This document shows positions 1 to 64,000 of a stretch of 64,000 nt of DNA, in pieces (position 1 is the first letter of the stretch; every line of letters starts with the position of its first letter). This DNA is from a virus. Under the pieces are notes generated by a model. That model worked only from the letters and a program-made list of their open reading frames with translations, had not been told where the DNA came from and did not search any database. The position numbers and the translations under genes are program-made. The stretch is from positions 61,374 through 125,373 of the IMG/VR virus record IMGVR_UViG_3300031521_000018; one strand, written 5' to 3'.

Positions 1-201
1 CGTCTTTATGAGGGTAAAGATATGACATATATTTATGATGTAGTTGAATCTACTAACACAAAGAAACAAAATTTGACAACAGGTAAATTGGAGTCAATTG
101 TATCTTATATGCATAAATGGGGAAAGGAACGTTACTCCTATTATGTATCTGAGGAATTCGAGGTTGAACAAATAAAAATAAATATATCTAAAGACTATTA
201 A
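1..201 (+). CDS. uvsW: UvsW-like DNA/RNA helicase, C-terminal end (partial)
   Basis: The gene enters from the left edge and ends in TAA; 66 residues are visible. The segment IYDVVES followed by YMHKWGKERYSYYVSEEF resembles the C-terminal tail of T4 UvsW (motif VI end, then LKHGIERINRY..E.F). UvsW is an SF2 helicase that unwinds recombination and replication intermediates. All catalytic motifs lie outside the window, so the call rests on the tail only. Confidence 0.6.
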   Translation, partial: RLYEGKDMTYIYDVVESTNTKKQNLTTGKLESIVSYMHKWGKERYSYYVSEEFEVEQIKINISKDY

Positions 202-222
202 CAAAATTAAAATTTAAAAACT

Positions 223-702
223 ATGATGTACTTCAAAGCACTGATTAAAGAAGAAACCAAAACGGACTTCGGAATAGTACCAAAGACACAAGAATATTAT
301 ATTCCCGCACTAAATTATACAGATGCTGAAAATATATTCAAGGAACTTATAAATCTTGATATGATATGTAAAGAATGTATATCTATTGAAAACAGAAAGC
401 AACTTGAATTCAAAAAGATATTGAAGGAAGAAATTGAGGGTGTTGTTGGTGATGATAGCGATTTTTATTACAAAGTAGCCGTTAAATTTAGTACGGGTGA
501 AGGTAATAAAACAGCAACCAACAATTTTTATGTTTCAAATGATAGCTGTGATGCATATAAAAAAATATCTGAATATATTAGCAAGGTAGGATATATGTCT
601 GATAGTGAGATAATATCAATAGTTAAAAAGGATAGAATTAAAACAATCTTCGAAATGACTAACGAGGATTATAAATTGGCGTATGATAATATTGTTAAAT
701 AA
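223..702 (+). CDS. DUF4494-like protein
   Basis: 159 residues. The pattern YYIPALNYTDAE near the N-terminus, a central DFYYKVAVKFS and a terminal IISIVKKDRIKTIFE match the layout of DUF4494, a family of about 150 residues found in Bacteroidota and their phages. Function is unknown. It follows the UvsW-like gene by 21 nt behind an A-rich leader and ends just before a strong hairpin, so it is probably the last gene of that unit. Confidence 0.6.
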   Translation: MMYFKALIKEETKTDFGIVPKTQEYYIPALNYTDAENIFKELINLDMICKECISIENRKQLEFKKILKEEIEGVVGDDSDFYYKVAVKFSTGEGNKTATNNFYVSNDSCDAYKKISEYISKVGYMSDSEIISIVKKDRIKTIFEMTNEDYKLAYDNIVK

Positions 703-720
703 TTTAAAAATATGTGTATA

Positions 721-751
721 TAAGACCTCTATTAAATTAATAGAGGTCTTA
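721..751 (+). terminator. Perfect 14-bp hairpin, probable terminator
   Basis: The arms TAAGACCTCTATTA and TAATAGAGGTCTTA pair perfectly across a 3-nt loop, followed by a short T-rich stretch. It separates the DUF4494-like gene from the intein gene and rules out the upstream ATG at 683 as the start of the latter. Confidence 0.75.
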
Positions 752-760
752 GAATATTTT

Positions 761-1342
761 ATGATTTATAAGGAATATAGGTCTTATAACATAAGTAAAT
801 TTGGGTATTTTGTAAACATAGATGAAGATCAAGAGTCAAAAATAACCCATGTTCATTACACAGGTATAAAAAGATTATACAAACTTGAAACATATGGTGG
901 TAAAACCTTATATGCCACCCAAGACCATATACTTCCTATATATCAGGTTACAGAGGTGTTAAAAGGAAATGATAAATTTTTTTCTATTGCTGATCTCAAA
1001 CACAAAATTGATATGCATACAGGCAGCAAATATAGTGTTATAAATTCAGGTGGATTCTGTGAGGAGGTAAAATCGATAGAAAAAATATTGGGATTTCATA
1101 GAGTATTTGACTTAACTATAAGTAACAAAATGCATGTATTCGTTGCTAATGGTATCAAAGTGCATAACTGTGTAACTGCCGATACTGGTATAGAAATACT
1201 CAACAAAGAAACCTCAGAATTCAATCACATTCCAATATTTGAACTGTATTATTCAAACATAAAATCTAAAAATTGGTTAACCAAATTTGAATATTGGTTA
1301 ACAAAAACAATTTATAAAATAAATAATAAAAACAAAGTGTAA
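761..1342 (+). CDS. Orphan split-intein C-fragment fused to a second intein N-fragment
   Basis: 193 residues from the ATG just after the hairpin; the upstream ATG at 683 would read through it. Residues 1-136 look like an intein C-fragment: block B (YGGKTLYATQDH, 45-56), block F (VFDLTISNKMHVFVANG, about 115-131) and block G ending VHN, followed by Cys137. Block A is absent, as in atypically split inteins cut between blocks A and B. Cys137 itself opens CVTADTGIEIL, a typical intein block A, and the last 57 residues resemble the intein N-fragment on the terminase piece at 15947 (shared IFE.YY-like and basic/aromatic tail). There is therefore no extein between the two fragments. The splicing partners are not in this window. 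Confidence 0.8.
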   Translation: MIYKEYRSYNISKFGYFVNIDEDQESKITHVHYTGIKRLYKLETYGGKTLYATQDHILPIYQVTEVLKGNDKFFSIADLKHKIDMHTGSKYSVINSGGFCEEVKSIEKILGFHRVFDLTISNKMHVFVANGIKVHNCVTADTGIEILNKETSEFNHIPIFELYYSNIKSKNWLTKFEYWLTKTIYKINNKNKV

Positions 1343-1352
1343 TTTTACGTTT

Positions 1353-1886
1353 ATGAAAGAAGCTATATTAACATGTGACCAATTAACAGTGTACTCTCCA
1401 AATTACCGTGTGAAAATTATTAAACGTGGACACCGTGGATTTGTTATAGATAATAGCTTTATAAAAATATTCTGTATATCTCATGATGGAATAACGTTTT
1501 CATATAAAATTGAAAATAATGATTTTGAATATACAGATAAAGAATATAAACGCAATAATATAGATGTAATCAAAAATTTTGTAACTGAAAGTAATGAAAA
1601 GGATGAATTATACACTTTACTTTCAACCGTACTTCTCAATAATAGCATAAATATTTACTCCAAAGATATGTATGCTAAAGCCATACACAACATATGTTCA
1701 TCTAAAACTTATAAAAGTGATATTCTTCCTATACCATGTGATGAATATAGCTTTTATGAACTAATAGAGGAATGGTACACAAATAATGAAAGCGAAAATG
1801 ATGAAGAACTGTTAACCAAGATTTTACAAATTCTTCTTTTTGAATGTGAAGCCAACAATATTGATATTAATAAATTATTTGTATGA
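1353..1886 (+). CDS. Hypothetical protein, 177 aa
   Basis: Not recognised. Mixed alpha/beta composition with an acidic patch near the C-terminus (ESENDEE). Its stop overlaps the start of the neck-like gene by 4 nt, so the two are probably translated together; a virion or assembly role is only a guess from that. Confidence 0.6.
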   Translation: MKEAILTCDQLTVYSPNYRVKIIKRGHRGFVIDNSFIKIFCISHDGITFSYKIENNDFEYTDKEYKRNNIDVIKNFVTESNEKDELYTLLSTVLLNNSINIYSKDMYAKAIHNICSSKTYKSDILPIPCDEYSFYELIEEWYTNNESENDEELLTKILQILLFECEANNIDINKLFV

Positions 1887-2626
1887 CAAAGAAAGAATTT
1901 GTAAATTGGTTAATCGATGAATTAACTGAGGGTGGTACTATTCCCGCCTCACCTAAAGTCCATAGAATTGAAACCATAATTAATAACACAAGGGATTATT
2001 ATTATGAGTTATCTGATTTATCTCATGAATTTTGCTATATAGTAATAAGACAAACAGCATTTAATACACCATTGTTCAAGGCAAAGCGACAAATAGCTAT
2101 GCCTGATGCTACTCATGCTATAACTAGAATACGCACATTGTCAGGTAATTTTAATGATGGCTTGTATACAGGTAAAGACACAGATTTTAAGCAAACCAAT
2201 TGGAATTTTGCAATGGGTATAGCGGGTGATTCAGGTGCTATGCTTACAGCCATAACATATAATTTTTATACATCATTTTTAACAAATTTTATGGTTAAAG
2301 ATTTGATATATGATTTTAATCAGAATACCCATATGATAACGGTTGATGGTCAAGATATGAAATCAAGTGTACTTGCTGAATGTAGTATGAAAATACCCGA
2401 AGAAATGTTATATAATGATGTGATGTTTAAGAAATATTGCCTTGGTAAATGTAAAGTGTCATTCGCCAATATCGTAGCATTCACAGATCAAAAATTGATT
2501 GGTGGTTATAAAATAAATTTTACGGAAATTAAAAGTGATGGTAAAGATATGATAAAAGAAGTGGATAAATATCTTATGGACTACCAATTAAATTCTGCAT
2601 CGCTTGGAATCATGTATACAGATTAA
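1883..2626 (+). CDS. Neck protein, T4 gp13-like
   Basis: 247 residues. An N-terminal helix with EGGTIPASPKVHRIETIINNTRDYYYE, then TRIRTLSG, MVKDLIYDFNQNTHMITVDG, and a final EVDKYLMDYQ..SASLGIM follow the order of T4 gp13-type neck proteins (head-to-tail joining; gp13 has the FNEHTH-type strand and a DF.IG-like end). The similarity is in pattern only. It lies just before the tail tube gene, which fits a connector role. Another neck or completion protein is possible. Confidence 0.5.
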   Translation: MTKKEFVNWLIDELTEGGTIPASPKVHRIETIINNTRDYYYELSDLSHEFCYIVIRQTAFNTPLFKAKRQIAMPDATHAITRIRTLSGNFNDGLYTGKDTDFKQTNWNFAMGIAGDSGAMLTAITYNFYTSFLTNFMVKDLIYDFNQNTHMITVDGQDMKSSVLAECSMKIPEEMLYNDVMFKKYCLGKCKVSFANIVAFTDQKLIGGYKINFTEIKSDGKDMIKEVDKYLMDYQLNSASLGIMYTD

Positions 2627-2659
2627 AAAAAGGTTGTGTTATAGTATACAAAATTTTAC

Positions 2660-2672
2660 TAAATAATTAAAA
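2660..2672 (+). promoter_or_regulatory. Candidate late promoter motif
   Basis: TAAATAATTAAAA, 26 nt before the tube gene. The same string precedes many virion genes here and resembles the T4 late -10 box TATAAATA. Confidence 0.45.
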
Positions 2673-2698
2673 CAATAATATCAAAAATTTATTATATT

Positions 2699-3265
2699 AT
2701 GGAAAACTATAAATTTTCAGGCTCAAGAGCAGCGGTTAATCTAGATGAACCTGTATTCCTGACTAGATATAAAGCTAATATCATATTACCCGCTTCTTTA
2801 CAACAAAAATATGGAAATGCCTCATTATTGTTGGAACAACATCTTAAAATTGATGGACTTGATAATGATAAAATTCCAGGAACTGTTTCTCAAAAATATA
2901 AACACCATGATAGAACATTTTTGGGAACTATTGTTGATACAAAAATGGCACTAACATTTGATTTTGAGGTAAATGTTAACCCTGATACACTTATACCCTA
3001 CCCATACGATTTACTTAGGGATTGGTCAAAGCTTTCATATGACCCCGCAACAGGATTACAGACACTTAAGAGAGATCATACAGGGTCTGCAACTGTTGAA
3101 ATTACAAACAAAATAGGTCAACTTATTAAATATTATGATATTCCTATTTTCTTCCCTATAACACAATTACCCGCTTGGAATTTGAACCAAACTACCGAAG
3201 GTATTTACAAAATCACAGGGTTTAAGTTTCAATGTGAAAATCAAAAGGACTTACTTGCAGGATAA
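2699..3265 (+). CDS. Tail tube protein, T4 gp19-like
   Basis: 188 residues. The central KYKHHDRTFLGTIVDTKMALTFDFEV, then a short helix (LLRDWSKL) and beta-rich TGSATVEITNKIGQLIKYYDI followed by FPITQLPAWNLN, reproduce the gp19 tube fold order: beta sandwich, DDW-like helix, 'G..W P...G.L..D' loop. It would polymerise into the inner tail tube. A candidate late motif precedes it and a hairpin follows, so it is probably a strong single-gene unit. Confidence 0.65.
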   Translation: MENYKFSGSRAAVNLDEPVFLTRYKANIILPASLQQKYGNASLLLEQHLKIDGLDNDKIPGTVSQKYKHHDRTFLGTIVDTKMALTFDFEVNVNPDTLIPYPYDLLRDWSKLSYDPATGLQTLKRDHTGSATVEITNKIGQLIKYYDIPIFFPITQLPAWNLNQTTEGIYKITGFKFQCENQKDLLAG

Positions 3266-3290
3266 TAACGCACATTATATTATTAATAAT

Positions 3291-3323
3291 TTGACCACCA
3301 AATATAGTATTATTGGTGGTCAA
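3291..3323 (+). terminator. Hairpin terminator after tube gene
   Basis: The 10-bp arms TTGACCACCA and TGGTGGTCAA pair perfectly around a 13-nt loop; no long T-run follows. Confidence 0.6.
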
Positions 3324-3391
3324 AATGTATTTTATAATAAAATGTCTTTGTATTAATATTGAATTTAATTAATATAATAATCTTTCGAAAA

Positions 3392-3404
3392 TAAATAATA
3401 TAAA
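3392..3404 (+). promoter_or_regulatory. Candidate late promoter motif
   Basis: A TAAATAATATAAA variant after the tube terminator and 14 nt before the 568-aa gene. Confidence 0.35.
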
Positions 3405-3418
3405 CAAAATATTTTATT

Positions 3419-5125
3419 ATGAATTGGATTAATAAAGATAATAGCTATTTTCTTGAATATGATAACACTTTACTCATATCTGTTGATACTGATGGTAATT
3501 ACTATTTATTCAACAACAAAGAAAATCAAAAATATTTGGTTGGTGTTCAGGGTGATTCAGAAAACGTAATTAAATCAAATGCTGAGGAAATAATGAAACA
3601 ATATACACTTACCGTTAAAAATGCATCAGCTGTGTTATTGGCGGGGCTTATTAATTTAATTAAAACAGAAGGTTCTGATGATTCAGGAGTTTATAAAAAG
3701 CTTGTTAATGCAAGATTCTTACCACCTACTGTTATACCTCAATATGTGTTAAAATACATAAATCCTGAGGATTTGGTAAAAACTATGAATGATGATGGTG
3801 GTAGTATGAGGGTACTTGATTTGTATAATGATATAATATCAATAGACCCATCAACTCAATCTGTTGCATCGGTAACAAACACAAATAATGGCAGAAACGT
3901 AATTATAGAAGAAGCTATTGATTTTATAGCAAAAAGTAATAAAAATTCACTTGTTGTAACTCAAGGTGAGAAAATTTTTGAAGGTGCTGAGAATTATATA
4001 TCATCTGAGGAAACCCCGTTAAAAGGATTTTCGATTAAGCTTGAGGATGTATATTCAACTATAAGCGTTGTATTTTTAGGTGATTGTATTTATATTATCG
4101 TTGTAGATGAAATAAACAGTATTGATGAAATGTTCAAGTATGATGATAATGTTCAAGAATACATCCTCAATTCTTATGGAATTGATTTGAATTCATACTT
4201 TAATACTGAGCCAATAAACGAGGATTTTGATATTTCAAAAGTAGATGATGCTGAAAATAATAATGATGATAATCTTGATACCAAAAATACTGATACTGAA
4301 AATGTGGATGCCAATAATATCAACACTGAAAATGTGGATGGTGAAAACATGGATGGAGAGCAAGATAATTCATTTAACTTTGATAGCATAGTTTCTGAAA
4401 ATGATGAAGAATATATACAGGAACTTGAAATAATACAAAGAAACATTAAAAAAATTGAATCACTTCCTGATGAAATAAGATATAATGCTGATATAGAAGA
4501 GGTTTATTTGTTGCTTTTGGGTAAAAAAGAACAAATACAAAAACTTTCCGACACAGAAAAATCCGATAAAATTATTGACAAAGTTGTATCGGAAATATCA
4601 ACTGAACTCGGCAACATTGAAGGTCTTACTAATATAAAGAAAGATGATGATAGTAACGACCTTGAAAACCATATTGATATAAACGAGGGTAGAGAATTTA
4701 ATTTTAAAGGTAAGCTTATAAAGCCTGTTATTATTAACAAGTTTGGTGTTTTTGAAAAATCTCTAATTATTGATAAGAAAATGCATAAGATTAATGAATC
4801 GGCTGATATAAGGAAAATACTTGAAAGCTATATTGCAGACGATGATGAATCTACAGAAGATATTATCAATAAACTTATGGAAACAGAGGAAACTGTTATA
4901 ATAAACAGATTTCGTGCGTATAAAATTATAGAATTAAGAAAAAATAATAACCTTATAACATTCAAATGTTGGAAATACAGCTTTAAAGAATTGGAAAATG
5001 TTAATAATGATGTTAATCAATTAATTAACAATACAAAACCTTTCAGAAATGTAACGTATGATATTAATAATTCTGATACTATAAAATTATTAACTGAAGA
5101 TATAAATTATTTTAGTATTATATAA
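3419..5125 (+). CDS. Hypothetical acidic protein, probably virion-associated
   Basis: 568 residues, not recognised. A globular N-terminal part (1-270) is followed by an Asp/Asn-rich linker around 275-315 with repeated 'NT(E/D)NVD' units, a helical segment about 325-400 and a C-terminal domain. It lies between terminators behind a late-type motif and next to tail genes, which suggests a structural protein. Confidence 0.6.
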   Translation: MNWINKDNSYFLEYDNTLLISVDTDGNYYLFNNKENQKYLVGVQGDSENVIKSNAEEIMKQYTLTVKNASAVLLAGLINLIKTEGSDDSGVYKKLVNARFLPPTVIPQYVLKYINPEDLVKTMNDDGGSMRVLDLYNDIISIDPSTQSVASVTNTNNGRNVIIEEAIDFIAKSNKNSLVVTQGEKIFEGAENYISSEETPLKGFSIKLEDVYSTISVVFLGDCIYIIVVDEINSIDEMFKYDDNVQEYILNSYGIDLNSYFNTEPINEDFDISKVDDAENNNDDNLDTKNTDTENVDANNINTENVDGENMDGEQDNSFNFDSIVSENDEEYIQELEIIQRNIKKIESLPDEIRYNADIEEVYLLLLGKKEQIQKLSDTEKSDKIIDKVVSEISTELGNIEGLTNIKKDDDSNDLENHIDINEGREFNFKGKLIKPVIINKFGVFEKSLIIDKKMHKINESADIRKILESYIADDDESTEDIINKLMETEETVIINRFRAYKIIELRKNNNLITFKCWKYSFKELENVNNDVNQLINNTKPFRNVTYDINNSDTIKLLTEDINYFSII

Positions 5126-5145
5126 ATTACATTTAGACTATATAC

Positions 5146-5183
5146 TTAAACGCCTGTAAATATAAAAATTTACAGGCGTTTAA
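5146..5183 (+). terminator. 16-bp hairpin terminator
   Basis: The arms TTAAACGCCTGTAAAT and ATTTACAGGCGTTTAA pair perfectly over a 6-nt loop and are followed by a T-containing tail. It closes the 568-aa gene unit. Confidence 0.8.
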
Positions 5184-5253
5184 TTGTCTAATAATGAATA
5201 TTTTAATATCCAAGAAATATAAGATATTAAAATAACGATATAATAAAAATATT

Positions 5254-7050
5254 ATGGCAAAGCAATTTTTCGTAGGCGATTCAGCCAAACTTTCAGATGT
5301 CAGTAATTTTATTGGACAATTCTTACCTGATGATTCAATATCTATGATTGATCAACCTGATATTGAATTTATTCCAAGTGGTTCATTTGTGCTTTCGGCT
5401 TGTATGAGTGGCTCACTTTTTGGTGGTGTTCCAAGTGGGCATTGTGTTATGATTTCGGGTGACCCAAAGACAGGAAAAAGCTATATAGTGTTGGATATTA
5501 TAAGATTTTGTCAAATGTTAGGATATTATCCAATTATATTTGATTCTGAGCACGCACACAGCAAGGAAAGATATATTGGTCAGGGTATAGACCCTGAAAA
5601 TTGTCGTATTATTGTTCCTGAAACCATAAACGAAATTACATCACCGATGGTTCAATTAACTCAATCATTGATGGATACAGCAGTAAAAATCACTGCAGAA
5701 AATAAAAAATTACCTTTAGATCAGAAAAAGTCAATTCCAAAAGTAGCTGTTTTTATTGATTCAGTTACATCTCTTAATTCATCAAAACAATTAGCCGATG
5801 CTTTGGAAGGTGAAATGAAAACTGATATGGGTACAGTTGCCAAAGAACTTAAGGTAATGTACAATCTTTTGATACCAAGGTTCGGAAAATTAGGTATACC
5901 AATGGTTTGTACGGCACATACTTATGAAAAAGAGGAATTTCATCAGAAAGTTAAAACAATATCGGGTGGTAAAGGCTCAATGTATATGCCATCTATTGTT
6001 ATTAATCTTCGTAAAACCTTTGATAAAGATGAAAATAAGCAGAAACAAGGTATAATCGTTACGGCTGAAATTATGGAGTCCCGTTTTTCAATGCACAGAC
6101 CTGTTACTTTTTATATTTCTTTTACAAAAGGTATCAACAGATTTTTGGGGCTTGAGGAATTCATTTCATGGGATGTGTGTGGTATAACTAAAGGTAAAAT
6201 GGTTGACTACATGAGTACTGCTCAGGAACTTATTTCAAAGAAATTGGTGACTGTTGAAACCATACTTTCTACAAAATTTTCTACAAAATTGCTTTCGGCA
6301 CAACTTGCTAAAAGCAAAGAAGAATCATTCCAACCATCGTTTGAAGACGATTTGGATAATGGTTGTATAGAATTTGACTCTAATACAGACCAACAAATAT
6401 GTTTACCAAATCTTATAGGATTTTTGGAAGATAGCGGTCATAACGTTAACCTTGAATTTGATACAGTATTCTTAAAGGAAAAAATGCAATTGAATGATAT
6501 TTATTCAGATCAGGCATTTACTAAATGGATTCAGGGTTCAATAAGCAATGATGATTTGTTTGTTATGGGTAATGCCAAGATCAATATTGACAAGAACCAA
6601 AAATTCAAGTTTAAAAAGCCAATTTTGGATTCTATAAATAATAAGAAATATGAATACAGTGAATTCGTTTTCATGAATGAGGGTTCATCAAGCGATATAA
6701 AGTTTAATCTTAAACTTGATCAATCTTTTAAATTTACTGAAAAATTTGTAGCAGAGAAAATTAAAGATGGCAATGTGGTAAAAGAAGAACGCAAAATATG
6801 CAAGCCACAATCAACGTCTAACCAATACTGTGTTAAGCATCTTAACAGGTGTGTTGAATTTAACCAATTATTTAACAAGACTGTTTTTGATACCGATACT
6901 CTTAAACAAATTGATGAAAAAATAATTAAACCATTATTCCAATATAGAACAGAATTTATTGAAAGTGAAAATAATTTGGAAGATAATGATAAAAGTGTAG
7001 AGGCAACAAATGATTTCGAAAATCAAATGAATAATATCTTAAAACAGTAG
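5254..7050 (+). CDS. uvsX: UvsX/RecA-like recombinase with C-terminal extension
   Basis: 598 residues. Walker A GDPKTGKS at 69-76; Walker B-like VAVFIDS near 164-170; a RecA-type loop region EGEMKTDMGTVAKELK, then VCTAHTYEKE and a loop-2-like TISGGKGSMYM. It would form filaments on single-stranded DNA for strand exchange in recombination-dependent replication. T4 UvsX is about 390 residues, so some 200 extra residues follow the core; they are not recognised. The 82-aa gene follows after 1 nt and the gp41-like helicase after that, giving a replication operon. Confidence 0.85.
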   Translation: MAKQFFVGDSAKLSDVSNFIGQFLPDDSISMIDQPDIEFIPSGSFVLSACMSGSLFGGVPSGHCVMISGDPKTGKSYIVLDIIRFCQMLGYYPIIFDSEHAHSKERYIGQGIDPENCRIIVPETINEITSPMVQLTQSLMDTAVKITAENKKLPLDQKKSIPKVAVFIDSVTSLNSSKQLADALEGEMKTDMGTVAKELKVMYNLLIPRFGKLGIPMVCTAHTYEKEEFHQKVKTISGGKGSMYMPSIVINLRKTFDKDENKQKQGIIVTAEIMESRFSMHRPVTFYISFTKGINRFLGLEEFISWDVCGITKGKMVDYMSTAQELISKKLVTVETILSTKFSTKLLSAQLAKSKEESFQPSFEDDLDNGCIEFDSNTDQQICLPNLIGFLEDSGHNVNLEFDTVFLKEKMQLNDIYSDQAFTKWIQGSISNDDLFVMGNAKINIDKNQKFKFKKPILDSINNKKYEYSEFVFMNEGSSSDIKFNLKLDQSFKFTEKFVAEKIKDGNVVKEERKICKPQSTSNQYCVKHLNRCVEFNQLFNKTVFDTDTLKQIDEKIIKPLFQYRTEFIESENNLEDNDKSVEATNDFENQMNNILKQ

Positions 7051-7051
7051 T

Positions 7052-7300
7052 ATGGTAGATGTCAATAATTTAAAATTAAAATATATAACAGGACAGTATC
7101 TAAACCTTGATACAATAGAACCTGATGATATTTTGTTTTTTCTTATTAATAAAAATAAGAAATCTATGAAATTAGAGGAAGTTAGAAAGTCAGTCGCAAA
7201 TTCTGAGCAAAAGGAAAATGAATTTGATTCATGTATAGCAAGACTTATTGAATCTAACAATATAAGAGTTGAAGATGGTAATATAAAAATTATTTCATAG
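7052..7300 (+). CDS. Small protein between UvsX and replicative helicase
   Basis: 82 residues, starting 1 nt after the uvsX stop and ending 6 nt before the helicase. The C-terminal half (KSMKLEEVRKSVANSEQ, then ARLIESNNIRVEDGNIKI) has the helix-turn-helix-plus-wing look of a small winged-helix domain. A replication accessory role is inferred from position only. Confidence 0.6.
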   Translation: MVDVNNLKLKYITGQYLNLDTIEPDDILFFLINKNKKSMKLEEVRKSVANSEQKENEFDSCIARLIESNNIRVEDGNIKIIS

Positions 7301-7306
7301 ATTTTA

Positions 7307-8707
7307 ATGATAGATAACAGTACAACGGATTTTGAGCAAATAGTATTTTGTTACACCCAAAGAAGAAATAACCTAAATTTGATGGCTAAAATTGATGAAT
7401 CTTTTTTTAAGGATTCATATTGTAGGCTTTTATTTAGGTTAGCTAAAGAATTCAATACTAGGTTCAGGGAGGCTCTCTTTGACACTGTTAGCCCTGATAT
7501 CGGGCAAATAGAGGTCTTAGTAAAGGAAGACAAAGAAAACTATATCATTGATGCCAACAGCAATGTTGATGAAAATATAAGTAGATTCTTAAATATTTCA
7601 AGGCATATAATATCAACAAACATCAATAATTATTCTGACATATGGCTTAAAGAAACCGTTGGTTCTTGGATTAGTTGGCAAAATGCTCAAGAGGGTTACA
7701 AATCGGCTGTAAAATACATGCAGACACAGACTATAACACCCGACAATGTTAAGACAATCATCAACAGAGCAAAAGACATGGTTGTTAGACGTTCTTGTAT
7801 CGACATGCATGAGGCTGAGATACACGATTTTTGGGATGCTAAAGAACATGTTCAGATGAAAGCCGAAAATTATGTTAATAGTGGATTTCCCGCTATTAAC
7901 CAAGCTTTGTCCGATTTTGAGGAAAATGGCGGTTTTGCTCCTGGAACTTTAACTATATTTGCGGGTGCACCAAACAGTGGTAAATCATTAGTTTTGGGTA
8001 ATTTAGCTGCGGGAATGTCTATTGCAAAGAAAAATGTTGTACTTGTATCTCTTGAAATGGGTATAGATAAAATATACAAGAGGATAGGTAGTAATATACT
8101 AAATATACCAATGTATGAATACGCACGTTTTTCTGAATCTCAGGATGTTGTACAAGATGCCTTAAGAAACATAATACATGATGCAAAAGGTGTTGGAGTA
8201 TTCTTGGGTATGAGATATTCAAAGGCAACCCCACTTACAATTGTTTCTGATATAAAAAGACTTGAAGAGGAAAGAGGTATACATTTTGATGCTATAATTT
8301 TGGATTATCTTACAGAACTTGGTAATGATTTTGGTATTTCTCCCGAAAGTATGTACTCTTATCATAAATCCAATGCTGAGGTACTATTTCAAGCAGGTGT
8401 TGACAATGATTGGGCAATGGTAACAGCACATCAAGCTACAATTAAAAATGCCAATACATCAGATATAGAGATGGGAAGCTTCTTATCTGAATCAAGTGGA
8501 CTTTTCCATAGAGCTGATAATGTGATTGGTATGATAACACCCGAAACTATGCGTATGAATAAAGAATTTTATTTTAAATTTTTAAAAATTAGAGATTCAC
8601 GTTATAAGGATTATTACCTAAAAATGAATGTAGAGTACCAACATATGCGTATGACCGAAGCATCGGGTGTTATACCGCCTGAAAGTTACAAAATACTACC
8701 CCAATAA
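7307..8707 (+). CDS. Replicative DNA helicase, DnaB/gp41-like
   Basis: 466 residues, close to T4 gp41 (475). An N-terminal helical domain is followed by the RecA-like core: Walker A GAPNSGKS at 220-227, LVSLEMG, Walker B-like FDAIILDYL, WAMVTAHQ and a terminal FLKIRDSR. It is the ring-shaped 5'-3' fork helicase. The sequence is continuous, with no intein, unlike gp41 in some fractured-gene phages. It sits directly after the recombinase operon genes. Confidence 0.92.
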   Translation: MIDNSTTDFEQIVFCYTQRRNNLNLMAKIDESFFKDSYCRLLFRLAKEFNTRFREALFDTVSPDIGQIEVLVKEDKENYIIDANSNVDENISRFLNISRHIISTNINNYSDIWLKETVGSWISWQNAQEGYKSAVKYMQTQTITPDNVKTIINRAKDMVVRRSCIDMHEAEIHDFWDAKEHVQMKAENYVNSGFPAINQALSDFEENGGFAPGTLTIFAGAPNSGKSLVLGNLAAGMSIAKKNVVLVSLEMGIDKIYKRIGSNILNIPMYEYARFSESQDVVQDALRNIIHDAKGVGVFLGMRYSKATPLTIVSDIKRLEEERGIHFDAIILDYLTELGNDFGISPESMYSYHKSNAEVLFQAGVDNDWAMVTAHQATIKNANTSDIEMGSFLSESSGLFHRADNVIGMITPETMRMNKEFYFKFLKIRDSRYKDYYLKMNVEYQHMRMTEASGVIPPESYKILPQ

Positions 8708-8731
8708 TATAATATACGTATCAAATTTTAT

Positions 8732-8744
8732 TAAATAATTAAAA
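8732..8744 (+). promoter_or_regulatory. Candidate late promoter motif
   Basis: TAAATAATTAAAA, 15 nt before the membrane-protein gene at 8760. Confidence 0.45.
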
Positions 8745-8759
8745 TAAAATTTTTGAGCT

Positions 8760-9485
8760 ATGGGAGTTATACTATTGGATGTTATACAACAGGTCGTAAA
8801 TCAGTCTGTCAAAAATAATGCAGAAAATATAGGTAAATTATCATCGGATATTGAAAAATACGGCTTAACAACAACTAATACATCATTTGCTATTTGGATG
8901 TCAATTTCTTTGTTTACTGTTTTTATGATTGTTTTCCTTATGATGTTTAAACAATTCATTAAATCAAGTAATTCTGAAACATCAAAGATTGTAGGGGATA
9001 TAGCAGCGATAGCACCAACATTGGAACGTGTTAGTGCATATTTGGAAAAAGTTTCAGAAAAAATAGATAATGATGCAAAGAAAGAAATAAACTTACAGCA
9101 ATCTGTAGTAATAATAAAATCAATTTTCGATTCAGAGAAAATTGATATGATTAAATCGTTGTATAATACCTTGGAATCCGATGAAATTTGTGGAAATGAT
9201 GATGGAAAAATAACAGAACTAGTAAGAAGTATTATACTTATACACAGGAATAAAAGCGTTGATTATATGAATGAATTTTATATCAACGGAAGGCAACTAG
9301 GAACTTTAGTTCCATCAATAGATATGGACAAAACATTAGAAATTTGCGTAAGATACGTAAAATCAAGAAATAAACAAAAGGTACAAGTATTTATTGAAGA
9401 ATTGGATAGGATACACAGAAACATTTATATAATGATGAAGAAACGAATAAATGATATATTTGAAAACTTATCGGCAAACTATTAA
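8760..9485 (+). CDS. Single-pass membrane protein with coiled coil
   Basis: 241 residues. One transmembrane segment at about 42-66 (SFAIWMSISLFTVFMIVFLMMF) is followed by a long charged, mostly helical part. Family not recognised. A late-type motif lies upstream and the gene precedes a head gene cluster. Confidence 0.6.
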   Translation: MGVILLDVIQQVVNQSVKNNAENIGKLSSDIEKYGLTTTNTSFAIWMSISLFTVFMIVFLMMFKQFIKSSNSETSKIVGDIAAIAPTLERVSAYLEKVSEKIDNDAKKEINLQQSVVIIKSIFDSEKIDMIKSLYNTLESDEICGNDDGKITELVRSIILIHRNKSVDYMNEFYINGRQLGTLVPSIDMDKTLEICVRYVKSRNKQKVQVFIEELDRIHRNIYIMMKKRINDIFENLSANY

Positions 9486-9522
9486 ATGAAAATTATAAAT
9501 CAATGAATGATAGTAATATTAC

Positions 9523-9535
9523 TAAATAATAAAAA
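9523..9535 (+). promoter_or_regulatory. Candidate late promoter motif
   Basis: TAAATAATAAAAA, 15 nt before the gene at 9551. Confidence 0.4.
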
Positions 9536-9550
9536 TTAAAAATTCTAATT

Positions 9551-10264
9551 ATGAAAGCTTATAAAATCAACGAAACTTTTAAGTCTAAAATTGGTAAAAA
9601 ACTTCCTGTTTTTGAAAATTTCGCTTCTGAAAAATTTGGTGTTGAGCTAACAGATGGTGACACTTACAAAACAACAGATGATTTAAGTGTTGATGATAAG
9701 GTTGTTTTACCTGTTGATTCAACATTAACATATGTAGATGACCAAGGTACTTTTTCAAATGGTAGCGGTTCTTTTGTTTCTGACAATGGATATTTCCAAT
9801 CTGAGGATGGTCAACAGTTTGACCCTGAGATTTTGTTATCAAATGAAATTATAAAAAAAGCTGAGGCAAATGAAGGTGGTAAAGCAAAAATCACAGAAAT
9901 CACAGAATCAGAGGCGGATGAAATAATTGATGATAAAATTATTGAAAGTGGAGATATTGATGGTATATTAACAGGTACTGAATCTGTTACTGATGATGTA
10001 AAAGATCAAATAATCGCTGCCACAAGTGCTACAGGTACTGAAACAATATCTGTTAATGATTTGGTTGGTGCAATGGTAGATGCGGGTATTCCATCTGATG
10101 TTGTTGGTGACATAGTTGATGCTACAGTTGATGCAATTGTGAACAATGAAGAAAATATTGATGAAGCCTGTAAAGATGGTATTAAAAAATCAATCAATGA
10201 ATCAGTAAAGAAAAGGTATCGTAAAGCTGTTTTTGAAAACAAAAAAGCAAAAACAAGCAAATAA
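9551..10264 (+). CDS. Acidic head-cluster protein with MKAYKINE leader
   Basis: 237 residues. It begins MKAYKINETFKSK, has VFENF near residue 20, then a very acidic Gly/Asp/Thr-rich body and a basic C-terminus (KKRYRKAVFENKKAKTSK). The leader resembles the MKKLKIFE/MKKLKINE tag found on several small proteins here, and both INE and FEN fit an (I/L/V)-x-E cleavage rule. It lies just upstream of the portal, where T4 phages keep prohead core genes, so a scaffold or internal head protein is plausible. Confidence 0.6.
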   Translation: MKAYKINETFKSKIGKKLPVFENFASEKFGVELTDGDTYKTTDDLSVDDKVVLPVDSTLTYVDDQGTFSNGSGSFVSDNGYFQSEDGQQFDPEILLSNEIIKKAEANEGGKAKITEITESEADEIIDDKIIESGDIDGILTGTESVTDDVKDQIIAATSATGTETISVNDLVGAMVDAGIPSDVVGDIVDATVDAIVNNEENIDEACKDGIKKSINESVKKRYRKAVFENKKAKTSK

Positions 10265-10284
10265 GTTACAAATATAGTACAAAT

Positions 10285-10315
10285 AAAGCCTGTGATGAAC
10301 AATTACAGGCTTTTT
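10285..10315 (+). terminator. Hairpin terminator with T-run
   Basis: AAAGCCTGT pairs with ACAGGCTTT (with partial extension toward the loop) and is followed directly by TTTTT-type sequence. Confidence 0.75.
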
Positions 10316-10352
10316 AAATATAAGATAATGAAACTTTTAAACAATATTTGTT

Positions 10353-10366
10353 TAAATAATATAAAA
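10353..10366 (+). promoter_or_regulatory. Candidate late promoter motif
   Basis: A TAAATAATATAAAA variant, 7 nt before the portal start and after the preceding terminator. Confidence 0.35.
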
Positions 10367-10373
10367 TAAATTT

Positions 10374-12074
10374 ATGGCTATACCAATATTGTTTAAACCT
10401 ATAACAAAACTAGCTGAACGGCTTGGTAATATAGGAATTGATTATTCTATAATTAAAGAAACCAATTCTATAACATATGAGGATGATTTATATAAAGCCT
10501 ATAGTAGTTGGTCTAGAGGGCATGAAGATACATACGAGGACAATTCATATTCAAAATCTAGTTATAACGAAAAACGAAAATACTTAAGAAAATTTTCCAC
10601 GTATCCTGAAATAGAATATATATTAGATTGTGTATGTGATGATTCAGTTATAACGAACGAATTCAACAGGTACTGTGAAATAAAATTTACAAATGAAAAA
10701 TACCAAAAGGATGTAAAGGAATCAATAATGTCATTTTTTGAGGATGTATATTCACTATTGGATTTTGATGGAGAAAATGTAGCTTGGAAAAAATACAGAC
10801 AATGGCTAATAGATGGGTGTCTATCATACGAAATCCTGTATGAATATAAAACAAAAGCAGAACTTAATGATCAAATAATTAAACTTAAAAAATCATTAGT
10901 TTCCATAAATGAAAATCTGAAATTAGAAAAAGATGATAAAGAAAGAGTTAAAGTATACAAAGGTCAAGTAGCCAAAGTCCAAAGTGGTCTTGATAAAATA
11001 CAAAGCCTATTTGAAATGTATGAAAACAGTAAATTTTATACAGATGGCACTGAGAAAGAGGATATATATCCTGTAAAAATTATAGGATTTGTTGAAATTG
11101 ACCCAAATAGGCTTAAATATGTTGATATACGTGATCTTAGTGAGAATCAGAAAAAAATTAAAGGTTGGGAATATGTAAAAACAGATGGTAGTAGGGTAAC
11201 ATTATCTGAAAATCAAATACTTTATATACCATATTTGGATATAGATACTACAGGAAATCTGTCTTATGTTGAAAGATTACTCAGGGATTTCAACTTAAAA
11301 AGAAAATTAGAGGATGCTACAGTTGGTTGGTTTATCATGAATTGCCAATCACGTATAAAGATGGTAGTACCTGTTGGTAATAAAACAACAGATAAAGCAC
11401 TTGAAGCATTAAGGAAATTTGTTAATCATTTTAAAGAAACATTACTTATAAATTTTGACAGTGGTGAGGTTACTGTAAACGGTCAACCATCTATATCGTA
11501 CTCAAGGAATATTGTAGTACCATCGGTTAATGGTTCTCAATCACAGATAGACACACTTAAACAGGAAGGTCCAGATTTGACAAACATGAAAGTTGTTGAT
11601 TATTTTAATGGTAGACTAAACGAAATATCTAGACTTCCAACAAAACGATTTGATAGAGCTGATAATAATGGTGGTGGAAAGGTTATATTTTACGCTGATG
11701 ATAACTTATCCTATGAGGATTTATCTTACTTCAATTTTATAAATCGTATGATGACTACTTTTAACCAAGTACTTTCAGCACCAATTTATATAAATTGTAT
11801 GCTTAAACATAAAGAATTAAAAGCAGACAAATCTTTTAGAACATCGTTTGGAATAAAACACAATGCCAATTTCTTGATTGAGGATGCCAAACAAACAATG
11901 ACAGTTAAGAAAAAACTCGATATGATTAAATTGTATGAGGCTATAAAAAATGATAAAGGTCAACCAATGTACTCTCAAAAATATCTATATATTGACAAAT
12001 TCGCAATTATGACATTGGAAGAATTTGAGAAAAACAAAACAATGATTGAAGAAGAATCACCACATACAAATTAA
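10374..12074 (+). CDS. Portal protein, T4 gp20-like
   Basis: 566 residues (T4 gp20 is 524). Characteristic stretches are YPEIEYILDCVCDDSVI, WKKYRQWLIDGCLSYE, a 'SYVERLLRDFNLKRKLEDATVGWFI' helix, and LNEISRLPTKRFDRAD before SYEDLSYFNFINRMMTTF. It forms the dodecameric ring for DNA entry and exit. A Lys/Glu-rich coiled coil lies at about 165-230. The late sigma gene follows after 7 nt. Confidence 0.88.
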   Translation: MAIPILFKPITKLAERLGNIGIDYSIIKETNSITYEDDLYKAYSSWSRGHEDTYEDNSYSKSSYNEKRKYLRKFSTYPEIEYILDCVCDDSVITNEFNRYCEIKFTNEKYQKDVKESIMSFFEDVYSLLDFDGENVAWKKYRQWLIDGCLSYEILYEYKTKAELNDQIIKLKKSLVSINENLKLEKDDKERVKVYKGQVAKVQSGLDKIQSLFEMYENSKFYTDGTEKEDIYPVKIIGFVEIDPNRLKYVDIRDLSENQKKIKGWEYVKTDGSRVTLSENQILYIPYLDIDTTGNLSYVERLLRDFNLKRKLEDATVGWFIMNCQSRIKMVVPVGNKTTDKALEALRKFVNHFKETLLINFDSGEVTVNGQPSISYSRNIVVPSVNGSQSQIDTLKQEGPDLTNMKVVDYFNGRLNEISRLPTKRFDRADNNGGGKVIFYADDNLSYEDLSYFNFINRMMTTFNQVLSAPIYINCMLKHKELKADKSFRTSFGIKHNANFLIEDAKQTMTVKKKLDMIKLYEAIKNDKGQPMYSQKYLYIDKFAIMTLEEFEKNKTMIEEESPHTN

Positions 12075-12081
12075 TACTATT

Positions 12082-12855
12082 ATGGCAAAACAGAACAATT
12101 ATTACATAGACAGGGAAAGATATGATGTTGAACTTAGAAAATGTATAATCAACAATCAACTCAGTACAGATTTTCTGAATATGTTCAGAAAGCATTGCTT
12201 ACATGTTGGTAAAAGGTTCTATTTAGCTACCGATGATATACGAGAGGATGCAATCTCAACAGCAACTCATGATCTATGTAAATATTGGAGAACATTTAAT
12301 ATTTATAATTGTGCGGCAATTAAATTATGTCAAAATTTTATTGTTGGAGATAAAATTGAGATCAATATTAAAAACTATGGTATAATATCTATAACAATAG
12401 GCGAAGACGCTAATTATGAAAATGATATAGTATCTTTAGGAAGAAATGAAAATATAACTCTTAAAAATATAGTTAATCTAGTAAAAGAAAAGTATCAATC
12501 ACAAGGTGTGATTAGATGTACAAATTACACAGTTCAAAAAAAGCTTTCCATAATTGACATTTTTAACAAAGAAGATATGTCTGTATTCTCAGATGTGTGT
12601 TTTAAATTAATAGGTGATGAATCAAGGTTACAGGAAACTATATTTGAAGATAAATTTCAAAAGACAGAAATCGTTGACTGCCATTGTATAAAATACACAA
12701 TGCTTGAATCATCTAATGCTTTTTCATTCCTTACATCGTTGATAACAAATTCAATGATAAATTCCTTAAATCTTTCAAACCCTAAAGAGCTTCGTGATGG
12801 CAATAGAGTACCTTTGAGTAGGCTTGTAAATGCTGAGGGTTCATATGAGGCTTGA
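12082..12855 (+). CDS. Late-transcription sigma factor, T4 gp55-like, with large insertion
   Basis: 257 residues from the ATG at 12082 (an earlier TTG in frame lies inside the portal gene). Residues 45-73 (RFYLATDDIREDAISTATHDLCKYWRTFN) and 211-231 (SNAFSFLTSLITNSMINSLN) match the two helices that are adjacent in gp55 ('REDM...FDPEKSNNAFAYFTQI..NAF'). Between them lie about 135 extra residues (74-209) rich in Ile and Cys. These lack intein end motifs and look like an in-frame domain insertion. It would direct RNA polymerase to TATAAATA-like late promoters, consistent with the motifs in this window. Confidence 0.65.
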   Translation: MAKQNNYYIDRERYDVELRKCIINNQLSTDFLNMFRKHCLHVGKRFYLATDDIREDAISTATHDLCKYWRTFNIYNCAAIKLCQNFIVGDKIEINIKNYGIISITIGEDANYENDIVSLGRNENITLKNIVNLVKEKYQSQGVIRCTNYTVQKKLSIIDIFNKEDMSVFSDVCFKLIGDESRLQETIFEDKFQKTEIVDCHCIKYTMLESSNAFSFLTSLITNSMINSLNLSNPKELRDGNRVPLSRLVNAEGSYEA

Positions 12856-12900
12856 TTAATATTGGTCTGTTTTTATATAAAATTACAAAATATAATAAAA

Positions 12901-14298
12901 ATGGCTGATTTATCAAAACTTATTAAACCTGATTGGTTAGAAATAACAGACGAATTTGAAAAGGCATATGATACTGTAACAACAGAAAACGGTGTGTTTT
13001 TTATAACAGGTTCTGCGGGTTCAGGAAAATCTACGTTCCTAAAACTTTTATTATCAAACATGAAACTTGGTTCGTATGTTGTGCTTTCTCCTACAGGGGT
13101 TGCCGCCAACAACCTAAGAACAGATGGTATAGAATGTGAAACCATACATTCTTATTTTGGATTCCCACCTAAGCCTTTATTTCCGTGTAATATACATAAG
13201 CCAAATGAAAATAGCTTAGAAAAGTATGCCATACCCGAAACATTAGTTATAGATGAAATATCAATGGTTTCATCTTTAATGCTTTCGGCAATAGACGAAT
13301 TTTATAGAAAAGCACTTAATATAGACGAATTTTTTGGTGGAAAGAGGCTAATATTAGTTGGTGATTTATACCAATTACCACCTGTAATTTCAGATAAATC
13401 TGAAATGGATTATATCAGGCATACATTTGGCTCAAAATACTTTTATTCAGCAAAACCATTTGAATTTGTACCAATTACAACCATAAATTTTACAAGAATT
13501 TTTAGACAGAAAGATGAAAAATTTATTTCATTTTTAAATTCTATAAAATATGGCACAATAACACGTTCTCAGCTTAATGAACATAACCAAATTATGGTTC
13601 ATAACGAAATTAAAGATGATGCCATTGTATTATGTACTTATAATAAGGATGTAGAATATTATAATAATAAAAAACTTGACGAAATAAGTTCAAAACCAAT
13701 AACTTTGGTTGGTAAAGTAGAAGGAAATTTCAATGTTAAGCAATGTGCTGTTGACGAGGTAATAAAAATAAAAATAGGTGCTAGGGTTATGATTCGCTCA
13801 AATGATAGAGAAAGCGGGCAATATATCAATGGAACTGTTGGAAAACTTATTAATTTTGATGGTGAGCTTATGGATGTTGAATTAGACAGCGGCTGTATTG
13901 TAAGTATAGGCAAGGTTGAGTTCCATTCTGAAAAATATGAATTTGATAAATCATCTAATGAGGTTAGGTCTATGGGTACAGGAAAATTTATCCAATATCC
14001 AATATCCATAGGTTATGCCATGTCTATACATAAATCTCAGTCTTGTACTATTGAAGAATATGTCATAGATACAGGTGAAAGAGGAATATTCGACACGGGT
14101 CAGACATATGTTGCCTTATCTAGATGTACTAAATTATCAGGTATAAAATTAAAAAGACCATTAGGAATTTCTGAAGTAATGGTTGATAATGCGGTTATGG
14201 AATTTATGAGTAATGTAAATAAAAATGATGTTAAAGAATATAAGAAGGAATCGGATGGTTTTGGTGGTATATTCAATAATATAAATGGTCAATTTTAA
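12901..14298 (+). CDS. SF1 DNA helicase, Dda/Pif1-like
   Basis: 465 residues from the ATG at 12901 behind an A-rich leader. Walker A GSAGSGKS (37-44), VLSPTGVAAN, Walker B LVIDEISM (about 115-122), GDLYQLPP, and the C-terminal AMSIHKSQ...QTYVALSR motifs are those of RecD2/Pif1/Dda 5'-3' helicases, which clear proteins and start origins in T4. The polymerase half-gene begins 2 nt later. Confidence 0.9.
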   Translation: MADLSKLIKPDWLEITDEFEKAYDTVTTENGVFFITGSAGSGKSTFLKLLLSNMKLGSYVVLSPTGVAANNLRTDGIECETIHSYFGFPPKPLFPCNIHKPNENSLEKYAIPETLVIDEISMVSSLMLSAIDEFYRKALNIDEFFGGKRLILVGDLYQLPPVISDKSEMDYIRHTFGSKYFYSAKPFEFVPITTINFTRIFRQKDEKFISFLNSIKYGTITRSQLNEHNQIMVHNEIKDDAIVLCTYNKDVEYYNNKKLDEISSKPITLVGKVEGNFNVKQCAVDEVIKIKIGARVMIRSNDRESGQYINGTVGKLINFDGELMDVELDSGCIVSIGKVEFHSEKYEFDKSSNEVRSMGTGKFIQYPISIGYAMSIHKSQSCTIEEYVIDTGERGIFDTGQTYVALSRCTKLSGIKLKRPLGISEVMVDNAVMEFMSNVNKNDVKEYKKESDGFGGIFNNINGQF

Positions 14299-14300
14299 TC

Positions 14301-15518
14301 ATGGTATATAATTTAGGTTTACAGTACTGCAGGTTTAAGCAAGGACAAGAGGTGACAGTACAAGAAATTAAAGATGAAATTATACGTCTTGAAAACTTGA
14401 GATTTACCAAAAAGAGTGAGGATTTATCTTTGAAAAAAATCCTCAATTCAATATATGGTGTATTTGGCTTTAGTAATTTTGTACTATATGACAAATATGT
14501 TGCCTCATCAATATCAACACAATCAGCTTATGTAATTAAATATACCAAATTTTGGTTCAATAAGTACTTTAAGGAAAGATTTCCATACATATACGATGTT
14601 CATAAACAACTTGGAATAACAAAGGTAATACCTGTGACAGGTGATATTGTTATATATGGTGATACTGATTCCATATTTGTTAATTATGGCAAAATTATTA
14701 AGAATACTGATTATAAAGGTAGCGTTCAAGATTTCATATTAAAATTAAACGAACTTGACATATATCCCGCACTTGGTCATATGCTTTCGTATTTTATCGG
14801 CTTACATAATGGTTTACAGACAAGAATATCGGGTAAGCCATGTCTTAACTTAACATTTGAGCAAATAGTTGGTAAATTCCTTATTACCGCTAAAAAAAGG
14901 TATATTAAGGAATCATTATGGGCTGATGGTAATACTTTTGGAAGATATGAAAATGTAAAAGCCGTTGGTCTCGAAATAAATCAGGCATCTGTACCAAAAT
15001 TTATACGTAATAAATTGAAAGAGATTGTTATTGACTATATTATAAAAGTAGATAATATAGATTATGCGGTAATAATAGAAAAAGTAAAGCAAGTAAAGGA
15101 AGAATTTATACATACTGACATAATAAATGTCCTACCCGCACAAAGGGTAAACAATTTGGGTAAATACATTCTTGAAAGTTCAAACAATGAAATAAAGACA
15201 ATTGCGGGTTCTCAGGCATATATGAGAGCAATAGCACAATATAATAATGAGATTTCCATGTCATCTAATGAGATAAAGCAAAAATATTCTATAATAAAAT
15301 CGGGTGATAAAGTTCAATGGTATTGGACATCAAATGCATCAACAGATGTGTTTGCCTTTCCGATAGGTGTAATACCACCTCAATTTTTGCAGAAGTTTCC
15401 TGTATCATACGATGTACAATTTATGACTAATTATTTAGCATATTTAAATAGAATATTATCAGCAATAGGATTACAAGAAATACCTTCATCTTTAGTGACT
15501 TTTAATTCGCTTTGGTAA
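14301..15518 (+). CDS. Family-B DNA polymerase, C-terminal half (motifs B and C)
   Basis: 405 residues. Motif B KKILNSIYG (45-53) and motif C YGDTDS (119-124) are followed by a thumb-like region with KKRY (fingers/thumb contact). The exonuclease domain and motif A are absent: the protein starts with its own ATG only about 45 residues before motif B. It is therefore one chain of a split polymerase, as known for gp43A/43B in some Aeromonas T4-like phages. No intein C-fragment precedes it, so the halves would have to assemble non-covalently. The other half is not in this window. Confidence 0.9.
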   Translation: MVYNLGLQYCRFKQGQEVTVQEIKDEIIRLENLRFTKKSEDLSLKKILNSIYGVFGFSNFVLYDKYVASSISTQSAYVIKYTKFWFNKYFKERFPYIYDVHKQLGITKVIPVTGDIVIYGDTDSIFVNYGKIIKNTDYKGSVQDFILKLNELDIYPALGHMLSYFIGLHNGLQTRISGKPCLNLTFEQIVGKFLITAKKRYIKESLWADGNTFGRYENVKAVGLEINQASVPKFIRNKLKEIVIDYIIKVDNIDYAVIIEKVKQVKEEFIHTDIINVLPAQRVNNLGKYILESSNNEIKTIAGSQAYMRAIAQYNNEISMSSNEIKQKYSIIKSGDKVQWYWTSNASTDVFAFPIGVIPPQFLQKFPVSYDVQFMTNYLAYLNRILSAIGLQEIPSSLVTFNSLW

Positions 15519-15533
15519 GTTTTACATTTTCAT

Positions 15534-15598
15534 GTTGTGCTTATACCATGAAAACTGTCTGAGTTCAAGGAAAATGCCTCTCCTGTAGCGGTAAATAC
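15534..15598 (+). repeat. 65-nt conserved non-coding element, copy A
   Basis: Aligns without gaps to 60013-60077, with about 47 of 65 positions identical by my count. Shared cores are ATACCA, CAAGGAAA and CTGTAGC. This copy sits between the polymerase half and the terminase piece. A structured RNA or DNA signal is possible; I do not recognise it. Confidence 0.5.
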
Positions 15599-15616
15599 AA
15601 CGAAAATATTGATATT

Positions 15617-16123
15617 ATGGCTAACGAAAATATATACAGTACCGAAAGGGTAGAAGAAATATTAAAAGAATATAATAAAACGGGATACTTACCAAGGAAC
15701 AACCCATTTTATCTTAAAGATATAAGGAAAAGGAAAGGTTATTTACATTTCCAATATACCGATAAAGAAATAACAGAGCTTGCTAAATTACAAGCATCAT
15801 GTCTATACTTTGCTAATAATTATGCATATTGTATGACAGATGATGGTATTCAACAGATAAAATTAAGACCATATCAATCAAGAGTGCTTAGACAATTTGA
15901 AAGCTATAGATTTAATATATTTTTATCAAGTAGACAATCAGGTAAATGCTTGTCGGGTGATTCAATTATAACTGTTAATAACGAGAATATAACAATTAAG
16001 GATTTTTTCGAGAATATTTATTACTACAAAATAAATAAGCCTTTAGCATTTTTATTAAGAATTAAGAGATTTCTTCAAAGAAAAGTAAATAATCAAAAAT
16101 TAATTAGTACATCAACCATATGA
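15617..16123 (+). CDS. Terminase large subunit N-terminal piece with split-intein N-fragment
   Basis: 168 residues. Residues 1-110 are a terminase N-terminus: LRPYQSRVLRQFESYRFNIFLSSRQSGK ends exactly at the Walker A lysine (T4 gp17 has SRQLGKT). Cys111 then opens intein block A, CLSGDSIITV, and 58 residues of intein N-fragment run to the stop. The gene is fractured inside the ATP-binding loop, so active terminase needs protein trans-splicing with an intein C-fragment joined to the rest of the ATPase and nuclease, which is not in this window. The insertion site resembles the AceL-TerL split intein. The stop overlaps the next ATG by 4 nt. Confidence 0.88.
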   Translation: MANENIYSTERVEEILKEYNKTGYLPRNNPFYLKDIRKRKGYLHFQYTDKEITELAKLQASCLYFANNYAYCMTDDGIQQIKLRPYQSRVLRQFESYRFNIFLSSRQSGKCLSGDSIITVNNENITIKDFFENIYYYKINKPLAFLLRIKRFLQRKVNNQKLISTSTI

Positions 16124-16533
16124 AAAAGTTAAAAATAAACGAGGATTGGAATCCAACAGATGTTGTCTATATTCAACAAAATTCATTATGGACATCATAC
16201 TCTCCTGGCTCAGGAATGACAACCCAAATTGCGGGTGATCCCTATAAATTTAGAGGGTATCTTACCGATAAGCAAGGTGATGATCATTTTGATTCCAATG
16301 TGGCTAATATAGCTAAATGGGCTGATAAACAGGAAGGTATAAAAGTTAAAGATGGTACTACATTATTTAAAATACCTTGTTATTGGGGATATAAACCTCA
16401 AAGGGATTTGTCAATTTGGGGTGGTAATGTCAATCCTGATTATTATCTTTGGATGTCATTTACAAAAGCACCTAATTATAATCTTATTAATTTCTTTAAA
16501 ACTAAAAACGAGGCTTTAGGGTTTCATAAGTAA
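16120..16533 (+). CDS. Small tagged protein, MKKLKINE leader
   Basis: 137 residues. It begins MKKLKINED, a variant of the tag shared by the following three genes, and is rich in Trp and Tyr (YWGYKPQ, DYYLWMSF). No family recognised. The start overlaps the terminase-piece stop by 4 nt (ATGA). Confidence 0.65.
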   Translation: MKKLKINEDWNPTDVVYIQQNSLWTSYSPGSGMTTQIAGDPYKFRGYLTDKQGDDHFDSNVANIAKWADKQEGIKVKDGTTLFKIPCYWGYKPQRDLSIWGGNVNPDYYLWMSFTKAPNYNLINFFKTKNEALGFHK

Positions 16534-16538
16534 GTACT

Positions 16539-16790
16539 ATGAAAAAACTTAAAATTTTTGAAGGTGATGCTAACCCTGATACAGATATTACAAAAGAAAA
16601 GGTTATTGCAAAATTGATTTCATCAGGAACTGATAAAAAGACTGCTGAAGATGTTGTAATGTACCATTATGACTATGTAATGGATTGCTTTGATAATTTG
16701 ACCGTTAAAGAGGTTGCGTATAAAGCTTATGCTATATACAACAAGGAAATAGCTACTAAAGCGAAAAATGATGGAAACTATTACAATTAA
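16539..16790 (+). CDS. Small tagged protein, MKKLKIFE leader
   Basis: 83 residues. MKKLKIFEGD is followed by an acidic, helical body (ISSGTDKKTAEDVVMYHYDYV). No family recognised. It is the second of four consecutive tagged genes, starting 5 nt after the previous one. Confidence 0.7.
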   Translation: MKKLKIFEGDANPDTDITKEKVIAKLISSGTDKKTAEDVVMYHYDYVMDCFDNLTVKEVAYKAYAIYNKEIATKAKNDGNYYN

Positions 16791-16805
16791 AAAATATAAA
16801 TTATT

Positions 16806-17045
16806 ATGAAAAAATTAAAAATATTCGAAAACAATAATTCAGAATCCAAAAATATAAAGGATTTTAATAATGATACATTAAAATCTTTTTTGCAAAAATT
16901 ACATGAAACTGATGATAAAATAGAGTTTAATAATGCAACAATGAAAGATGTTGATTATATATTGGGATTAGGGTGGGCTGTAAGCCATCCACAAGAAAAA
17001 GACATTGTTGGTGAGGTTTTTGATATAACAGTGTCAAATGATTAA
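16806..17045 (+). CDS. Small tagged protein, MKKLKIFE leader
   Basis: 79 residues. MKKLKIFENNNSES, then a helical DTLKSFLQKLHE and LGLGWAVSHP. No family recognised. The leader DNA is nearly identical to that of the next gene but differs at synonymous sites from the genes at 16539, 58005 and 59622. Confidence 0.7.
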   Translation: MKKLKIFENNNSESKNIKDFNNDTLKSFLQKLHETDDKIEFNNATMKDVDYILGLGWAVSHPQEKDIVGEVFDITVSND

Positions 17046-17057
17046 ATGTAAATTATT

Positions 17058-17375
17058 ATGAAAAAATTAAAAATATTCGAAAGCAATAATAATAGTAGAA
17101 ATGACAAATACTTTACAACAATTCCTGATAATTTCGAGGGTGATATAAGATTTAGCTGCTTTGAAGGCTCTTATCCTTATATAGAACCTGTTGCTCTTAA
17201 AAATACCACTTTGGAGAAAGCCAAAGAAGAGGCTACAAAAAAACTACAGGAACGGATGAATTACAGGAAGACGGATGAAAAATTATGGGCAAGGTTTGAA
17301 ATAAACAGCGATGGAAATAATGGCGATGGTACTTGGAAAGCTGATTCATCTAAAGACTTGGTTTTAAATCCTTAA
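17058..17375 (+). CDS. Small tagged protein, MKKLKIFE leader
   Basis: 105 residues. MKKLKIFESNNNS is followed by a beta-rich start (EGDIRFSCFEGSYPYIE) and a basic helix (EKAKEEATKKLQERM). The body is unrelated by eye to its neighbours. It is the last of the four-gene run and is followed by a terminator. Confidence 0.7.
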   Translation: MKKLKIFESNNNSRNDKYFTTIPDNFEGDIRFSCFEGSYPYIEPVALKNTTLEKAKEEATKKLQERMNYRKTDEKLWARFEINSDGNNGDGTWKADSSKDLVLNP

Positions 17376-17393
17376 TTATTTAAAATACTAATT

Positions 17394-17425
17394 GAGAAGC
17401 CTGATAGCAACCTGTCAGGCTTCTC
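17394..17425 (+). terminator. 11-bp hairpin terminator
   Basis: GAGAAGCCTGA pairs with TCAGGCTTCTC, followed by TGTTTT. It ends the tagged-gene run, and the late-type motif of the tape-measure gene starts 5 nt later. Confidence 0.8.
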
Positions 17426-17430
17426 TGTTT

Positions 17431-17443
17431 TAAATAATTAAAA
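17431..17443 (+). promoter_or_regulatory. Candidate late promoter motif
   Basis: TAAATAATTAAAA directly after a terminator and 9 nt before the tape-measure-like gene. Confidence 0.5.
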
Positions 17444-17452
17444 CGCTTTGCC

Positions 17453-20400
17453 ATGAATGATATAGAAATTGAAGTCCTTTATGATTACCTTAAACAATCA
17501 AATTCTTTTTTAGAGGATATTTCTGAGTATTCATTTGATATATTATCGGCATCAACTGATATCTCCAAATCAGCTAAATTCATTAAAGATGCTATAGCGG
17601 GTGTTGATGCAAAGACTCAAAATGTCGATGCAAAGACTATACAGCAGAATATACAAGCCGAAACAGCCAATACAGTTAATTCACAACAAAGCATGAATAT
17701 AGGTTCTTATACTGAGGCTGATATTGCTAAACTATCAAAGATAATAACCATATATGCAAAATCAATTAATAAATCAGTTGGAACTTTACCAAAAGACACC
17801 AAGAAACTTTCTGAATCCATAAAAGCAGTTGATGTTGGATTTATATCCGCTTTGGGTAAAATGAAAATGAAAGATGCTGAATCTATGGTAAAGAATTTCT
17901 TTAATGTTTTAGAATCATTTGTTAAACATCTTAATAAATTTAAAATTAAAAAAGAAATATCAAGCAGAGCTAAAAAATCAATTGGATATGTTAGGTCTAC
18001 TATAAATGAGGTTAGTAATGTAATGAAAGGTATAAATTTTGAAGGGCTTGATGGATTTGGTCATTCTCTTTTAAAAGTTGCTAGATCAATAACAGGATTT
18101 GTTGGTGCATTGGCTATTGGTGGTGCACTATCGATAATAGCAACTCCAGGATTATTGTTCTTTAAATTAGCACTTAGAGTTTTACAACCCGAATTTAAAT
18201 CTTTAGCAAAAGATAATAAAAAACTTAAAGATGGTGCACAATCCGTAATGTATATTGGTGCGGGGATACTTGCTATGTCACTTGCTATAGCTGCATCAGC
18301 ATATGCTATTTCAAAATTCTCAATTACAGATATGGTAGTTGGTATGGTAACTGTTATAGGTGTTACTTATATTGTAGCCAAATTTTATAAATACATGGGT
18401 CTGAGTGATAAATCAGACCTCAAGAATGGTATTAAAAATATGGTACTTATGTCATTATCATTATTAATGATGACAGGTACTTTTTGGGTTATATCCAAGT
18501 TGCCAATAGACTATAAGCAGGTTGGTCTAACAGTTCTTTTGCTTGCGGGTACAGCAGCTTTATTTGCATTGATAGGAATGAAAACCGTATCTGATAAGGT
18601 TAAAGAAGGTGCTTTAGCTATAGGATTTGTATCATTGTCATTGTTGCTGTTTGGATTTTCAGTCTGTATAACCGCTAAAATGTTGGCGGGTCAGACTAAT
18701 GCTATTTGGCAAATACCTTTGATGTTATTCGCTGTAACAGCACCATTTGTAGCTGCAGGATTTTTACTTCCTAAAATAGCTATGGGTGCTTTAGCCTTTG
18801 CACTAATTGGAATATCTTTGTGGATAATGAAAAAGCCACTTACAGAGATAGGAAATATGATAGCTAAAAATGGTGGTTTGATTTGGAAGATACCAACATT
18901 TATTACAGCTTTAGGGTTAGTTTATGCGGGTGCGGGATTGTTAATAGCACCGATATCTCTAGGTGCTTTAGCAGTTGGATTATTAGCGGGTTCTCTTTAT
19001 GTATTAGCTAAAGCATTGAAACCAATATCTGAACTTAACTTGGAAAGGGAGCAAATGAGCATATTTGCCGATAGTTTAGGAATAGTAGTTAAAGGTGTTT
19101 CTGATGCATTTTCTAATTTGAGTATTGGCTCATTCTTGAAAATAACAATGATGGGTAACAAAGTGGGAGAAGTTGTTGGTGTATTTGCAAGGTCTTTATC
19201 ATATTGGAAAGCTACAACAACTGATTGGAAGCCTGAGGATGCCAAGACATTAGCTGATACCATATTGGGTGTAACAACGGCTGTGGCGTTGGGTACATCT
19301 CCTGAATATATAAAGAAAATGCATGGAATAGATGTTTCACAATGGCAAATACTTAAGGGTATAGCATTTACAATGAGTTTGGGTAGTAATCTTAAAAAAT
19401 TAGCGGATGGCGTTCTTGTTTGGAAAAATATGAAGTTAAGTCCTGATGATGCAAGAAATATCTCAGATAATATCAATACAATTTTGTCTGTTATACCCGC
19501 AACTATAGCAAGGATAGGGAACGATGATATTACTAAACCCGCAACAGGGCTTCTAGGATTTATAACAGGTGGTGCTTGGACAACAACAAATACAGAAAGA
19601 GGTATTGATTACGTTAAAGGTATTGGTAAAGCAATGACAAAACTTGCTGATGGTGTTAAAATGTGGAAAGAAATGAAATTAACACCAAATGATGCTAAAC
19701 TTATTTCGGACAATGTAAATACTGTACTTTCTATTATACCATCAACAATTTCAAAAATAGGAAATGATAATACTATAAAATCTAGCGGTCTTTTTGGGAT
19801 TTGGAAAACAACAGATACAGAAAGAGGTATTGATTATGTTAAAGGCATAGGTAGGTCACTTTATGATTTGGGTGAGGGTGTAAAAACATGGAAAAGCATG
19901 AAATTAACACCAACAGAAACAAAGCTAATTTCTGATAACATAAATGCGGTACTTTCGATTATACCTTCAACAATAGCCAAGATAGGTGATGATACAAAGA
20001 CATCAAAGCCAGGACTATTTGGTATGTGGAAAACAACGGATACTGAACGTGGTATTAAATATGTTAATGGTCTTGGTGCTCCTTTAAAAGATTTATCAAT
20101 CGCCGTATTAAATTGGAAACAGGCTAAACTAACACCCGCTGATATAAAACTTATTGAGAAAAATATTACTGAACTTATAACAACTATACCATCGGCTTTT
20201 GCAGCAGTTGGTAGGGCTAAAAATAATGACAAGGGATTTTGGGGGATGTTTAAATCGGATGCTGAAAAAGGTATACGTGTTGTAAATAACATGATGTCAC
20301 CTTTAAAGAGTTTATCGGATGTGGTTTCTAGTTTTTCAGGTACTACAGATATAAAGGATAGAGGAAAGCAAATTGGTGAGGGTGTAAAACAATTATTGGT

Positions 20401-20866
20401 TGGAAGTGCCATTGGTATGTCGCTTCTTACCACTGATAAAGTTGATATATTTAACAAATTTATAGACCCATTTAAGAGATTTGCTGATATTTATATTAAA
20501 TTCCTTAAAGATTTAAAAAATGAATCTGCAGGTATAGGTGACTTATCAAAAATTATAGATTCATCAGCTAATTTTTATGATAAATATTCAGCAGCCAACA
20601 TAAAATCATCGGCTAGTTATAACAGTGTTTATAATTACAGCCAAACCTCACAGCAGCAAGCTGCAAAGCTTGTTGTACAAGCCCCACATAAGCCATTAAC
20701 AAAAGAGGATAAATACGCACAAATGATGTTGTTGTTCACTGAGGCTACAAGTCAACAACAACAACAAACGAATTTATTATTCAGAGAAATTCAAAAATTG
20801 AACTCAAAAATTGAGGGTTTAGTTGGTCACGATGGAAGAATGAAAGTAGGACTAAGTAATAATTAA
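17453..20866 (+). CDS. Tape-measure-like protein with hydrophobic core and internal repeats
   Basis: 1137 residues. A helical N-terminus (1-200) is followed by about ten hydrophobic Gly/Ala/Leu-rich segments at 205-530, typical of tail tape-measure proteins that enter the host membrane. Four repeats of about 75-80 residues lie at 650-953 (WKxMKLTPxDAKLISDNxNxVLSIIPSTIxKIG ... TTDTERGIDYVKGIG), and the C-terminus is Gln-rich (1063-1137). Such proteins set tail length and chaperone tube assembly. The repeats may reflect length evolution. It has its own late-type motif and an upstream terminator. Confidence 0.7.
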   Translation: MNDIEIEVLYDYLKQSNSFLEDISEYSFDILSASTDISKSAKFIKDAIAGVDAKTQNVDAKTIQQNIQAETANTVNSQQSMNIGSYTEADIAKLSKIITIYAKSINKSVGTLPKDTKKLSESIKAVDVGFISALGKMKMKDAESMVKNFFNVLESFVKHLNKFKIKKEISSRAKKSIGYVRSTINEVSNVMKGINFEGLDGFGHSLLKVARSITGFVGALAIGGALSIIATPGLLFFKLALRVLQPEFKSLAKDNKKLKDGAQSVMYIGAGILAMSLAIAASAYAISKFSITDMVVGMVTVIGVTYIVAKFYKYMGLSDKSDLKNGIKNMVLMSLSLLMMTGTFWVISKLPIDYKQVGLTVLLLAGTAALFALIGMKTVSDKVKEGALAIGFVSLSLLLFGFSVCITAKMLAGQTNAIWQIPLMLFAVTAPFVAAGFLLPKIAMGALAFALIGISLWIMKKPLTEIGNMIAKNGGLIWKIPTFITALGLVYAGAGLLIAPISLGALAVGLLAGSLYVLAKALKPISELNLEREQMSIFADSLGIVVKGVSDAFSNLSIGSFLKITMMGNKVGEVVGVFARSLSYWKATTTDWKPEDAKTLADTILGVTTAVALGTSPEYIKKMHGIDVSQWQILKGIAFTMSLGSNLKKLADGVLVWKNMKLSPDDARNISDNINTILSVIPATIARIGNDDITKPATGLLGFITGGAWTTTNTERGIDYVKGIGKAMTKLADGVKMWKEMKLTPNDAKLISDNVNTVLSIIPSTISKIGNDNTIKSSGLFGIWKTTDTERGIDYVKGIGRSLYDLGEGVKTWKSMKLTPTETKLISDNINAVLSIIPSTIAKIGDDTKTSKPGLFGMWKTTDTERGIKYVNGLGAPLKDLSIAVLNWKQAKLTPADIKLIEKNITELITTIPSAFAAVGRAKNNDKGFWGMFKSDAEKGIRVVNNMMSPLKSLSDVVSSFSGTTDIKDRGKQIGEGVKQLLVGSAIGMSLLTTDKVDIFNKFIDPFKRFADIYIKFLKDLKNESAGIGDLSKIIDSSANFYDKYSAANIKSSASYNSVYNYSQTSQQQAAKLVVQAPHKPLTKEDKYAQMMLLFTEATSQQQQQTNLLFREIQKLNSKIEGLVGHDGRMKVGLSNN
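19400..20311 (+). repeat. Four tandem coding repeats in the tape-measure-like gene
   Basis: Each unit of about 75-80 codons begins L-(A/G/S)-x-x-V-x-x-W-K and contains LTPxDxKLI and IIPSxIxxIG, and ends before the next LxDGV. Copies 1-3 are close and copy 4 is diverged. The protein is conserved better than the codons, so the duplications look old and selected. Confidence 0.85.
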
Positions 20867-20874
20867 TAAAACAA

Positions 20875-21864
20875 CTATATAGAAAAATCAGAAAATTTTC
20901 TAATAAATTGTATATTTAAATTAATTTCCCTTGATATTTCTCTCTTCAAACAATCACGATTGTATGCAGAAATAGCACCTTTGTAATAATTACTAAATTC
21001 TGATTTTTCTTTCCATTTTTTAATCATTTCATTTCTTTCTTTCTCAGATAAATATTGTGGTTTATGTGTCCATATTCCATCATATTCTATAAACAAATCC
21101 AAAGACTTGATATAAAAATCACAAGCAAATAAATATTTAGTTTCTTTACTATAATATCTTTTATCTCTATATTGACGAACAATATCTGAATATCCAAACA
21201 ATTCTATTAGATTATAATATATTTCATTCTCCTCTTTAGATTTTTCATAAGAACCATTTTTCTTTTTGGTTTCGTGTATTTTTGATATAGTACTTGATAG
21301 ATATGACATATTTCCTACACCATATCTTTCCAAACATGTTTTCTCATATTTTCCTTTGAATTCGTCAGTTTGTTGATACCATTCTACACCGTAAATTTTA
21401 AGATTTGTTTGCTTTGATTTTTCTACAAAATCTTCTATAAGCATATGATTTTCGACACCATATTTTTTCAAGCATGTTTCTTTATATTTTTCTTTATATT
21501 CATCAGTTTTGGAATAATTTTCGACACCATATTTTTCTAAACAAGTCAATTCTGCTTTTATATAATTTTTCTTACAATTGTCTGACCATTTTTCAGATGA
21601 TTGAAATTTTTTAGCACATATTTTTGAGCAGCAAACCTGATAACAGTATTTGTGTCTGTCAAAATTCGATTGCTTTCCACAAATTTCACAATATTGTATA
21701 TTAAAATTACTATTAATTATATGCCACATTCTTTGTTTTGGAGTTATGTGTTTGCAACTATCATCTAGAAATGAAGTTAATTCACATATTTTCCTAAATT
21801 CACATATTTTAATACTTGATTTGTATGTGTTGTTATTATACCAATTTATTAAATCATTGTACAT
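20875..21864 (-). CDS. Homing endonuclease, Vsr/EDxHD-type with zinc finger and repeats
   Basis: 329 residues. An N-terminal Cys4-type finger (CEICGKQSNFDRHKYCYQVCCSKIC, about 58-83) is followed by four repeats of about 25-30 residues of the form TCLEKYGVENxSKTDEYKEKYK (DNA-binding modules), then a C-terminal nuclease domain with FIEYDGIWTHKPQ, the E-x-D..H signature of the Vsr-like EDxHD homing family. It is the only minus-strand gene for tens of kilobases and sits 8 nt beyond the tape-measure stop, typical of a free-standing mobile gene. This endonuclease family is known to accompany fractured split-intein genes. Confidence 0.8.
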   Translation of the reverse strand: MYNDLINWYNNNTYKSSIKICEFRKICELTSFLDDSCKHITPKQRMWHIINSNFNIQYCEICGKQSNFDRHKYCYQVCCSKICAKKFQSSEKWSDNCKKNYIKAELTCLEKYGVENYSKTDEYKEKYKETCLKKYGVENHMLIEDFVEKSKQTNLKIYGVEWYQQTDEFKGKYEKTCLERYGVGNMSYLSSTISKIHETKKKNGSYEKSKEENEIYYNLIELFGYSDIVRQYRDKRYYSKETKYLFACDFYIKSLDLFIEYDGIWTHKPQYLSEKERNEMIKKWKEKSEFSNYYKGAISAYNRDCLKREISREINLNIQFIRKFSDFSI

Positions 21865-21928
21865 GTTTTTTAATTTTATTTATTTTAATCTATACGTAAT
21901 ACCAATTTACTAAATAAAGTAAAAGGAC

Positions 21929-22426
21929 ATGGGGAAATTAGAAATATTAAATCCTATTCATGCTAATAGTAGATTTCATCAAGGATATCATCACTTGGAA
22001 AATCCTGATAAATTAATAGGATATTATAATATGAAATTAGGAATAATTTATAGGAGTGGATTGGAGTTAAAATTCATTCAAGTTTTAGATTCATCATCAA
22101 AATGTAAAAGATGGTCATACGAAAGTGATGATCTAATTATTAGCTATCTTAACCCTGTAAAACAAAAAATATGTAGCTACTACCCTGATTTTTATGTTGA
22201 AATGGTTGGAAACTCTAATAAACTTACGAAATACATAATTGAGGTAAAATCACGTAAAGATACTGAAAAACCTGACAGGGAGAAATATAAAAGTAAAGAA
22301 AAATATTTATATCAGTTGGCTATATCAGCTGTAACTGAGGCAAAGAGAAAAGCAGCCGTTGAATTCTGTAAAAATAAAGGTATGCGGTATGAATACATTA
22401 CGGAAGACTATTTTATTAAGAAATGA
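21929..22426 (+). CDS. Head completion nuclease-like protein, T4 gp4-like
   Basis: 165 residues. IIYRSGLELKFIQVLD, then KRWSYESDDLIISYL, YYPDFYVEM, a KYIIEVKSRKDT strand, and TEAKRKAAVEFCKNKGMRYEYITED match T4 gp4 (YRSNWEKFFFEWLD ... FIEIKPKKET ... AEKRGIKFRILTED). The E..D..EVK arrangement is a PD-(D/E)xK-type nuclease fold. gp4 acts on packaged DNA ends at head completion. Confidence 0.85.
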   Translation: MGKLEILNPIHANSRFHQGYHHLENPDKLIGYYNMKLGIIYRSGLELKFIQVLDSSSKCKRWSYESDDLIISYLNPVKQKICSYYPDFYVEMVGNSNKLTKYIIEVKSRKDTEKPDREKYKSKEKYLYQLAISAVTEAKRKAAVEFCKNKGMRYEYITEDYFIKK

Positions 22427-22432
22427 CATGAC

Positions 22433-22545
22433 AAACTGACATATATGGTAACTGACAAGTTACACGACATTTTGTCATATAAGTTTGTAAAAAGATGTTA
22501 ATAGCAACGCTTTATTTGTTAAAGATTGTTAAAGGTGTATGAATT
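22433..22545 (+). repeat. Repeated TGACATA-type sites upstream of early block 1
   Basis: Several ACTGACATATAT-like words (also TGACAA and GACATTTTGTCATAT) occur in the gene-free stretch before 22622. The same word cluster recurs at 25232-25370 and 54032-54120. Operator or iteron-like sites are possible. Confidence 0.4.
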
Positions 22546-22564
22546 GACATATATGATAACAAAT

Positions 22565-22581
22565 TTGGCACGACTTTTGTA
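22565..22581 (+). promoter_or_regulatory. Sigma-54-like promoter candidate, block 1
   Basis: TTGGCACGACTTTTGTA fits the sigma-54 consensus TGGCAC-N5-TTGC with TTGT in place of TTGC. Two TTGTTAA words 10 nt apart lie about 45-60 nt upstream. About 70 nt around it is duplicated at 25328-25392. Confidence 0.4.
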
Positions 22582-22621
22582 GTAAAAGAGGAAATAATCA
22601 ATAATTTAAAAAATAGAAATT

Positions 22622-22849
22622 ATGACTGCAGCAGAATCAAAAGCCAAATCTTTAAAAGTTCAATCTTTAAAGAATTTTATAGGCGAAAATAGTGAAGAAA
22701 TTGGTGTGTCAAAGGTTGATTCATCAACTATTAAGGGTGTCAAATACATTTCAATTCCTCAGGAATTAAGGGTATCAACGTCAATCTTTAAAAAAATAGG
22801 GATTGTAATACGTTATCATAACAATTTTTATTATTTATCAATAAAATAA
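22622..22849 (+). CDS. Hypothetical protein, 75 aa, first gene of early block 1
   Basis: No family recognised. Ser/Lys-rich N-terminus, beta-rich C-terminus. The leader TTTAAAAAATAGAAATTATG recurs before other genes of this region. Confidence 0.6.
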   Translation: MTAAESKAKSLKVQSLKNFIGENSEEIGVSKVDSSTIKGVKYISIPQELRVSTSIFKKIGIVIRYHNNFYYLSIK

Positions 22850-22858
22850 TATAAAATT

Positions 22859-23083
22859 ATGGCTAAAAACATTATAATTAATAAAGCTGTTTCAAACGAT
22901 AACAAAATAGAATTCAGAGCTTTGGGATTGTATAATGAATGGTTCTCATTCAACGCTAACAAAGAAAATGGTTATTGGAATCTTATAAGAAGAATAGGAA
23001 TGGATAAATTTCCTGTTGCTCAAAAAATACTCACAATAAAAGAAATTTATAAACTTGCAATACAAAATTGTAGTAAACACTAA
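22859..23083 (+). CDS. Hypothetical protein, 74 aa
   Basis: Not recognised. Begins MAKNIIINKAV and ends with a helical IKEIYKLAIQNC. It is 9 nt downstream of the previous gene. Confidence 0.55.
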   Translation: MAKNIIINKAVSNDNKIEFRALGLYNEWFSFNANKENGYWNLIRRIGMDKFPVAQKILTIKEIYKLAIQNCSKH

Positions 23084-23112
23084 TTATAAACTAATTTAAA
23101 AATATAGGAACT

Positions 23113-23409
23113 ATGGTAGAAATCACTGATTGCGTAAAGACAACTAAAAATGATTATGAACTAATAACTAAAATTATTAGCAGAGCAATAGAACTTGTTA
23201 GGTTTGTACATTTAAATGAACCTATAAACCGTGGTTCATCACTAATGGATTTTGACAAATGTCATACTCACGGAAACCCTATTGATTTCAAACAACTTTT
23301 GGAATCAAATGATTCTGATTTTTATCATGATTTCTTTGGTATTAGAAACAATATTAACAGAGAAAATGGTATGCTAGAAAATAATTTCTTACCAAGGTGT
23401 TCTAAATAA
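23113..23409 (+). CDS. Hypothetical protein, 98 aa
   Basis: Not recognised. Contains a helical N-terminus (YELITKIISRAIELVRFV) and a His/Asp-rich middle (DFDKCHTHGNPIDF). A-rich leader. Confidence 0.55.
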   Translation: MVEITDCVKTTKNDYELITKIISRAIELVRFVHLNEPINRGSSLMDFDKCHTHGNPIDFKQLLESNDSDFYHDFFGIRNNINRENGMLENNFLPRCSK

Positions 23410-23441
23410 AAATTTAATTTAACATAAGTATAATTTGAAAA

Positions 23442-24935
23442 ATGGGGATTATGGAATATAAAACAGGTAATAAAATCTTAGATATTAGATTAAAAGTAGC
23501 TATTGATTTCGAAACTAAAAATTACTATAACTTGTCTGATACGTACAAAAAGAAATTCACACTTCAACAATGGATTGATACGCAGGTTTTTGGTAGATTG
23601 TTTTTAACAGGAACTAAACATAATTTCGTTTGGTCTAAATTTTGGCAAGAATTTTATGAGCAGTGTTATTCCATCGCCTTTCAAGTAGTCAAAGACAGAG
23701 ATATGGCTGACATAATTGTATGTAACCAATTTGACGCTTTCAGAAATAGGAAAAAATACGGCAATGCTGATCTTTATGATTTAAAAAAGAGTCTGAAAAC
23801 CAAAATAGAAAAACTATCAAAAACATATGATGATGTTGATGCCGCAATTTTAAAGTCATCTATATTATTATTGAAAACCAAAATATCAATTTTAGAGGAT
23901 AAATTAATTAATTTTCATTTTGAAGAATTAGAATACGCCAATAAATCACAAGATGAAATTTACGCATTAGAACTCCAAAAATTAACATCTTGTGATACAA
24001 CCCTCCAAAATAATGAAATAAATCCAAACGGTTGGTTTAAACCTAAAGAGCCAATAGCGGGTTATGTTCTTATGGCTATAAGACATACAGCAATGATGGA
24101 ATATAACAAAGTTAATTGTGGTAAAGTTATCAATATTTCTAAAATCATTTCCAATTCGTCAAACAAGACAATATCTGAAGGTGATTTTACAGACATAATA
24201 GCTGAGGTTAAAAGCGAGGTTGATGAAATCTATGAAATCTATAATACCAATTTAACTGAATTCAGTATGAAATCAGAGGAAGATTTCAAACATGAAGAAA
24301 TAGACCTAATACCAAAAAAGAAACTCAAAAGGGCAAAGGAATTATACGAGTTATCCAAAAACCCTGATATATTGATTGACTTCTTTTTCAATGATCTAAC
24401 ACACAACCAATTATTCAAGAAATATGGTTTTAATACATCGGGTGCTGTTAAGTCAATAGTGTCAAGGGCTAATAGGTTTGTCGTTTCCGTAATAGCCAAC
24501 GAGATAGAAACAGAAAAGATAACCAACAGGGAAGCAGATAATGGTACTGTCAGATTTTATTATCCAAATACATACGGATGTCTTAAAGAAAGCTGTGAAA
24601 TTAATAACAAGCAAAGACATGGTGAAAATATTCTATACTTTGAAAATGGCAATATCAAAAAGAAAAAACATTGGGAAAACGGGAAATTGGTAGGTGATTT
24701 TATTACATATTACGAAAACAAAAAAGTAAAGCAAAAAGGACAATTTGATAATGGTGAGAAAATAGGCAAATGGTTTAATTATGATGAATCGGGTAAAATC
24801 GAGGAAATCAAAATTTATGGCGATGATAACTGTTACTCATATATCATTTATGATGAATTCGGGCAAGTAGAGGAAAAAGGACATATCAACGGATTTGGTA
24901 ATCAAATAATAGATTTCTCAAAATCAATTTATTAA
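23442..24935 (+). CDS. Sigma-factor-like protein fused to MORN-type repeats
   Basis: 497 residues. FWQEFYEQCYSIAFQVVKDRDMADIIVCNQFDAF (about 68-101) resembles sigma region 2, GYVLMAIRHTAMMEYNK (about 206-222) the end of region 2, and LTHNQLFKKYGFNTSGAVKSIVSRANRFV (about 317-345) a region 4 helix-turn-helix (EIA..LG.S.GAVKSR..RA). From about 370 the protein has MORN-variant repeats (ENILYFENGNIKKKKHWENGKLVGDFITYYENKK). Group-alternative sigma factors do not usually carry such a tail. Start could also be the ATG 9 nt downstream. It overlaps the next ATG by 1 nt. Confidence 0.55.
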   Translation: MGIMEYKTGNKILDIRLKVAIDFETKNYYNLSDTYKKKFTLQQWIDTQVFGRLFLTGTKHNFVWSKFWQEFYEQCYSIAFQVVKDRDMADIIVCNQFDAFRNRKKYGNADLYDLKKSLKTKIEKLSKTYDDVDAAILKSSILLLKTKISILEDKLINFHFEELEYANKSQDEIYALELQKLTSCDTTLQNNEINPNGWFKPKEPIAGYVLMAIRHTAMMEYNKVNCGKVINISKIISNSSNKTISEGDFTDIIAEVKSEVDEIYEIYNTNLTEFSMKSEEDFKHEEIDLIPKKKLKRAKELYELSKNPDILIDFFFNDLTHNQLFKKYGFNTSGAVKSIVSRANRFVVSVIANEIETEKITNREADNGTVRFYYPNTYGCLKESCEINNKQRHGENILYFENGNIKKKKHWENGKLVGDFITYYENKKVKQKGQFDNGEKIGKWFNYDESGKIEEIKIYGDDNCYSYIIYDEFGQVEEKGHINGFGNQIIDFSKSIY

Positions 24936-25231
24936 TGAAAATAATATCGACATATAAAGTGACATACCAAAACGGTATGTCACAAATAAAAAATCTCATA
25001 GAGCATGAAGATTTTTTAAATGATATAAAACCTACTGATGTACAGATAGATGCTTTGGAATCAAAGAAAAAATTTAAAGAAACAAATTATTTAAAGAAAC
25101 AATTAAAGGAAAAATACGGGCAATTTTGGTTTACTAATAAATCACCAATGTACTATGCAATTGAAAATAATGTATTGGAACTTTATAATGGAAAATCGAT
25201 TTCAGTAATAATGGAAAAGTTAAAAATTTGA
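24935..25231 (+). CDS. Hypothetical protein, 98 aa
   Basis: Not recognised. Lys-rich helical middle. Its first 50 nt hold an inverted GTGACATACC/GGTATGTCAC repeat built from the TGACATA word, so the start may be an autoregulatory site. It overlaps the previous gene by 1 nt. Confidence 0.55.
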   Translation: MKIISTYKVTYQNGMSQIKNLIEHEDFLNDIKPTDVQIDALESKKKFKETNYLKKQLKEKYGQFWFTNKSPMYYAIENNVLELYNGKSISVIMEKLKI

Positions 25232-25260
25232 CTGACATACATGGCGAACTGACATACATA

Positions 25261-25303
25261 TTAACTGACAGGTGACATGACAAACATGTCACCTGTCAGT
25301 TAA
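25261..25303 (+). terminator. Perfect 19-bp hairpin built of TGACA/TGTCA words
   Basis: TTAACTGACAGGTGACATG pairs perfectly with its complement across a 5-nt loop. It lies just before early block 2. It could terminate block 1 or act as an operator; no T-run follows. Confidence 0.6.
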
Positions 25304-25375
25304 AAAATGTTAAAATTATGCTTTTTGTGTTAAGGTTTGTTAAGGTTTTATGAATTGACATATATAATAACAAAT

Positions 25376-25392
25376 TTGGCATGATTTTTGTA
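25376..25392 (+). promoter_or_regulatory. Sigma-54-like promoter candidate, block 2
   Basis: TTGGCATGATTTTTGTA is the duplicate of the block-1 element, again with paired TTGTTAA-like words upstream and the leader TTTAAAAAATAGAAATTATG downstream. Confidence 0.4.
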
Positions 25393-25425
25393 ATAATTTT
25401 GGAAATAATTTAAAAAATAGAAATT

Positions 25426-25536
25426 ATGAAAACAGAAATCCTCTCAGCAGAAAATCTTTATAAAATTATTGGCGTTTTATTTGTAATTGGATGCTTATCG
25501 TTTTATTGGTTGCGTGTAATTCAGGAAATAATTTAA
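25426..25536 (+). CDS. Tiny membrane protein, 36 aa
   Basis: A single hydrophobic segment (IIGVLFVIGCLSFYWL, 14-29) after a short polar N-terminus. It is the first gene after the block-2 promoter candidate, with the standard leader, so probably real despite its size. Confidence 0.6.
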   Translation: MKTEILSAENLYKIIGVLFVIGCLSFYWLRVIQEII

Positions 25537-25548
25537 TAAATAGAAATT

Positions 25549-25851
25549 ATGGCAACAGCTAGAGCATTAACAGCCTCTGAATTGAATGCTAAACTAATTA
25601 GCTTTGGATTCAAACCCAATCAAGGAATTAAAATTGAAAATGATAATAATTACAACGCAGACAGAATCATTTTTGGTGAAAATACTAAAAATGGTGATAG
25701 TAGCTTGGGTCTTTACATTTTCAAGCCTATGAAAGGTTATACAGACTGTGGAAACCTCTATTGTGTTTGTTGGTATTCTAAATGTAAAGCAGCACAGAAG
25801 CATGAAATAGTAAAATTGATAGAAAAATCGTTAAATATAAAAATAATTTAA
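25549..25851 (+). CDS. Hypothetical protein, 100 aa
   Basis: Not recognised. It begins MATARALTASELNAKL, has a Cys-rich stretch (CGNLYCVCWYSKCK, 66-79) and the same leader as its neighbours. Early accessory gene by position. Confidence 0.6.
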   Translation: MATARALTASELNAKLISFGFKPNQGIKIENDNNYNADRIIFGENTKNGDSSLGLYIFKPMKGYTDCGNLYCVCWYSKCKAAQKHEIVKLIEKSLNIKII

Positions 25852-25863
25852 AAAATACAAATT

Positions 25864-26283
25864 ATGAACTCAGCAGAAAATTACTTATCGTTATCAAATT
25901 TGCTTGAAATTAGGGAAATCATTCAAGAAGAATTATTAAAAAGGGGTTTTACAGCACCTATACTAAAAATTGAAGAAACTGTTGACATAATGGGTTCTCA
26001 TCACATTGAGCTTTCCACAGCTTATTTCCAAACCACACCCGTAATATTCAAAAAACTACGTATCACAAATTTTAATACCTCTGTAAGTATTGGTAAATTA
26101 AGTGATCTAGCCACAAATGCAACTCCAAACCTGCTTGACAAGGATTATGTTATGGTATGGGTCACTACTAATTTATCTTATGAATCTTTTGGTGGTGGTT
26201 CAAATGGATTAAACTTACTTAATTTTTGGTTTAACGTTTTTGGAAAGAAAAAATTCGACGTTAAAATCAGCCACATAGATTAA
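25864..26283 (+). CDS. Hypothetical protein, 139 aa
   Basis: Not recognised. A helical N-terminus (NLLEIREIIQEELLKRGF) is followed by a beta-rich body. The N-terminal MNSAENYLSL resembles the SAENL start of the 36-aa gene upstream. Confidence 0.6.
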   Translation: MNSAENYLSLSNLLEIREIIQEELLKRGFTAPILKIEETVDIMGSHHIELSTAYFQTTPVIFKKLRITNFNTSVSIGKLSDLATNATPNLLDKDYVMVWVTTNLSYESFGGGSNGLNLLNFWFNVFGKKKFDVKISHID

Positions 26284-26339
26284 TTATAAAATATCCAATT
26301 ATAAAATACAAACTAATTTAACAATAACAATTCATTATT

Positions 26340-26768
26340 ATGACAAAAGACGAAGAAATAAAATTACTAACCAAACTATGCAACTCTGATAGTTATTTTT
26401 CACAGTATTTCGGTAAAAGTCTTGATTTGATGATTAACAATATCAATAACGATGTGGCTATAGAAAATGGGCTTCCGTTTGAAGCTAAGGAAACATTTTT
26501 GAAACACGAAATAAAAACCTTGGAATCTTCAATTTTATCATTGGAATTAATCCATAAAGATGAAATTGCAGAAAAAGAAAAGCAAATATTGGCAGAAAAA
26601 ATGGGTTGGATGGATTTTCTGCTAGTTAAAGCGGAAGAATTAAAGGATGATGGTCTTGAAATCATGGTAATAGAGGAAATAGGGTTGGATATGGTTTTAA
26701 AACGTAAACGCATATTGGAACTAAAATTATCTGAAACACAAATTGATTACTTAATATCAAAAATTTAA
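26340..26768 (+). CDS. Hypothetical helical protein, 142 aa
   Basis: Not recognised. Almost entirely charged helices, with a likely coiled coil at about 50-85. Confidence 0.6.
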   Translation: MTKDEEIKLLTKLCNSDSYFSQYFGKSLDLMINNINNDVAIENGLPFEAKETFLKHEIKTLESSILSLELIHKDEIAEKEKQILAEKMGWMDFLLVKAEELKDDGLEIMVIEEIGLDMVLKRKRILELKLSETQIDYLISKI

Positions 26769-26784
26769 TTTAACAATTATAATC

Positions 26785-27471
26785 ATGGCAAAAGCAAATT
26801 TAGTAAAAACAGCACAGAGTAATATTTACTCAAGGGGAAAAAGGGTTGAATATACATCATTAAAAGGTAAAAGAGAGGGGCAAATACTTTCTAAAATTGA
26901 CCGCACACAACCATATGACGAAACTGACACAGTTTTAATCAAAAAGGGTGAATCTTATTATTGGTGGCAGTTTTTACATGGTGGTAAAAATATAAGTAAA
27001 ACACAACCAAGACAATCACAACTTACACAAAGTGAATTCATGTCATGTTATTATTCCATGCAAGAGCAAATTGAGGACATTTCGGTTATAACTATAACTA
27101 ATGCTGAGGAATTATCTGAATTTATTGAAAATATCAAATCCAATGCCGAAACTCTCCGTGATGAAACCCAAGACAAATTGGATGGTATACCTGATTCTTT
27201 ACAGTCCTCACCAACAGGTGAACTTATGCAAGAACGTATTGATGAAATGGATGAAATAATATCACAATTTGACGATATTGATGTAGAATATGATGAAGAC
27301 ATTGATGATATTAATACAGATGTTGCTAATGATTTGGATATCAATACAGGTGTAGATGGTTGGGAAAAAGAACTACCCGAAGAAAATGTAAATGATAAAA
27401 AGCAAGAAAAGCTTCAAGAGTGGGTTGATGAAAGAATCGAAGAAATTAGAAATGTTTGTTTTAGCTTTTAA
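26785..27471 (+). CDS. Conserved phage hypothetical protein, 228 aa
   Basis: The N-terminal half carries KKGESYYWWQFLHGGKNISKTQPRQSQLTQSEF, a signature I know from uncharacterised proteins in many phages. The C-terminal half is acidic and helical, ending in a Trp/Arg helix. Function unknown. Confidence 0.65.
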   Translation: MAKANLVKTAQSNIYSRGKRVEYTSLKGKREGQILSKIDRTQPYDETDTVLIKKGESYYWWQFLHGGKNISKTQPRQSQLTQSEFMSCYYSMQEQIEDISVITITNAEELSEFIENIKSNAETLRDETQDKLDGIPDSLQSSPTGELMQERIDEMDEIISQFDDIDVEYDEDIDDINTDVANDLDINTGVDGWEKELPEENVNDKKQEKLQEWVDERIEEIRNVCFSF

Positions 27472-27483
27472 AAATATATAAAA

Positions 27484-28512
27484 ATGAAAACTCATAAAGT
27501 ATTAGATTTAGTTTATACAGTTGAAGAAGGTCAAGACTGTTTCGATGGTACAAATCAGGAATGTAATGATTTTGTTGTATTACAACCTAACAATTTCATG
27601 TATAAAATTGTTCCTATGACACAGGAAGAAATTGAATCACATCCAAACAACAAACAGATTAAGGTTGTAGGTTCAATTGATCTTTCCAAGTTTGAAAAAC
27701 CCTCAAAATCAGTTAGGGTTTTGAATTTAACAGGACTTTCCAAAGAACAAAAAGAGGAAGCAATAAAAACTTTGGATAATGCCATGAAATTAGAACTATA
27801 TAGACCAAGGCGTTCAGCATTAATGTTATCAAGACCAAAACTTGAAATTAAGAAGAAAAACTTGGACTTACCCAAATTGGCTGTTATTTACTCAAAACTT
27901 AAAACTGAATTTGGTGACCCTGAACCAGATGATGTCAACAGGGCTTTTAATCTTATTAAGGAAATTGAAAAGACTGAAAAAGGTCTTAATTTCCTTAACC
28001 ATTTAGCAAGGGTATTCAATCCTTATAGCTTCAACCATATGTGTAAAGTTGTTGATGATGGCTCTGTTTGTTGTATTACTAACAAAAAAATCGTAGGTTT
28101 AATACCACTATCACAAAAATTGGTTGAGGCTACAAGTGTTGTGTTTGTGGCTAAAAAAGCACTTGGTAAACTTTCACAAAAGGAAATTGATAAAAGAAAT
28201 AAAAATTTTGAGGAAATGCCTGAGGAATATAAAGCTCAAAGAATAGGCTATTTCTCACTCAAATCCGATAAAAAGATTTCAACCGCAGGATTTATAGCAT
28301 TAAAATATTATTTGTTGGAAGATACCACAAGACTATTAAAATTTGAGGTAAAACCACCATCTGTTGAAGAAATACTTGGCATTGATAAGGAAACCCCAAG
28401 CGAATATAATGAAAGACAAAGGAAAAACAAGCTTACATCACCCGATAGAACAATTTTCGGTCTTGATGAAAGCAATCTTTCCAAATTACAGGCATTAAGA
28501 GAAAACATGTAA
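27484..28512 (+). CDS. Conserved hypothetical protein, 342 aa
   Basis: Not assigned. Helical, with a central segment FNPYSFNHMCKVVDDGSVCCITNKKIVGL (about 178-206) that holds three Cys. Last gene of the unit before a strong terminator. Confidence 0.6.
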   Translation: MKTHKVLDLVYTVEEGQDCFDGTNQECNDFVVLQPNNFMYKIVPMTQEEIESHPNNKQIKVVGSIDLSKFEKPSKSVRVLNLTGLSKEQKEEAIKTLDNAMKLELYRPRRSALMLSRPKLEIKKKNLDLPKLAVIYSKLKTEFGDPEPDDVNRAFNLIKEIEKTEKGLNFLNHLARVFNPYSFNHMCKVVDDGSVCCITNKKIVGLIPLSQKLVEATSVVFVAKKALGKLSQKEIDKRNKNFEEMPEEYKAQRIGYFSLKSDKKISTAGFIALKYYLLEDTTRLLKFEVKPPSVEEILGIDKETPSEYNERQRKNKLTSPDRTIFGLDESNLSKLQALRENM

Positions 28513-28517
28513 ATTTT

Positions 28518-28552
28518 AAAAATGCCTCTCCTGATACAGGAGAGGCATTTTT
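28518..28552 (+). terminator. 16-bp hairpin terminator
   Basis: AAAAATGCCTCTCCTG pairs perfectly with CAGGAGAGGCATTTTT over a 3-nt loop, ending in a T-run. It closes the unit that starts near 25426. Confidence 0.88.
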
Positions 28553-28616
28553 CTTGCCTTTCACTATATTTAATGGAATTAACAGTTTTTATAAAAATAG
28601 AAAAACAAAGAGAATA

Positions 28617-29267
28617 ATGGAAAAACAAATAATAAATATGGAAGGAGTTTTTGATAACTTTAATATGAAAGTCGGTGAGGTAAAGAAGCTTGGTTTGGCT
28701 AGGTTATCAACTTTTGAATTTTCAAACAAGAAAAACCCATTATTTAACTTGAGAGCAATAAGAGATGGTGGGTTGAACTATATGAATGATGGTAAGTACA
28801 TTAGACTTAATGTTGACGGTGAGCTTATGATGACAGATACAAAAATGGAAATGGTTACAAATACCGATTTTTGTAATAATGCTAATGGTAGAGTTATGGT
28901 AGCTGGTCTTGGTATTGGTTTGATATTACAAAACATTAAAGACAAGGTTAAAAGCGGTGTAGTAACAGAGATTGTTATTATAGAAAAATATCAAGATGTA
29001 ATAGACCTTGTTTCACCAATTTATGCTGATATGCCAATAACCTATATTTGTGCCGATATTTTGGAATATAAGCCATTAAAAGACGAAATTTTCGACACAA
29101 TTTATTTCGATATTTGGGCAATAGCTGATTTTGAGGTAAATTTACCTCAGATAAGTATGCTTCATAACAGGTGGAAATATAATAAAAATAAAAGCAATCC
29201 TAAATGTTGGATGAATTCTTGGATGCAAAAATGGATGCAAAAAGAAAATCGTGATTACAGAGCTTGA
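28617..29267 (+). CDS. SAM-methyltransferase-fold protein
   Basis: 216 residues from the ATG at 28617 (earlier in-frame codons fall in the terminator region). GRVMVAGLGIGLILQNI, then VTEIVIIEKYQDVIDLV and ITYICADILEY, then FDTIYFDIWA form a Rossmann methyltransferase or spermidine-synthase-like pattern: glycine loop, acidic strand end, D-x-L. Substrate unknown. The C-terminus is Trp/Met/Lys-rich. Confidence 0.6.
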   Translation: MEKQIINMEGVFDNFNMKVGEVKKLGLARLSTFEFSNKKNPLFNLRAIRDGGLNYMNDGKYIRLNVDGELMMTDTKMEMVTNTDFCNNANGRVMVAGLGIGLILQNIKDKVKSGVVTEIVIIEKYQDVIDLVSPIYADMPITYICADILEYKPLKDEIFDTIYFDIWAIADFEVNLPQISMLHNRWKYNKNKSNPKCWMNSWMQKWMQKENRDYRA

Positions 29268-29289
29268 TCATAAATTAAGATATAAAATT

Positions 29290-29502
29290 ATGTCAGAAGT
29301 AAAAATAAAATTAGTTGACAATAATATTGCTGTGGAATTCATCTTACAAAGGTTGTATTTCAGTGAATTTCAAATTATTGATGGACTAAATCAGCACCCT
29401 AATGGAATCAATTTTTATAAATGGTTGCTTAATAATGATTTGATTTTAAAGGAAGAATATGACAGAATTACTGATAAAATACAATCTGAATATGATGAAT
29501 AA
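29290..29502 (+). CDS. Hypothetical protein, 70 aa
   Basis: Start set at 29290, behind the leader ATATAAAATT; an in-frame GTG at 29251 lies inside the preceding gene. Helical and acidic. Not recognised. Confidence 0.55.
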   Translation: MSEVKIKLVDNNIAVEFILQRLYFSEFQIIDGLNQHPNGINFYKWLLNNDLILKEEYDRITDKIQSEYDE

Positions 29503-29525
29503 TTAATATTAATGCAAAATAAACT

Positions 29526-29990
29526 ATGAAAGAAATGAGTGATAATACTTTCGGTAGAGATTTTTATATTTCAGTTAATGAAAGTAAAAATCTTGTAATT
29601 ATTTGTAAAAATCCTGAAACTCATTTAATAAGTTGGGATGATCTCTGTGATATGAAGAAACGTTATCTTTATAAAGTTGGTCAAAGGATACTAACACCAT
29701 TTGGGATTCAGACAATCAAGGATATCAAATATGATAATGGCACTATTCATGGTTATGAATGGCTGATTATGGTTGAGGAAAATGGAAATCAATACAAGCC
29801 GTGTGAACTTATGGGTATAGTAAAGAAAACTATTACTTTACAAGATTTTAAATCTTTCATGCCCACAGATAAAGAACAAATAGAACATTTCACCTGTCAT
29901 TATAACAATTTAAATTGTCCATACATTAATATAGATGGACACTATACTAAACAATGTAATCGTTGTGAACATTATAAACCTCAATATTAA
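29526..29990 (+). CDS. Hypothetical protein with Cys/His cluster
   Basis: 154 residues. The last 35 residues hold CHYNNLNC and CNRCEHY, a likely zinc site; the middle (VGQRILTPFGIQTIKDIKYDNGTIHGYEWL) is beta-rich. Not recognised. Confidence 0.6.
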   Translation: MKEMSDNTFGRDFYISVNESKNLVIICKNPETHLISWDDLCDMKKRYLYKVGQRILTPFGIQTIKDIKYDNGTIHGYEWLIMVEENGNQYKPCELMGIVKKTITLQDFKSFMPTDKEQIEHFTCHYNNLNCPYINIDGHYTKQCNRCEHYKPQY

Positions 29991-30033
29991 AAAGTGCTGA
30001 TAATAATTTAAAAATGATCTAAAAATAGAAATT

Positions 30034-30369
30034 ATGAAAAAATCATCAATTTACACTATCGAAGTTTATAGTTCTATAAATGAAAAATTTCATAGTGTTT
30101 CCAATACTTTTGAAAACTCTTTAAAGGCATTGGAACTAATAATTTGTAACTTACAATTACAAAACAAATTAGGGCATTATCAGGCTTTCATTCAAGAGGT
30201 AAAATTTGATGCAAACGGAATATTAGTACTAAAAATCAATAAGGATAAGTACAGTATGAATGTTTTAACAGATTTTGTTTTAACAGATAATATTAATCAA
30301 TTTAATATAATTGCAAAGGATTTGATAACCAAAATGAATCTTCGTAAAAAATTTAATGTTGCAATTTAA
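30034..30369 (+). CDS. Hypothetical protein, 111 aa
   Basis: Not recognised. Starts MKKSSIYTIEV and is predicted alpha/beta. It has the AAAAATAGAAATTATG leader seen in the early region. Confidence 0.55.
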   Translation: MKKSSIYTIEVYSSINEKFHSVSNTFENSLKALELIICNLQLQNKLGHYQAFIQEVKFDANGILVLKINKDKYSMNVLTDFVLTDNINQFNIIAKDLITKMNLRKKFNVAI

Positions 30370-30380
30370 AAATAAGTATT

Positions 30381-32255
30381 ATGGACTCTGTACAGAAAAA
30401 TGATTCAAAGGAAATCTTAAAGAGTGAGGAATACAGCAAACTGATATTAACCAAAGATAATATCAAAATAGGTGACTTATTTATAGATAGTGGAGGAGAT
30501 ACATTAGTAACTATAAGCAATATATTTGAAAAAGATGGTTCTACAAATGTCGAAATATATACGGTTGATATTGATACTCTTGAACCAATACATCATTGGA
30601 CAACAAAAAATATAGCAACGTTTATAAAAGAATACTCGCACAGATATATTCCTGATTTCGAGGAATACAAGAGAAAAGCTCAAGAATACTTATATAACGG
30701 AAAACCTTTTGAAATCAAGAAAGAGCAAACGGAAAATGAATACGGACTTGTACACAAAACAAGTAAAGTAGTTCTTGAAACCATGTATAACGGTATTGAA
30801 ATTCAACAACGCCAACTTGAAATTTTAAGAAATATGTCATTGCTTCTAATAAATCATCAAAAATCATCTTTAGACAAAATAAAACGAAAGATGGAGACAC
30901 AAATAGCCATATTTGCAAAAGAAATGCAAAAGATCATGAAGGTTATAGGAATGATTGAACTTTATATGGGAATTGAGGAAGAACTTTATCAATTGACTAG
31001 TGGTGAACCTGCGGGTAAGGATGAACCATTGGCACTTAGACAACTTGTTATATTTGCGGATGAAGAAGTTGGCAATTGTGATGATGGTGGTATAGATTAT
31101 AATCAACTTGATAAATTTGATGAATGGCTCATTGAAAATAATAGATACAAGGACATACTTCCTGAGGTAAGGGGTATTGTAGCATTAAAGCCAAGGCGAA
31201 AAGATAAAGAATACACCACAAATGCAATGGAAAATGCAATGATTAATGTTTGGAATCATCAAACATATTTCCTAATAAGGAACGGTGATAATATATACCG
31301 AATTTGCTCTCCTAATATTGGTATAGGAGAAACAATGTTTCCAAAGAAAGCGGAACTAGAAAAATTAATGAATGATTCCTCTGAGCACGAACAGGAAATG
31401 TTTAATGACAAATATATGAAAATGTTTTTGTTTGTTCAGGGGCTGCTTGATAGAACCGAAATATTTTTACCAATACAATCGGGTATTAAAGTTACAGATA
31501 TAGAAAACGGGGGGTTGAGGCTTATATACGATGCCGAAGGTGCACTTACAGATGGTAGATTGTCATATGCTAATTGGGTAAAAGAAATAAATTTTAATGT
31601 TGGTCGTGGAAGTAGAATTATTCTTTCACCAACATACGGCGGAAATTCTTATAACGATAATGAAAATCATAATTATAAGAATTATAATAGAATACAAGAA
31701 GGATTTGTTCCATATTATGCTAACAAATGGAGCTGCCCTGCATTTCCACAAGATGGGTTATACACAATTGAAGAAATGAAAACAGATGTTTATGATAGCG
31801 AATTAAAAAAAAGAAAAGATATAAAAGTGCCTGTTATAAGGTATATGCCTGATAGGCAATCATTTTGGTATTATAAGGAATCGGAAAGAAAAATAAGGGT
31901 AACATGGGCAATAAGCCTAGAGAGAAGCGTATATTTGAATTATGATAGGATATGCGTTGATGATATAGAATATTATCTGAATTCAAGGCTTGAAAGAAAA
32001 AATTACATAAGCATGCTTCCAATACTCAGAAATATAAAGAAGCATTTAATTGCAGAACAAATTAAAGAAAACGATTTTAAATTAATGCTTAAGGGTATGA
32101 TTTTGAGGAAGCACCCTACAATGCCTGAATCAGTGATGGAGCAATCAGTAAACGAGGCAATAGATTGGTGGAAATATAAGAACATTTGGAAACGACCAAT
32201 AACACAAGATGATAAAAAAGCAGTAATAATGATTCAACAAAGATTAAAAATATAA
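30381..32255 (+). CDS. Large hypothetical protein, 624 aa
   Basis: Not recognised. A small N-terminal beta domain (1-80) is followed by a coiled-coil stretch (about 140-200, IEIQQRQLEILRNMSLLL...KRKMETQ) and a large mixed domain with YGGNSYNDNENHNYKNYN and many Trp/Tyr. No signal peptide, membrane span or nucleotide-binding motif seen. Similar large proteins occur in other Bacteroidota phages from memory, without known function. Confidence 0.6.
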   Translation: MDSVQKNDSKEILKSEEYSKLILTKDNIKIGDLFIDSGGDTLVTISNIFEKDGSTNVEIYTVDIDTLEPIHHWTTKNIATFIKEYSHRYIPDFEEYKRKAQEYLYNGKPFEIKKEQTENEYGLVHKTSKVVLETMYNGIEIQQRQLEILRNMSLLLINHQKSSLDKIKRKMETQIAIFAKEMQKIMKVIGMIELYMGIEEELYQLTSGEPAGKDEPLALRQLVIFADEEVGNCDDGGIDYNQLDKFDEWLIENNRYKDILPEVRGIVALKPRRKDKEYTTNAMENAMINVWNHQTYFLIRNGDNIYRICSPNIGIGETMFPKKAELEKLMNDSSEHEQEMFNDKYMKMFLFVQGLLDRTEIFLPIQSGIKVTDIENGGLRLIYDAEGALTDGRLSYANWVKEINFNVGRGSRIILSPTYGGNSYNDNENHNYKNYNRIQEGFVPYYANKWSCPAFPQDGLYTIEEMKTDVYDSELKKRKDIKVPVIRYMPDRQSFWYYKESERKIRVTWAISLERSVYLNYDRICVDDIEYYLNSRLERKNYISMLPILRNIKKHLIAEQIKENDFKLMLKGMILRKHPTMPESVMEQSVNEAIDWWKYKNIWKRPITQDDKKAVIMIQQRLKI

Positions 32256-32259
32256 TATT

Positions 32260-32958
32260 ATGGCAAAAAGGGAATTTAAAGTATTCGATGAATCTTTATT
32301 AAGTAATAGAGATTTTCATCTTACAAATCTTAATAAGTCTGATGGTAAAAACTATTCTTTATATACACTGCTAGCAGACTATTTGGCAATGTATGGTATC
32401 TATTTTCGTGGTGGTACAACAATTTGTGATTCATACAAAAATCATACCAACATTAAAGTTAATGGCTGTACTCTTGATAAGGATATTCCTGTTGAAAATA
32501 TAGGTATAATAAAACAAATGTACGGGTATGATTTAGCACTTGTTAATATATGTTTAGATAATAACGATAGCAGAGAATTTGCTTTTTGGTTTAATATAGA
32601 TGATGAAAGTTGTGAATTGGAAAAACTTATTTTTGGCTCTGTTAAATGGAGCAAAAAATATAAAAATTTCGAGGAAATGATGAAAGATGTAAGGCAATAC
32701 GATATAATTGATGGAATAATACATGGTGTCCCAAAAATAGAACCATTTTATATAACTTTCGGTCAACATCATAGCCATACTCATGGCTCAATAATATTGG
32801 ATAAGGATTGTGTTGGTGTAATAAAAGCAGAATCCTATGAGAGAATGAGAGAAATAGCTTTTGAATTATTCAACGGTGAATTTGCTACAACATACACAAA
32901 GGAGCAGATATTACCATTAATGCATTTCTTTCCAAGAGGAACAATTGAATTAAACTAA
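32260..32958 (+). CDS. Conserved phage hypothetical with GQHHSHTHG motif
   Basis: 232 residues. The C-terminal part (FYITFGQHHSHTHGSIILDKDCVGVIKAESYERMREIAFELFNGEFATTYT ... PRGTIEL) is a small domain common in phage hypotheticals. The His cluster could bind metal. The N-terminal part is not recognised. Confidence 0.6.
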   Translation: MAKREFKVFDESLLSNRDFHLTNLNKSDGKNYSLYTLLADYLAMYGIYFRGGTTICDSYKNHTNIKVNGCTLDKDIPVENIGIIKQMYGYDLALVNICLDNNDSREFAFWFNIDDESCELEKLIFGSVKWSKKYKNFEEMMKDVRQYDIIDGIIHGVPKIEPFYITFGQHHSHTHGSIILDKDCVGVIKAESYERMREIAFELFNGEFATTYTKEQILPLMHFFPRGTIELN

Positions 32959-32964
32959 TATTGT

Positions 32965-33360
32965 ATGGATAATAATGAAGAAATTTTAGAAGGTAATAAA
33001 TTGATATGCGTATTTGCATGTAATAAGAACCCTGATGGCTCTATTGATAGCAATACTGTAGGTGGATATCCTATTGGAACTATGCATTTTAATATGTTTA
33101 GATGTCCGATAAATACTATATATCCGTTTGATCATGAGTATTCTTATGCTAATTTTGGTAGATGGAATTATGATTTTAGTTGGTTAATGCCTGTTGTAGA
33201 AAAAATTGAATCAATGGGATATGTGTTTCACATAATTGGATGCTATTGTAAAATAACTACTTGTGGTTACATATGCTGTGAATACAAAGAAAATTCTAAA
33301 ATGGAGGCAATTTATAAATCATGCGTTAACATTATTAAGCAGATTAATGCCATAACTTAA
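32965..33360 (+). CDS. Conserved phage hypothetical, 131 aa
   Basis: Contains WLMPVVEKIESMGYVFHI, a stretch found in small uncharacterised phage proteins, and a Cys-rich segment (GCYCKITTCGYICCEY). Starts 6 nt after the preceding gene. Confidence 0.6.
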   Translation: MDNNEEILEGNKLICVFACNKNPDGSIDSNTVGGYPIGTMHFNMFRCPINTIYPFDHEYSYANFGRWNYDFSWLMPVVEKIESMGYVFHIIGCYCKITTCGYICCEYKENSKMEAIYKSCVNIIKQINAIT

Positions 33361-33373
33361 AATGTAAAATTAT

Positions 33374-33553
33374 ATGCAAGTTTTTGAAGAAACAAATAAC
33401 AAGACAGATAAAGTGTTTATCATGCTTGAGGCTATAGAGGCAGCAATGATGATTGATGCCATAGAGAAATTTTCCAAGGAAAATCCAAGGAAAACAAAAC
33501 TTAAAAAATTTTCATCAGATGTGTTGAAATCAATTCCATATAAAAAATACTAA
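33374..33553 (+). CDS. Hypothetical protein, 59 aa
   Basis: ATG behind an AAAATTAT leader. Helical (VFIMLEAIEAAMMIDAIEKF) with a basic C-terminus. It fills the gap between its neighbours, 3 nt before the radical SAM gene. Confidence 0.55.
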   Translation: MQVFEETNNKTDKVFIMLEAIEAAMMIDAIEKFSKENPRKTKLKKFSSDVLKSIPYKKY

Positions 33554-33556
33554 AAC

Positions 33557-34453
33557 ATGAATACAAAACTGAAATTAAGGAAGATGGTATTCTCAAAGGA
33601 TGATGATACTATAAAATATGTTTTTTTAAGAAATAGCACCTCTGCCACATTAGAATTTTCTTATATAAACAAAAAAGATGGCAAAAATATTATTTGTGTT
33701 CCGTGTCAGACAATGTGTAACATTGGATGTAAATTTTGTCATACCAAAGAATATATAGGAATAATCAATGTTACACCAATTTCGGCAGATGAATTGGTTG
33801 AGGGTATTGAATATATTTATAATGATTTGAAGTTGGATAAAAACCCAAAGACGCTTTTAGTTAGCTTTATGGGGTGTGGTGAGCCTATATTAAACGTTAA
33901 GAATGTTATTCAGTCCATGTCACGAATAAGGGATAATTATCCTAAATTATATGTTCGTTTTGCTATTGCTACATCTTTACCAAATTATGCATCAATGGAA
34001 TTTTTTAGACTATCAAAGCTTATAAAATCTTATGAACTTGATGTAAAATTACACTTATCTTTGCATTATACAAATAACGAACTTAGGAAAGAATGGATGC
34101 CGAAATCAATGAATATAGAATCTACATTGGCTGCAGGTGAATTTTATAGAGTATATACCTCTAACAAAGTTGAAATACATTATGCTTTAATTGATGGCAT
34201 AAATGACTCAGTAGAAGATGCTGTAATATTGTGTAATCTGCTTAAAGGTAAGGACTTTAATGTTAAATTTTTGTTCTATAACGAAAAAACATCTTTGGGA
34301 ATGCATCCATCAGAGATAGCAAAATTTGAAATGTTCCAAGAATACCTTAACCAAATTGGTATAAGTTCTGAATATTATAAACCGCCAGGACTTGACGTTG
34401 GTGCTTCTTGTGGTCAATTCTTGATGGATGAATATTTACAACCCGAAATATAA
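33557..34453 (+). CDS. RlmN/Cfr-like radical SAM enzyme
   Basis: 298 residues. The radical SAM cluster C54-x3-C58-x2-C61 (CNIGCKFC), a glycine motif SFMGCGEPILN (RlmN: FMGMGEPLxN), LHLSLHY, and a terminal VGASCGQF holding Cys285, equivalent to the methyl-carrying Cys of RlmN (DAACGQL). RlmN and Cfr methylate adenines in 23S rRNA (and RlmN also tRNA). The protein is shorter than RlmN because the N-terminal accessory domain is missing. Either the ribosome or a tRNA could be the target. Next to dUTPase. Confidence 0.85.
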   Translation: MNTKLKLRKMVFSKDDDTIKYVFLRNSTSATLEFSYINKKDGKNIICVPCQTMCNIGCKFCHTKEYIGIINVTPISADELVEGIEYIYNDLKLDKNPKTLLVSFMGCGEPILNVKNVIQSMSRIRDNYPKLYVRFAIATSLPNYASMEFFRLSKLIKSYELDVKLHLSLHYTNNELRKEWMPKSMNIESTLAAGEFYRVYTSNKVEIHYALIDGINDSVEDAVILCNLLKGKDFNVKFLFYNEKTSLGMHPSEIAKFEMFQEYLNQIGISSEYYKPPGLDVGASCGQFLMDEYLQPEI

Positions 34454-34485
34454 AATAAAACAAATTAATAGGTATTGTTGTAAAA

Positions 34486-34546
34486 GATGCTGTACATTCG
34501 GTAGCACTTAGATTCAGCGGGTTTGGTTCGATTCCAAAAAGCATTG
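34486..34546 (+). other. tRNA-like remnant
   Basis: A T-arm (TTTGG-TTCGATT-CCAAA) is followed by AAGCATT, which pairs 6 of 7 with GATGCTG at the 5' end; T8/A9 are present. Only about 29 nt lie between, too few for full D and anticodon arms, so it is probably a decayed tRNA. Confidence 0.35.
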
Positions 34547-34619
34547 ATTAAAAGACGTTTTGATCACGACAATACTTATTAATTTAAGTTAAAAATGTTA
34601 AATTAATTATAAAATTATT

Positions 34620-35054
34620 ATGAATATTAAAATTGTCAACAAATCTACAAACTCATTACCTAGATACGCCACTATTTTATCTGCGGGCATGGACTTACGT
34701 GCAAATTTAGAAAGCCCTATATTACTCAAGCCTCTTGACAGAAAACTTATACCAACAGGTTTATTTATTGAATTACCTGAGGGATATGAGGCTCAAATAC
34801 GACCAAGAAGCGGCTTGGCAATCAAACATGGAATTACGGTACTTAACAGTCCTGGAACTATTGATGCCGATTATCGTGGTGAGGTTTGTGTAATTTTGGT
34901 TAATTTATCAAATCAAGACTTTGTAGTTGAACATGGAGAACGTATATGTCAAATGGTTGTAACCATATATAAACAAGCCGAATGGGAAGAGGTAGAAATA
35001 TTAAGTGAAACTGTCCGTGGTGATGGTGGATTTGGTCATACAGGCAAAAAATAA
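34620..35054 (+). CDS. dut: dUTP diphosphatase (trimeric dUTPase)
   Basis: 144 residues with all five motifs in order: [31 protein letters not shown] and [10 protein letters not shown]. It hydrolyses dUTP to dUMP, keeping uracil out of phage DNA and feeding ThyX, which lies at the right edge of the window. Confidence 0.97.
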
Positions 35055-35055
35055 T

Positions 35056-35523
35056 ATGGATTTACCTATTAAACCTTTTGCAAATAATTTATGGTTGTGG
35101 AAATGTGAATTGCCTGAAAATGAAATTGATTTTTCAGAAATTGCAAAGGAAGTTCATGAATGGAAAAAAGCTGAATCTGATAGACTGAAATATGAATCAT
35201 GGCTGAAACAGGAAGAAGAATTTAAAGTTTCTGAATGGTCACCCGAATTTGAATCTTTAATGCGTTCACACTTGATTATGGGTGCTTATAGATATGGAAA
35301 ATTAGCACATACTAAAGAACAACAAGCCGAAAAAAAATATTATGATTACATAGGTGAGATTATTAAACGTGCTAAATTGTATTTGGAAACAGGCAACAAA
35401 GCCTATCTTGTAGATATAGCTAATTCATCCATGATTGAATTTGTACAAGAAGGAAATCATCCAAACCCACGATTTATTTTAGAGGATGATATAGTACATT
35501 TTGATTTAACTTTAGAAAAATAA
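35056..35523 (+). CDS. Conserved phage hypothetical, 155 aa
   Basis: Start at the ATG 1 nt after the dut stop (an in-frame GTG lies inside dut). MGAYRYGKL, IIKRAKLYLETGNKAYLVDIANSSMIEF and GNHPNPRFILEDD form a recurring phage pattern of unknown function. Probably co-transcribed with dut. Confidence 0.65.
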   Translation: MDLPIKPFANNLWLWKCELPENEIDFSEIAKEVHEWKKAESDRLKYESWLKQEEEFKVSEWSPEFESLMRSHLIMGAYRYGKLAHTKEQQAEKKYYDYIGEIIKRAKLYLETGNKAYLVDIANSSMIEFVQEGNHPNPRFILEDDIVHFDLTLEK

Positions 35524-35603
35524 TTTGATAATATTATGTTAACAAAGATATAAAATATAAAATCCGATAAAGTTCGGTACTAGTATTAACTAAATCTATT
35601 AAA

Positions 35604-36056
35604 ATGAAGTTAACTTACAAGGTAATTTCCATAATTTTTGTATTACTAATATTACAATTAATTTTATTCAATAATACCCCTAAAAAAATAATCACAAAGC
35701 CTGTTATAACCAAATCATTAAAGCTAATAAATTGGGAAAAATTGATTTGGTCTATAATTTTTATTGAGTCCAACAATGATGATGATGCTAAAAATGTAGG
35801 AAATTGTATTGGATGCCTTCAAATTACCCCAATATATGTTAAAGAGGTAAATAAAATTCTAAAATCAAAGCACTCAAATCAAGTTTATACAGTTTCAGAT
35901 AGATATGATAGAGAAAAATCAATTGAGATGTTTGAAATATTCCAAAATCATAAAAATCCAAATCGTGACTTTCATATGGCTATAAAATTACACAATCCAA
36001 CAGCAAGTAAATCATATGAAAATAAAATAATGGAACTATACAGAAAGTTGAATTGA
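35604..36056 (+). CDS. Membrane-anchored lysozyme/transglycosylase-like protein
   Basis: 150 residues. An N-terminal hydrophobic anchor (8-25) is followed by WSIIFIESNNDDDAKNVGNCIGCLQITPIYV, the SLT/goose-lysozyme pattern (catalytic Glu in IES, then G-x-LQIT). It would cut peptidoglycan. A signal-anchor type endolysin is possible. The next two genes also encode exported proteins, suggesting a lysis or envelope module. Confidence 0.65.
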   Translation: MKLTYKVISIIFVLLILQLILFNNTPKKIITKPVITKSLKLINWEKLIWSIIFIESNNDDDAKNVGNCIGCLQITPIYVKEVNKILKSKHSNQVYTVSDRYDREKSIEMFEIFQNHKNPNRDFHMAIKLHNPTASKSYENKIMELYRKLN

Positions 36057-36112
36057 CACTATTATAACTTATTAAACATAAAATAGAAAACAAACAATTA
36101 AAAACAATCATT

Positions 36113-36496
36113 ATGAGAAATTTCTTAATTTTACTAGTTTTAGCTTTTTCCATGGCTCTGACATCATGCCAAAACTATTCAAGTGGCGAACGTGTAGGGG
36201 TAATTACTAAATTATCAGAAAAGGGTGCTGTTTACAAATCGTTTGAAATTGAAATTAAAATTTCACCCAATATTGCCCAAAGTAATCAGGTAATTGGAAA
36301 TTATGAAACATTTCATGCATCAATTGATAACAGTAATACAATTAAATGTGAAACACCTATTGATTCCATTGAATCTTATATTTCCAAAGGTACACCAATT
36401 ATTATACAATATCAACAGGTTAAATATTTAAATCTGTTTAAGAATAGGGGAGAAACCAATTACTTTATAAAAAGTGTTAAACCCACAAGTAAATAA
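36113..36496 (+). CDS. Phage lipoprotein
   Basis: 127 residues. Signal peptide with lipobox ALTSC (Cys at 19). The mature part is beta-rich (GERVGVITKLSEKGAVYKSFEIEI ... GTPIIIQYQQ) and resembles small host envelope proteins. It could act in superinfection exclusion or lysis; both are guesses. Confidence 0.65.
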   Translation: MRNFLILLVLAFSMALTSCQNYSSGERVGVITKLSEKGAVYKSFEIEIKISPNIAQSNQVIGNYETFHASIDNSNTIKCETPIDSIESYISKGTPIIIQYQQVKYLNLFKNRGETNYFIKSVKPTSK

Positions 36497-36560
36497 GTAA
36501 ACACCGTTAAGTTTAACGTGTGAAAATCAAACTATTGTTTAATTAAAAAGAAAAAAAAAC

Positions 36561-36920
36561 ATGAAAAAGCTCTTTGGTATTCTACTGATGCTTGTTTTTA
36601 GTTTTGCTCTTTCAGCCGCCATTGCTGCACCGAAAGGTTCTCCGCCAACTGAAAAGCAAATTGTAACGGTCCAATCTACTGTGGTAGTTGACCAAGTTGT
36701 AAATTTTACAATCACCACACAGGTAAATGTTGTCCTAAATTATTGTGTTGAAAAGCAATTAATTAAAAACATTGATACACAGAACGCAATAAACCATGGT
36801 TATGTCTACACTTGTACAAATAAAGATTATGGAAGTGGAAATATAAATTGGATAATTGAAAAGTACGATAAAATTAGTTTACCGCCTATACTACCTTTTA
36901 TGTCTGCCATAATTACCTAA
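36561..36920 (+). CDS. Exported protein, 119 aa
   Basis: A signal peptide MKKLFGILLMLVFSFALS...AIAA is followed by a beta-rich body. The MKKLFG start is part of the signal and not the MKKLKIFE tag. No family recognised. Confidence 0.6.
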   Translation: MKKLFGILLMLVFSFALSAAIAAPKGSPPTEKQIVTVQSTVVVDQVVNFTITTQVNVVLNYCVEKQLIKNIDTQNAINHGYVYTCTNKDYGSGNINWIIEKYDKISLPPILPFMSAIIT

Positions 36921-37127
36921 GACCCGCCAAACACTCTGAAACATTAAGCGGCTGCTCTTTTTTGAGCATATGGGATTATGGTAGTATAACAGCCACAGAA
37001 GCTGTGAGTGGTTAGCAGAATCAAGATAAGATATCCGGATTTAAAATACACTACCTCTTTGTGAACAATAAAAAGTAACTCAGAGGTTCTTTAAGGTGGT
37101 AGGCAATACATGTAACTTGCCATTTTT
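36921..37127 (+). other. Structured gene-free stretch before tRNA
   Basis: Holds several hairpins: GCTC-T6-GAGC near 36952, a 5-bp ACAGC/GCTGT stem preceded by a D-arm-like TTAT-GGTAGT-ATAA near 36974-37010, and GGCAA/TTGCC followed by a T-run just before the tRNA. The middle part could be a decayed tRNA. No open frame worth calling. Confidence 0.4.
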
Positions 37128-37201
37128 GCTCCCTTAGCTCAGTTGGTCAGAGCAAAACACTCATAATGTTGAGGTCATAGGTTCAAGTCCTGTAGGGAGC
37201 A
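37128..37201 (+). tRNA. tRNA with CAU anticodon (elongator Met or Ile2)
   Basis: Full cloverleaf: acceptor GCTCCCT/AGGGAGC, D-arm GCTC...GAGC, anticodon loop CTCATAA with a 4-5 bp stem, T-arm ATAGG-TTCAAGT-CCTGT, discriminator A. The G1-C72 pair argues against initiator tRNA. CCA is not encoded. Confidence 0.93.
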
Positions 37202-37329
37202 CAGACTGTTTATTAGATACGACTATAGAGAGAATATTGCATCTCTCTAATCTATGAACGAAAGGATGGTTAGTCCCATCCTGAGAGATACAGGATAAAG
37301 AGTTATTCTGATATAAAAAGTGAAAAATC

Positions 37330-37683
37330 GGGGGTGCTTGGTTTTGATTGCGGTTTAGGGTGGTATAAGTTCAATGGAGATTATCAGTTCTCCTTTTAAA
37401 AAGGTAAACCAAATAACAGGCAAAAATACAATCAAATCATTGGGTAACAAGGTTATTGCAATGATATCTCCAAGAGTAGTAGCATTTGCTGCTTAAGGAA
37501 GCCTAATTTAGTTTTTTAAAGTTTGCCGATGTCATAAATCGGATGGTGGACTGCACTGTTTCCAAACAGTACCCAAATTCTTATAAGATGCTGAAAGGTG
37601 GTAAGATTAACCTCATGCACTAAGTTGTAAAAAGACTTGTATTAACCAATCGTAAGACGAGTGTTCGACTCACTCCACCTCCA
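37330..37683 (+). ncRNA. ssrA: Phage-encoded tmRNA (ssrA)
   Basis: The 5' end GGGGGTGCTTGGTTTTGAT and the 3' end GAGTG-TTCGACT-CACTC-CACCTCC-A form the tRNA-like domain (7-bp acceptor with one G-U pair, 5-bp T-stem). An internal frame from 37419 to 37496 encodes a tag of 25 residues beginning GKNTIKS and ending VVAFAA before TAA. The Gly resume codon is as in Bacteroides tmRNA. The tag is longer than the usual 8-15. It would rescue stalled ribosomes during infection. Confidence 0.9.
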
Positions 37684-37691
37684 CTTTAAGT

Positions 37692-37726
37692 AAATTGGCT
37701 GTAATCTTTGAGATTACAGCCAATTT
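37692..37726 (+). terminator. 16-bp hairpin terminator after tmRNA
   Basis: AAATTGGCTGTAATCT pairs perfectly with AGATTACAGCCAATTT over a 3-nt loop, then TGTATTTTG. Confidence 0.88.
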
Positions 37727-37774
37727 TGTATTTTGCAACTATATTTTGGATTGACACAATTATAAGATATCGAA

Positions 37775-37789
37775 TATAAATAATTAAAA
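37775..37789 (+). promoter_or_regulatory. Candidate late promoter with exact TATAAATA
   Basis: TATAAATAATTAAAA, containing the T4 late -10 consensus TATAAATA, 12 nt before the next gene and after the tmRNA terminator. Confidence 0.5.
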
Positions 37790-37801
37790 TCTATCTAGCT
37801 T

Positions 37802-38527
37802 ATGTTTAAAAATATATTCCAATTGTATAAACTGTTGACTGAAAATGAGGTCTTCATAGCTAATTATACGTTCCCTAATGAAAATACCATAATAGATAGA
37901 CTTTCAAATAAATACACCAAGTCAGAAACCTTTGTTTTTTCAGATTTTGTAAGAATCGAGGATATGAAGTATAAAGCTAATGAAATCACAGTGTCGTTAT
38001 TACTTAAATATAATGTTTTGATAATACTTGAGGATGGTGGTGTGATAATAGAACCTGTTAATGATATATTGACTATAATTGAAAGTGGAAAACATATTGT
38101 ATCAAATATCAATCTGCTTTCTAAAGAGAATGTTAGAAAACTTATAAATAATACATTCTTTAAATCAAAACAAAATCAAAACCTTGCCGATGTAGAATAT
38201 TTTGTGAACATAAAAGATATTTGCCTTGATTGTGTAAAACTCAGCAACATAAATCATTCAGAAATATTTATAATATGGAAAAAATTAATAGACGAGAAGA
38301 TAAAGCTTGTTAAGCAGCTTGGAATAACTACATCGTTTGATGTATACAATCCATATGAAAATAAAACATATAAAATGTCATTTAATCCTAATACTTATAA
38401 TGCTTTCCTTAATGTAGATCAAATATTAGGCAATATAAACAAGATAGATTATTGGCTAGCTAGAATAAATTATACATCATTTTTGGGCGATAAGCATCAA
38501 TTTTTGAAGCATACATTAGTAAATTAA
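37802..38527 (+). CDS. Hypothetical protein, 241 aa, probably late
   Basis: Not recognised. Begins MFKNIFQLYKLLTENEVFIANYTF; the LTENEVFIA stretch also occurs near residue 40 of the 233-aa protein at 44271. A strong late-type motif suggests a virion protein. Confidence 0.6.
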   Translation: MFKNIFQLYKLLTENEVFIANYTFPNENTIIDRLSNKYTKSETFVFSDFVRIEDMKYKANEITVSLLLKYNVLIILEDGGVIIEPVNDILTIIESGKHIVSNINLLSKENVRKLINNTFFKSKQNQNLADVEYFVNIKDICLDCVKLSNINHSEIFIIWKKLIDEKIKLVKQLGITTSFDVYNPYENKTYKMSFNPNTYNAFLNVDQILGNINKIDYWLARINYTSFLGDKHQFLKHTLVN

Positions 38528-38532
38528 CCTAT

Positions 38533-38751
38533 ATGGATACTCACCAATGTTGTATGTGTGGAAGACCCGCTAGTATTATTTTAAAAAGAAATAAAAAATG
38601 GTATTGTGAGCTATGCATTGAGAAAGCTAGAAACAGAAATAATAAACCAATTATAAAAAAGAAAGAACAGAGCCGTAATGATCAATGTAATTGTGGTTCG
38701 GGGAAAAAATACAAATATTGTTGCTTATTAATTAAAAATAAAATCATTTAA
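38533..38751 (+). CDS. Small two-zinc-site protein with SEC-C motif
   Basis: 72 residues. An N-terminal CCMCGRPAS...WYCELC knuckle and a C-terminal NDQCNCGSGKKYKYCC, the SEC-C zinc motif of SecA tails. In SecA this contacts SecB and ribosomes. Role in the phage unknown. Starts 5 nt after the previous gene. Confidence 0.75.
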   Translation: MDTHQCCMCGRPASIILKRNKKWYCELCIEKARNRNNKPIIKKKEQSRNDQCNCGSGKKYKYCCLLIKNKII

Positions 38752-38760
38752 AATAAAATC

Positions 38761-39468
38761 ATGGATAAAGTTACTGAAAACATTCCAAAGAAAGGTGAAA
38801 TTGTTAGCAACCCCGCTAAATGGACATCTAGAGAGAAGAAACATTGCAAGATCAGTTGGACTGAAAAGCTAAATGTAGGAACTAAAGCGGAGAAGGAAAT
38901 ACAACATTCATTAATACCAAAAGAATGGTGTAAACTAGTTACAAAAGGATTGCCTATTTTTAAAAATGGTTTGGGGATTATTGTTGTTCACGCTGAATAT
39001 GCCTTTAAGGAATACATGTCGGGTGGGTCATTCGAGGAATCAATCGAAAAGGTAAAAATTTATGCTGATAATGTAAGGAAATCTTACATGGAGCAAGTAA
39101 GGAAATTCAGGCTTGAAACATTTATTAAGATTTGTGAGCAACACTACAATAACAATAACCTTGAAATAACTGTTGAAGAACTCAAGCTTTACCAATTTAC
39201 CGATTTGGAAATAGATGTATTCACAAAGCATTTATCTGAAAATGGGGTTATTGATATTTCAGAGATAGACGGTAAAAAGATGTATATGCTTAAACAGCTT
39301 GATGCAATTGATAATGAACTTGATGGAAGTCAACCCGAAATGATGGATGATAAAATTATAGATGAAGTGTCACAGCCTATCATAGTTGATAATGAGTCAA
39401 ATGGAAGTCAACCCGAAATGATGGATGATAAAATGATGGATGAAGTGTCGCAGTCTGTAGTAATTTAA
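38761..39468 (+). CDS. Hypothetical protein with C-terminal duplicated acidic tail
   Basis: 235 residues. The body is helical (FEESIEKVKIYADNVRKSYMEQVRKFRLETF). The last 55 residues hold two copies of NGSQPEMMDDKxxDEVSQ. Not recognised. Confidence 0.6.
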   Translation: MDKVTENIPKKGEIVSNPAKWTSREKKHCKISWTEKLNVGTKAEKEIQHSLIPKEWCKLVTKGLPIFKNGLGIIVVHAEYAFKEYMSGGSFEESIEKVKIYADNVRKSYMEQVRKFRLETFIKICEQHYNNNNLEITVEELKLYQFTDLEIDVFTKHLSENGVIDISEIDGKKMYMLKQLDAIDNELDGSQPEMMDDKIIDEVSQPIIVDNESNGSQPEMMDDKMMDEVSQSVVI

Positions 39469-39482
39469 TAATGATTTATATA

Positions 39483-39524
39483 GGTGCTTGTGCTATTTTT
39501 TGCTTGGTTTATAACACAAGCACC
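39483..39524 (+). terminator. 10-bp hairpin, probable terminator
   Basis: GGTGCTTGTG pairs with CACAAGCACC across a 22-nt T-rich loop. An AAATAAATAAATAAAATTAATT stretch resembling the late motif follows, then the gene at 39554. Confidence 0.5.
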
Positions 39525-39553
39525 AAAATAAATAAATAAAATTAATTACCATT

Positions 39554-39925
39554 ATGGAACTAACAAGATTTCAACCGACCAACCAAGTTTCTGACATACC
39601 TGATATGTTGAATGCTGCATTTCAAATCTTAGAGGATACGTTAAATCCTATTCTTCAAATTATAAATACTACCACCAAAACAATAAATTTATCAGGTCTA
39701 CAAGGTACTTTACCTAATAAATCAATAATAGCTGACAATATAATACTCACAGGAACTAGTGGTAATGTATTGGTGGTTTCACCTGATGGTGTAACCATCA
39801 AATCATCTATTGACAAAGATGGTGATTTCACACCTGCAAATATACAAACTGTTTCAGGTACTACGGATACAGAGAAATTAACATCTTTGATATTAGCACT
39901 TAAAACATTGGGATTAATACAATAA
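39554..39925 (+). CDS. Head-fibre-like structural protein
   Basis: 123 residues. A short helix is followed by Gly/Thr-rich beta repeats (NLSGLQGTLPNKSIIADNIILTGTSGN) and a terminal LTSLILALKTLGLIQ, the usual ending of head-fibre proteins in several Bacillota and Bacteroidota phages. Late-type leader. Confidence 0.45.
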   Translation: MELTRFQPTNQVSDIPDMLNAAFQILEDTLNPILQIINTTTKTINLSGLQGTLPNKSIIADNIILTGTSGNVLVVSPDGVTIKSSIDKDGDFTPANIQTVSGTTDTEKLTSLILALKTLGLIQ

Positions 39926-39955
39926 TCAATAAAATTTATATCGACATCTAACCTA

Positions 39956-40519
39956 ATGGATGCCGATAATGTATTGAAAAGTATGAAAAAACTGCAGATA
40001 TTCAAACCTGATTTAGAAGGATTCCTACTCAACCATGTGGAACTCAATCCATCTAAATCTCAAATAGAATCGGGAGAATATGACAAAGCTGCAATTATTA
40101 TTCAGGGGATGAATATAACCATTGAAAATCCAAAAGGTTCTACACGTTCGGGTGTTGATGATAATGGTAAAAAATGGTCAACGGAAATGAAAAATCATTA
40201 TGGGTACTTTGATAATACACATGACAGAATAGGAGAAGATATTGATGTATTTATAGGTGATAACACCAATAGTACTATGGTATATGTTGTAGATCAGATA
40301 GACCCTTTAACAGGTAAATTTGATGAAAGTAAAGTAATGCTTGGATATAACAGCCATCAAGATGCTAAAGAATCATATTTGAATAATTATGATAAAGATT
40401 GGAAAGGTTTTCAAAATATAACACCCGTACATATAGATAAATTCAAAGAATGGTTGTATGATGGCGGAAGGCAACTTATACCATTTCATAAATATCTCGA
40501 TACCCCAAAACCAATATAA
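39956..40519 (+). CDS. Phage inorganic-pyrophosphatase-like (InPase) domain protein
   Basis: 187 residues. ITIENPKGSTRSGVDDNGKKWSTEMKNHYGYFDNTHDRIGEDIDVFIGDN, then MVYVVDQIDPLTGKFDESKVMLGYNS and KDWKGFQNITPVHIDKFKEWL match the InPase domain of phage polyvalent proteins, there part of a large multidomain chain, here stand-alone. A second ATG at 39983 gives MKKLQIFKPD, close to the MKKLKIFE tag; the true start may be there. Confidence 0.75.
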   Translation: MDADNVLKSMKKLQIFKPDLEGFLLNHVELNPSKSQIESGEYDKAAIIIQGMNITIENPKGSTRSGVDDNGKKWSTEMKNHYGYFDNTHDRIGEDIDVFIGDNTNSTMVYVVDQIDPLTGKFDESKVMLGYNSHQDAKESYLNNYDKDWKGFQNITPVHIDKFKEWLYDGGRQLIPFHKYLDTPKPI

Positions 40520-40556
40520 ATAAGATTAACGTTGTTGTGCTTCTATATAAAGATGT

Positions 40557-41321
40557 ATGGTAACATTAAATTTGGTTCACGGCTGTGATATAGATTCCTG
40601 TGATCTATACAAAACAGGGTTCTGCTATGTAAAAACCAAATTCTCCAATAAAAATTTCCTAAAAAACGACTTTCTAAAGCCTAAATATTATCCCGAATAT
40701 TGGGATAAATTACCAAAAAGACCCGATATTTATATATGTTCAATTATGGGTGATATGTTAAGTAGTACTATAACTGACCTAAATCTTATAGACATACTTG
40801 AACATATAGAAAGAAGACCACACGATGTATTTTTCTTGCAATCAAAGAACCCAATAAGGTATTTTAAGTTTTTGAAAGAATGTTGGATAAAGGAAATACC
40901 CAAGAACATTTATTTTGGAACTTCTGTTGAAAATAATAATTATAACTGCAGAATAAAAGATTTATCCAAACTTAAATTTTTAAATAAATCAATTCATCTT
41001 TGGTTAGAAATCGAACCTATCATGGGTGATTGTTCCAAACTTGATCTTTCACTTATGGAATATATAACAGTTTCAACTATAGGGTTTGATCAAACTTATA
41101 GATCAACTATTGATAACCATATATTGAGCATAGGTGAGCTATATAAAGATGAATGGATAGAATCATTATATGAAAACCAAACGGTAAATAAAAATATACT
41201 TAGATTTTATAGCAATGTACTTGAACTGACACATTCATATAAAATATTGAAACATCCAAATTTTGATGTATATAAAATTTTGTATAAATTGGATAATAAA
41301 CAAGTTAATTCTTTATTTTAA
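40557..41321 (+). CDS. DUF5131 (Gp37/Gp68) family protein, radical-SAM-like
   Basis: 254 residues. LVHGCDIDSC..YKTGFCYVKTKF at the N-terminus, LKPKYYPEYW, IYICSIMGDMLS (family: FVNSMSDLFH), DVFFLQSKNPIRYFKFL, NIYFGTSVEN and LWLEIEPIMGDC (family: LS.EPLLG) follow DUF5131. Members are common in phages with unknown substrate. The family has a Cys cluster typical of Fe-S binding; here the spacing is unusual. Confidence 0.75.
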   Translation: MVTLNLVHGCDIDSCDLYKTGFCYVKTKFSNKNFLKNDFLKPKYYPEYWDKLPKRPDIYICSIMGDMLSSTITDLNLIDILEHIERRPHDVFFLQSKNPIRYFKFLKECWIKEIPKNIYFGTSVENNNYNCRIKDLSKLKFLNKSIHLWLEIEPIMGDCSKLDLSLMEYITVSTIGFDQTYRSTIDNHILSIGELYKDEWIESLYENQTVNKNILRFYSNVLELTHSYKILKHPNFDVYKILYKLDNKQVNSLF

Positions 41322-41701
41322 TGGGTAAAAAGAATGAAAGTCCTGTTATTGTCGGCAGGATAGCTTACGAACGTTATAGAGTTATAGAAACTGAAAATGG
41401 TATTATAAGGCAAGGTATGGGCTTAAGCGGTAAAATTGAGGCAATAATAGTACATATCACAGGTGGTATACATGTCAGATTTTCTACAGATGTTGCAGCT
41501 AATACTGTTCCAATAGAATGGGTTACCACAGATGAAAAAATGTCCAAAATTGATATAACTATGCTTGAAAGTATTAAAATACTTTCAAGGCAAACAAAAC
41601 ATGTATTATGTAATTCAAAGATAAGAGTTAATAGAAAAATGTTCTCGGAAAAATTAGAATTCTTAGCAAAACAAAGAAAGCAATATGCAAACAGAAACTA
41701 A
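41321..41701 (+). CDS. Hypothetical protein, 126 aa
   Basis: Not recognised. Shares its first A with the previous stop. Beta-rich first half, basic helical end. Confidence 0.55.
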   Translation: MGKKNESPVIVGRIAYERYRVIETENGIIRQGMGLSGKIEAIIVHITGGIHVRFSTDVAANTVPIEWVTTDEKMSKIDITMLESIKILSRQTKHVLCNSKIRVNRKMFSEKLEFLAKQRKQYANRN

Positions 41702-42215
41702 AGTAGCACATTTAAGAAATATTTTAACCCCAATAAAAAACTATTTCTCAATGTTGAAAGCCGATAAAAATAATCAGGTAATTAGTACTTTGCTGCTTGA
41801 TAAAGAAGCTGACAATTGTATTAAAGTTCTACCTGAGATATTGGAACTTATGGATAAATTACCACCCCATTATCTTGGATTTTTTGAATATCCACAATAC
41901 TGTAATACATGTGATTATTTCAGTAAAGATGTCAAGAAATGTAAAAAATGTGCTTCATCGGGTTTAGAAAAAAGAACTAATCACAGCGATAACTATTGGA
42001 ACGGTGTTATTGTTGATGCAAGAATTGTTAGTGATACCACATTTGCAACAAGATTACATGGTTTTCTATCAGATGTGGAAACCAATGATTGTATATCATG
42101 TGAAGAGCTTGAATATCTGAAAACGATTTCTGAAAAACTATTGAAATTCCAACAAATGACAGCATCTGATGAAAAGGAAATTGAATACCTCAATACAACA
42201 AAAAAAGGCTTATAA
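41685..42215 (+). CDS. Hypothetical protein with zinc knuckle, 176 aa
   Basis: Overlaps the previous gene by 17 nt. CNTCDYFSKDVKKCKKC (about 73-89) looks like a zinc site. The N-terminus is a helical bundle-like segment. Not recognised. Confidence 0.55.
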   Translation: MQTETKVAHLRNILTPIKNYFSMLKADKNNQVISTLLLDKEADNCIKVLPEILELMDKLPPHYLGFFEYPQYCNTCDYFSKDVKKCKKCASSGLEKRTNHSDNYWNGVIVDARIVSDTTFATRLHGFLSDVETNDCISCEELEYLKTISEKLLKFQQMTASDEKEIEYLNTTKKGL

Positions 42216-42606
42216 TGTATTATGACTTTATGGGATATAAGGTTTTGCCTGTAATTTGGTTTTTTGAATATACAAATTGTTATATGATTATATACCTCAT
42301 ATTTCCTGAAAGAGTTCAGGTAATGATTTGAAACCGTTTAATATTAACTAATATAAAATAATGTTACGATTATAGATAAATGATGGTGATTATTATTCGG
42401 CTTGGTGTTGTCGTTGTGGTAAATCCACAGACTTGACTATTAAATTAGGGCTGTCCCCTAATTCCGTTTCCAACCCGAAATCACCAAATCCGTTCCCGAT
42501 ATTCGGAGTCCATACAGGCATTTGGTAGAAATGCCATCAATACCTGACTTTGGACATCACAAGCAATCTGACCTACAACTCAGAGCATGCAACTATTGGG
42601 AACACT
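42216..42606. other. Gene-free stretch with unusual base composition
   Basis: About 390 nt. From roughly 42390 the DNA is clearly less AT-rich than its surroundings. The plus strand has an open frame with CCRCGK but no start codon. The minus strand has a 42-codon frame listed separately. No tRNA or known RNA recognised. Confidence 0.4.
42393..42521 (-). CDS. Possible small minus-strand gene, 42 aa
   Basis: ATG to TAA with a Gly/Asp/Glu-rich product (MPVWTPNIGNGFGDFGLETE...). No A-rich leader upstream, unlike nearly all genes here. It lies in the less AT-rich patch, so it may be a foreign or non-coding fragment. Confidence 0.2.
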   Translation of the reverse strand: MPVWTPNIGNGFGDFGLETELGDSPNLIVKSVDLPQRQHQAE

Positions 42607-42641
42607 GATTCCGTGAAGATATAAGCCATCTTCACGGAATC
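42607..42641 (+). terminator. 14-bp hairpin terminator
   Basis: GATTCCGTGAAGAT pairs perfectly with ATCTTCACGGAATC over a 7-nt loop, followed by TTCGTTTT, which runs into the next late-type motif. Confidence 0.85.
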
Positions 42642-42648
42642 TTCGTTT

Positions 42649-42660
42649 TAAATAATTAAA
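42649..42660 (+). promoter_or_regulatory. Candidate late promoter motif
   Basis: TAAATAATTAAA directly after a terminator and 8 nt before the 2H phosphoesterase gene. Confidence 0.45.
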
Positions 42661-42668
42661 CAAATCAT

Positions 42669-43208
42669 ATGCAACCATTACAAATGATACAAGATTATAA
42701 ATGCAGAATAAATTTGACAGACTATGATTTTGCCTGTCTTATGGTGGATGTTTATCCTATACTTTTAATTACAAAATTACAAAATAAAATAGATTTGGAT
42801 GATTTGGATGATAAAGGTATAGAAACAAATCAACACATAACAGTAGTATACGGAATTGATACTTATGTTGGACTTTCTAGGATGTTGACTATGATACCTA
42901 AAAATATTGGCACTTTAAAATTAGGAAAGATAAGTGTTTTCGAAAATGAAAAATATGATGTATTAAAAGTGTCAATTATACCATCTAATGAATTGTTGAA
43001 ATTAAGATCAGATATAGTCAATAAATTACATGTTACATTAACATACCCAAATTTTGAACCTCATATAACGCTAGCATATCTTAAAAAAGGAACTGCGGCA
43101 AAATATTTACTTAAATTTGGAAATATAGATTTAAGTAATGAGGTTGTTGTATTTGATAAATATAATTATTCAGGCGGTAATTTAAATGAAACATTTATAA
43201 AGTTATAA
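42669..43208 (+). CDS. 2H phosphoesterase (LigT/Acb1-like)
   Basis: 179 residues. The two HxT motifs are QHITVVYG (about 57-64) and EPHITLAYL (about 136-144), with beta strands between. The 2H family cleaves 2'-5' or cyclic nucleotide bonds; T4 Acb1 (about 150 aa) uses the same motifs to destroy CBASS signals. Whether this protein acts on CBASS signals, RNA 2',3'-cyclic ends or something else cannot be told from sequence. The stop overlaps the next ATG by 1 nt. Confidence 0.7.
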   Translation: MQPLQMIQDYKCRINLTDYDFACLMVDVYPILLITKLQNKIDLDDLDDKGIETNQHITVVYGIDTYVGLSRMLTMIPKNIGTLKLGKISVFENEKYDVLKVSIIPSNELLKLRSDIVNKLHVTLTYPNFEPHITLAYLKKGTAAKYLLKFGNIDLSNEVVVFDKYNYSGGNLNETFIKL

Positions 43209-43930
43209 TGAAATTAATAGCCGAAACGTTGACCGATGAAATGATGATAACACCATATTCAACTATGGTATCTAGAAATCAAAAATGGTTTTACGATAAT
43301 TACTTGACTGATCAGTCTAGTAAAAATTTACCCGAAAAGAAAGATAAAATATTTTTAATTCCTGGTAAAATTTATACATTCGGATATAATCCAATAACCC
43401 CTGAGGAAAAATTACTTGCTCAATGCCCCGCTTTTTCATTCAGACCCATAAATTTCATAATAGGTCAAAAATTTACAAAATCAGGTGATTTCAACCCTTA
43501 CGGAATTAATCTTACATTCGTACCACCAAGGATAAGGATACAAATACTAGACCAAATCATACGTGTGTTTGGCTCAGAGATAATAAATCCATCAATTAAT
43601 CAAATGAAAGCTGGGAATCAACCAACTAGAACTTTACCCGTTAATTGGGAAATGATGCAAAAAATGCTTGAAAATAGTGGATTTGAATATTGTATACGTT
43701 CATATAAATATTCGGCATTTACATCACCACCTCAAATTATTAGCTATGAAGATTGGCATAGATTATGTACTTTTACAATTCCTTTTATAAAGACAGCCAA
43801 CCTTCTCGGTATAAGGAGTGTATATATGTCATATTACGATAATCTTACGGGTGTAAAAAAAGCACCAAAAGATTTAAAAATAGCTGAACGCACTATAAAA
43901 GATATTAAATCTTATAAACACCTGTTCTAA
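43208..43930 (+). CDS. Putative virion protein with GINLTFVPPRIRI motif
   Basis: 240 residues. FSFRPINFIIGQKF, then PYGINLTFVPPRIRIQILDQIIRVF is a pattern I associate with uncharacterised structural proteins of T4-like phages ('LGLNLHYLPPR'). Overlaps its neighbours by 1 nt each side. Confidence 0.5.
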   Translation: MKLIAETLTDEMMITPYSTMVSRNQKWFYDNYLTDQSSKNLPEKKDKIFLIPGKIYTFGYNPITPEEKLLAQCPAFSFRPINFIIGQKFTKSGDFNPYGINLTFVPPRIRIQILDQIIRVFGSEIINPSINQMKAGNQPTRTLPVNWEMMQKMLENSGFEYCIRSYKYSAFTSPPQIISYEDWHRLCTFTIPFIKTANLLGIRSVYMSYYDNLTGVKKAPKDLKIAERTIKDIKSYKHLF

Positions 43931-44184
43931 TGAATGAACATACCGATAAAATTAGAAAATTCTTTGTTGATTGTCCATCAGATATAAATATAAAGTCTGA
44001 CGATTTTATCATATGTATAGGTCAGAAGCAAAGTAATTCAGTTTATCATGTAATTGAATCAAATAAAAGATTTGTAAGAAGCAAATTTAGATTTACAGTT
44101 AAGGTTTTTAAGTCTGAACTTATTGTGTGTTTAAAAAGATCAGAAAATCAAAATATAATACCAATGAGTTGGAATAAAAGATAA
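43930..44184 (+). CDS. Hypothetical protein, 84 aa
   Basis: Not recognised. Basic C-terminal half. Last of three genes that overlap by single bases. Confidence 0.55.
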   Translation: MNEHTDKIRKFFVDCPSDINIKSDDFIICIGQKQSNSVYHVIESNKRFVRSKFRFTVKVFKSELIVCLKRSENQNIIPMSWNKR

Positions 44185-44270
44185 ATATGAAAATATTAAT
44201 GTATTTGCTTATATAAGGGAGAAAATTATACAATACTTGTAATAATTAACATTCTTAAAAACAAAACATT

Positions 44271-44972
44271 ATGCCGTTTAAAAGAGCAAAAGTGGTTATG
44301 CTTCCTACTAATCAAAAAGCACAAATTGGAAATTTAGTAAAGTCAAAGTGTAATGAGCTACATATACTCACCGAAAACGAGGTATTTATAGCTAAAACAA
44401 CAATAGTTCAACATATTTACGTATTATCAGGTAAAAAAAATACTGAGGTAGGTGGAGAAATTAAAGTTGGTGATTATGCAATAGGTCTTGATCAAATTGT
44501 ATATAAGCTGAAAGAGGGTGAATTTCCTTTAAGAGCCGATAGAAAGATTATTGCATCAACTGATTTAAGTTTGGGATTGGAAGAAGCAATTAAAATAGCT
44601 AATGATTCTGATTGTATGAGTGGCTCTTCAGGTTGGGTTGAAATAAAGAACAAAAATTTGTTTCCACAATCATCGAAATCGTTTATTGATATTTATATTA
44701 AAGAATACAACAATGGTAGACAAATTACCGATGTTTTGGTTGAATATGAACAGGATACTCAATCTTGGATAAATGCATTTAATAAATCAGCAAAAGATTT
44801 TGAACGGTTAAAAATTAATCCAAAAGATAGAACTATAACAATAAGGAAGATTAAAAACAACTATACTTTTGAGGAAGTTGAAATACTAATAAATAAGCAC
44901 AGAGATGATAACCTTTCTGCGGGCGGAACTAACAAAATATTAACTGTAAATTGGATTTATGAAAACCTATAA
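44271..44972 (+). CDS. Hypothetical protein, 233 aa
   Basis: Starts MPFKRAKVVMLPTNQKAQIGNLV, like a family repeated in Bacteroidota phages (AKVVMLPT...). EVGGEIKVGDYAIG is a typical beta element of that family. Function unknown. Shares LTENEVFIA with the 37802 protein. Confidence 0.6.
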   Translation: MPFKRAKVVMLPTNQKAQIGNLVKSKCNELHILTENEVFIAKTTIVQHIYVLSGKKNTEVGGEIKVGDYAIGLDQIVYKLKEGEFPLRADRKIIASTDLSLGLEEAIKIANDSDCMSGSSGWVEIKNKNLFPQSSKSFIDIYIKEYNNGRQITDVLVEYEQDTQSWINAFNKSAKDFERLKINPKDRTITIRKIKNNYTFEEVEILINKHRDDNLSAGGTNKILTVNWIYENL

Positions 44973-44984
44973 GTTGCTAACATT

Positions 44985-45581
44985 ATGAAAATAAAAGGTA
45001 AAATAGTTAAAATCTCGGAAAATATTCATTTTGCTGTAAAAGGTTATATAAGTGAAAATGAATACTTCATTGTAATGGAGAATAATGAGTGGTGCATCCA
45101 TAAATGTCAACATATAATTAATGAATCATCTGTTATGTCTTTCACTAAAGATATAGAGAAAAACTGTCAAATTATTTATAAAGTATTTCAACTAGATGAT
45201 TGTCTTAGAGTAAGGATTTCATCGGATACTAAAATATGTACAAAATTAAGACCTCCATATATTTACAACGATCAAGTGTTTTTGCTCAAAAAGGAGTCCA
45301 CTGATTATATTTTAAACATTAAAACACGTTTATTTGATACCGTATTTATAGAATTTAAAGAATATTGTATTCATAATTCTAAAAATAATTTTTTTGATGG
45401 GCAAGTAGACCTAACAAGCTGTGGTAATAGAGATACTTGGTATAGTGATGGTATTTGTACATTTTGTGGTAGACCTATAATACAAGATACTTTTGTAGGT
45501 GGTAGACATTCAATATATTTAGAGCCAATGTATGACGATAAAAATATAATTGCATTTACTGAATTTACTATAACATTATGA
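44985..45581 (+). CDS. Hypothetical protein with zinc-like C-terminus, 198 aa
   Basis: TSCGNRDTWYSDGICTFCGRPI (about 145-166) suggests a small zinc site. The first half is beta-rich. Overlaps the next gene by 4 nt. Confidence 0.55.
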   Translation: MKIKGKIVKISENIHFAVKGYISENEYFIVMENNEWCIHKCQHIINESSVMSFTKDIEKNCQIIYKVFQLDDCLRVRISSDTKICTKLRPPYIYNDQVFLLKKESTDYILNIKTRLFDTVFIEFKEYCIHNSKNNFFDGQVDLTSCGNRDTWYSDGICTFCGRPIIQDTFVGGRHSIYLEPMYDDKNIIAFTEFTITL

Positions 45582-45934
45582 AACAATTAGCCATTGATCA
45601 CTCTCAAACAAAGGACATAATTATAACAATACCATCAATCACAAAATGGGAAGAATACCAAAAGGAACTTGATTTGGTGAAAGATGGTAAGTATGTAATG
45701 AATTTCAAAGTTACCTCATATCCAAAGCAAACAGAGGTTGGTAAGAAATGTTATCTGTGTTATAAGGGAAACATAATAGGATATATGTTTATTACAGCAC
45801 TAAGTGATAAACCATTTAATTGTGAAACTACGGGTACTGCTTGGGTTGGTAAATTTATTCAAAGAAGTGGTGAATTTCATAAGATAGCACCTATTCCTAT
45901 GAAAGGGTTTAGAGGCTTTAGATATTTTCAATAA
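45578..45934 (+). CDS. Conserved phage hypothetical, possible PUA/ASCH-like fold
   Basis: 118 residues. NFKVTSYPKQTEVGKKCYLCYKGNIIGYMFI and a terminal IPMKGFRGFRYF are typical of a small phage family. The strand pattern and 'G-x-I-x-G-x' loop recall ASCH/PUA-like RNA-binding folds. Weak inference. Confidence 0.5.
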   Translation: MKQLAIDHSQTKDIIITIPSITKWEEYQKELDLVKDGKYVMNFKVTSYPKQTEVGKKCYLCYKGNIIGYMFITALSDKPFNCETTGTAWVGKFIQRSGEFHKIAPIPMKGFRGFRYFQ

Positions 45935-46117
45935 ATGAAAAAGATAATACTTGAATTAACTCAAAGGGAATTTGATTCAATGATTTCAATGATAGAGGAT
46001 AATGCTATAATGGTTGGTACTGCTGATAAAGAATTTGTTGTACCAACTAAAAATAATATAAAAATATTCAACAAAGCACTTAGTAGAAATAATATAAATT
46101 ATAAAATAATATCATGA
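45935..46117 (+). CDS. Hypothetical protein, 60 aa
   Basis: Directly after the previous stop; overlaps the next gene by 4 nt. Not recognised. Confidence 0.5.
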   Translation: MKKIILELTQREFDSMISMIEDNAIMVGTADKEFVVPTKNNIKIFNKALSRNNINYKIIS

Positions 46118-46683
46118 GTGAAACATTATTTGTGGATGGTTTTGATAATGCTATACTTGGTTTGAATGCTGAAACAAACCGTGTTGTATATTCCAAAAAG
46201 AAAATGATTAACATGTTAGCCAAGCAGTATTCGGAAGACCCTGATAACAAAGATGACCCTGAATATGACCCTGAACTTGAGGCTATAATGTTTTTAGAAT
46301 ACAATACATTTACAGCATATATGGGGGTAGGAACACCACTTTATAACGATGATGATGTGGATGAAGAGGAAATAGATGATTGTATGGCTATTACAATACA
46401 TAATTATACTCCAATGACTAAAGATGAAATTGTTGATTGCATAAGCATTGGGGATAATAGCCAAATTAAAGCATTTGAATTAGAGGACAAAACCGATAAT
46501 TTATGTAATTATTGTAATTGTAATTATCCTGACTGTGAATCAAGAATACGATTCGGGGTTGGTGATGGTGATGATAATATAATAGGCTGTGATGTGTTTC
46601 AAGGTGATATTTCAGACACCTTCATTGAAGAGAAGCAATATATTAAGGAAGAATTTAACTTAATTTACGAGGATAATGTCTAA
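46114..46683 (+). CDS. Hypothetical acidic protein, 189 aa
   Basis: Very acidic (DPDNKDDPEYDPELEA, DDDVDEEEIDD) with CNYCNCNYPDC near residue 130. Could be a DNA mimic or zinc protein; no family recognised. Overlaps the following gene by 8 nt. Confidence 0.55.
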   Translation: MSETLFVDGFDNAILGLNAETNRVVYSKKKMINMLAKQYSEDPDNKDDPEYDPELEAIMFLEYNTFTAYMGVGTPLYNDDDVDEEEIDDCMAITIHNYTPMTKDEIVDCISIGDNSQIKAFELEDKTDNLCNYCNCNYPDCESRIRFGVGDGDDNIIGCDVFQGDISDTFIEEKQYIKEEFNLIYEDNV

Positions 46684-46873
46684 AATAGAAAATATAATAC
46701 AGACAGTTGATGCAGACTATCAATGTCCTAGATGTATTATAGGAAGACTAAGACCAACAGGTAAAAAATTTATTGGACTATATTACCAACACAAATGTAA
46801 TACACCAAAATGTGGTTATATTGAAACTCTTGATAAAATTTATCCTTATTCCGAAACACGTAAAATAAAATAA
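46676..46873 (+). CDS. Zinc-ribbon protein, 65 aa
   Basis: CPRCIIGRLRP...HKCNTPKCGY forms a CxxC...CxxxxC ribbon like the C-terminal fingers of type I topoisomerases. Nothing else in the chain. Confidence 0.6.
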   Translation: MSKIENIIQTVDADYQCPRCIIGRLRPTGKKFIGLYYQHKCNTPKCGYIETLDKIYPYSETRKIK

Positions 46874-46905
46874 AATCACACTTGTGTTACTTAAAATTAA
46901 AAATT

Positions 46906-47091
46906 ATGTGATATATAAATGAAGATGAATCAACGGTTACTTATACTTTTGAGGAGCTAAAAAAGGTAGTTGATAACGAGTCCGAAAATTTCCCTGATAG
47001 TCCAAGTTTTGAAGCATGTACACTTTCATCAATTAAAGAGGGAGAAACAGTTGAGTTGGATTTTAACAATCAATCTTTTAAAATATTATAA
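46906..47091 (+). pseudogene. Small gene with in-frame TGA at codon 2
   Basis: A standard leader (AAATTAAAAATT) precedes ATG, but codon 2 is TGA. The rest of the frame is open for 59 codons and reads as protein (EDESTVTYTFEELKKVVDNE...). No other ATG is in frame. It is either inactivated by a point mutation or starts at a non-AUG codon. Confidence 0.45.
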
Positions 47092-47094
47092 GGC

Positions 47095-47418
47095 ATGGAA
47101 ATATTTCATAAAAAATTTAGACAAGAACCTGATTATAAATATGGAAAATTTGATGATAATCATGATGATAATCCCATTAAAATATCTCGTAAATTTTATA
47201 TCCCATGCAAAAGCTACAATCTTACATATGCTTTTGTATTTACCGAAGAAGAGGTATTAAATGGAATTCATGGAAATATCGATATTGAACAGGAACTTAT
47301 GGTTATTTGGCAAAGATGTCCAATATTCGAATATAAAATAATAAAGAAGAAATTTTGTAAAAAAAGCATGGGGATAATTTACTTAGTTAAGGTAACCAAA
47401 TGTGAAGCCGATTGTTAA
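47095..47418 (+). CDS. Hypothetical protein, 107 aa
   Basis: Not recognised. Starts 3 nt after the interrupted gene. Basic C-terminus with KKKFCKKSMG. Confidence 0.5.
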   Translation: MEIFHKKFRQEPDYKYGKFDDNHDDNPIKISRKFYIPCKSYNLTYAFVFTEEEVLNGIHGNIDIEQELMVIWQRCPIFEYKIIKKKFCKKSMGIIYLVKVTKCEADC

Positions 47419-47429
47419 TATTAAAATAT

Positions 47430-47630
47430 ATGTCATTAAGCACATTTCCAACAAAAGTCCAAGGGAAAATATTTGAATTTTTAAATCAATTTGAATTTTC
47501 TATTAATGAGTTAAATGATATCAAAACAATATCTGTTAAAATTTTTGATAAATTTTATTTTCGTTATACATTGGATGAATGTACAGATTTAGCAAAAGAC
47601 TATACACAAAATAAATTAAAAGTATTATGA
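47430..47630 (+). CDS. Hypothetical protein, 66 aa
   Basis: Start at 47430 behind ATTAAAATAT (an upstream in-frame TTG lacks a leader). Overlaps the next gene by 4 nt. Not recognised. Confidence 0.5.
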   Translation: MSLSTFPTKVQGKIFEFLNQFEFSINELNDIKTISVKIFDKFYFRYTLDECTDLAKDYTQNKLKVL

Positions 47631-48079
47631 GAAAAAGCGGATATTATTGGGCTTATGCCTTAAGTTTGGATAACATACCAATTAATGATTGGGTTGTGGT
47701 TTTATACAACAAGGGTGTTGATAAATATAAGTATTATAACAATAATTGGTATAAAGAATATTGTTTCAGGGAAGTCGATGCTGAAATGATTGTGCACTTG
47801 ACAGCTAATGACAGGAAAAAACAGCAGTTGATGTTTATAGATGCTGCCTGTGAATTAAATCAGGAAATGTATAAAAAACATGGAGAAATCTGTGATCAGT
47901 TTTATTATATGACAAATGGATATACAGACATTTTCGGATTTGGAGATAAGACACTTTGGGATTCTGAAAACGATGAACGTGTATGGATTGAGGAAAACGA
48001 CGATTATGAGAATTTTAAATCTTTCATAACTAACATATTTAATGTTTGGATTAAATCGTTAAACAAATTAAAATTATGA
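47627..48079 (+). CDS. Hypothetical protein, 150 aa
   Basis: Aromatic-rich (Tyr, Trp) N-terminal half, helical C-terminal half. Overlaps both neighbours by 4 nt, so translationally coupled. Not recognised. Confidence 0.55.
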   Translation: MRKSGYYWAYALSLDNIPINDWVVVLYNKGVDKYKYYNNNWYKEYCFREVDAEMIVHLTANDRKKQQLMFIDAACELNQEMYKKHGEICDQFYYMTNGYTDIFGFGDKTLWDSENDERVWIEENDDYENFKSFITNIFNVWIKSLNKLKL

Positions 48080-48432
48080 CAATAACAAGTCTTTTTGGTT
48101 TGGAATCAGATGACCCAAAACTAAAACTATTCCATGATACACGTGGAAACCCGAAAAAAGTTATATGTACAAAAGACAATCCAAGAAGCAGGTCTATTGA
48201 GCATCATATATTTAAAAAAGGTGATATAGTTGTTGTTAATGGAACTGTTGGGGAAGGAGATAATTTTATGGTTTCTATTCCTGAGGTGTGTGGTTTTTAT
48301 GATTATACTCATTTTGAATTGGTGGATGATGAAGAAATAAAATTATGTGAAAGCCACAGTACTTGTTGTTATCCGTTGGATTCAGGGGAAATATGTTTGC
48401 CATCTAAAGGATGTTTTACAAAAGGTATATAA
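48076..48432 (+). CDS. Hypothetical protein, 118 aa
   Basis: FKKGDIVVVNGTVGEGDNFMV suggests a small SH3-like barrel. The C-terminus has five Cys (CESHSTCCYPLDSGEICLPSKGC). Not recognised. Confidence 0.5.
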   Translation: MTITSLFGLESDDPKLKLFHDTRGNPKKVICTKDNPRSRSIEHHIFKKGDIVVVNGTVGEGDNFMVSIPEVCGFYDYTHFELVDDEEIKLCESHSTCCYPLDSGEICLPSKGCFTKGI

Positions 48433-48453
48433 TAATTTTAAAATATATAAACA

Positions 48454-48882
48454 ATGGAAGCCATAGTACAATTAAGAAAATCAGAATATGACACTCTTGT
48501 TGAATCTGCAAGCTTGAGTATTAAAAATATAGAAAGGAAAGCTCAAGAACTCTATGAAGAAAATGGAACTTTTGCAATAAAGATTGAACTTGATGTTCAA
48601 GAGAACTATCATAGTGATATAACCTTTAAAGCAAGTAGCTATGTAAAGGATTGGGATAATAAATTTCCTATATCAGACGATGACAAACGAAAGATAGTTA
48701 AATTCGTGAATTATAAAGCCAAAGACTTACTTGTCAGAAAATTCGGTAAGCAAATAGCCAATGTCAATTTTTATAATGATGAAATTAAAAAGCTTAATAT
48801 TGCTAGGAATTCATCGATGATTTTTACTATTACGGGTTGGCTTGCCGCTTTGACTTTGGTTTTAATATCAATATTGAAGTAA
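48454..48882 (+). CDS. Membrane-anchored helical protein, 142 aa
   Basis: Charged helices followed by a C-terminal transmembrane segment (MIFTITGWLAALTLVLISIL). A tail-anchored protein; could be an Rz-like or holin-like factor but nothing specific is seen. Confidence 0.55.
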   Translation: MEAIVQLRKSEYDTLVESASLSIKNIERKAQELYEENGTFAIKIELDVQENYHSDITFKASSYVKDWDNKFPISDDDKRKIVKFVNYKAKDLLVRKFGKQIANVNFYNDEIKKLNIARNSSMIFTITGWLAALTLVLISILK

Positions 48883-48897
48883 ATACGCTAATTAAGC

Positions 48898-48931
48898 AAA
48901 GAGGACTGAATACATACATTCAGTCCTCTTT
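48898..48931 (+). terminator. 14-bp hairpin terminator
   Basis: AAAGAGGACTGAAT pairs perfectly with ATTCAGTCCTCTTT over a 6-nt loop. Ends the overlapping gene run from 47095. Confidence 0.85.
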
Positions 48932-49034
48932 ATATGTCACCCAAGGTCACACGATATATTTTCCTTCAATTTTCGTACTTATAATCCTATTAAAACCTTT
49001 TTAAGTTTTCAATTATAAAAAGGAAAATCTTTAT

Positions 49035-49259
49035 ATGGATGCAATTATAACTATTACTTTAGATCAATTAAAATCTTTATTAGATCAACAAATAGAGATT
49101 ACTATTGAAAAATGTATGTCCCAAACAAGTTATTACAATGATGAAAGCACAGACAGCTGTTCTAAATCTTTGCCTATAAATAAGGAAAGATTTTATAAAA
49201 ATGGTCGTAATTCAAAATATCCAAATGATTTCATAGTTCTATCGAAATATCTTAAGTGA
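49035..49259 (+). CDS. Hypothetical protein, 74 aa
   Basis: Not recognised. Helical N-terminus, Ser/Lys-rich end. Confidence 0.5.
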   Translation: MDAIITITLDQLKSLLDQQIEITIEKCMSQTSYYNDESTDSCSKSLPINKERFYKNGRNSKYPNDFIVLSKYLK

Positions 49260-49310
49260 TAATATAAATTGATTAAAAATATAAATTATTAAACCTCTAA
49301 TACAATTGAT

Positions 49311-49595
49311 ATGAATAATCCATTTTACTATTTACATGTTTGGTTCAGCAGACATCTGCTAGGTTTTTGCCCTGAGTGTAATTCATCATCACCTAAAATG
49401 TATGGTTGTCCTGTATGTCATCATGATAGAACAGCACCTTTTGACAAAAAGAAATCACATTCATATTGGTTACGTTGGCGGGTACTGCATGGATATACTC
49501 ATGTTCATTATACTAAAGAGGAAAGAGCGTTTATAATGTCAATATTGTTGGATACCCCTGTTGAACAGCACTATTATAATTTTAATCAATTGTAA
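49311..49595 (+). CDS. Small zinc-finger protein, 94 aa
   Basis: CPECNSSSPKMYGCPVC (20-36) is a Cys4 site; the rest is His/Tyr/Trp-rich. Not recognised further. Confidence 0.55.
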   Translation: MNNPFYYLHVWFSRHLLGFCPECNSSSPKMYGCPVCHHDRTAPFDKKKSHSYWLRWRVLHGYTHVHYTKEERAFIMSILLDTPVEQHYYNFNQL

Positions 49596-49601
49596 ATATT
49601 T

Positions 49602-49715
49602 ATGTTTTACTTAGCACATTTAAGAGTTACAAAATATTATGAAGACTTAAGTACACCTTATTATAAATCATATGAGATTGATAACTATATAAGCATAAAT
49701 GCAATAATTTCCTAA
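49602..49715 (+). CDS. Hypothetical protein, 37 aa
   Basis: A short frame that fills the gap after the zinc-finger gene, 6 nt downstream, with an AAATATTT leader. Tyr-rich. Low certainty because of size. Confidence 0.35.
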   Translation: MFYLAHLRVTKYYEDLSTPYYKSYEIDNYISINAIIS

Positions 49716-49734
49716 TATAATAAACTTTACCGAT

Positions 49735-50610
49735 ATGATTGATACCGATAATAAAATAGAAAATTTAAGGAGTTTATTTAAACATTTATTTGAATTTTGT
49801 GATAATGAGTGGGTTTCTGTAAAAGATCATCCTTTAACACCAATCTATAATATGTTTGGATTGGATAAATCATGGAGTGAGGCTATAATGTTTGTTTTGA
49901 GTAATTGTAATGAGTTCGCAATATCTAATGATGGTGGAAATATAAGATATAGGTCTAAAACCTCTGTAACTCCAAATTATACAAAATTAATTGGTGATGT
50001 GGTTAAGTATTTCGAACCTGTTGCTATTGATACAAAGCTTGTTAAATACGAAGTTCGTAAATATTATAATAAAACCGACACCGTGAATAATAAATTAAAT
50101 AGTTCACCACCAATGATATTCCTTAACGAAAATGATAAGCAACAAGTTTTTAGAGTAAAACGCAAATATGTACATAAGGTAAAGCCACTTGATTTAGATT
50201 CTATACATATATCAAGCAACACACAACCTAAGGTATTCCTTGATTTAAATGAAAAATTCATACAACCTATTAAAGAAAAACGTAAATATGTACATAAGGT
50301 AAATACCTCTGAATTTAAAGACAATATTCCACCTATGCATGGTAATGATACTGCATCCCCTAATGGAGAATCTAATACAAATATACCATATAAAACACAT
50401 TTTAATGTGGATGATATTTGCTATACTGTTTATGATAATAAAATTATTGAAATGGAAATTGTTGGTGTCAATAAAAAGGGTAAAGATTATTTGCATAATC
50501 TTTATAACGATGAATACAAAATCGATGTGTTTGATATGTTGGTAACTGATTTACATGATTCCCCTGAATCTTTATGTGCAAAATTGTTACAAAATTATAA
50601 AAACAAATGA
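49735..50610 (+). CDS. Hypothetical protein with internal KRKYVHKV repeats
   Basis: 291 residues. Two copies of FLxxNEx...KRKYVHKV about 42 residues apart (near 142 and 184), between an N-terminal wHTH-like segment and a C-terminal SH3-like strand set. Not recognised. Overlaps the next gene by 4 nt. Confidence 0.55.
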   Translation: MIDTDNKIENLRSLFKHLFEFCDNEWVSVKDHPLTPIYNMFGLDKSWSEAIMFVLSNCNEFAISNDGGNIRYRSKTSVTPNYTKLIGDVVKYFEPVAIDTKLVKYEVRKYYNKTDTVNNKLNSSPPMIFLNENDKQQVFRVKRKYVHKVKPLDLDSIHISSNTQPKVFLDLNEKFIQPIKEKRKYVHKVNTSEFKDNIPPMHGNDTASPNGESNTNIPYKTHFNVDDICYTVYDNKIIEMEIVGVNKKGKDYLHNLYNDEYKIDVFDMLVTDLHDSPESLCAKLLQNYKNK

Positions 50611-51080
50611 AGAAAATATATCAAACAATTTTTAAGAAGGGAAATGGTAATTGCTTACAAGCGGCTGCAGCAAGTTTGCTAGAAATTGATTTAGAGCTAG
50701 TACCACATTTCATATCTCATGGTGCTGAATGGTACGAGGTTCTTTTTAAGTTTATAATGGATTCAGGTTATGAATTTAAAGGAACTATATATAATCCAAG
50801 ACAAATAGGCTGCTATGGCGGTGATTCAATGCCTACAATAGTAGATAATAAAGGTGTTAGCGGATTGTTCATAGGTATTGTTTACTCCCCAAGTTCTTTT
50901 ACGGCTGATGATTTAGCTAAATCATCAGCCTGTACTCATGCTGTGATTATAGATAAAGAATTCAGGATAGTTCATGACCCAAATCCTAATAATATAGACA
51001 TATTTGATTATCCATTATTTGATCAATTGGATTATCACGGAATATTAGAATTTTACTTAATAGAAAAATCCGAAAAATGA
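50607..51080 (+). CDS. Papain-like (C39-type) cysteine-peptidase-like protein
   Basis: 157 residues. GNGNCLQAAAASLLEIDLELVPHF has the nucleophile-Cys helix, and CTHAVIIDKEFRIVHDPNPNN the His strand with a following Asp/Asn. This is a widespread phage family of unknown substrate. Overlaps the next gene by 4 nt. Confidence 0.55.
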   Translation: MKKIYQTIFKKGNGNCLQAAAASLLEIDLELVPHFISHGAEWYEVLFKFIMDSGYEFKGTIYNPRQIGCYGGDSMPTIVDNKGVSGLFIGIVYSPSSFTADDLAKSSACTHAVIIDKEFRIVHDPNPNNIDIFDYPLFDQLDYHGILEFYLIEKSEK

Positions 51081-51259
51081 AAGAATTATTAAAAAAACAA
51101 ATTAAGCAAGGTGTATTAATGGCAATTGTATGTTGGATTGGTGTACTTATTATGGTGGTTACTGATCATGTTGATGGTTGTGTAATGCTTGCTACAGGTG
51201 GTATAATATTTCCTTTATGTACGCTTGCATTATACATCAAACTCAAGCGTAATTATTAA
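51077..51259 (+). CDS. Two-span membrane protein, 60 aa
   Basis: Hydrophobic segments at about 13-29 and 35-54 with a short loop and a basic C-terminus (KLKRNY). Size and topology fit a class II holin, but nothing around it supports lysis. Confidence 0.5.
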   Translation: MKELLKKQIKQGVLMAIVCWIGVLIMVVTDHVDGCVMLATGGIIFPLCTLALYIKLKRNY

Positions 51260-51265
51260 TGAATT

Positions 51266-51517
51266 ATGCAGTTTGGTATAACAACAGGTCATAAATACAA
51301 AACTAAAGGTGGTTGGACTGCTTTCATAATGACTTTCATAGATGAAAATCCAATAGGATATCTAATTGATTGCTTAGGTCATAAAGAACCATTTACATGT
51401 GCATGGAACGTGGATACAGGTAAATGTATAAAACATGGGGATTTTACCGCCAAGGAAATAGTTACCCCATATGACATAATAGGTGAATGTACAGATGGCA
51501 AAGGTAGATGTAATTAA
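51266..51517 (+). CDS. Hypothetical protein, 83 aa
   Basis: Beta-rich (KYKTKGGWTAFIMTFID), small-barrel appearance. Not recognised. Overlaps the next gene. Confidence 0.5.
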   Translation: MQFGITTGHKYKTKGGWTAFIMTFIDENPIGYLIDCLGHKEPFTCAWNVDTGKCIKHGDFTAKEIVTPYDIIGECTDGKGRCN

Positions 51518-51707
51518 AGGTATCAAGGATGTGTATAAGCCTTTAGAGGATGAAATTTCTAGACGTGAGCTGATTTATAGTCAAAGGTCTAATAAATGGC
51601 AAAACTCAGATAAGGGAGATGATTATTGGAGTAACATTTATTATCTTAAAGATATATTACAAGACTTGAGAACTTTTATGGGTAATTTAATAATAATGGA
51701 TAAATGA
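51498..51707 (+). CDS. Hypothetical protein, 69 aa
   Basis: ATG at 51498 (an in-frame GTG lies 15 nt upstream). Helical, with DVYKPLEDEISRRELIYSQRSNKWQNSDKGDDYW. Overlaps the previous gene by 20 nt. Confidence 0.5.
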   Translation, partial: AKVDVIKGIKDVYKPLEDEISRRELIYSQRSNKWQNSDKGDDYWSNIYYLKDILQDLRTFMGNLIIMDK

Positions 51708-51710
51708 CTT

Positions 51711-52130
51711 ATGGATACAGTAATACCTAAACCTATACACGCTAAACCAAGTTTGTTTGCTGTTTACTTTGAACCTTTAAAGGAGATAGCTATAAGATAT
51801 GGTTATAATTTAGTTATTCATGGTTCATTGAATCGGGATATGGACTTGATTGCAATACCTTGGCAAGAGGAAATAGATTCCCATTTGCTAATGATTGGGG
51901 AAATGGCTAAATTTATGGGTGGTGAAATAGCTTTATTCAATGAGTCAAGGCATACAGATGGCACAATTGTTGGTGATGTATTCACCCATAAGCCTCATGG
52001 TCGTATATGTTATGTAATCAATATTTTTAGAGGTGGGTACTTAAGCGGTGGTGGGTTTGCTGATATGACATATTTTAAAGACCCCCAATATTACCTCGAC
52101 ATTTCAGTAATACCCCCAATCAATATTTAA
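51711..52130 (+). CDS. Minimal nucleotidyltransferase-like phage protein
   Basis: 139 residues. YGYNLVIHGSLNRDMDLIAIPW has the GS...D-x-D pattern of nucleotidyltransferase folds and recurs in phage hypotheticals. HGRICYVINIFRGGYLSGGGFADMTYF follows. Activity uncertain. Confidence 0.55.
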   Translation: MDTVIPKPIHAKPSLFAVYFEPLKEIAIRYGYNLVIHGSLNRDMDLIAIPWQEEIDSHLLMIGEMAKFMGGEIALFNESRHTDGTIVGDVFTHKPHGRICYVINIFRGGYLSGGGFADMTYFKDPQYYLDISVIPPINI

Positions 52131-52143
52131 ATTCATAAATGTT

Positions 52144-52335
52144 ATGGCAGACGGAGAAAATAAAGATATAACTAATGTTAGTACCGATGATTTTGTAGAG
52201 CTTTTGAAAATGGTCAGTGCAATATCAAGTACAGCAACTAAAACAGATATATTAAAGAGCATGTCTGATATAAATGCAAATGAATCAAGGCAAAAAAGAA
52301 TATCAGAATTACTCAAGAAATATAATGTGGGGTGA
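52144..52335 (+). CDS. Hypothetical protein, 63 aa
   Basis: Acidic and helical. A 17-codon frame (52325-52378) overlaps its end; too short to call. Confidence 0.5.
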   Translation: MADGENKDITNVSTDDFVELLKMVSAISSTATKTDILKSMSDINANESRQKRISELLKKYNVG

Positions 52336-52383
52336 ATTTCAACAGTTCGTTTCAGAGCACATTAATAAAAATCATTAATTATA

Positions 52384-52575
52384 ATGACAAGTAGATTATC
52401 AATTATTCCATTTATAAATTCCAAAGGTGAGGATAGATTTAAAGTAGTAGGACTCAATGGTAATACATTCATTGATGCATTTGGTCATGGTTATCATACA
52501 AACGACAGTGCATATAATGGAATACTTATGTTTGTAAAATCTAAGAATTATAAGAAATCATGTCACAAAAAGTAG
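52384..52575 (+). CDS. Hypothetical protein, 63 aa
   Basis: Not recognised; basic C-terminus. Overlaps the next gene by 16 nt. Confidence 0.5.
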   Translation: MTSRLSIIPFINSKGEDRFKVVGLNGNTFIDAFGHGYHTNDSAYNGILMFVKSKNYKKSCHKK

Positions 52576-52736
52576 ATGAATGGTATCCAAACGGCATAAC
52601 TTGCTTACAGGTTTATAGTGAGCATGGTGAAACATTTTTTGGTACTATAGATGGTGTTGATATAGCTTGGGGTAGAGATGCCAAAAGTTGTAAGATAGCT
52701 TTACAGGAATATTATGATGATGTTTATAATGCTTAA
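52560..52736 (+). CDS. Hypothetical protein, 58 aa
   Basis: ATG inside the previous gene's end; reads MSQKVDEWYPNGITCLQVY... to TAA. Balanced composition, and the only open frame in this gap. Confidence 0.5.
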   Translation: MSQKVDEWYPNGITCLQVYSEHGETFFGTIDGVDIAWGRDAKSCKIALQEYYDDVYNA

Positions 52737-52752
52737 AAATAGGGGCTTAACT

Positions 52753-52905
52753 ATGAATTTTGAAAGTAAAAGATTTACTACATGGGCTGATGAAACCTCA
52801 TGGATAAAGGTGGATGTTGATAATAGATTATCTTATATAGCTGGTGAATTTAATACTGAAACTTTGAAAAGATACCAAACTATTAAACTTTCTCACACTA
52901 AGTAA
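52753..52905 (+). CDS. Hypothetical protein, 50 aa
   Basis: Start at 52753 after CTTAACT; an earlier in-frame ATG at 52714 overlaps the previous gene. Not recognised. Confidence 0.45.
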   Translation: MNFESKRFTTWADETSWIKVDVDNRLSYIAGEFNTETLKRYQTIKLSHTK

Positions 52906-52909
52906 AATT

Positions 52910-53107
52910 ATGAATGATAGAAGATTATATAGGCAATATGCACAATTTAAGGGTAATAAAGCTAAGGAATTTGTTAGAATAGAATCACAAATGTACGATA
53001 TAGATACACTTGTGACTAGGGATTATAATGGTAAAGAAGAACGAACTATTATAAACTATAAGGAATTTGCCAATTGGATTATAAGGAGCTTACCTAATAA
53101 CTTTTAA
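52910..53107 (+). CDS. Hypothetical protein, 65 aa
   Basis: Not recognised. Basic, with RRLYRQYAQFKGNKAKEF at the start. Confidence 0.5.
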   Translation: MNDRRLYRQYAQFKGNKAKEFVRIESQMYDIDTLVTRDYNGKEERTIINYKEFANWIIRSLPNNF

Positions 53108-53108
53108 T

Positions 53109-53219
53109 ATGAAATGTATAACTTTTGATAAGAAAGCACAAGATTCATTACCTCAGAACATTAAAGACAAAATGAAAGCTGATAGAGATAAGGCTAGACT
53201 TAAAAGGGATAATGTATGA
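53109..53219 (+). CDS. Hypothetical protein, 36 aa
   Basis: Highly charged helix (IKDKMKADRDKARLKRD). It starts 1 nt after the previous stop, and its stop overlaps the next ATG (ATGA). Confidence 0.45.
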   Translation: MKCITFDKKAQDSLPQNIKDKMKADRDKARLKRDNV

Positions 53220-53425
53220 AATGGAATAGAATTGGCGATGGTGTATTACCTGATGAAAAGCATGATAATAAAGAAATACTTATAAAGATTGATCATAATT
53301 GTGGTTATATGGTTGTAAGATGGAATAACACAATTAAGAGATTTATACCTCTAACATTTTATAACCAAGAAATAGCTATAAATCTAATCACAGGTGCATC
53401 TGATTGGTGCGAAATAAATGCTTAA
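53216..53425 (+). CDS. Hypothetical protein, 69 aa
   Basis: Starts KWNRIGDGVLPDE and ends ASDWCEINA, reminiscent of small DUF551-like phage proteins (W.....P....W). Weak similarity by eye. Confidence 0.5.
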   Translation: MKWNRIGDGVLPDEKHDNKEILIKIDHNCGYMVVRWNNTIKRFIPLTFYNQEIAINLITGASDWCEINA

Positions 53426-53436
53426 TATAAAAACTA

Positions 53437-53797
53437 ATGAATCATAATGGCTTATATGTTGCCAAATCTGATAGACACGGATTTGGCTGTTTTTCAAGTA
53501 AGAAAAATTAAAGTAGGTTCTAAAATAGTATGTAACGTTATAATAATTTCCAAATCTTACAACAATAATCAATATTTATTCCCTTGGAATTCCTCACTTA
53601 ATCAGGTAAGTATAGCATTATCAGAACTTTCATATTGTAATTCGTCATTTATAAGTCCTAATTTAAAAATACTCTCCATAGATAGGGATAAATTAACAAT
53701 GACTTTTAAATGTATAAAAAATATTGAATGTAAGTTCATCCCCACATTCAATATATTAAACGGTTTCAATGGTTTAATAAATCAAAAAAAATACTAA
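53437..53797 (+). pseudogene. SET-domain-like gene with a frameshift
   Basis: From ATG 53437 the frame reads LYVAKSDRHGFGCFSSKKN then stops. Shifting one base within the A-run AAGAAAAATTAA gives KIKVGSKIVCNVIIIS...YLFPWNSSLNQVSIALSELSYCNSS. Joined, these match the SET-like protein at 56979 (HGFGCFS ... TFPWNSALNQVSIVLSELTYCNAS). SET proteins are lysine methyltransferases. It may be broken, translated by frameshifting, or carry a sequencing error. Confidence 0.6.
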
Positions 53798-53800
53798 GTT

Positions 53801-54031
53801 ATGCTTGAATCTAAAACAAAGACAATAACTAAATTTATATTGATTATAAGTGGGGTAGAAGTACCTTTTACCACTAAGGAATTATGCATCAGAGTAGGGA
53901 TAATGGCATATAAAATAAACTCACAAGTAAAAATGATAGAAAGAATAACTATGTGGAATCTATCGGCTAAAGGTTCATCAATAATTATGGCAGATGATTT
54001 TGACAGGACAATACTTTTATATACTATTTGA
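53801..54031 (+). CDS. Hypothetical protein, 76 aa
   Basis: Not recognised. Begins MLESKTKTITKFILIISGVEVPFTTKEL, possibly a small HTH-like protein (ELCIRVGIMAYKINSQVKMI). Confidence 0.45.
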   Translation: MLESKTKTITKFILIISGVEVPFTTKELCIRVGIMAYKINSQVKMIERITMWNLSAKGSSIIMADDFDRTILLYTI

Positions 54032-54358
54032 ACTGACATATATCATAATTAAGTTAAAAGATGTTAAAGATATTCAGACTTGGTATTGTTATCTCTGTAT
54101 TAATAATTTTCAACTGACATAATAGTATATAATATATATCCCCCATATTGTCCATATATTTGACCTCTCTTACTATCTCTTTGAAACTTTTTGCCATATT
54201 CCTTGAACTCATTTCCTATCTCACTTACTGACATAACTTTAAAACTTTGAATTCAAGGGAAAGCCTCTGAGATATGTCTGATATTTCTCGGCAAATTTGG
54301 AATATTTCTGAATATCTCTTGGATACCTTTGGTGGTTTTCAAATATAAATGATAAACT
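54032..54358. other. Gene-free stretch with TGACATA words and inverted repeat arm
   Basis: Contains AACTGACATATAT and TCAACTGACATAATAG words like those upstream of early blocks 1 and 2, and GTTAAAAGATGTTAAAGAT-type repeats. ATTTCTCGGCAAATT (54282-54296) is the exact complement of AATTTGCCGAGAAAT at 54362-54376. No open frame or known RNA seen. Confidence 0.4.
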
Positions 54359-54517
54359 GATAATTTGCCGAGAAATGGTAAACACTAACCTAGTAACGAA
54401 AGTGAATGGAATGGTCTTAATGAATTGACATAGGCTGCAGGATGTACCTAATAAGTCGGAGGATATGGTTACTGTGGAGGCAAAAGCCCCTTGTAGGCTC
54501 AAGTCCTACAATTATCA
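54359..54517 (+). other. tRNA-like structure with expanded centre
   Basis: A perfect 7-bp acceptor (GATAATT with AATTATC), a T-arm GTAGG-CTCAAGT-CCTAC, discriminator A, a class-II-like variable stem (GGC-AAAA-GCC) and possible anticodon stem TAACC/GGTTA. The anticodon loop would hold about 76 nt instead of 7. Either a tRNA interrupted by an insertion or a decayed one. Confidence 0.35.
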
Positions 54518-54539
54518 CATTTAAAAAATATTTGAGTAT

Positions 54540-55244
54540 ATGGATAAAATGATTTTAGGTGATTGTATAACCGAAATGAAATTAATTAAAGACCACAGCG
54601 TAAATCTCGTACTTACTGACCCACCTTATGTTATATCTCGGAAAAATAACTTTAAAACCATGGGTAGGTCGGGAATAGATTTTGGAGATTGGGATAAGGA
54701 TTTTGATATGTTTTCATACATCGATGAAATACCTAGAATACTATCCAAGAATGGTTCTGTGATTATTTTTAATGATTGGAAAAACATCGGAGAGATTGCG
54801 AAATATTGCGAAAGTGTCGGATTAGTTATCAAAGACATGTTGAGATGGAAGAAAACTAATCCAATGCCTAGAAACAGAAATCGAAGATATATAACAGATT
54901 ATGAGGTTGCTATTTGGTGTACCAATAAAAAGGCTAAATGGGTTTTCAATAGTCAAAGTGAAAAATATCAAATACCTGAATTCAAAGGTGGACTTACCAA
55001 GAAAAGTGAAAAAGTAGGTCATATGACACAAAAACCCATTTGGCTAATCAAAGATATACTTTCAATTCACTCAGACGAGGGAGATGTAATTCTAGATATG
55101 TTTGCAGGTAGTGGTACAACAGGTGTAGCATGTTTGGAAATGGGAAGACATTTCATAATGATTGAAAAAGATGAATCAATGTTTACACTAATGAAACAGA
55201 GGATTGAGGAAAAACAGTTAGAAAAATCACTTAAAGTCTACTAA
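54540..55244 (+). CDS. DNA adenine/cytosine-N4 methyltransferase, beta class
   Basis: 234 residues. DPPY (27-30) comes first and FAGSGTTG near the C-terminus last, the beta-class order; TQKP precedes the SAM motif. It methylates an exocyclic amino group (N6-adenine most likely). No restriction gene is adjacent, so it is an orphan enzyme probably protecting phage DNA. Confidence 0.92.
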   Translation: MDKMILGDCITEMKLIKDHSVNLVLTDPPYVISRKNNFKTMGRSGIDFGDWDKDFDMFSYIDEIPRILSKNGSVIIFNDWKNIGEIAKYCESVGLVIKDMLRWKKTNPMPRNRNRRYITDYEVAIWCTNKKAKWVFNSQSEKYQIPEFKGGLTKKSEKVGHMTQKPIWLIKDILSIHSDEGDVILDMFAGSGTTGVACLEMGRHFIMIEKDESMFTLMKQRIEEKQLEKSLKVY

Positions 55245-55245
55245 T

Positions 55246-55527
55246 ATGATAACAGTAATCAGGAAAGATTATGAATCCATGAAAAGGAATTACGAAGCCT
55301 TTAAAAGTGCTGAAAAAATATTTAATAAACGTAAATCAAAGTTAAGTGAATCATTTCAACTTATATTACGTGATTGTGCTATCAGTAAAGACTATAAAAA
55401 GTTTAATATGGTATCCAAAGATTATATCGAAATACTTGGAGAATCCTACTCCATTTCCATAAATTCGATAGCAATTTTATATGGCATTGAATCCATGGTA
55501 AATTTATATATTACCAAAACACATTAA
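55246..55527 (+). CDS. Hypothetical protein, 93 aa
   Basis: Starts 1 nt after the methyltransferase stop. Basic helical N-terminus. Not recognised. Confidence 0.55.
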   Translation: MITVIRKDYESMKRNYEAFKSAEKIFNKRKSKLSESFQLILRDCAISKDYKKFNMVSKDYIEILGESYSISINSIAILYGIESMVNLYITKTH

Positions 55528-55532
55528 TATAT

Positions 55533-55724
55533 ATGAATGCACATTACAGAAATTACCAAATATTAGTTAATAATAAAACAATGCCTTTCTTTTTATCAGT
55601 AGAGGCGATAAGCACATATCATATTTCTGAAACAAAATCAAATTATATTTCTGAGCAAATAAAGTTAGGCGTAATTAAAGAGGATGATAATGTTGAATTT
55701 ATATTTAAATACTGTAATTCTTAA
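55533..55724 (+). CDS. Hypothetical protein, 63 aa
   Basis: Not recognised; ISTYHISETKSNYISEQIKLG suggests a small helical domain. Confidence 0.5.
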   Translation: MNAHYRNYQILVNNKTMPFFLSVEAISTYHISETKSNYISEQIKLGVIKEDDNVEFIFKYCNS

Positions 55725-55727
55725 ATT

Positions 55728-56012
55728 TTTATAATAGAAATAAGCAAAGACAACATTAATGAGGTTTATCAACCTCTATCAACCATTTTAAGAAATTGGG
55801 CTGTGGTTGAAAGTAGAATGAGAACGTTTGAAAACAATGCTAATTTATTAACTTTCCAACGTATATTCAAAGGAGATGCTGAAACATTATATATAAATTT
55901 CAGGCAAAGATGTAGTGGTAGATTCTTGGAACTCAAAACATTCTTAACCCAAGAACAGATAGATTTACTTATATTAAACATTTATGTGAATGAGGACATG
56001 TATTACAAATAA
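55728..56012 (+). CDS. Small gene lacking an ATG start
   Basis: The frame is open from the stop at 55722-55727 to TAA at 56012 and reads as protein throughout (KDNINEVYQPLSTILRNWAVVESRMRTFENN...), but the first canonical start is GTG at 55803, in mid-domain and without a leader. An AATTTTTATAATAGAA leader suggests the original start lay near 55730, perhaps ATA or a lost ATG. Confidence 0.45.
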   Translation, partial: FIIEISKDNINEVYQPLSTILRNWAVVESRMRTFENNANLLTFQRIFKGDAETLYINFRQRCSGRFLELKTFLTQEQIDLLILNIYVNEDMYYK

Positions 56013-56026
56013 AAAATATCAAAAAT

Positions 56027-56311
56027 ATGTATAAAACATCTTATAGCTCACAGCTGAATAATTGGAAAATAACTCTTAAATTGGATATACATGAACAAAA
56101 TATAGTCAATGATACCATAGAGCTTAAAGTTAGTATAATTGGCTGTGATTTCGAGGATAAATTAGCTATTTTGAACCTTAAAACAAGGGAACTGATATGC
56201 GAAGAAGTATTCTCAATGAAACCTTATATAGATAATAAACCTTTCAAGCAAACACGTAAATTTATAGTACCTATGGAAACTGTTAAACATATTAAATCAT
56301 ATTTATACTAA
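56027..56311 (+). CDS. Hypothetical protein, 94 aa
   Basis: Beta-rich (WKITLKLDIHEQN, IELKVSIIGCD). Not recognised. Confidence 0.55.
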   Translation: MYKTSYSSQLNNWKITLKLDIHEQNIVNDTIELKVSIIGCDFEDKLAILNLKTRELICEEVFSMKPYIDNKPFKQTRKFIVPMETVKHIKSYLY

Positions 56312-56313
56312 TT

Positions 56314-56685
56314 ATGAATATAACAGAACTAATTGCATTAAAGGTATCCAAGCTATCTGATATCTCGGAAATAGACAAGCTTATTGAAATTGAGGAAAAC
56401 AGAGAATACGATGAATATATTGGTAAATTCTATCAAATATCATCAACATCTATCACAAGAGTTGATAAGATTGATTATGTGGATGATTATAATATAAATT
56501 TCACAGGTTTACATGTGATGGGTGGAGCAGAATATACAGATGAATTTAGAATACATATTTCAGATAGCAATCATTTAAGTAGAAATGGCTCAAATCACGA
56601 AATCACTAAAGAACAGTTTATAAGTATAATGGAAAAATGGAAATTGGAACACACGAAATATATAATGGCTAAGTTGGACAAATAA
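56314..56685 (+). CDS. Hypothetical protein, 123 aa
   Basis: An N-terminal helix pair (SKLSDISEIDKLIEIEEN), then a beta domain (GKFYQISSTSITRVDKIDYVDDYNINFTGL). Not recognised. 2 nt after its neighbour. Confidence 0.55.
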   Translation: MNITELIALKVSKLSDISEIDKLIEIEENREYDEYIGKFYQISSTSITRVDKIDYVDDYNINFTGLHVMGGAEYTDEFRIHISDSNHLSRNGSNHEITKEQFISIMEKWKLEHTKYIMAKLDK

Positions 56686-56687
56686 AT

Positions 56688-56960
56688 ATGGCTGAAAAAT
56701 ATATTATCAAATGTACAAACAATTTTTACGTTGTAAAATACATATCATATACAAAAATTTACAAAGGCGTTATTAAATCTTGGAAATATGCCGATGAATT
56801 TAGTCCTGAGCTTGCACATAAATTTAATTTCAAACAGGCTGCGGAAAATATAACCAAACAATTGAACCTTATAAAGCTTGGCGTTTGTACTTATCAGGTT
56901 GTACCATATCTTAAACCTCGATATTATACAAAGAAACAAATTGATAATCTTTGCTACTGA
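56688..56960 (+). CDS. Hypothetical protein, 90 aa
   Basis: Basic, alpha/beta, with YIIKCTNNFYVVKYISYTKIYKG. Not recognised. Confidence 0.5.
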   Translation: MAEKYIIKCTNNFYVVKYISYTKIYKGVIKSWKYADEFSPELAHKFNFKQAAENITKQLNLIKLGVCTYQVVPYLKPRYYTKKQIDNLCY

Positions 56961-56978
56961 TATATAAAAATATTTAAA

Positions 56979-57236
56979 ATGTTATATATAAAAGAATCTA
57001 ATATACATGGATTTGGATGCTTTTCTAATGAATCTCATGATAAAGGTCACTTGATTACATGTAATGTTATTGTTATTCCTAAAGATAGCAATAATCATCA
57101 GTATACGTTTCCTTGGAATTCAGCACTTAATCAAGTCAGTATAGTATTATCAGAACTTACATATTGTAATGCCTCAAATGACCCAAATCTTGAAATATTA
57201 TATATTGACAAAGATAAGTTAACAACAACATTTTAA
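56979..57236 (+). CDS. SET-domain-like protein, short
   Basis: 85 residues. YIKESNIHGFGCFSNESHDKGHLI is a SET start (K-S-x-I-x-G-F-G-x-F), followed by YTFPWNSALNQVSIVLSELTYCNASNDPN, where catalytic NHSxxPN has become NAS..PN. It is a paralogue of the frameshifted gene at 53437. The chain ends early, so methyltransferase activity is doubtful. Confidence 0.6.
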   Translation: MLYIKESNIHGFGCFSNESHDKGHLITCNVIVIPKDSNNHQYTFPWNSALNQVSIVLSELTYCNASNDPNLEILYIDKDKLTTTF

Positions 57237-57251
57237 TAAAATGTAGAAACT

Positions 57252-57605
57252 ATGGCAACTCAAAGCAACACATTTGTAAGGAAATTTGGTAAAATGGCTA
57301 TTGTTATAACCGTTACCGATTGGAATGACTTCAAGGAATTGGAAAAATATTCTGAGAATGAAGACCCTGATTTTTTAATTTCTTCAATGACCCAAAATAG
57401 CATATATAGTAATGGTCAACCATCCATGCAACATAACCTGTTCACAGCAGAGGATATAACTGAGCAAACTAAAGGTCAAGGGTTGTCTGCCATACTTACA
57501 GGAGATTTGGTTGGTGGTTCAAAATACGATGGTGGATTTTGGTCGTATAAAAAATGTGGATTAACATACTCAGAAGAAGTTTCCCAACCAAAAATTACCG
57601 AATAA
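57252..57605 (+). CDS. Hypothetical protein, 117 aa
   Basis: An N-terminal VRKFGKMAIVITVTDW strand set, then a Gly-rich middle (LTGDLVGGSKYDGGFWSYKK). Not recognised. Confidence 0.5.
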   Translation: MATQSNTFVRKFGKMAIVITVTDWNDFKELEKYSENEDPDFLISSMTQNSIYSNGQPSMQHNLFTAEDITEQTKGQGLSAILTGDLVGGSKYDGGFWSYKKCGLTYSEEVSQPKITE

Positions 57606-57634
57606 TACCCCACCTTTGAAACCTCTTTGTATAT

Positions 57635-57647
57635 TAAATAATTAAAA
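57635..57647 (+). promoter_or_regulatory. Candidate late promoter motif
   Basis: TAAATAATTAAAA, 5 nt before the gene at 57653. Confidence 0.4.
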
Positions 57648-57652
57648 ACAAA

Positions 57653-58003
57653 ATGTATAACGCACCTGAGGACTTGGAAACCAATAGAATATATGAATCG
57701 GCTAAGCTGTCTAATGAATCTCAGAAAGTTGTGGAATTTCTGAGTACAGCTAATATGGATGAAATATTTGAATTCTATATTAGCTGTATGAACATAGACC
57801 ATGTTGATTTTGTAATCAAGGGTCATTATGGGCTTGGTCAAATTTCTACCATTTTAGATCACGTCAAAATTAGTAATGATTATTATTTTGGTGTCAACAA
57901 CGATGGTATGCTTTTTGAATGTATGTTCAAAGTGAAAGGTGAGGAATTTGAACTATATAAAATAACAAACGAGGGTTATAGATCAATAGAGGGTTTATTT
58001 TAA
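57653..58003 (+). CDS. Hypothetical protein, 116 aa
   Basis: Acidic alpha/beta protein; not recognised. It heads the second cluster of tagged genes behind a late-type motif. Confidence 0.55.
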   Translation: MYNAPEDLETNRIYESAKLSNESQKVVEFLSTANMDEIFEFYISCMNIDHVDFVIKGHYGLGQISTILDHVKISNDYYFGVNNDGMLFECMFKVKGEEFELYKITNEGYRSIEGLF

Positions 58004-58004
58004 T

Positions 58005-58280
58005 ATGAAAAAGCTTAAGATATTTGAATCGGGTGAATACAATACAATGTTGTTATTCCTAAAATCTGATAATTATAAACAATTAACATCATTAAAGAGA
58101 AATATTGTTTATAGTTATATTATGATTGAATCAGGTAAAATGACATTAGCCGATGTAGCCAAGAAATTAGATATTTCACTAAATTTGGCACGTGGTTGGG
58201 TTGAACATGGTATTGGATTATACTCTGAAAATAAAATAAATCCTGATATAATGTTCAAACCTCAAAACGCATTTATGTAA
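58005..58280 (+). CDS. Small tagged HTH-like protein, MKKLKIFE leader
   Basis: 91 residues. MKKLKIFESGE is followed by a helical domain with LADVAKKLDISLNLARGWVEHGIGLY, a plausible helix-turn-helix. The next gene is its paralogue without the tag. Shares 1 nt with that gene. Confidence 0.65.
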   Translation: MKKLKIFESGEYNTMLLFLKSDNYKQLTSLKRNIVYSYIMIESGKMTLADVAKKLDISLNLARGWVEHGIGLYSENKINPDIMFKPQNAFM

Positions 58281-58528
58281 TGGAAAATTCACAATTATTG
58301 TCATTTTTCGATACCAATGAATTCAGTAAGTTAACCACCTTGGAAAGGAATACAGTTTATTGTTACATAATGACTGAAACCAAGCAAATGACAACAGAAC
58401 AATTAGTTGGTAAATTTAATCAGAGTCCAAAATTAATAGAAAGTTGGACATATTATGGCAAAGGTCTTTACACAGATTATAAAAATAATAAAATAAATAT
58501 ACAATATGAAAAAGTCAAAAGTTTTTGA
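58280..58528 (+). CDS. Untagged paralogue of the preceding HTH-like protein
   Basis: 82 residues. FDTNEFSKLTTLERNTVYCYIMTETKQMTTEQLVGKFNQSPKLIESWTYYGKGLYTD aligns with LKSDNYKQLTSLKRNIVYSYIMIES...GWVEHGIGLYSE upstream. The MKKLKIFE leader is replaced by MENSQLLSF. A tandem duplication in which only one copy has the tag. Confidence 0.65.
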   Translation: MENSQLLSFFDTNEFSKLTTLERNTVYCYIMTETKQMTTEQLVGKFNQSPKLIESWTYYGKGLYTDYKNNKINIQYEKVKSF

Positions 58529-58862
58529 AAGCAAAATAAATGAATCAGTTATTGGAGATAATTGGCGTATATCAAGTGGTACAAATGCTGCTTTATCAAG
58601 TTTTGGATTCAATTTATCCGATAACATGAGAGAGGCAAAATTTCCTCAGTTGGAAAATACAGGTTCAAAGGATATGGCATCAGCTGTAGAAATAGTAATT
58701 ACAGGTGCTGAGGATAATGGAAAATCTGTTGCCAAAGCACTTAATGATTCAGGTCTTGGATATAACAATTGGAAAGTTAAATCTGATGATGGAAAAAAGA
58801 TTGAAATTACAAGTACTGATTCATCTGATAATACTTACTCAATAATACTTACCAAGAGATAA
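58506..58862 (+). CDS. Small tagged protein, MKKSKVFE variant
   Basis: 118 residues. MKKSKVFESKINES is followed by a Gly/Ser-rich alpha/beta domain (DMASAVEIVITGAEDNGKSVAKALND ... KKIEITSTD). Overlaps the previous gene by 23 nt. No family recognised. Confidence 0.6.
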   Translation: MKKSKVFESKINESVIGDNWRISSGTNAALSSFGFNLSDNMREAKFPQLENTGSKDMASAVEIVITGAEDNGKSVAKALNDSGLGYNNWKVKSDDGKKIEITSTDSSDNTYSIILTKR

Positions 58863-58880
58863 CCAATTAATTTTAAAGTT

Positions 58881-58976
58881 ATGCCAACAAAACAAACAGA
58901 AAGTATAGGGTGTCTTTACACCTTGTTAAAAATAGGGTTGTGTATAGTAATAATTGTATATTTAATAATACTTTAA
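58881..58976 (+). CDS. Tiny membrane protein, 31 aa
   Basis: ATG behind TTTTAAAGTT. One hydrophobic span (LLKIGLCIVIIVYLIIL) to the C-terminus. It fills the gap between neighbours, 4 nt before the next gene. Confidence 0.5.
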   Translation: MPTKQTESIGCLYTLLKIGLCIVIIVYLIIL

Positions 58977-58980
58977 AATT

Positions 58981-59370
58981 ATGAGAACAAAATTTACACT
59001 TATTTTATCTTTGATGTTATTAACATGTATAACTGTGTTCAGTCAAAATAAAGAGCCTAAAAATGTTTTGACTATATTATATCAAGCAAGTGATTCAGCT
59101 AAGCATCAGACTAACAGAGAATTAAAGGCTAACCGTTATACCAAAATGTTTTATCAGGCTGATTCAGCGTTTAATTTAGTTGTATCTAAAGAAAAACAGA
59201 TTGAACATTTTAAAAGTCAACTTAAGGTAGAGGACATTTATATTTATCATTTGGTTTATAATTCATGTAACATGTATCAGGATAGACTGCTATATTTACT
59301 TATAAATGACATGATTACAACAAGGGAATATTTATTCTTAATTCAAGCAAGTGAGGAACTGTCATTATGA
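58981..59370 (+). CDS. Exported protein, 129 aa
   Basis: A signal peptide (FTLILSLMLLTCITVFSQ, cleavage near residue 21) is followed by a helical mature part. No lipobox at the cleavage site. Function unknown. Overlaps the next ATG by 4 nt. Confidence 0.6.
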   Translation: MRTKFTLILSLMLLTCITVFSQNKEPKNVLTILYQASDSAKHQTNRELKANRYTKMFYQADSAFNLVVSKEKQIEHFKSQLKVEDIYIYHLVYNSCNMYQDRLLYLLINDMITTREYLFLIQASEELSL

Positions 59371-59609
59371 AAAAATCTAACACACTGAATAAACCTGTTA
59401 ATGAAAGTGTAAACATTTTCAAGGATTTCATAGATGGGATAAAATCGGATTTCAAGAATATAGGTACTGAATTTAAATCTGATTTAATAGCTATGTTTGA
59501 TGAAACAAAGGAAACAGGTAAGCAAATTCAAAAGGATGCACAGGAAATCATAGATGATGCATGCCTTAAATTGGAGGAACTTAAAAAAGGTTATCAGGAT
59601 AAATTATAA
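59367..59609 (+). CDS. Small helical protein, MKKSNTLNKPVNES leader
   Basis: 80 residues. Amphipathic helices (IFKDFIDGIKSDFKNIGTEFKSDL, then EETKETGKQIQKDAQEIIDDA). The MKK...NES leader recalls the tag family but lacks IFE. Apolipoprotein-like or coiled coil; not recognised. Confidence 0.55.
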   Translation: MKKSNTLNKPVNESVNIFKDFIDGIKSDFKNIGTEFKSDLIAMFDETKETGKQIQKDAQEIIDDACLKLEELKKGYQDKL

Positions 59610-59619
59610 ATAATTAAAA
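59605..59619 (+). promoter_or_regulatory. Candidate late promoter with exact TATAAATA
   Basis: TATAAATAATTAAAA, 2 nt before the start codon region of the tagged gene at 59622. Spacing is short for a promoter, so it may instead be part of the translation leader. Confidence 0.35.
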
Positions 59620-59621
59620 AT

Positions 59622-59861
59622 ATGAAAAAGTTAAAAATTTTTGAGGCTAATATACCATCAGGTACAGATAAAAATATCAATATCTTTGAGGATATGACTA
59701 TGGAACAGGTTGAATCTGAACTTAAGGGTGAAGAACTTAAAACATTTAACTCATTGGTAAGATTAGGTGATAGCATTGATCTAGCATATAAAACAGTTAT
59801 TACCGACAGAGAAAATGAGGCTAAAAGGAACTCACAAGATAAACTACCATATGAGGGTTAA
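59622..59861 (+). CDS. Small tagged protein, MKKLKIFE leader
   Basis: 79 residues. MKKLKIFEANIPSG then acidic helices (MTMEQVESELKGEELKTFNSLVRLGD). No family recognised. The leader is identical in protein to those at 16539, 16806, 17058 and 58005 but uses different codons. Confidence 0.65.
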   Translation: MKKLKIFEANIPSGTDKNINIFEDMTMEQVESELKGEELKTFNSLVRLGDSIDLAYKTVITDRENEAKRNSQDKLPYEG

Positions 59862-59958
59862 AATAAATAACGTGCATAATAGTTTAGTTTATAAATATTA
59901 AGAATTGGAAATGTCAGTAAAGTAGTAACCATTGCGATAATGTAAAAACTACAACATG

Positions 59959-59994
59959 AAAGAAGCCACCAAGTTAATCCTTGATGGTTTCTTT
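59959..59994. terminator. Hairpin terminator, possibly bidirectional
   Basis: AAAGAAGCCACCAAG pairs with CTTGATGGTTTCTTT over a 6-nt loop with one mismatch and one G-U. A-run on one side, T-run on the other. It lies between the plus-strand cluster and the minus-strand tail gene. Confidence 0.7.
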
Positions 59995-60012
59995 GTATTA
60001 AAATGATTCTTT

Positions 60013-60077
60013 GTTATGCTGATACCACAAAAATGGTCAAAGTGCAAGGAAAGTATATCGTCTGTAGCCGTGAATAT
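60013..60077 (+). repeat. 65-nt conserved non-coding element, copy B
   Basis: Gap-free match to 15534-15598 (about 47 of 65 identical). Here it lies downstream of the last plus-strand gene and 30 nt from the end of the minus-strand tail gene. Unrecognised. Confidence 0.5.
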
Positions 60078-60107
60078 ATTCTTAACTTTTTCATGTGCTT
60101 TACCGTA

Positions 60108-62849
60108 TTAATAGTCTATTTTATATTTATGAACAGTTATATAATTTGAGAAAAGTTCTGTCTTGTTATCACCTTTATTATTATACAATGTAACCTGTAA
60201 GGAATATTTTCCCGATTTGAAAAATGTATAACAGAAAAATAAATAATTATCAAGCTCAACAATAACTGTTCCATTTTCATCTAGTAATTTCCAATTTGCA
60301 TTTGATTTACCAACAAATTGTGACCTCTTCAAGTTGAAAAATATGGTATCCGAAACGTGAATGGCTACATTATCAGTGAATATTTTAGTCATTCCCTTAG
60401 CAAATGGTAACAAATCTTTATCAGGGTTGAAATTTTGACCATATGTTTGGAATGTCTGAGAGATTATATCATTGAATTGTATGTTATCAAAGAACATAAA
60501 CTTATGATTTGCATAAGCCATGAAATCATCATCAACAAATTTTATCTTTCTAAAATCCTTTAATGTTTTAGGTGCATAAGTATCAAAAAGTGCTATGTAT
60601 TCAGGTGTTTGATTTATAATTTCACTTGTATTAACAAAGGCGGTCAATGAGATGGATTTTGGTGAAACATTAATTATTGAATGTTTGGTTAATACAGCCA
60701 TTTCATTATTAAACTTATACAGTTTCATTTGTATGTTAAAAAGTCCACTATTTGGTAAAGTAAGTGTAGTTTCTAGTAAATCATCAAGTTTACCAATCTT
60801 GGAATCAACTAATAAACCTGTTTTAACAGAAACGGCTGACCATTCTATTTGATAATACTTGAATTTATCTACATTATTGAAAAATATTGAATATGTGGCG
60901 TTTTCTGTTTTTAATTGCTCAAATGTAACGTCAACATCCTGAATCTGTACACCAAAGGTTAAATTTTTAACATTTATAACAGCACCTACTTTGCTAATAG
61001 GTGTATCAAATGTAAAACCTGATAAATCGGAAAGTAGAACGTTTATTATGTTATTATCCTCTACCCCATTTATTGAAAAGCGAATATTATCCTGTGAGAT
61101 GGATTCAGAAATTAAGTTCCAATCATCATACCAAAAATTTATGTCATATTTGTTAAAGTAAGTTATCTCACCAATAATGTCTATAATAGATGAAATACCA
61201 CCGATTTCACGGTCTTTAATCCAATTCTTAAGACCAAACAATTTTATTATAATTTCCTCGTTTGAAAACATGAAACTATCCACTGTTTCGGGCAAACCAT
61301 CTTGTGTATATTCACCATTAGTATGATTTATTGGATAGTACAACCCGAAAAATGAGGTCTTTTTAAGTTGGCTATTATAACGTATAGTTTCGTCAAGTCT
61401 TCCCTGTTCATATAGTTTAATATCTTCTGCTATATATTTTCCCGTCTTTATATCAACCCAATATTCCTTAAGTGTTAAATCGGGGTAATCAAATAGGTTA
61501 AGTATGTTTATAAGACCTTTATAAGCTGAAAAGTAAGGCTTGATATTGTGCATTTCAAGAATAAATTCCTTTTTCTTTTCATTAAGTAATATATGATTAG
61601 TAAGTTCCTCTTTGATGTCACTGTTACGGAATATATATTCCTCATTTGCTGTGATATATTCCCCGAAATCAGCAAGCTTTGCCGTTAACCTTTCATCCTC
61701 ACCAACTACCTCTATATATACTGAGATTTCAGCTATTATCCTCCCAATTAAAGCACTATAGACAAGCAATTTGTCTATAACTGTTTTTTCTGTAGATGAT
61801 TTAACGGCAAAATCTACTCTAAATGGCTTACGTATGTTTCCGCTACCTTCAACTGTTGTAATAATATAAACATTGTTTTCATCCCCATTATAAGCTGTTA
61901 CAGCACCATTAGTACCTATAAAGTCTGAGCCAATTTGCGTACCATCACTATAATGTTCAACAGCCAAATTTTCTTGCAACCAGACTTGATTTCCATGCTT
62001 TACACAATGATATACATCACCATCAATAATTACACTTTCTACAAATACACCATCCTCTTTAATCAATCTACAAGACATACCATCATGTTTACCTGTTGGC
62101 GTACTAAATGAAAAGGAATTACCATTACTAATTACAGCTCCATATGCACCCATATCAGTAAATGATAAGCCACACACTCTACCCATTGCATTTGATGCTG
62201 TCTGTGAACCCGAAACCACCTGAACACCTGATGGATAGAGATTCATCCCTGATGAATTATTCAGGGATGAATTATAACCTGCAGAACCAACATACGTACT
62301 AGGTAATATGTTCCAACCCTCTTTAGATGCTAAAGCTTTTGCCACTTTATTATTACTAAAACTTGTTGTAATACTACCATCATAATTATATCCATTTTCT
62401 GCTAGGAATGTTACCAAAGTTTCCCAATCTGATCTTGATGGAACACGCCATCCTGTAGGTGCAAGCTTTCTAGTGTTTGTTATAGCATACCAATTGTACA
62501 ACCTACCATTTGTTATTTTTTTAATAGATTGTGGTGGTAGAATTTCCACATTAAAAACTTTCTTATCTATAAATTCTACCTTGGGGAATTCATCATGTGG
62601 GTTTCCAACTGTAAAAATTTGATAATCCATGGAATTCATCAAACTAACGGTTAAATCACCGAATGATTTAGGCTGTATAAATTCACCACCTGTTTCCTCA
62701 AGTATGAATAAGGTTTCATTCTCAATCAAATCGGTTGAAACCTCAGGTAGATACATTATACCTTGTAATATATCATATTCCTTATTATAGGAAAGTTCTA
62801 ATTTATTACCATTTTTATTAAATATCGATAAAGCATTTAAATCACCCAT
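60108..62849 (-). CDS. Tail/baseplate or fibre protein with Fibrobacter-type paralogous domain
   Basis: 913 residues from the ATG at 62849 behind a TAAATAATAAAAATTTGAAA leader (an upstream TTG is less likely). Residues about 140-275 contain NGRLYNWYAITNTRKLAPTGWRVPSRSDWETL, the C-terminal half of the Fib_succ_major domain, ending CRLIKE. The domain's usual N-terminal half (IDGDVYHCVKHGNQVWLQENLAVEHYSDGTQI) follows it, so the order is permuted. Later parts are beta-rich, possibly Ig-like. Probably a host-binding virion protein. Confidence 0.65.
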   Translation of the reverse strand: MGDLNALSIFNKNGNKLELSYNKEYDILQGIMYLPEVSTDLIENETLFILEETGGEFIQPKSFGDLTVSLMNSMDYQIFTVGNPHDEFPKVEFIDKKVFNVEILPPQSIKKITNGRLYNWYAITNTRKLAPTGWRVPSRSDWETLVTFLAENGYNYDGSITTSFSNNKVAKALASKEGWNILPSTYVGSAGYNSSLNNSSGMNLYPSGVQVVSGSQTASNAMGRVCGLSFTDMGAYGAVISNGNSFSFSTPTGKHDGMSCRLIKEDGVFVESVIIDGDVYHCVKHGNQVWLQENLAVEHYSDGTQIGSDFIGTNGAVTAYNGDENNVYIITTVEGSGNIRKPFRVDFAVKSSTEKTVIDKLLVYSALIGRIIAEISVYIEVVGEDERLTAKLADFGEYITANEEYIFRNSDIKEELTNHILLNEKKKEFILEMHNIKPYFSAYKGLINILNLFDYPDLTLKEYWVDIKTGKYIAEDIKLYEQGRLDETIRYNSQLKKTSFFGLYYPINHTNGEYTQDGLPETVDSFMFSNEEIIIKLFGLKNWIKDREIGGISSIIDIIGEITYFNKYDINFWYDDWNLISESISQDNIRFSINGVEDNNIINVLLSDLSGFTFDTPISKVGAVINVKNLTFGVQIQDVDVTFEQLKTENATYSIFFNNVDKFKYYQIEWSAVSVKTGLLVDSKIGKLDDLLETTLTLPNSGLFNIQMKLYKFNNEMAVLTKHSIINVSPKSISLTAFVNTSEIINQTPEYIALFDTYAPKTLKDFRKIKFVDDDFMAYANHKFMFFDNIQFNDIISQTFQTYGQNFNPDKDLLPFAKGMTKIFTDNVAIHVSDTIFFNLKRSQFVGKSNANWKLLDENGTVIVELDNYLFFCYTFFKSGKYSLQVTLYNNKGDNKTELFSNYITVHKYKIDY

Positions 62850-62856
62850 TTTCAAA

Positions 62857-62869
62857 TTTTTATTATTTA
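62857..62869 (-). promoter_or_regulatory. Candidate late promoter motif, minus strand
   Basis: TAAATAATAAAAA on the minus strand, 7 nt before the tail gene ATG and after a terminator, the same arrangement as on the plus strand. Confidence 0.45.
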
Positions 62870-62881
62870 CAAAATACAAAA

Positions 62882-62915
62882 AAACCTGACAATTGTAAAT
62901 AAAACTATCAGGCTT
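62882..62915 (-). terminator. Hairpin terminator, minus strand
   Basis: Read on the minus strand, AAGCCTGA pairs with TCAGGTTT (one G-U) and is followed by TTTTTT. It ends the thyX and kinase-like unit. Confidence 0.75.
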
Positions 62916-62952
62916 TGTTTAAAATCTGTGTTGTTTAAAATTATTTATACTT

Positions 62953-63306
62953 TCATGGATAATCCAAACACACAACTCTACCTTTGTATATTCCAAAATT
63001 TGTCGATTTTAAATCAAAGTCCTGTACATTTTTAAAATATTCAACTTCATTATCAGTCAATTCTCTACCAAGAGGTTTGCAATATTTTTGAACCTGAATT
63101 AGTCCAAAAATTGAGCAAAATAATGATGGTGCAACTTTATTATACAGTCTACCATTATCATAATTCTTGAACACTTTACAAAAATTTCTTTCAGACCAAT
63201 TGGCATGGCAGCCATTTAGAAAATTTAGATGGCTATATGTGAAATTGGGGAATTTGATAACAAATTCCCCAATTTTTAATACTAATCTAGTAGCACCCCT
63301 TTCCAT
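62953..63306 (-). CDS. Miniature protein-kinase-fold protein
   Basis: 117 residues. GATRLVLKIGEFVIKFPN (lysine strand), NWSERNFCKVF (Glu helix), FGLIQVQKYCKPL (hinge) and DLKSTNFGIYKGRVVCLDYP (D-x-K-x-x-N then a DFG-like LDY) follow the kinase/aminoglycoside-phosphotransferase order, in a much smaller chain than the usual 250. The catalytic HRD strand is compressed. Small kinase-like phage proteins of this kind exist without known substrates. Confidence 0.5.
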   Translation of the reverse strand: MERGATRLVLKIGEFVIKFPNFTYSHLNFLNGCHANWSERNFCKVFKNYDNGRLYNKVAPSLFCSIFGLIQVQKYCKPLGRELTDNEVEYFKNVQDFDLKSTNFGIYKGRVVCLDYP

Positions 63307-63317
63307 TTATTACTTAT

Positions 63318-64000
63318 TTAATCTAATGTTATATTATTAAAGCTATTTGTGTAACATTGGAATCTACCAAGCAAAGGTATAGCAAGTTCTCTAGCCTGTG
63401 GATGGGCTGCGGGTGCACATCTTAATTTAAAGAAGTGCCTCCAATCTGTCATGAAACCTGTCATAATAAGTTCAGTTTTCAGAGAGTTTGGAAGTACGGC
63501 ACGTGCCTGTTGTGGTTTCCATCCTGCAGCAATCTGAAAATTATATCCGTGTTCGGAATTTGACATATCATAAACGAAACTACAAAGTCCTCTTTTTTCT
63601 AAAGGCATGGATTCATCATGACCAAGTTCATAAACATCTTTATTGTTTATATTTGCCATATCGACCAAACCCTGTACAATTTCTTCTTTACCTTGTAACC
63701 AAACAGGATAAATAAAAGTTATACAATTACCAAATTTTTCTTTGATGTAATTACAAAAACGTGTAGACTCCTGAGTAAACGAGAATACCCGATGCCTTAC
63801 AAATTCATGTGAAACACCCCTATCACAAATAAATCTTACTGTATATCTCTTTTCATGAAATTTTGTAGGTTTACTCATGTATTTCTTCATGGTATTAACT
63901 TTATTATTGTCAGTTATTACCCTGTAATTAGTTGTAATATATTTCCAATTTTTCACCTTGGAATATTTGTTAAGGAAGAAAAATAAAATAATAAGTAATG
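63318..64000 (-). CDS. thyX: Flavin-dependent thymidylate synthase ThyX (partial)
   Basis: The ThyX signature RHRxxSxxxxSxR is present as RHRVFSFTQESTR; also VRFICDRGVSHEFVRHR, NFQIAAGWKPQQARAVLP and MTGFMTDWRHFFKLR. It makes dTMP from dUMP using FAD, complementing the dUTPase at 34.6 kb. The first visible start is GTG at 63956, but the frame stays open to the window edge and reads NKYSKVKNWKYITTNYRV, which fits the upstream part of ThyX, so the N-terminus lies beyond the window. Confidence 0.95.
   Translation of the reverse strand, partial: LLIILFFFLNKYSKVKNWKYITTNYRVITDNNKVNTMKKYMSKPTKFHEKRYTVRFICDRGVSHEFVRHRVFSFTQESTRFCNYIKEKFGNCITFIYPVWLQGKEEIVQGLVDMANINNKDVYELGHDESMPLEKRGLCSFVYDMSNSEHGYNFQIAAGWKPQQARAVLPNSLKTELIMTGFMTDWRHFFKLRCAPAAHPQARELAIPLLGRFQCYTNSFNNITLD

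Follow-up and report, generated by a model that had tools for sequence, protein, structure and literature searches.

Late transcription in phage T4 begins at promoters that lack a -35 element and consist of a box of 8 bp lying roughly one turn upstream of the start (PMC2988020). The box, TATAAATA, spans positions -13 to -6 (PMC2988020, PMC7892883, PMC1524935) and is recognised by the phage sigma gp55, while the polymerase is recruited by gp33 together with gp45, the sliding clamp (PMC2988020); T99 of gp55 contacts promoter base A(-8) (PMC7892883). Variant T4-type boxes have been given for Aeromonas phage Aeh1 (CTAAATA) and cyanophage S-PM2 (NATAAATA) (PMC1524935, PMC2984593). For T4-like phages of Bacteroidota, we found no description of a late promoter in the open-access papers searched.

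The window analysed here is a stretch of 64,000 nucleotides (61374-125373) from a virus record of 125,373 bases (parent contig G000), in which a short box recurs before genes. Very probably this box serves the phage as the -10-type element of its late promoters, which would be of T4 type but with a consensus that has diverged. In common with T4 it has the TAAATA core, the lack of a -35 element, occurrence on both strands, a position before virion genes and a phage-encoded gp55-type sigma factor. Unlike T4, positions -13 and -12 are not conserved, an A at +6 and an A-tract at +10 to +12 are added, the gp55-type sigma carries an insert of ~135 residues, and the predicted leaders are very short. 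The Aeh1 and S-PM2 boxes resemble the present one in their TAAATA core, in their drift at -13/-12 and in having been predicted from upstream motifs, and the gp55 of Aeh1 has also diverged; they differ from it in that no downstream A-tract has been reported and in their hosts, which are gammaproteobacteria and cyanobacteria.

Source contig and relatives

In the parent record there are genes for a T4-type portal (PF07230, E=2e-46), for gp4-like head-closure and gp2-like DNA end-protector proteins and for a UvsX-like recombinase, together with DnaB-like and Dda-like helicases and a family B DNA polymerase; the contig is probably incomplete. By portal, the best named relative is the distant Flavobacterium phage MaF61 (26% identity), which makes a host among the Bacteroidota probable. 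Closer relatives are the uncultured G001 (167,485 bases; portal 73% identical) and G002 (41,241 bases). No named phage matched the first 20 kb in megablast, and a wider portal search gained few additional relatives. G001 was used to judge the conservation of each box.

The family B DNA polymerase is split between window 14301-15518 and G000 37164-38642(-), two separate genes that each match one half of the MaF61 polymerase, and no intein was seen in them. The terminase large subunit is split over three dispersed genes (window 15617-16123; G000 39500-40711(-) and 18012-18848(-)), in an arrangement identical in G001. Its first gene has at its end the Walker A motif (...SSRQSGK) and then an intein-like N-part (CLSGDSIITV...); the second opens with an intein-like C-part ending SHN|S and goes on with SITSG; and the nuclease part forms the third gene. 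As read from these motifs, the element within the terminase Walker A sequence is a split intein.

Sequence and distribution of the box

Scored over the whole 125-kb contig, the box has the consensus TAAATAANNAAAA, sharper than first described. Exact copies number 19 on the two strands together, and 18 of them lie upstream of a called gene on its coding strand, with the box starting 15-39 nt before the ATG; at exact sites 2-26 nt separate the end of the box from the ATG. Within 80-nt upstream regions, these 18 copies compare with 0.84 expected and a maximum of 5 in 300 dinucleotide shuffles, so the motif enrichment over shuffled sequence that the earlier note had put forward as a check is present; exact TAAATAATTAAAA alone occurs 6 times against 0.13 expected. 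Anagrams of the same composition occur 0-3 times each, except AAATAATNNAAAA (8), which is largely the box itself shifted by one base. In G001, all 20 of the genome-wide box matches are upstream of genes, against 1.25 expected.

Enrichment disappears under looser definitions. With two mismatches allowed the window total is at chance (56 vs 49.9), as is the count of TATAAATA (27 vs 24.3), and both were dropped as measures. One-mismatch sites are no more frequent than the anagram controls and were for that reason counted only where conserved in the relative; individual sites of this kind were dropped as evidence.

All eleven boxes that the earlier note had listed in the window exist. Eight are exact, seven on the plus strand and one before the minus-strand tail gene, and the remaining three (3392, 10353, 42649), each with one mismatch, recur at the ortholog. 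The note had overlooked three further exact boxes (1320, 16086, 39529) and one-mismatch candidates at 21911, 21886(-) and 63320(-). Two boxes had also been said to contain the T4 late box, and this is correct by extension of the box at 37775 and 59605; as a consensus, TATAAATA was the wrong choice and is not enriched. The sites and associated features are collected in Table 1.

Table 1. Boxes, terminator hairpins and the sigma factor gene in the window (distances from box start to ATG)
Feature	Sequence	Position	Strand	Gene context	State in G001
Exact box	TAAATAATAAAAA	1320..1332	+	33 nt before ATG 1353	one-mismatch box at ortholog
Exact box	TAAATAATTAAAA	2660..2672	+	39 nt before ATG 2699	exact
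Box, one mismatch	TAAATAATATAAA	3392..3404	+	27 nt before ATG 3419	exact at ortholog
Exact box		8732..8744	+	28 nt before ATG 8760	one-mismatch box
Exact box	TAAATAATAAAAA	9523..9535	+	28 nt before ATG 9551	not seen at ortholog
Box, one mismatch	TAAATAATATAAA	10353..10365	+	21 nt before portal ATG 10374	identical sequence at portal
Sigma factor gene, gp55-type late, 257 aa		12082..12855	+	starts 7 nt after portal stop codon	
Exact box	TAAATAATCAAAA	16086..16098	+	34 nt before ATG 16120	gene without ortholog
Terminator hairpin		17394..17425	+	T-run enters box 17431; -24.0 kcal/mol, z about -7	
Exact box		17431..17443	+	22 nt before ATG 17453 (1137-aa protein)	exact
Weak box, one mismatch, uncertain	AAAATAAATAAAA	21874..21886	-	before homing-endonuclease-like gene 20875-21864	
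Box, one mismatch, uncertain	TAAATAAAGTAAA	21911..21923	+	18 nt before ATG 21929 (gp4-like head closure)	not conserved
Exact box after TA	TATAAATA at 37775	37777..37789	+	25 nt before ATG 37802	exact
Exact box	TAAATAAATAAAA	39529..39541	+	25 nt before ATG 39554	exact
Terminator hairpin		42607..42641	+	T-run enters box 42649; -21.2 kcal/mol, z about -7	
Box, one mismatch	TAAATAATTAAAC	42649..42661	+	20 nt before ATG 42669	one-mismatch box, equal distance
Exact box		57635..57647	+	18 nt before ATG 57653	
Exact box after TA	TATAAATA at 59605	59607..59619	+	15 nt before ATG 59622	
Exact box	TAAATAATAAAAA	62857..62869	-	20 nt before ATG 62849, tail-fibre-like gene 60108-62849	exact
Weak box, one mismatch, uncertain	TAAATAAGTAATA	63308..63320	-	before gene 62953-63306	not conserved

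The TAAATA core is present and conserved; the TA of T4 at -13/-12 is not, and those positions are nearly free. Downstream, the box adds an A at +6 and an A-tract at +10 to +12, counted from the first T of TAAATA. Since possession of the box was what had selected the 75 aligned sites, we added an unselected test, in which the columns after any TAAATA located 13-40 nt before a start were compared with those after TAAATA elsewhere. A was found at +6 in 88-89% of these words versus 23-28% elsewhere and at +10 to +12 in 72-93% versus 31-37%, both far above the A fraction of leaders in general (0.447), and the columns further downstream were near background. No -35 element was seen in the 75 sites from the two genomes, where positions -40 to -1 before the box all carry <0.2 bit.

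Conservation and gene context

Conservation was assessed in 87 reciprocal best protein pairs between the parent contig and G001, with a box defined as having at most one mismatch. The ortholog is boxed for 23 of the 30 boxed genes versus 6 of the 57 unboxed genes (odds ratio 28, p=8e-10). Distances to the ATG often differ within ortholog pairs (25/17, 25/18, 28/22 and 33/40 nt), whereas spacing within the box does not change, which argues for a role in transcription more than for a leader that binds ribosomes.

The box is found on both strands and, rather than being equally frequent before early genes, precedes 7 of 11 virion genes versus 0 of 17 replication/metabolism genes (at most one mismatch, p=0.0003), where functions were assigned by homology alone. 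Since exact boxes by themselves give just 2 of 11 versus 0 of 17, this gene-class contrast is supportive, not decisive. The neck and gp2-like genes have no box of their own and lie downstream of a boxed gene in the same operon, the gp2-like end protector at 43208 being placed behind boxed gene 42669. The gene at 2699 is the ortholog of a MaF61 gene annotated as baseplate wedge. The earlier description of the boxed genes as virion genes is not borne out for every one of them: 42669 is a 2H phosphoesterase, and genes 37802, 57653 and 59622 have no assigned function. The phosphoesterase (42669-43208) has a match to the anti-CBASS protein Acb1 family. A tRNA-Met gene and then a complete tmRNA gene with its tag peptide occupy 37128-37684, just upstream of boxed gene 37802.

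Boxed genes have longer upstream gaps (medians of 65 and 78 nt versus 12 and 8 nt) and are more often preceded by a strand switch. The box had been noted to follow terminators immediately, and boxes 17431 and 42649 indeed begin within the T-run of a strong terminator; a hairpin also precedes the tail-gene box. A divergent boxed pair with 52 nt between the ATGs (G000 27290/27343) is conserved in G001. Together, the overlap with terminators and the 52-nt divergent pair leave little room for -35 elements.

A second promoter-like element, highly conserved and located ~50 nt before small genes, has the form TTGACATA...TTTGGCACGAyTTTTG. It is found at window 22566-22579 (before ORF 22622), at G000 10718(-), at six sites in G001 and in ~12 related viral contigs, and its TGGCACG-N4-TTG resembles a sigma-54 -24/-12 site.

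In MaF61 the corresponding upstream box is GATAAATA (15 vs 1.3 expected), placed mostly 26-48 nt before starts, and between divergent genes it occurs several times as part of the palindrome GATAAATATTTATC. MaF61 is like the window phage in having the same insert-bearing gp55-type sigma and a partly shared set of boxed genes, including tail-fibre-like and neck genes, and is unlike it in keeping G at -13 and A at -12 and in lacking the downstream A-tract. The MaF61 homologs of gene 17453 and of the tail-fibre-like gene 60108-62849 both carry GATAAATA; overall, 6 of 8 MaF61 homologs with GATAAATA are boxed here, which is a trend only (p=0.11). Upstream regions of MaF61 (loci L018-L021) are also strongly enriched in TGCAACA, with TGCAACAA found 12 times versus 0.43.

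Phages MA9V-1 and PTm1, which have a short gp55 relative, show a different pattern: TAAATA is not among their enriched upstream words, and TATATTTG dominates. Support for TAAATA as the partner of this sigma family is thus limited to the present clade and MaF61. Counts of TATATTTG upstream of genes in MA9V-1 and PTm1 (loci L079-L082) are 12 vs 0.5 and 19 vs 1.2; it matches the Bacteroidota housekeeping -7 box TAnnTTTG, and we take it to be a host-type word.

A gp55-type sigma factor

Profile comparisons identify the previously unannotated ORF at 12082-12855 as a relative of the T4 late sigma factor gp55. A profile built from nine known gp55 proteins scored highest, though below significance, with one ortholog group that has members in this contig, G001/G002 and MaF61. 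Relatives of the MaF61 member in other phages, several of them phages of Bacteroidota, are short proteins that match PHROG 234, 'late sigma transcription factor' (LR756500, 7e-13; L047, 4e-8; MA9V-1, 4e-6; PTm1, 0.02). A profile of those four proteins in turn retrieved the window ORF (4e-17) and its counterparts in G001 (6e-18) and MaF61 (4e-16), and nothing else in the proteomes scored better than 0.02. In PDB searches with the four-protein profile and with one adding the window protein, T4 gp55 (7d7c/7d7d) was the sole credible match (E=7e-4 and 3e-3). Direct PHROG searches with the window protein gave no gp55 match, which was reached only through the intermediates.

In the window protein, sigma regions 2.1-2.2 correspond to approximately residues 8-73 and regions 2.3-2.4 to approximately residues 210-232. 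The insert of ~135 residues (about 75-212; 12304-12717) lies between regions 2.2 and 2.3; it is common to the window protein, G001 and MaF61, is absent from the other relatives, and nothing recognisably related to it occurs elsewhere in the three proteomes. Derivation of the insert from an intein was considered and dropped, since neither an intein-type ending nor an N-terminal Cys is seen in MaF61. An AlphaFold model from three sequences reached a mean pLDDT of 48.6, too low for a fold search.

The position of T4 T99 is invariant in all seven gp55 relatives. T4 Y97, which stacks on A(-12), is replaced by F in the window protein and G001 and is Y in MaF61; position -12 is not conserved in the boxes of the former and is conserved in those of the latter, a correlation across two lineages that is only a hint. 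Among the other T4 pocket residues, H95 is F in the window protein and N13 is not kept. The C-terminus, at the position of the clamp-binding peptide, is a short acidic aromatic tail (AEGSYEA) with no clear similarity to T4.

Discussion

The reading of the box as a T4-like late promoter, proposed in the earlier note, has gained support from a box conserved at varying distances from the ATG, from the lack of a -35 element, from its absence before replication and metabolism genes and from the presence of a gp55-type sigma. In the mechanism we propose, the gp55-like sigma with the host RNA polymerase core would read the TAAATA core at -11 to -6. As TAAATA corresponds to -11 to -6 of the T4 promoter, transcription would start within the A-tract, ~11 nt downstream of the first T of the core, and predicted leaders would be about 4-28 nt long, with a median of about 14 for exact sites. 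A sliding clamp or other phage factor would replace -35 contacts, as in T4, and such recruitment would allow the box to abut terminators and divergent promoters. T4 has gp45 and gp33, and neither was found here, the dedicated searches (PHROG 223, T4 gp45 and PF02916, Pfam DNA_PPF) having covered gp45. Given a gp44-type clamp loader in G001 (E=1e-17), the clamp has more probably diverged than been lost. With the portal gene boxed and the sigma gene directly behind it, read-through may amplify the late sigma.

The probability that the eye settled by chance on short AT-rich words, in a genome of 30% GC, is close to negligible. Chance would account for the two-mismatch and TATAAATA counts, but not for the excess of exact boxes over dinucleotide-matched upstream sequence and over anagrams, nor for the repetition of this enrichment in G001 or the conservation of the box before orthologs. 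The box might instead be an A-rich, Shine-Dalgarno-free translation leader that aids the ribosomes of an AT-rich host and has no role in transcription. Members of the Bacteroidota make little use of Shine-Dalgarno pairing, leaders are A-rich generally, and the box lies at 15-39 nt from ATGs, all of which would suit a leader. However, the distance to the ATG is variable and shifts between orthologs at constant internal spacing, and most genes, including replication genes that must also be translated, lack the box. It also favours genes with long upstream gaps and strand switches, and +6 and +10 to +12 are far richer in A than the leader background. We therefore regard a leader as improbable, and the earlier suggestion that the box doubles as one is disfavoured by the same shifts in distance and by the unboxed replication genes.

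There is similarly little probability that the box is a promoter read by a host sigma or by a different phage transcription factor rather than by the gp55-like protein. Recognition by the latter is proposed from sequence comparison, and MA9V-1 and PTm1 combine a short gp55 relative with the TATATTTG word, both of which would be compatible with another reader. Against this, there is no -35-type signal, the box is unlike the Bacteroidota housekeeping promoter (TTTG / TAnnTTTG), TAAATA is the core common to T4-type late boxes, and the residue that in T4 contacts A(-8) is invariant in the seven relatives. A late promoter read by the gp55-type sigma is thus the explanation that we prefer. A more specific scenario seems to us unlikely, namely that the gp55 of this clade gained its insert beside the promoter-reading pocket, lost reading of -12/-13, with the change from Y to F at T4 Y97, and gained contacts to the downstream A-tract, so that late mRNAs would be almost leaderless, as would suit ribosomes not relying on Shine-Dalgarno pairing; MaF61, which has the insert and not the A-tract, argues against this scenario.

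A promoter of this kind would bring into the T4 late transcription system a phage branch with named relatives that infect Bacteroidota, in which both promoters and translation starts are unusual. The diverged sigma/promoter pairs of the two lineages would offer material on how specificity changes in a minimal sigma factor, and an exact TAAATAANNAAAA at 15-40 nt before an ATG may serve to mark late genes when uncultured phages of this clade are annotated.
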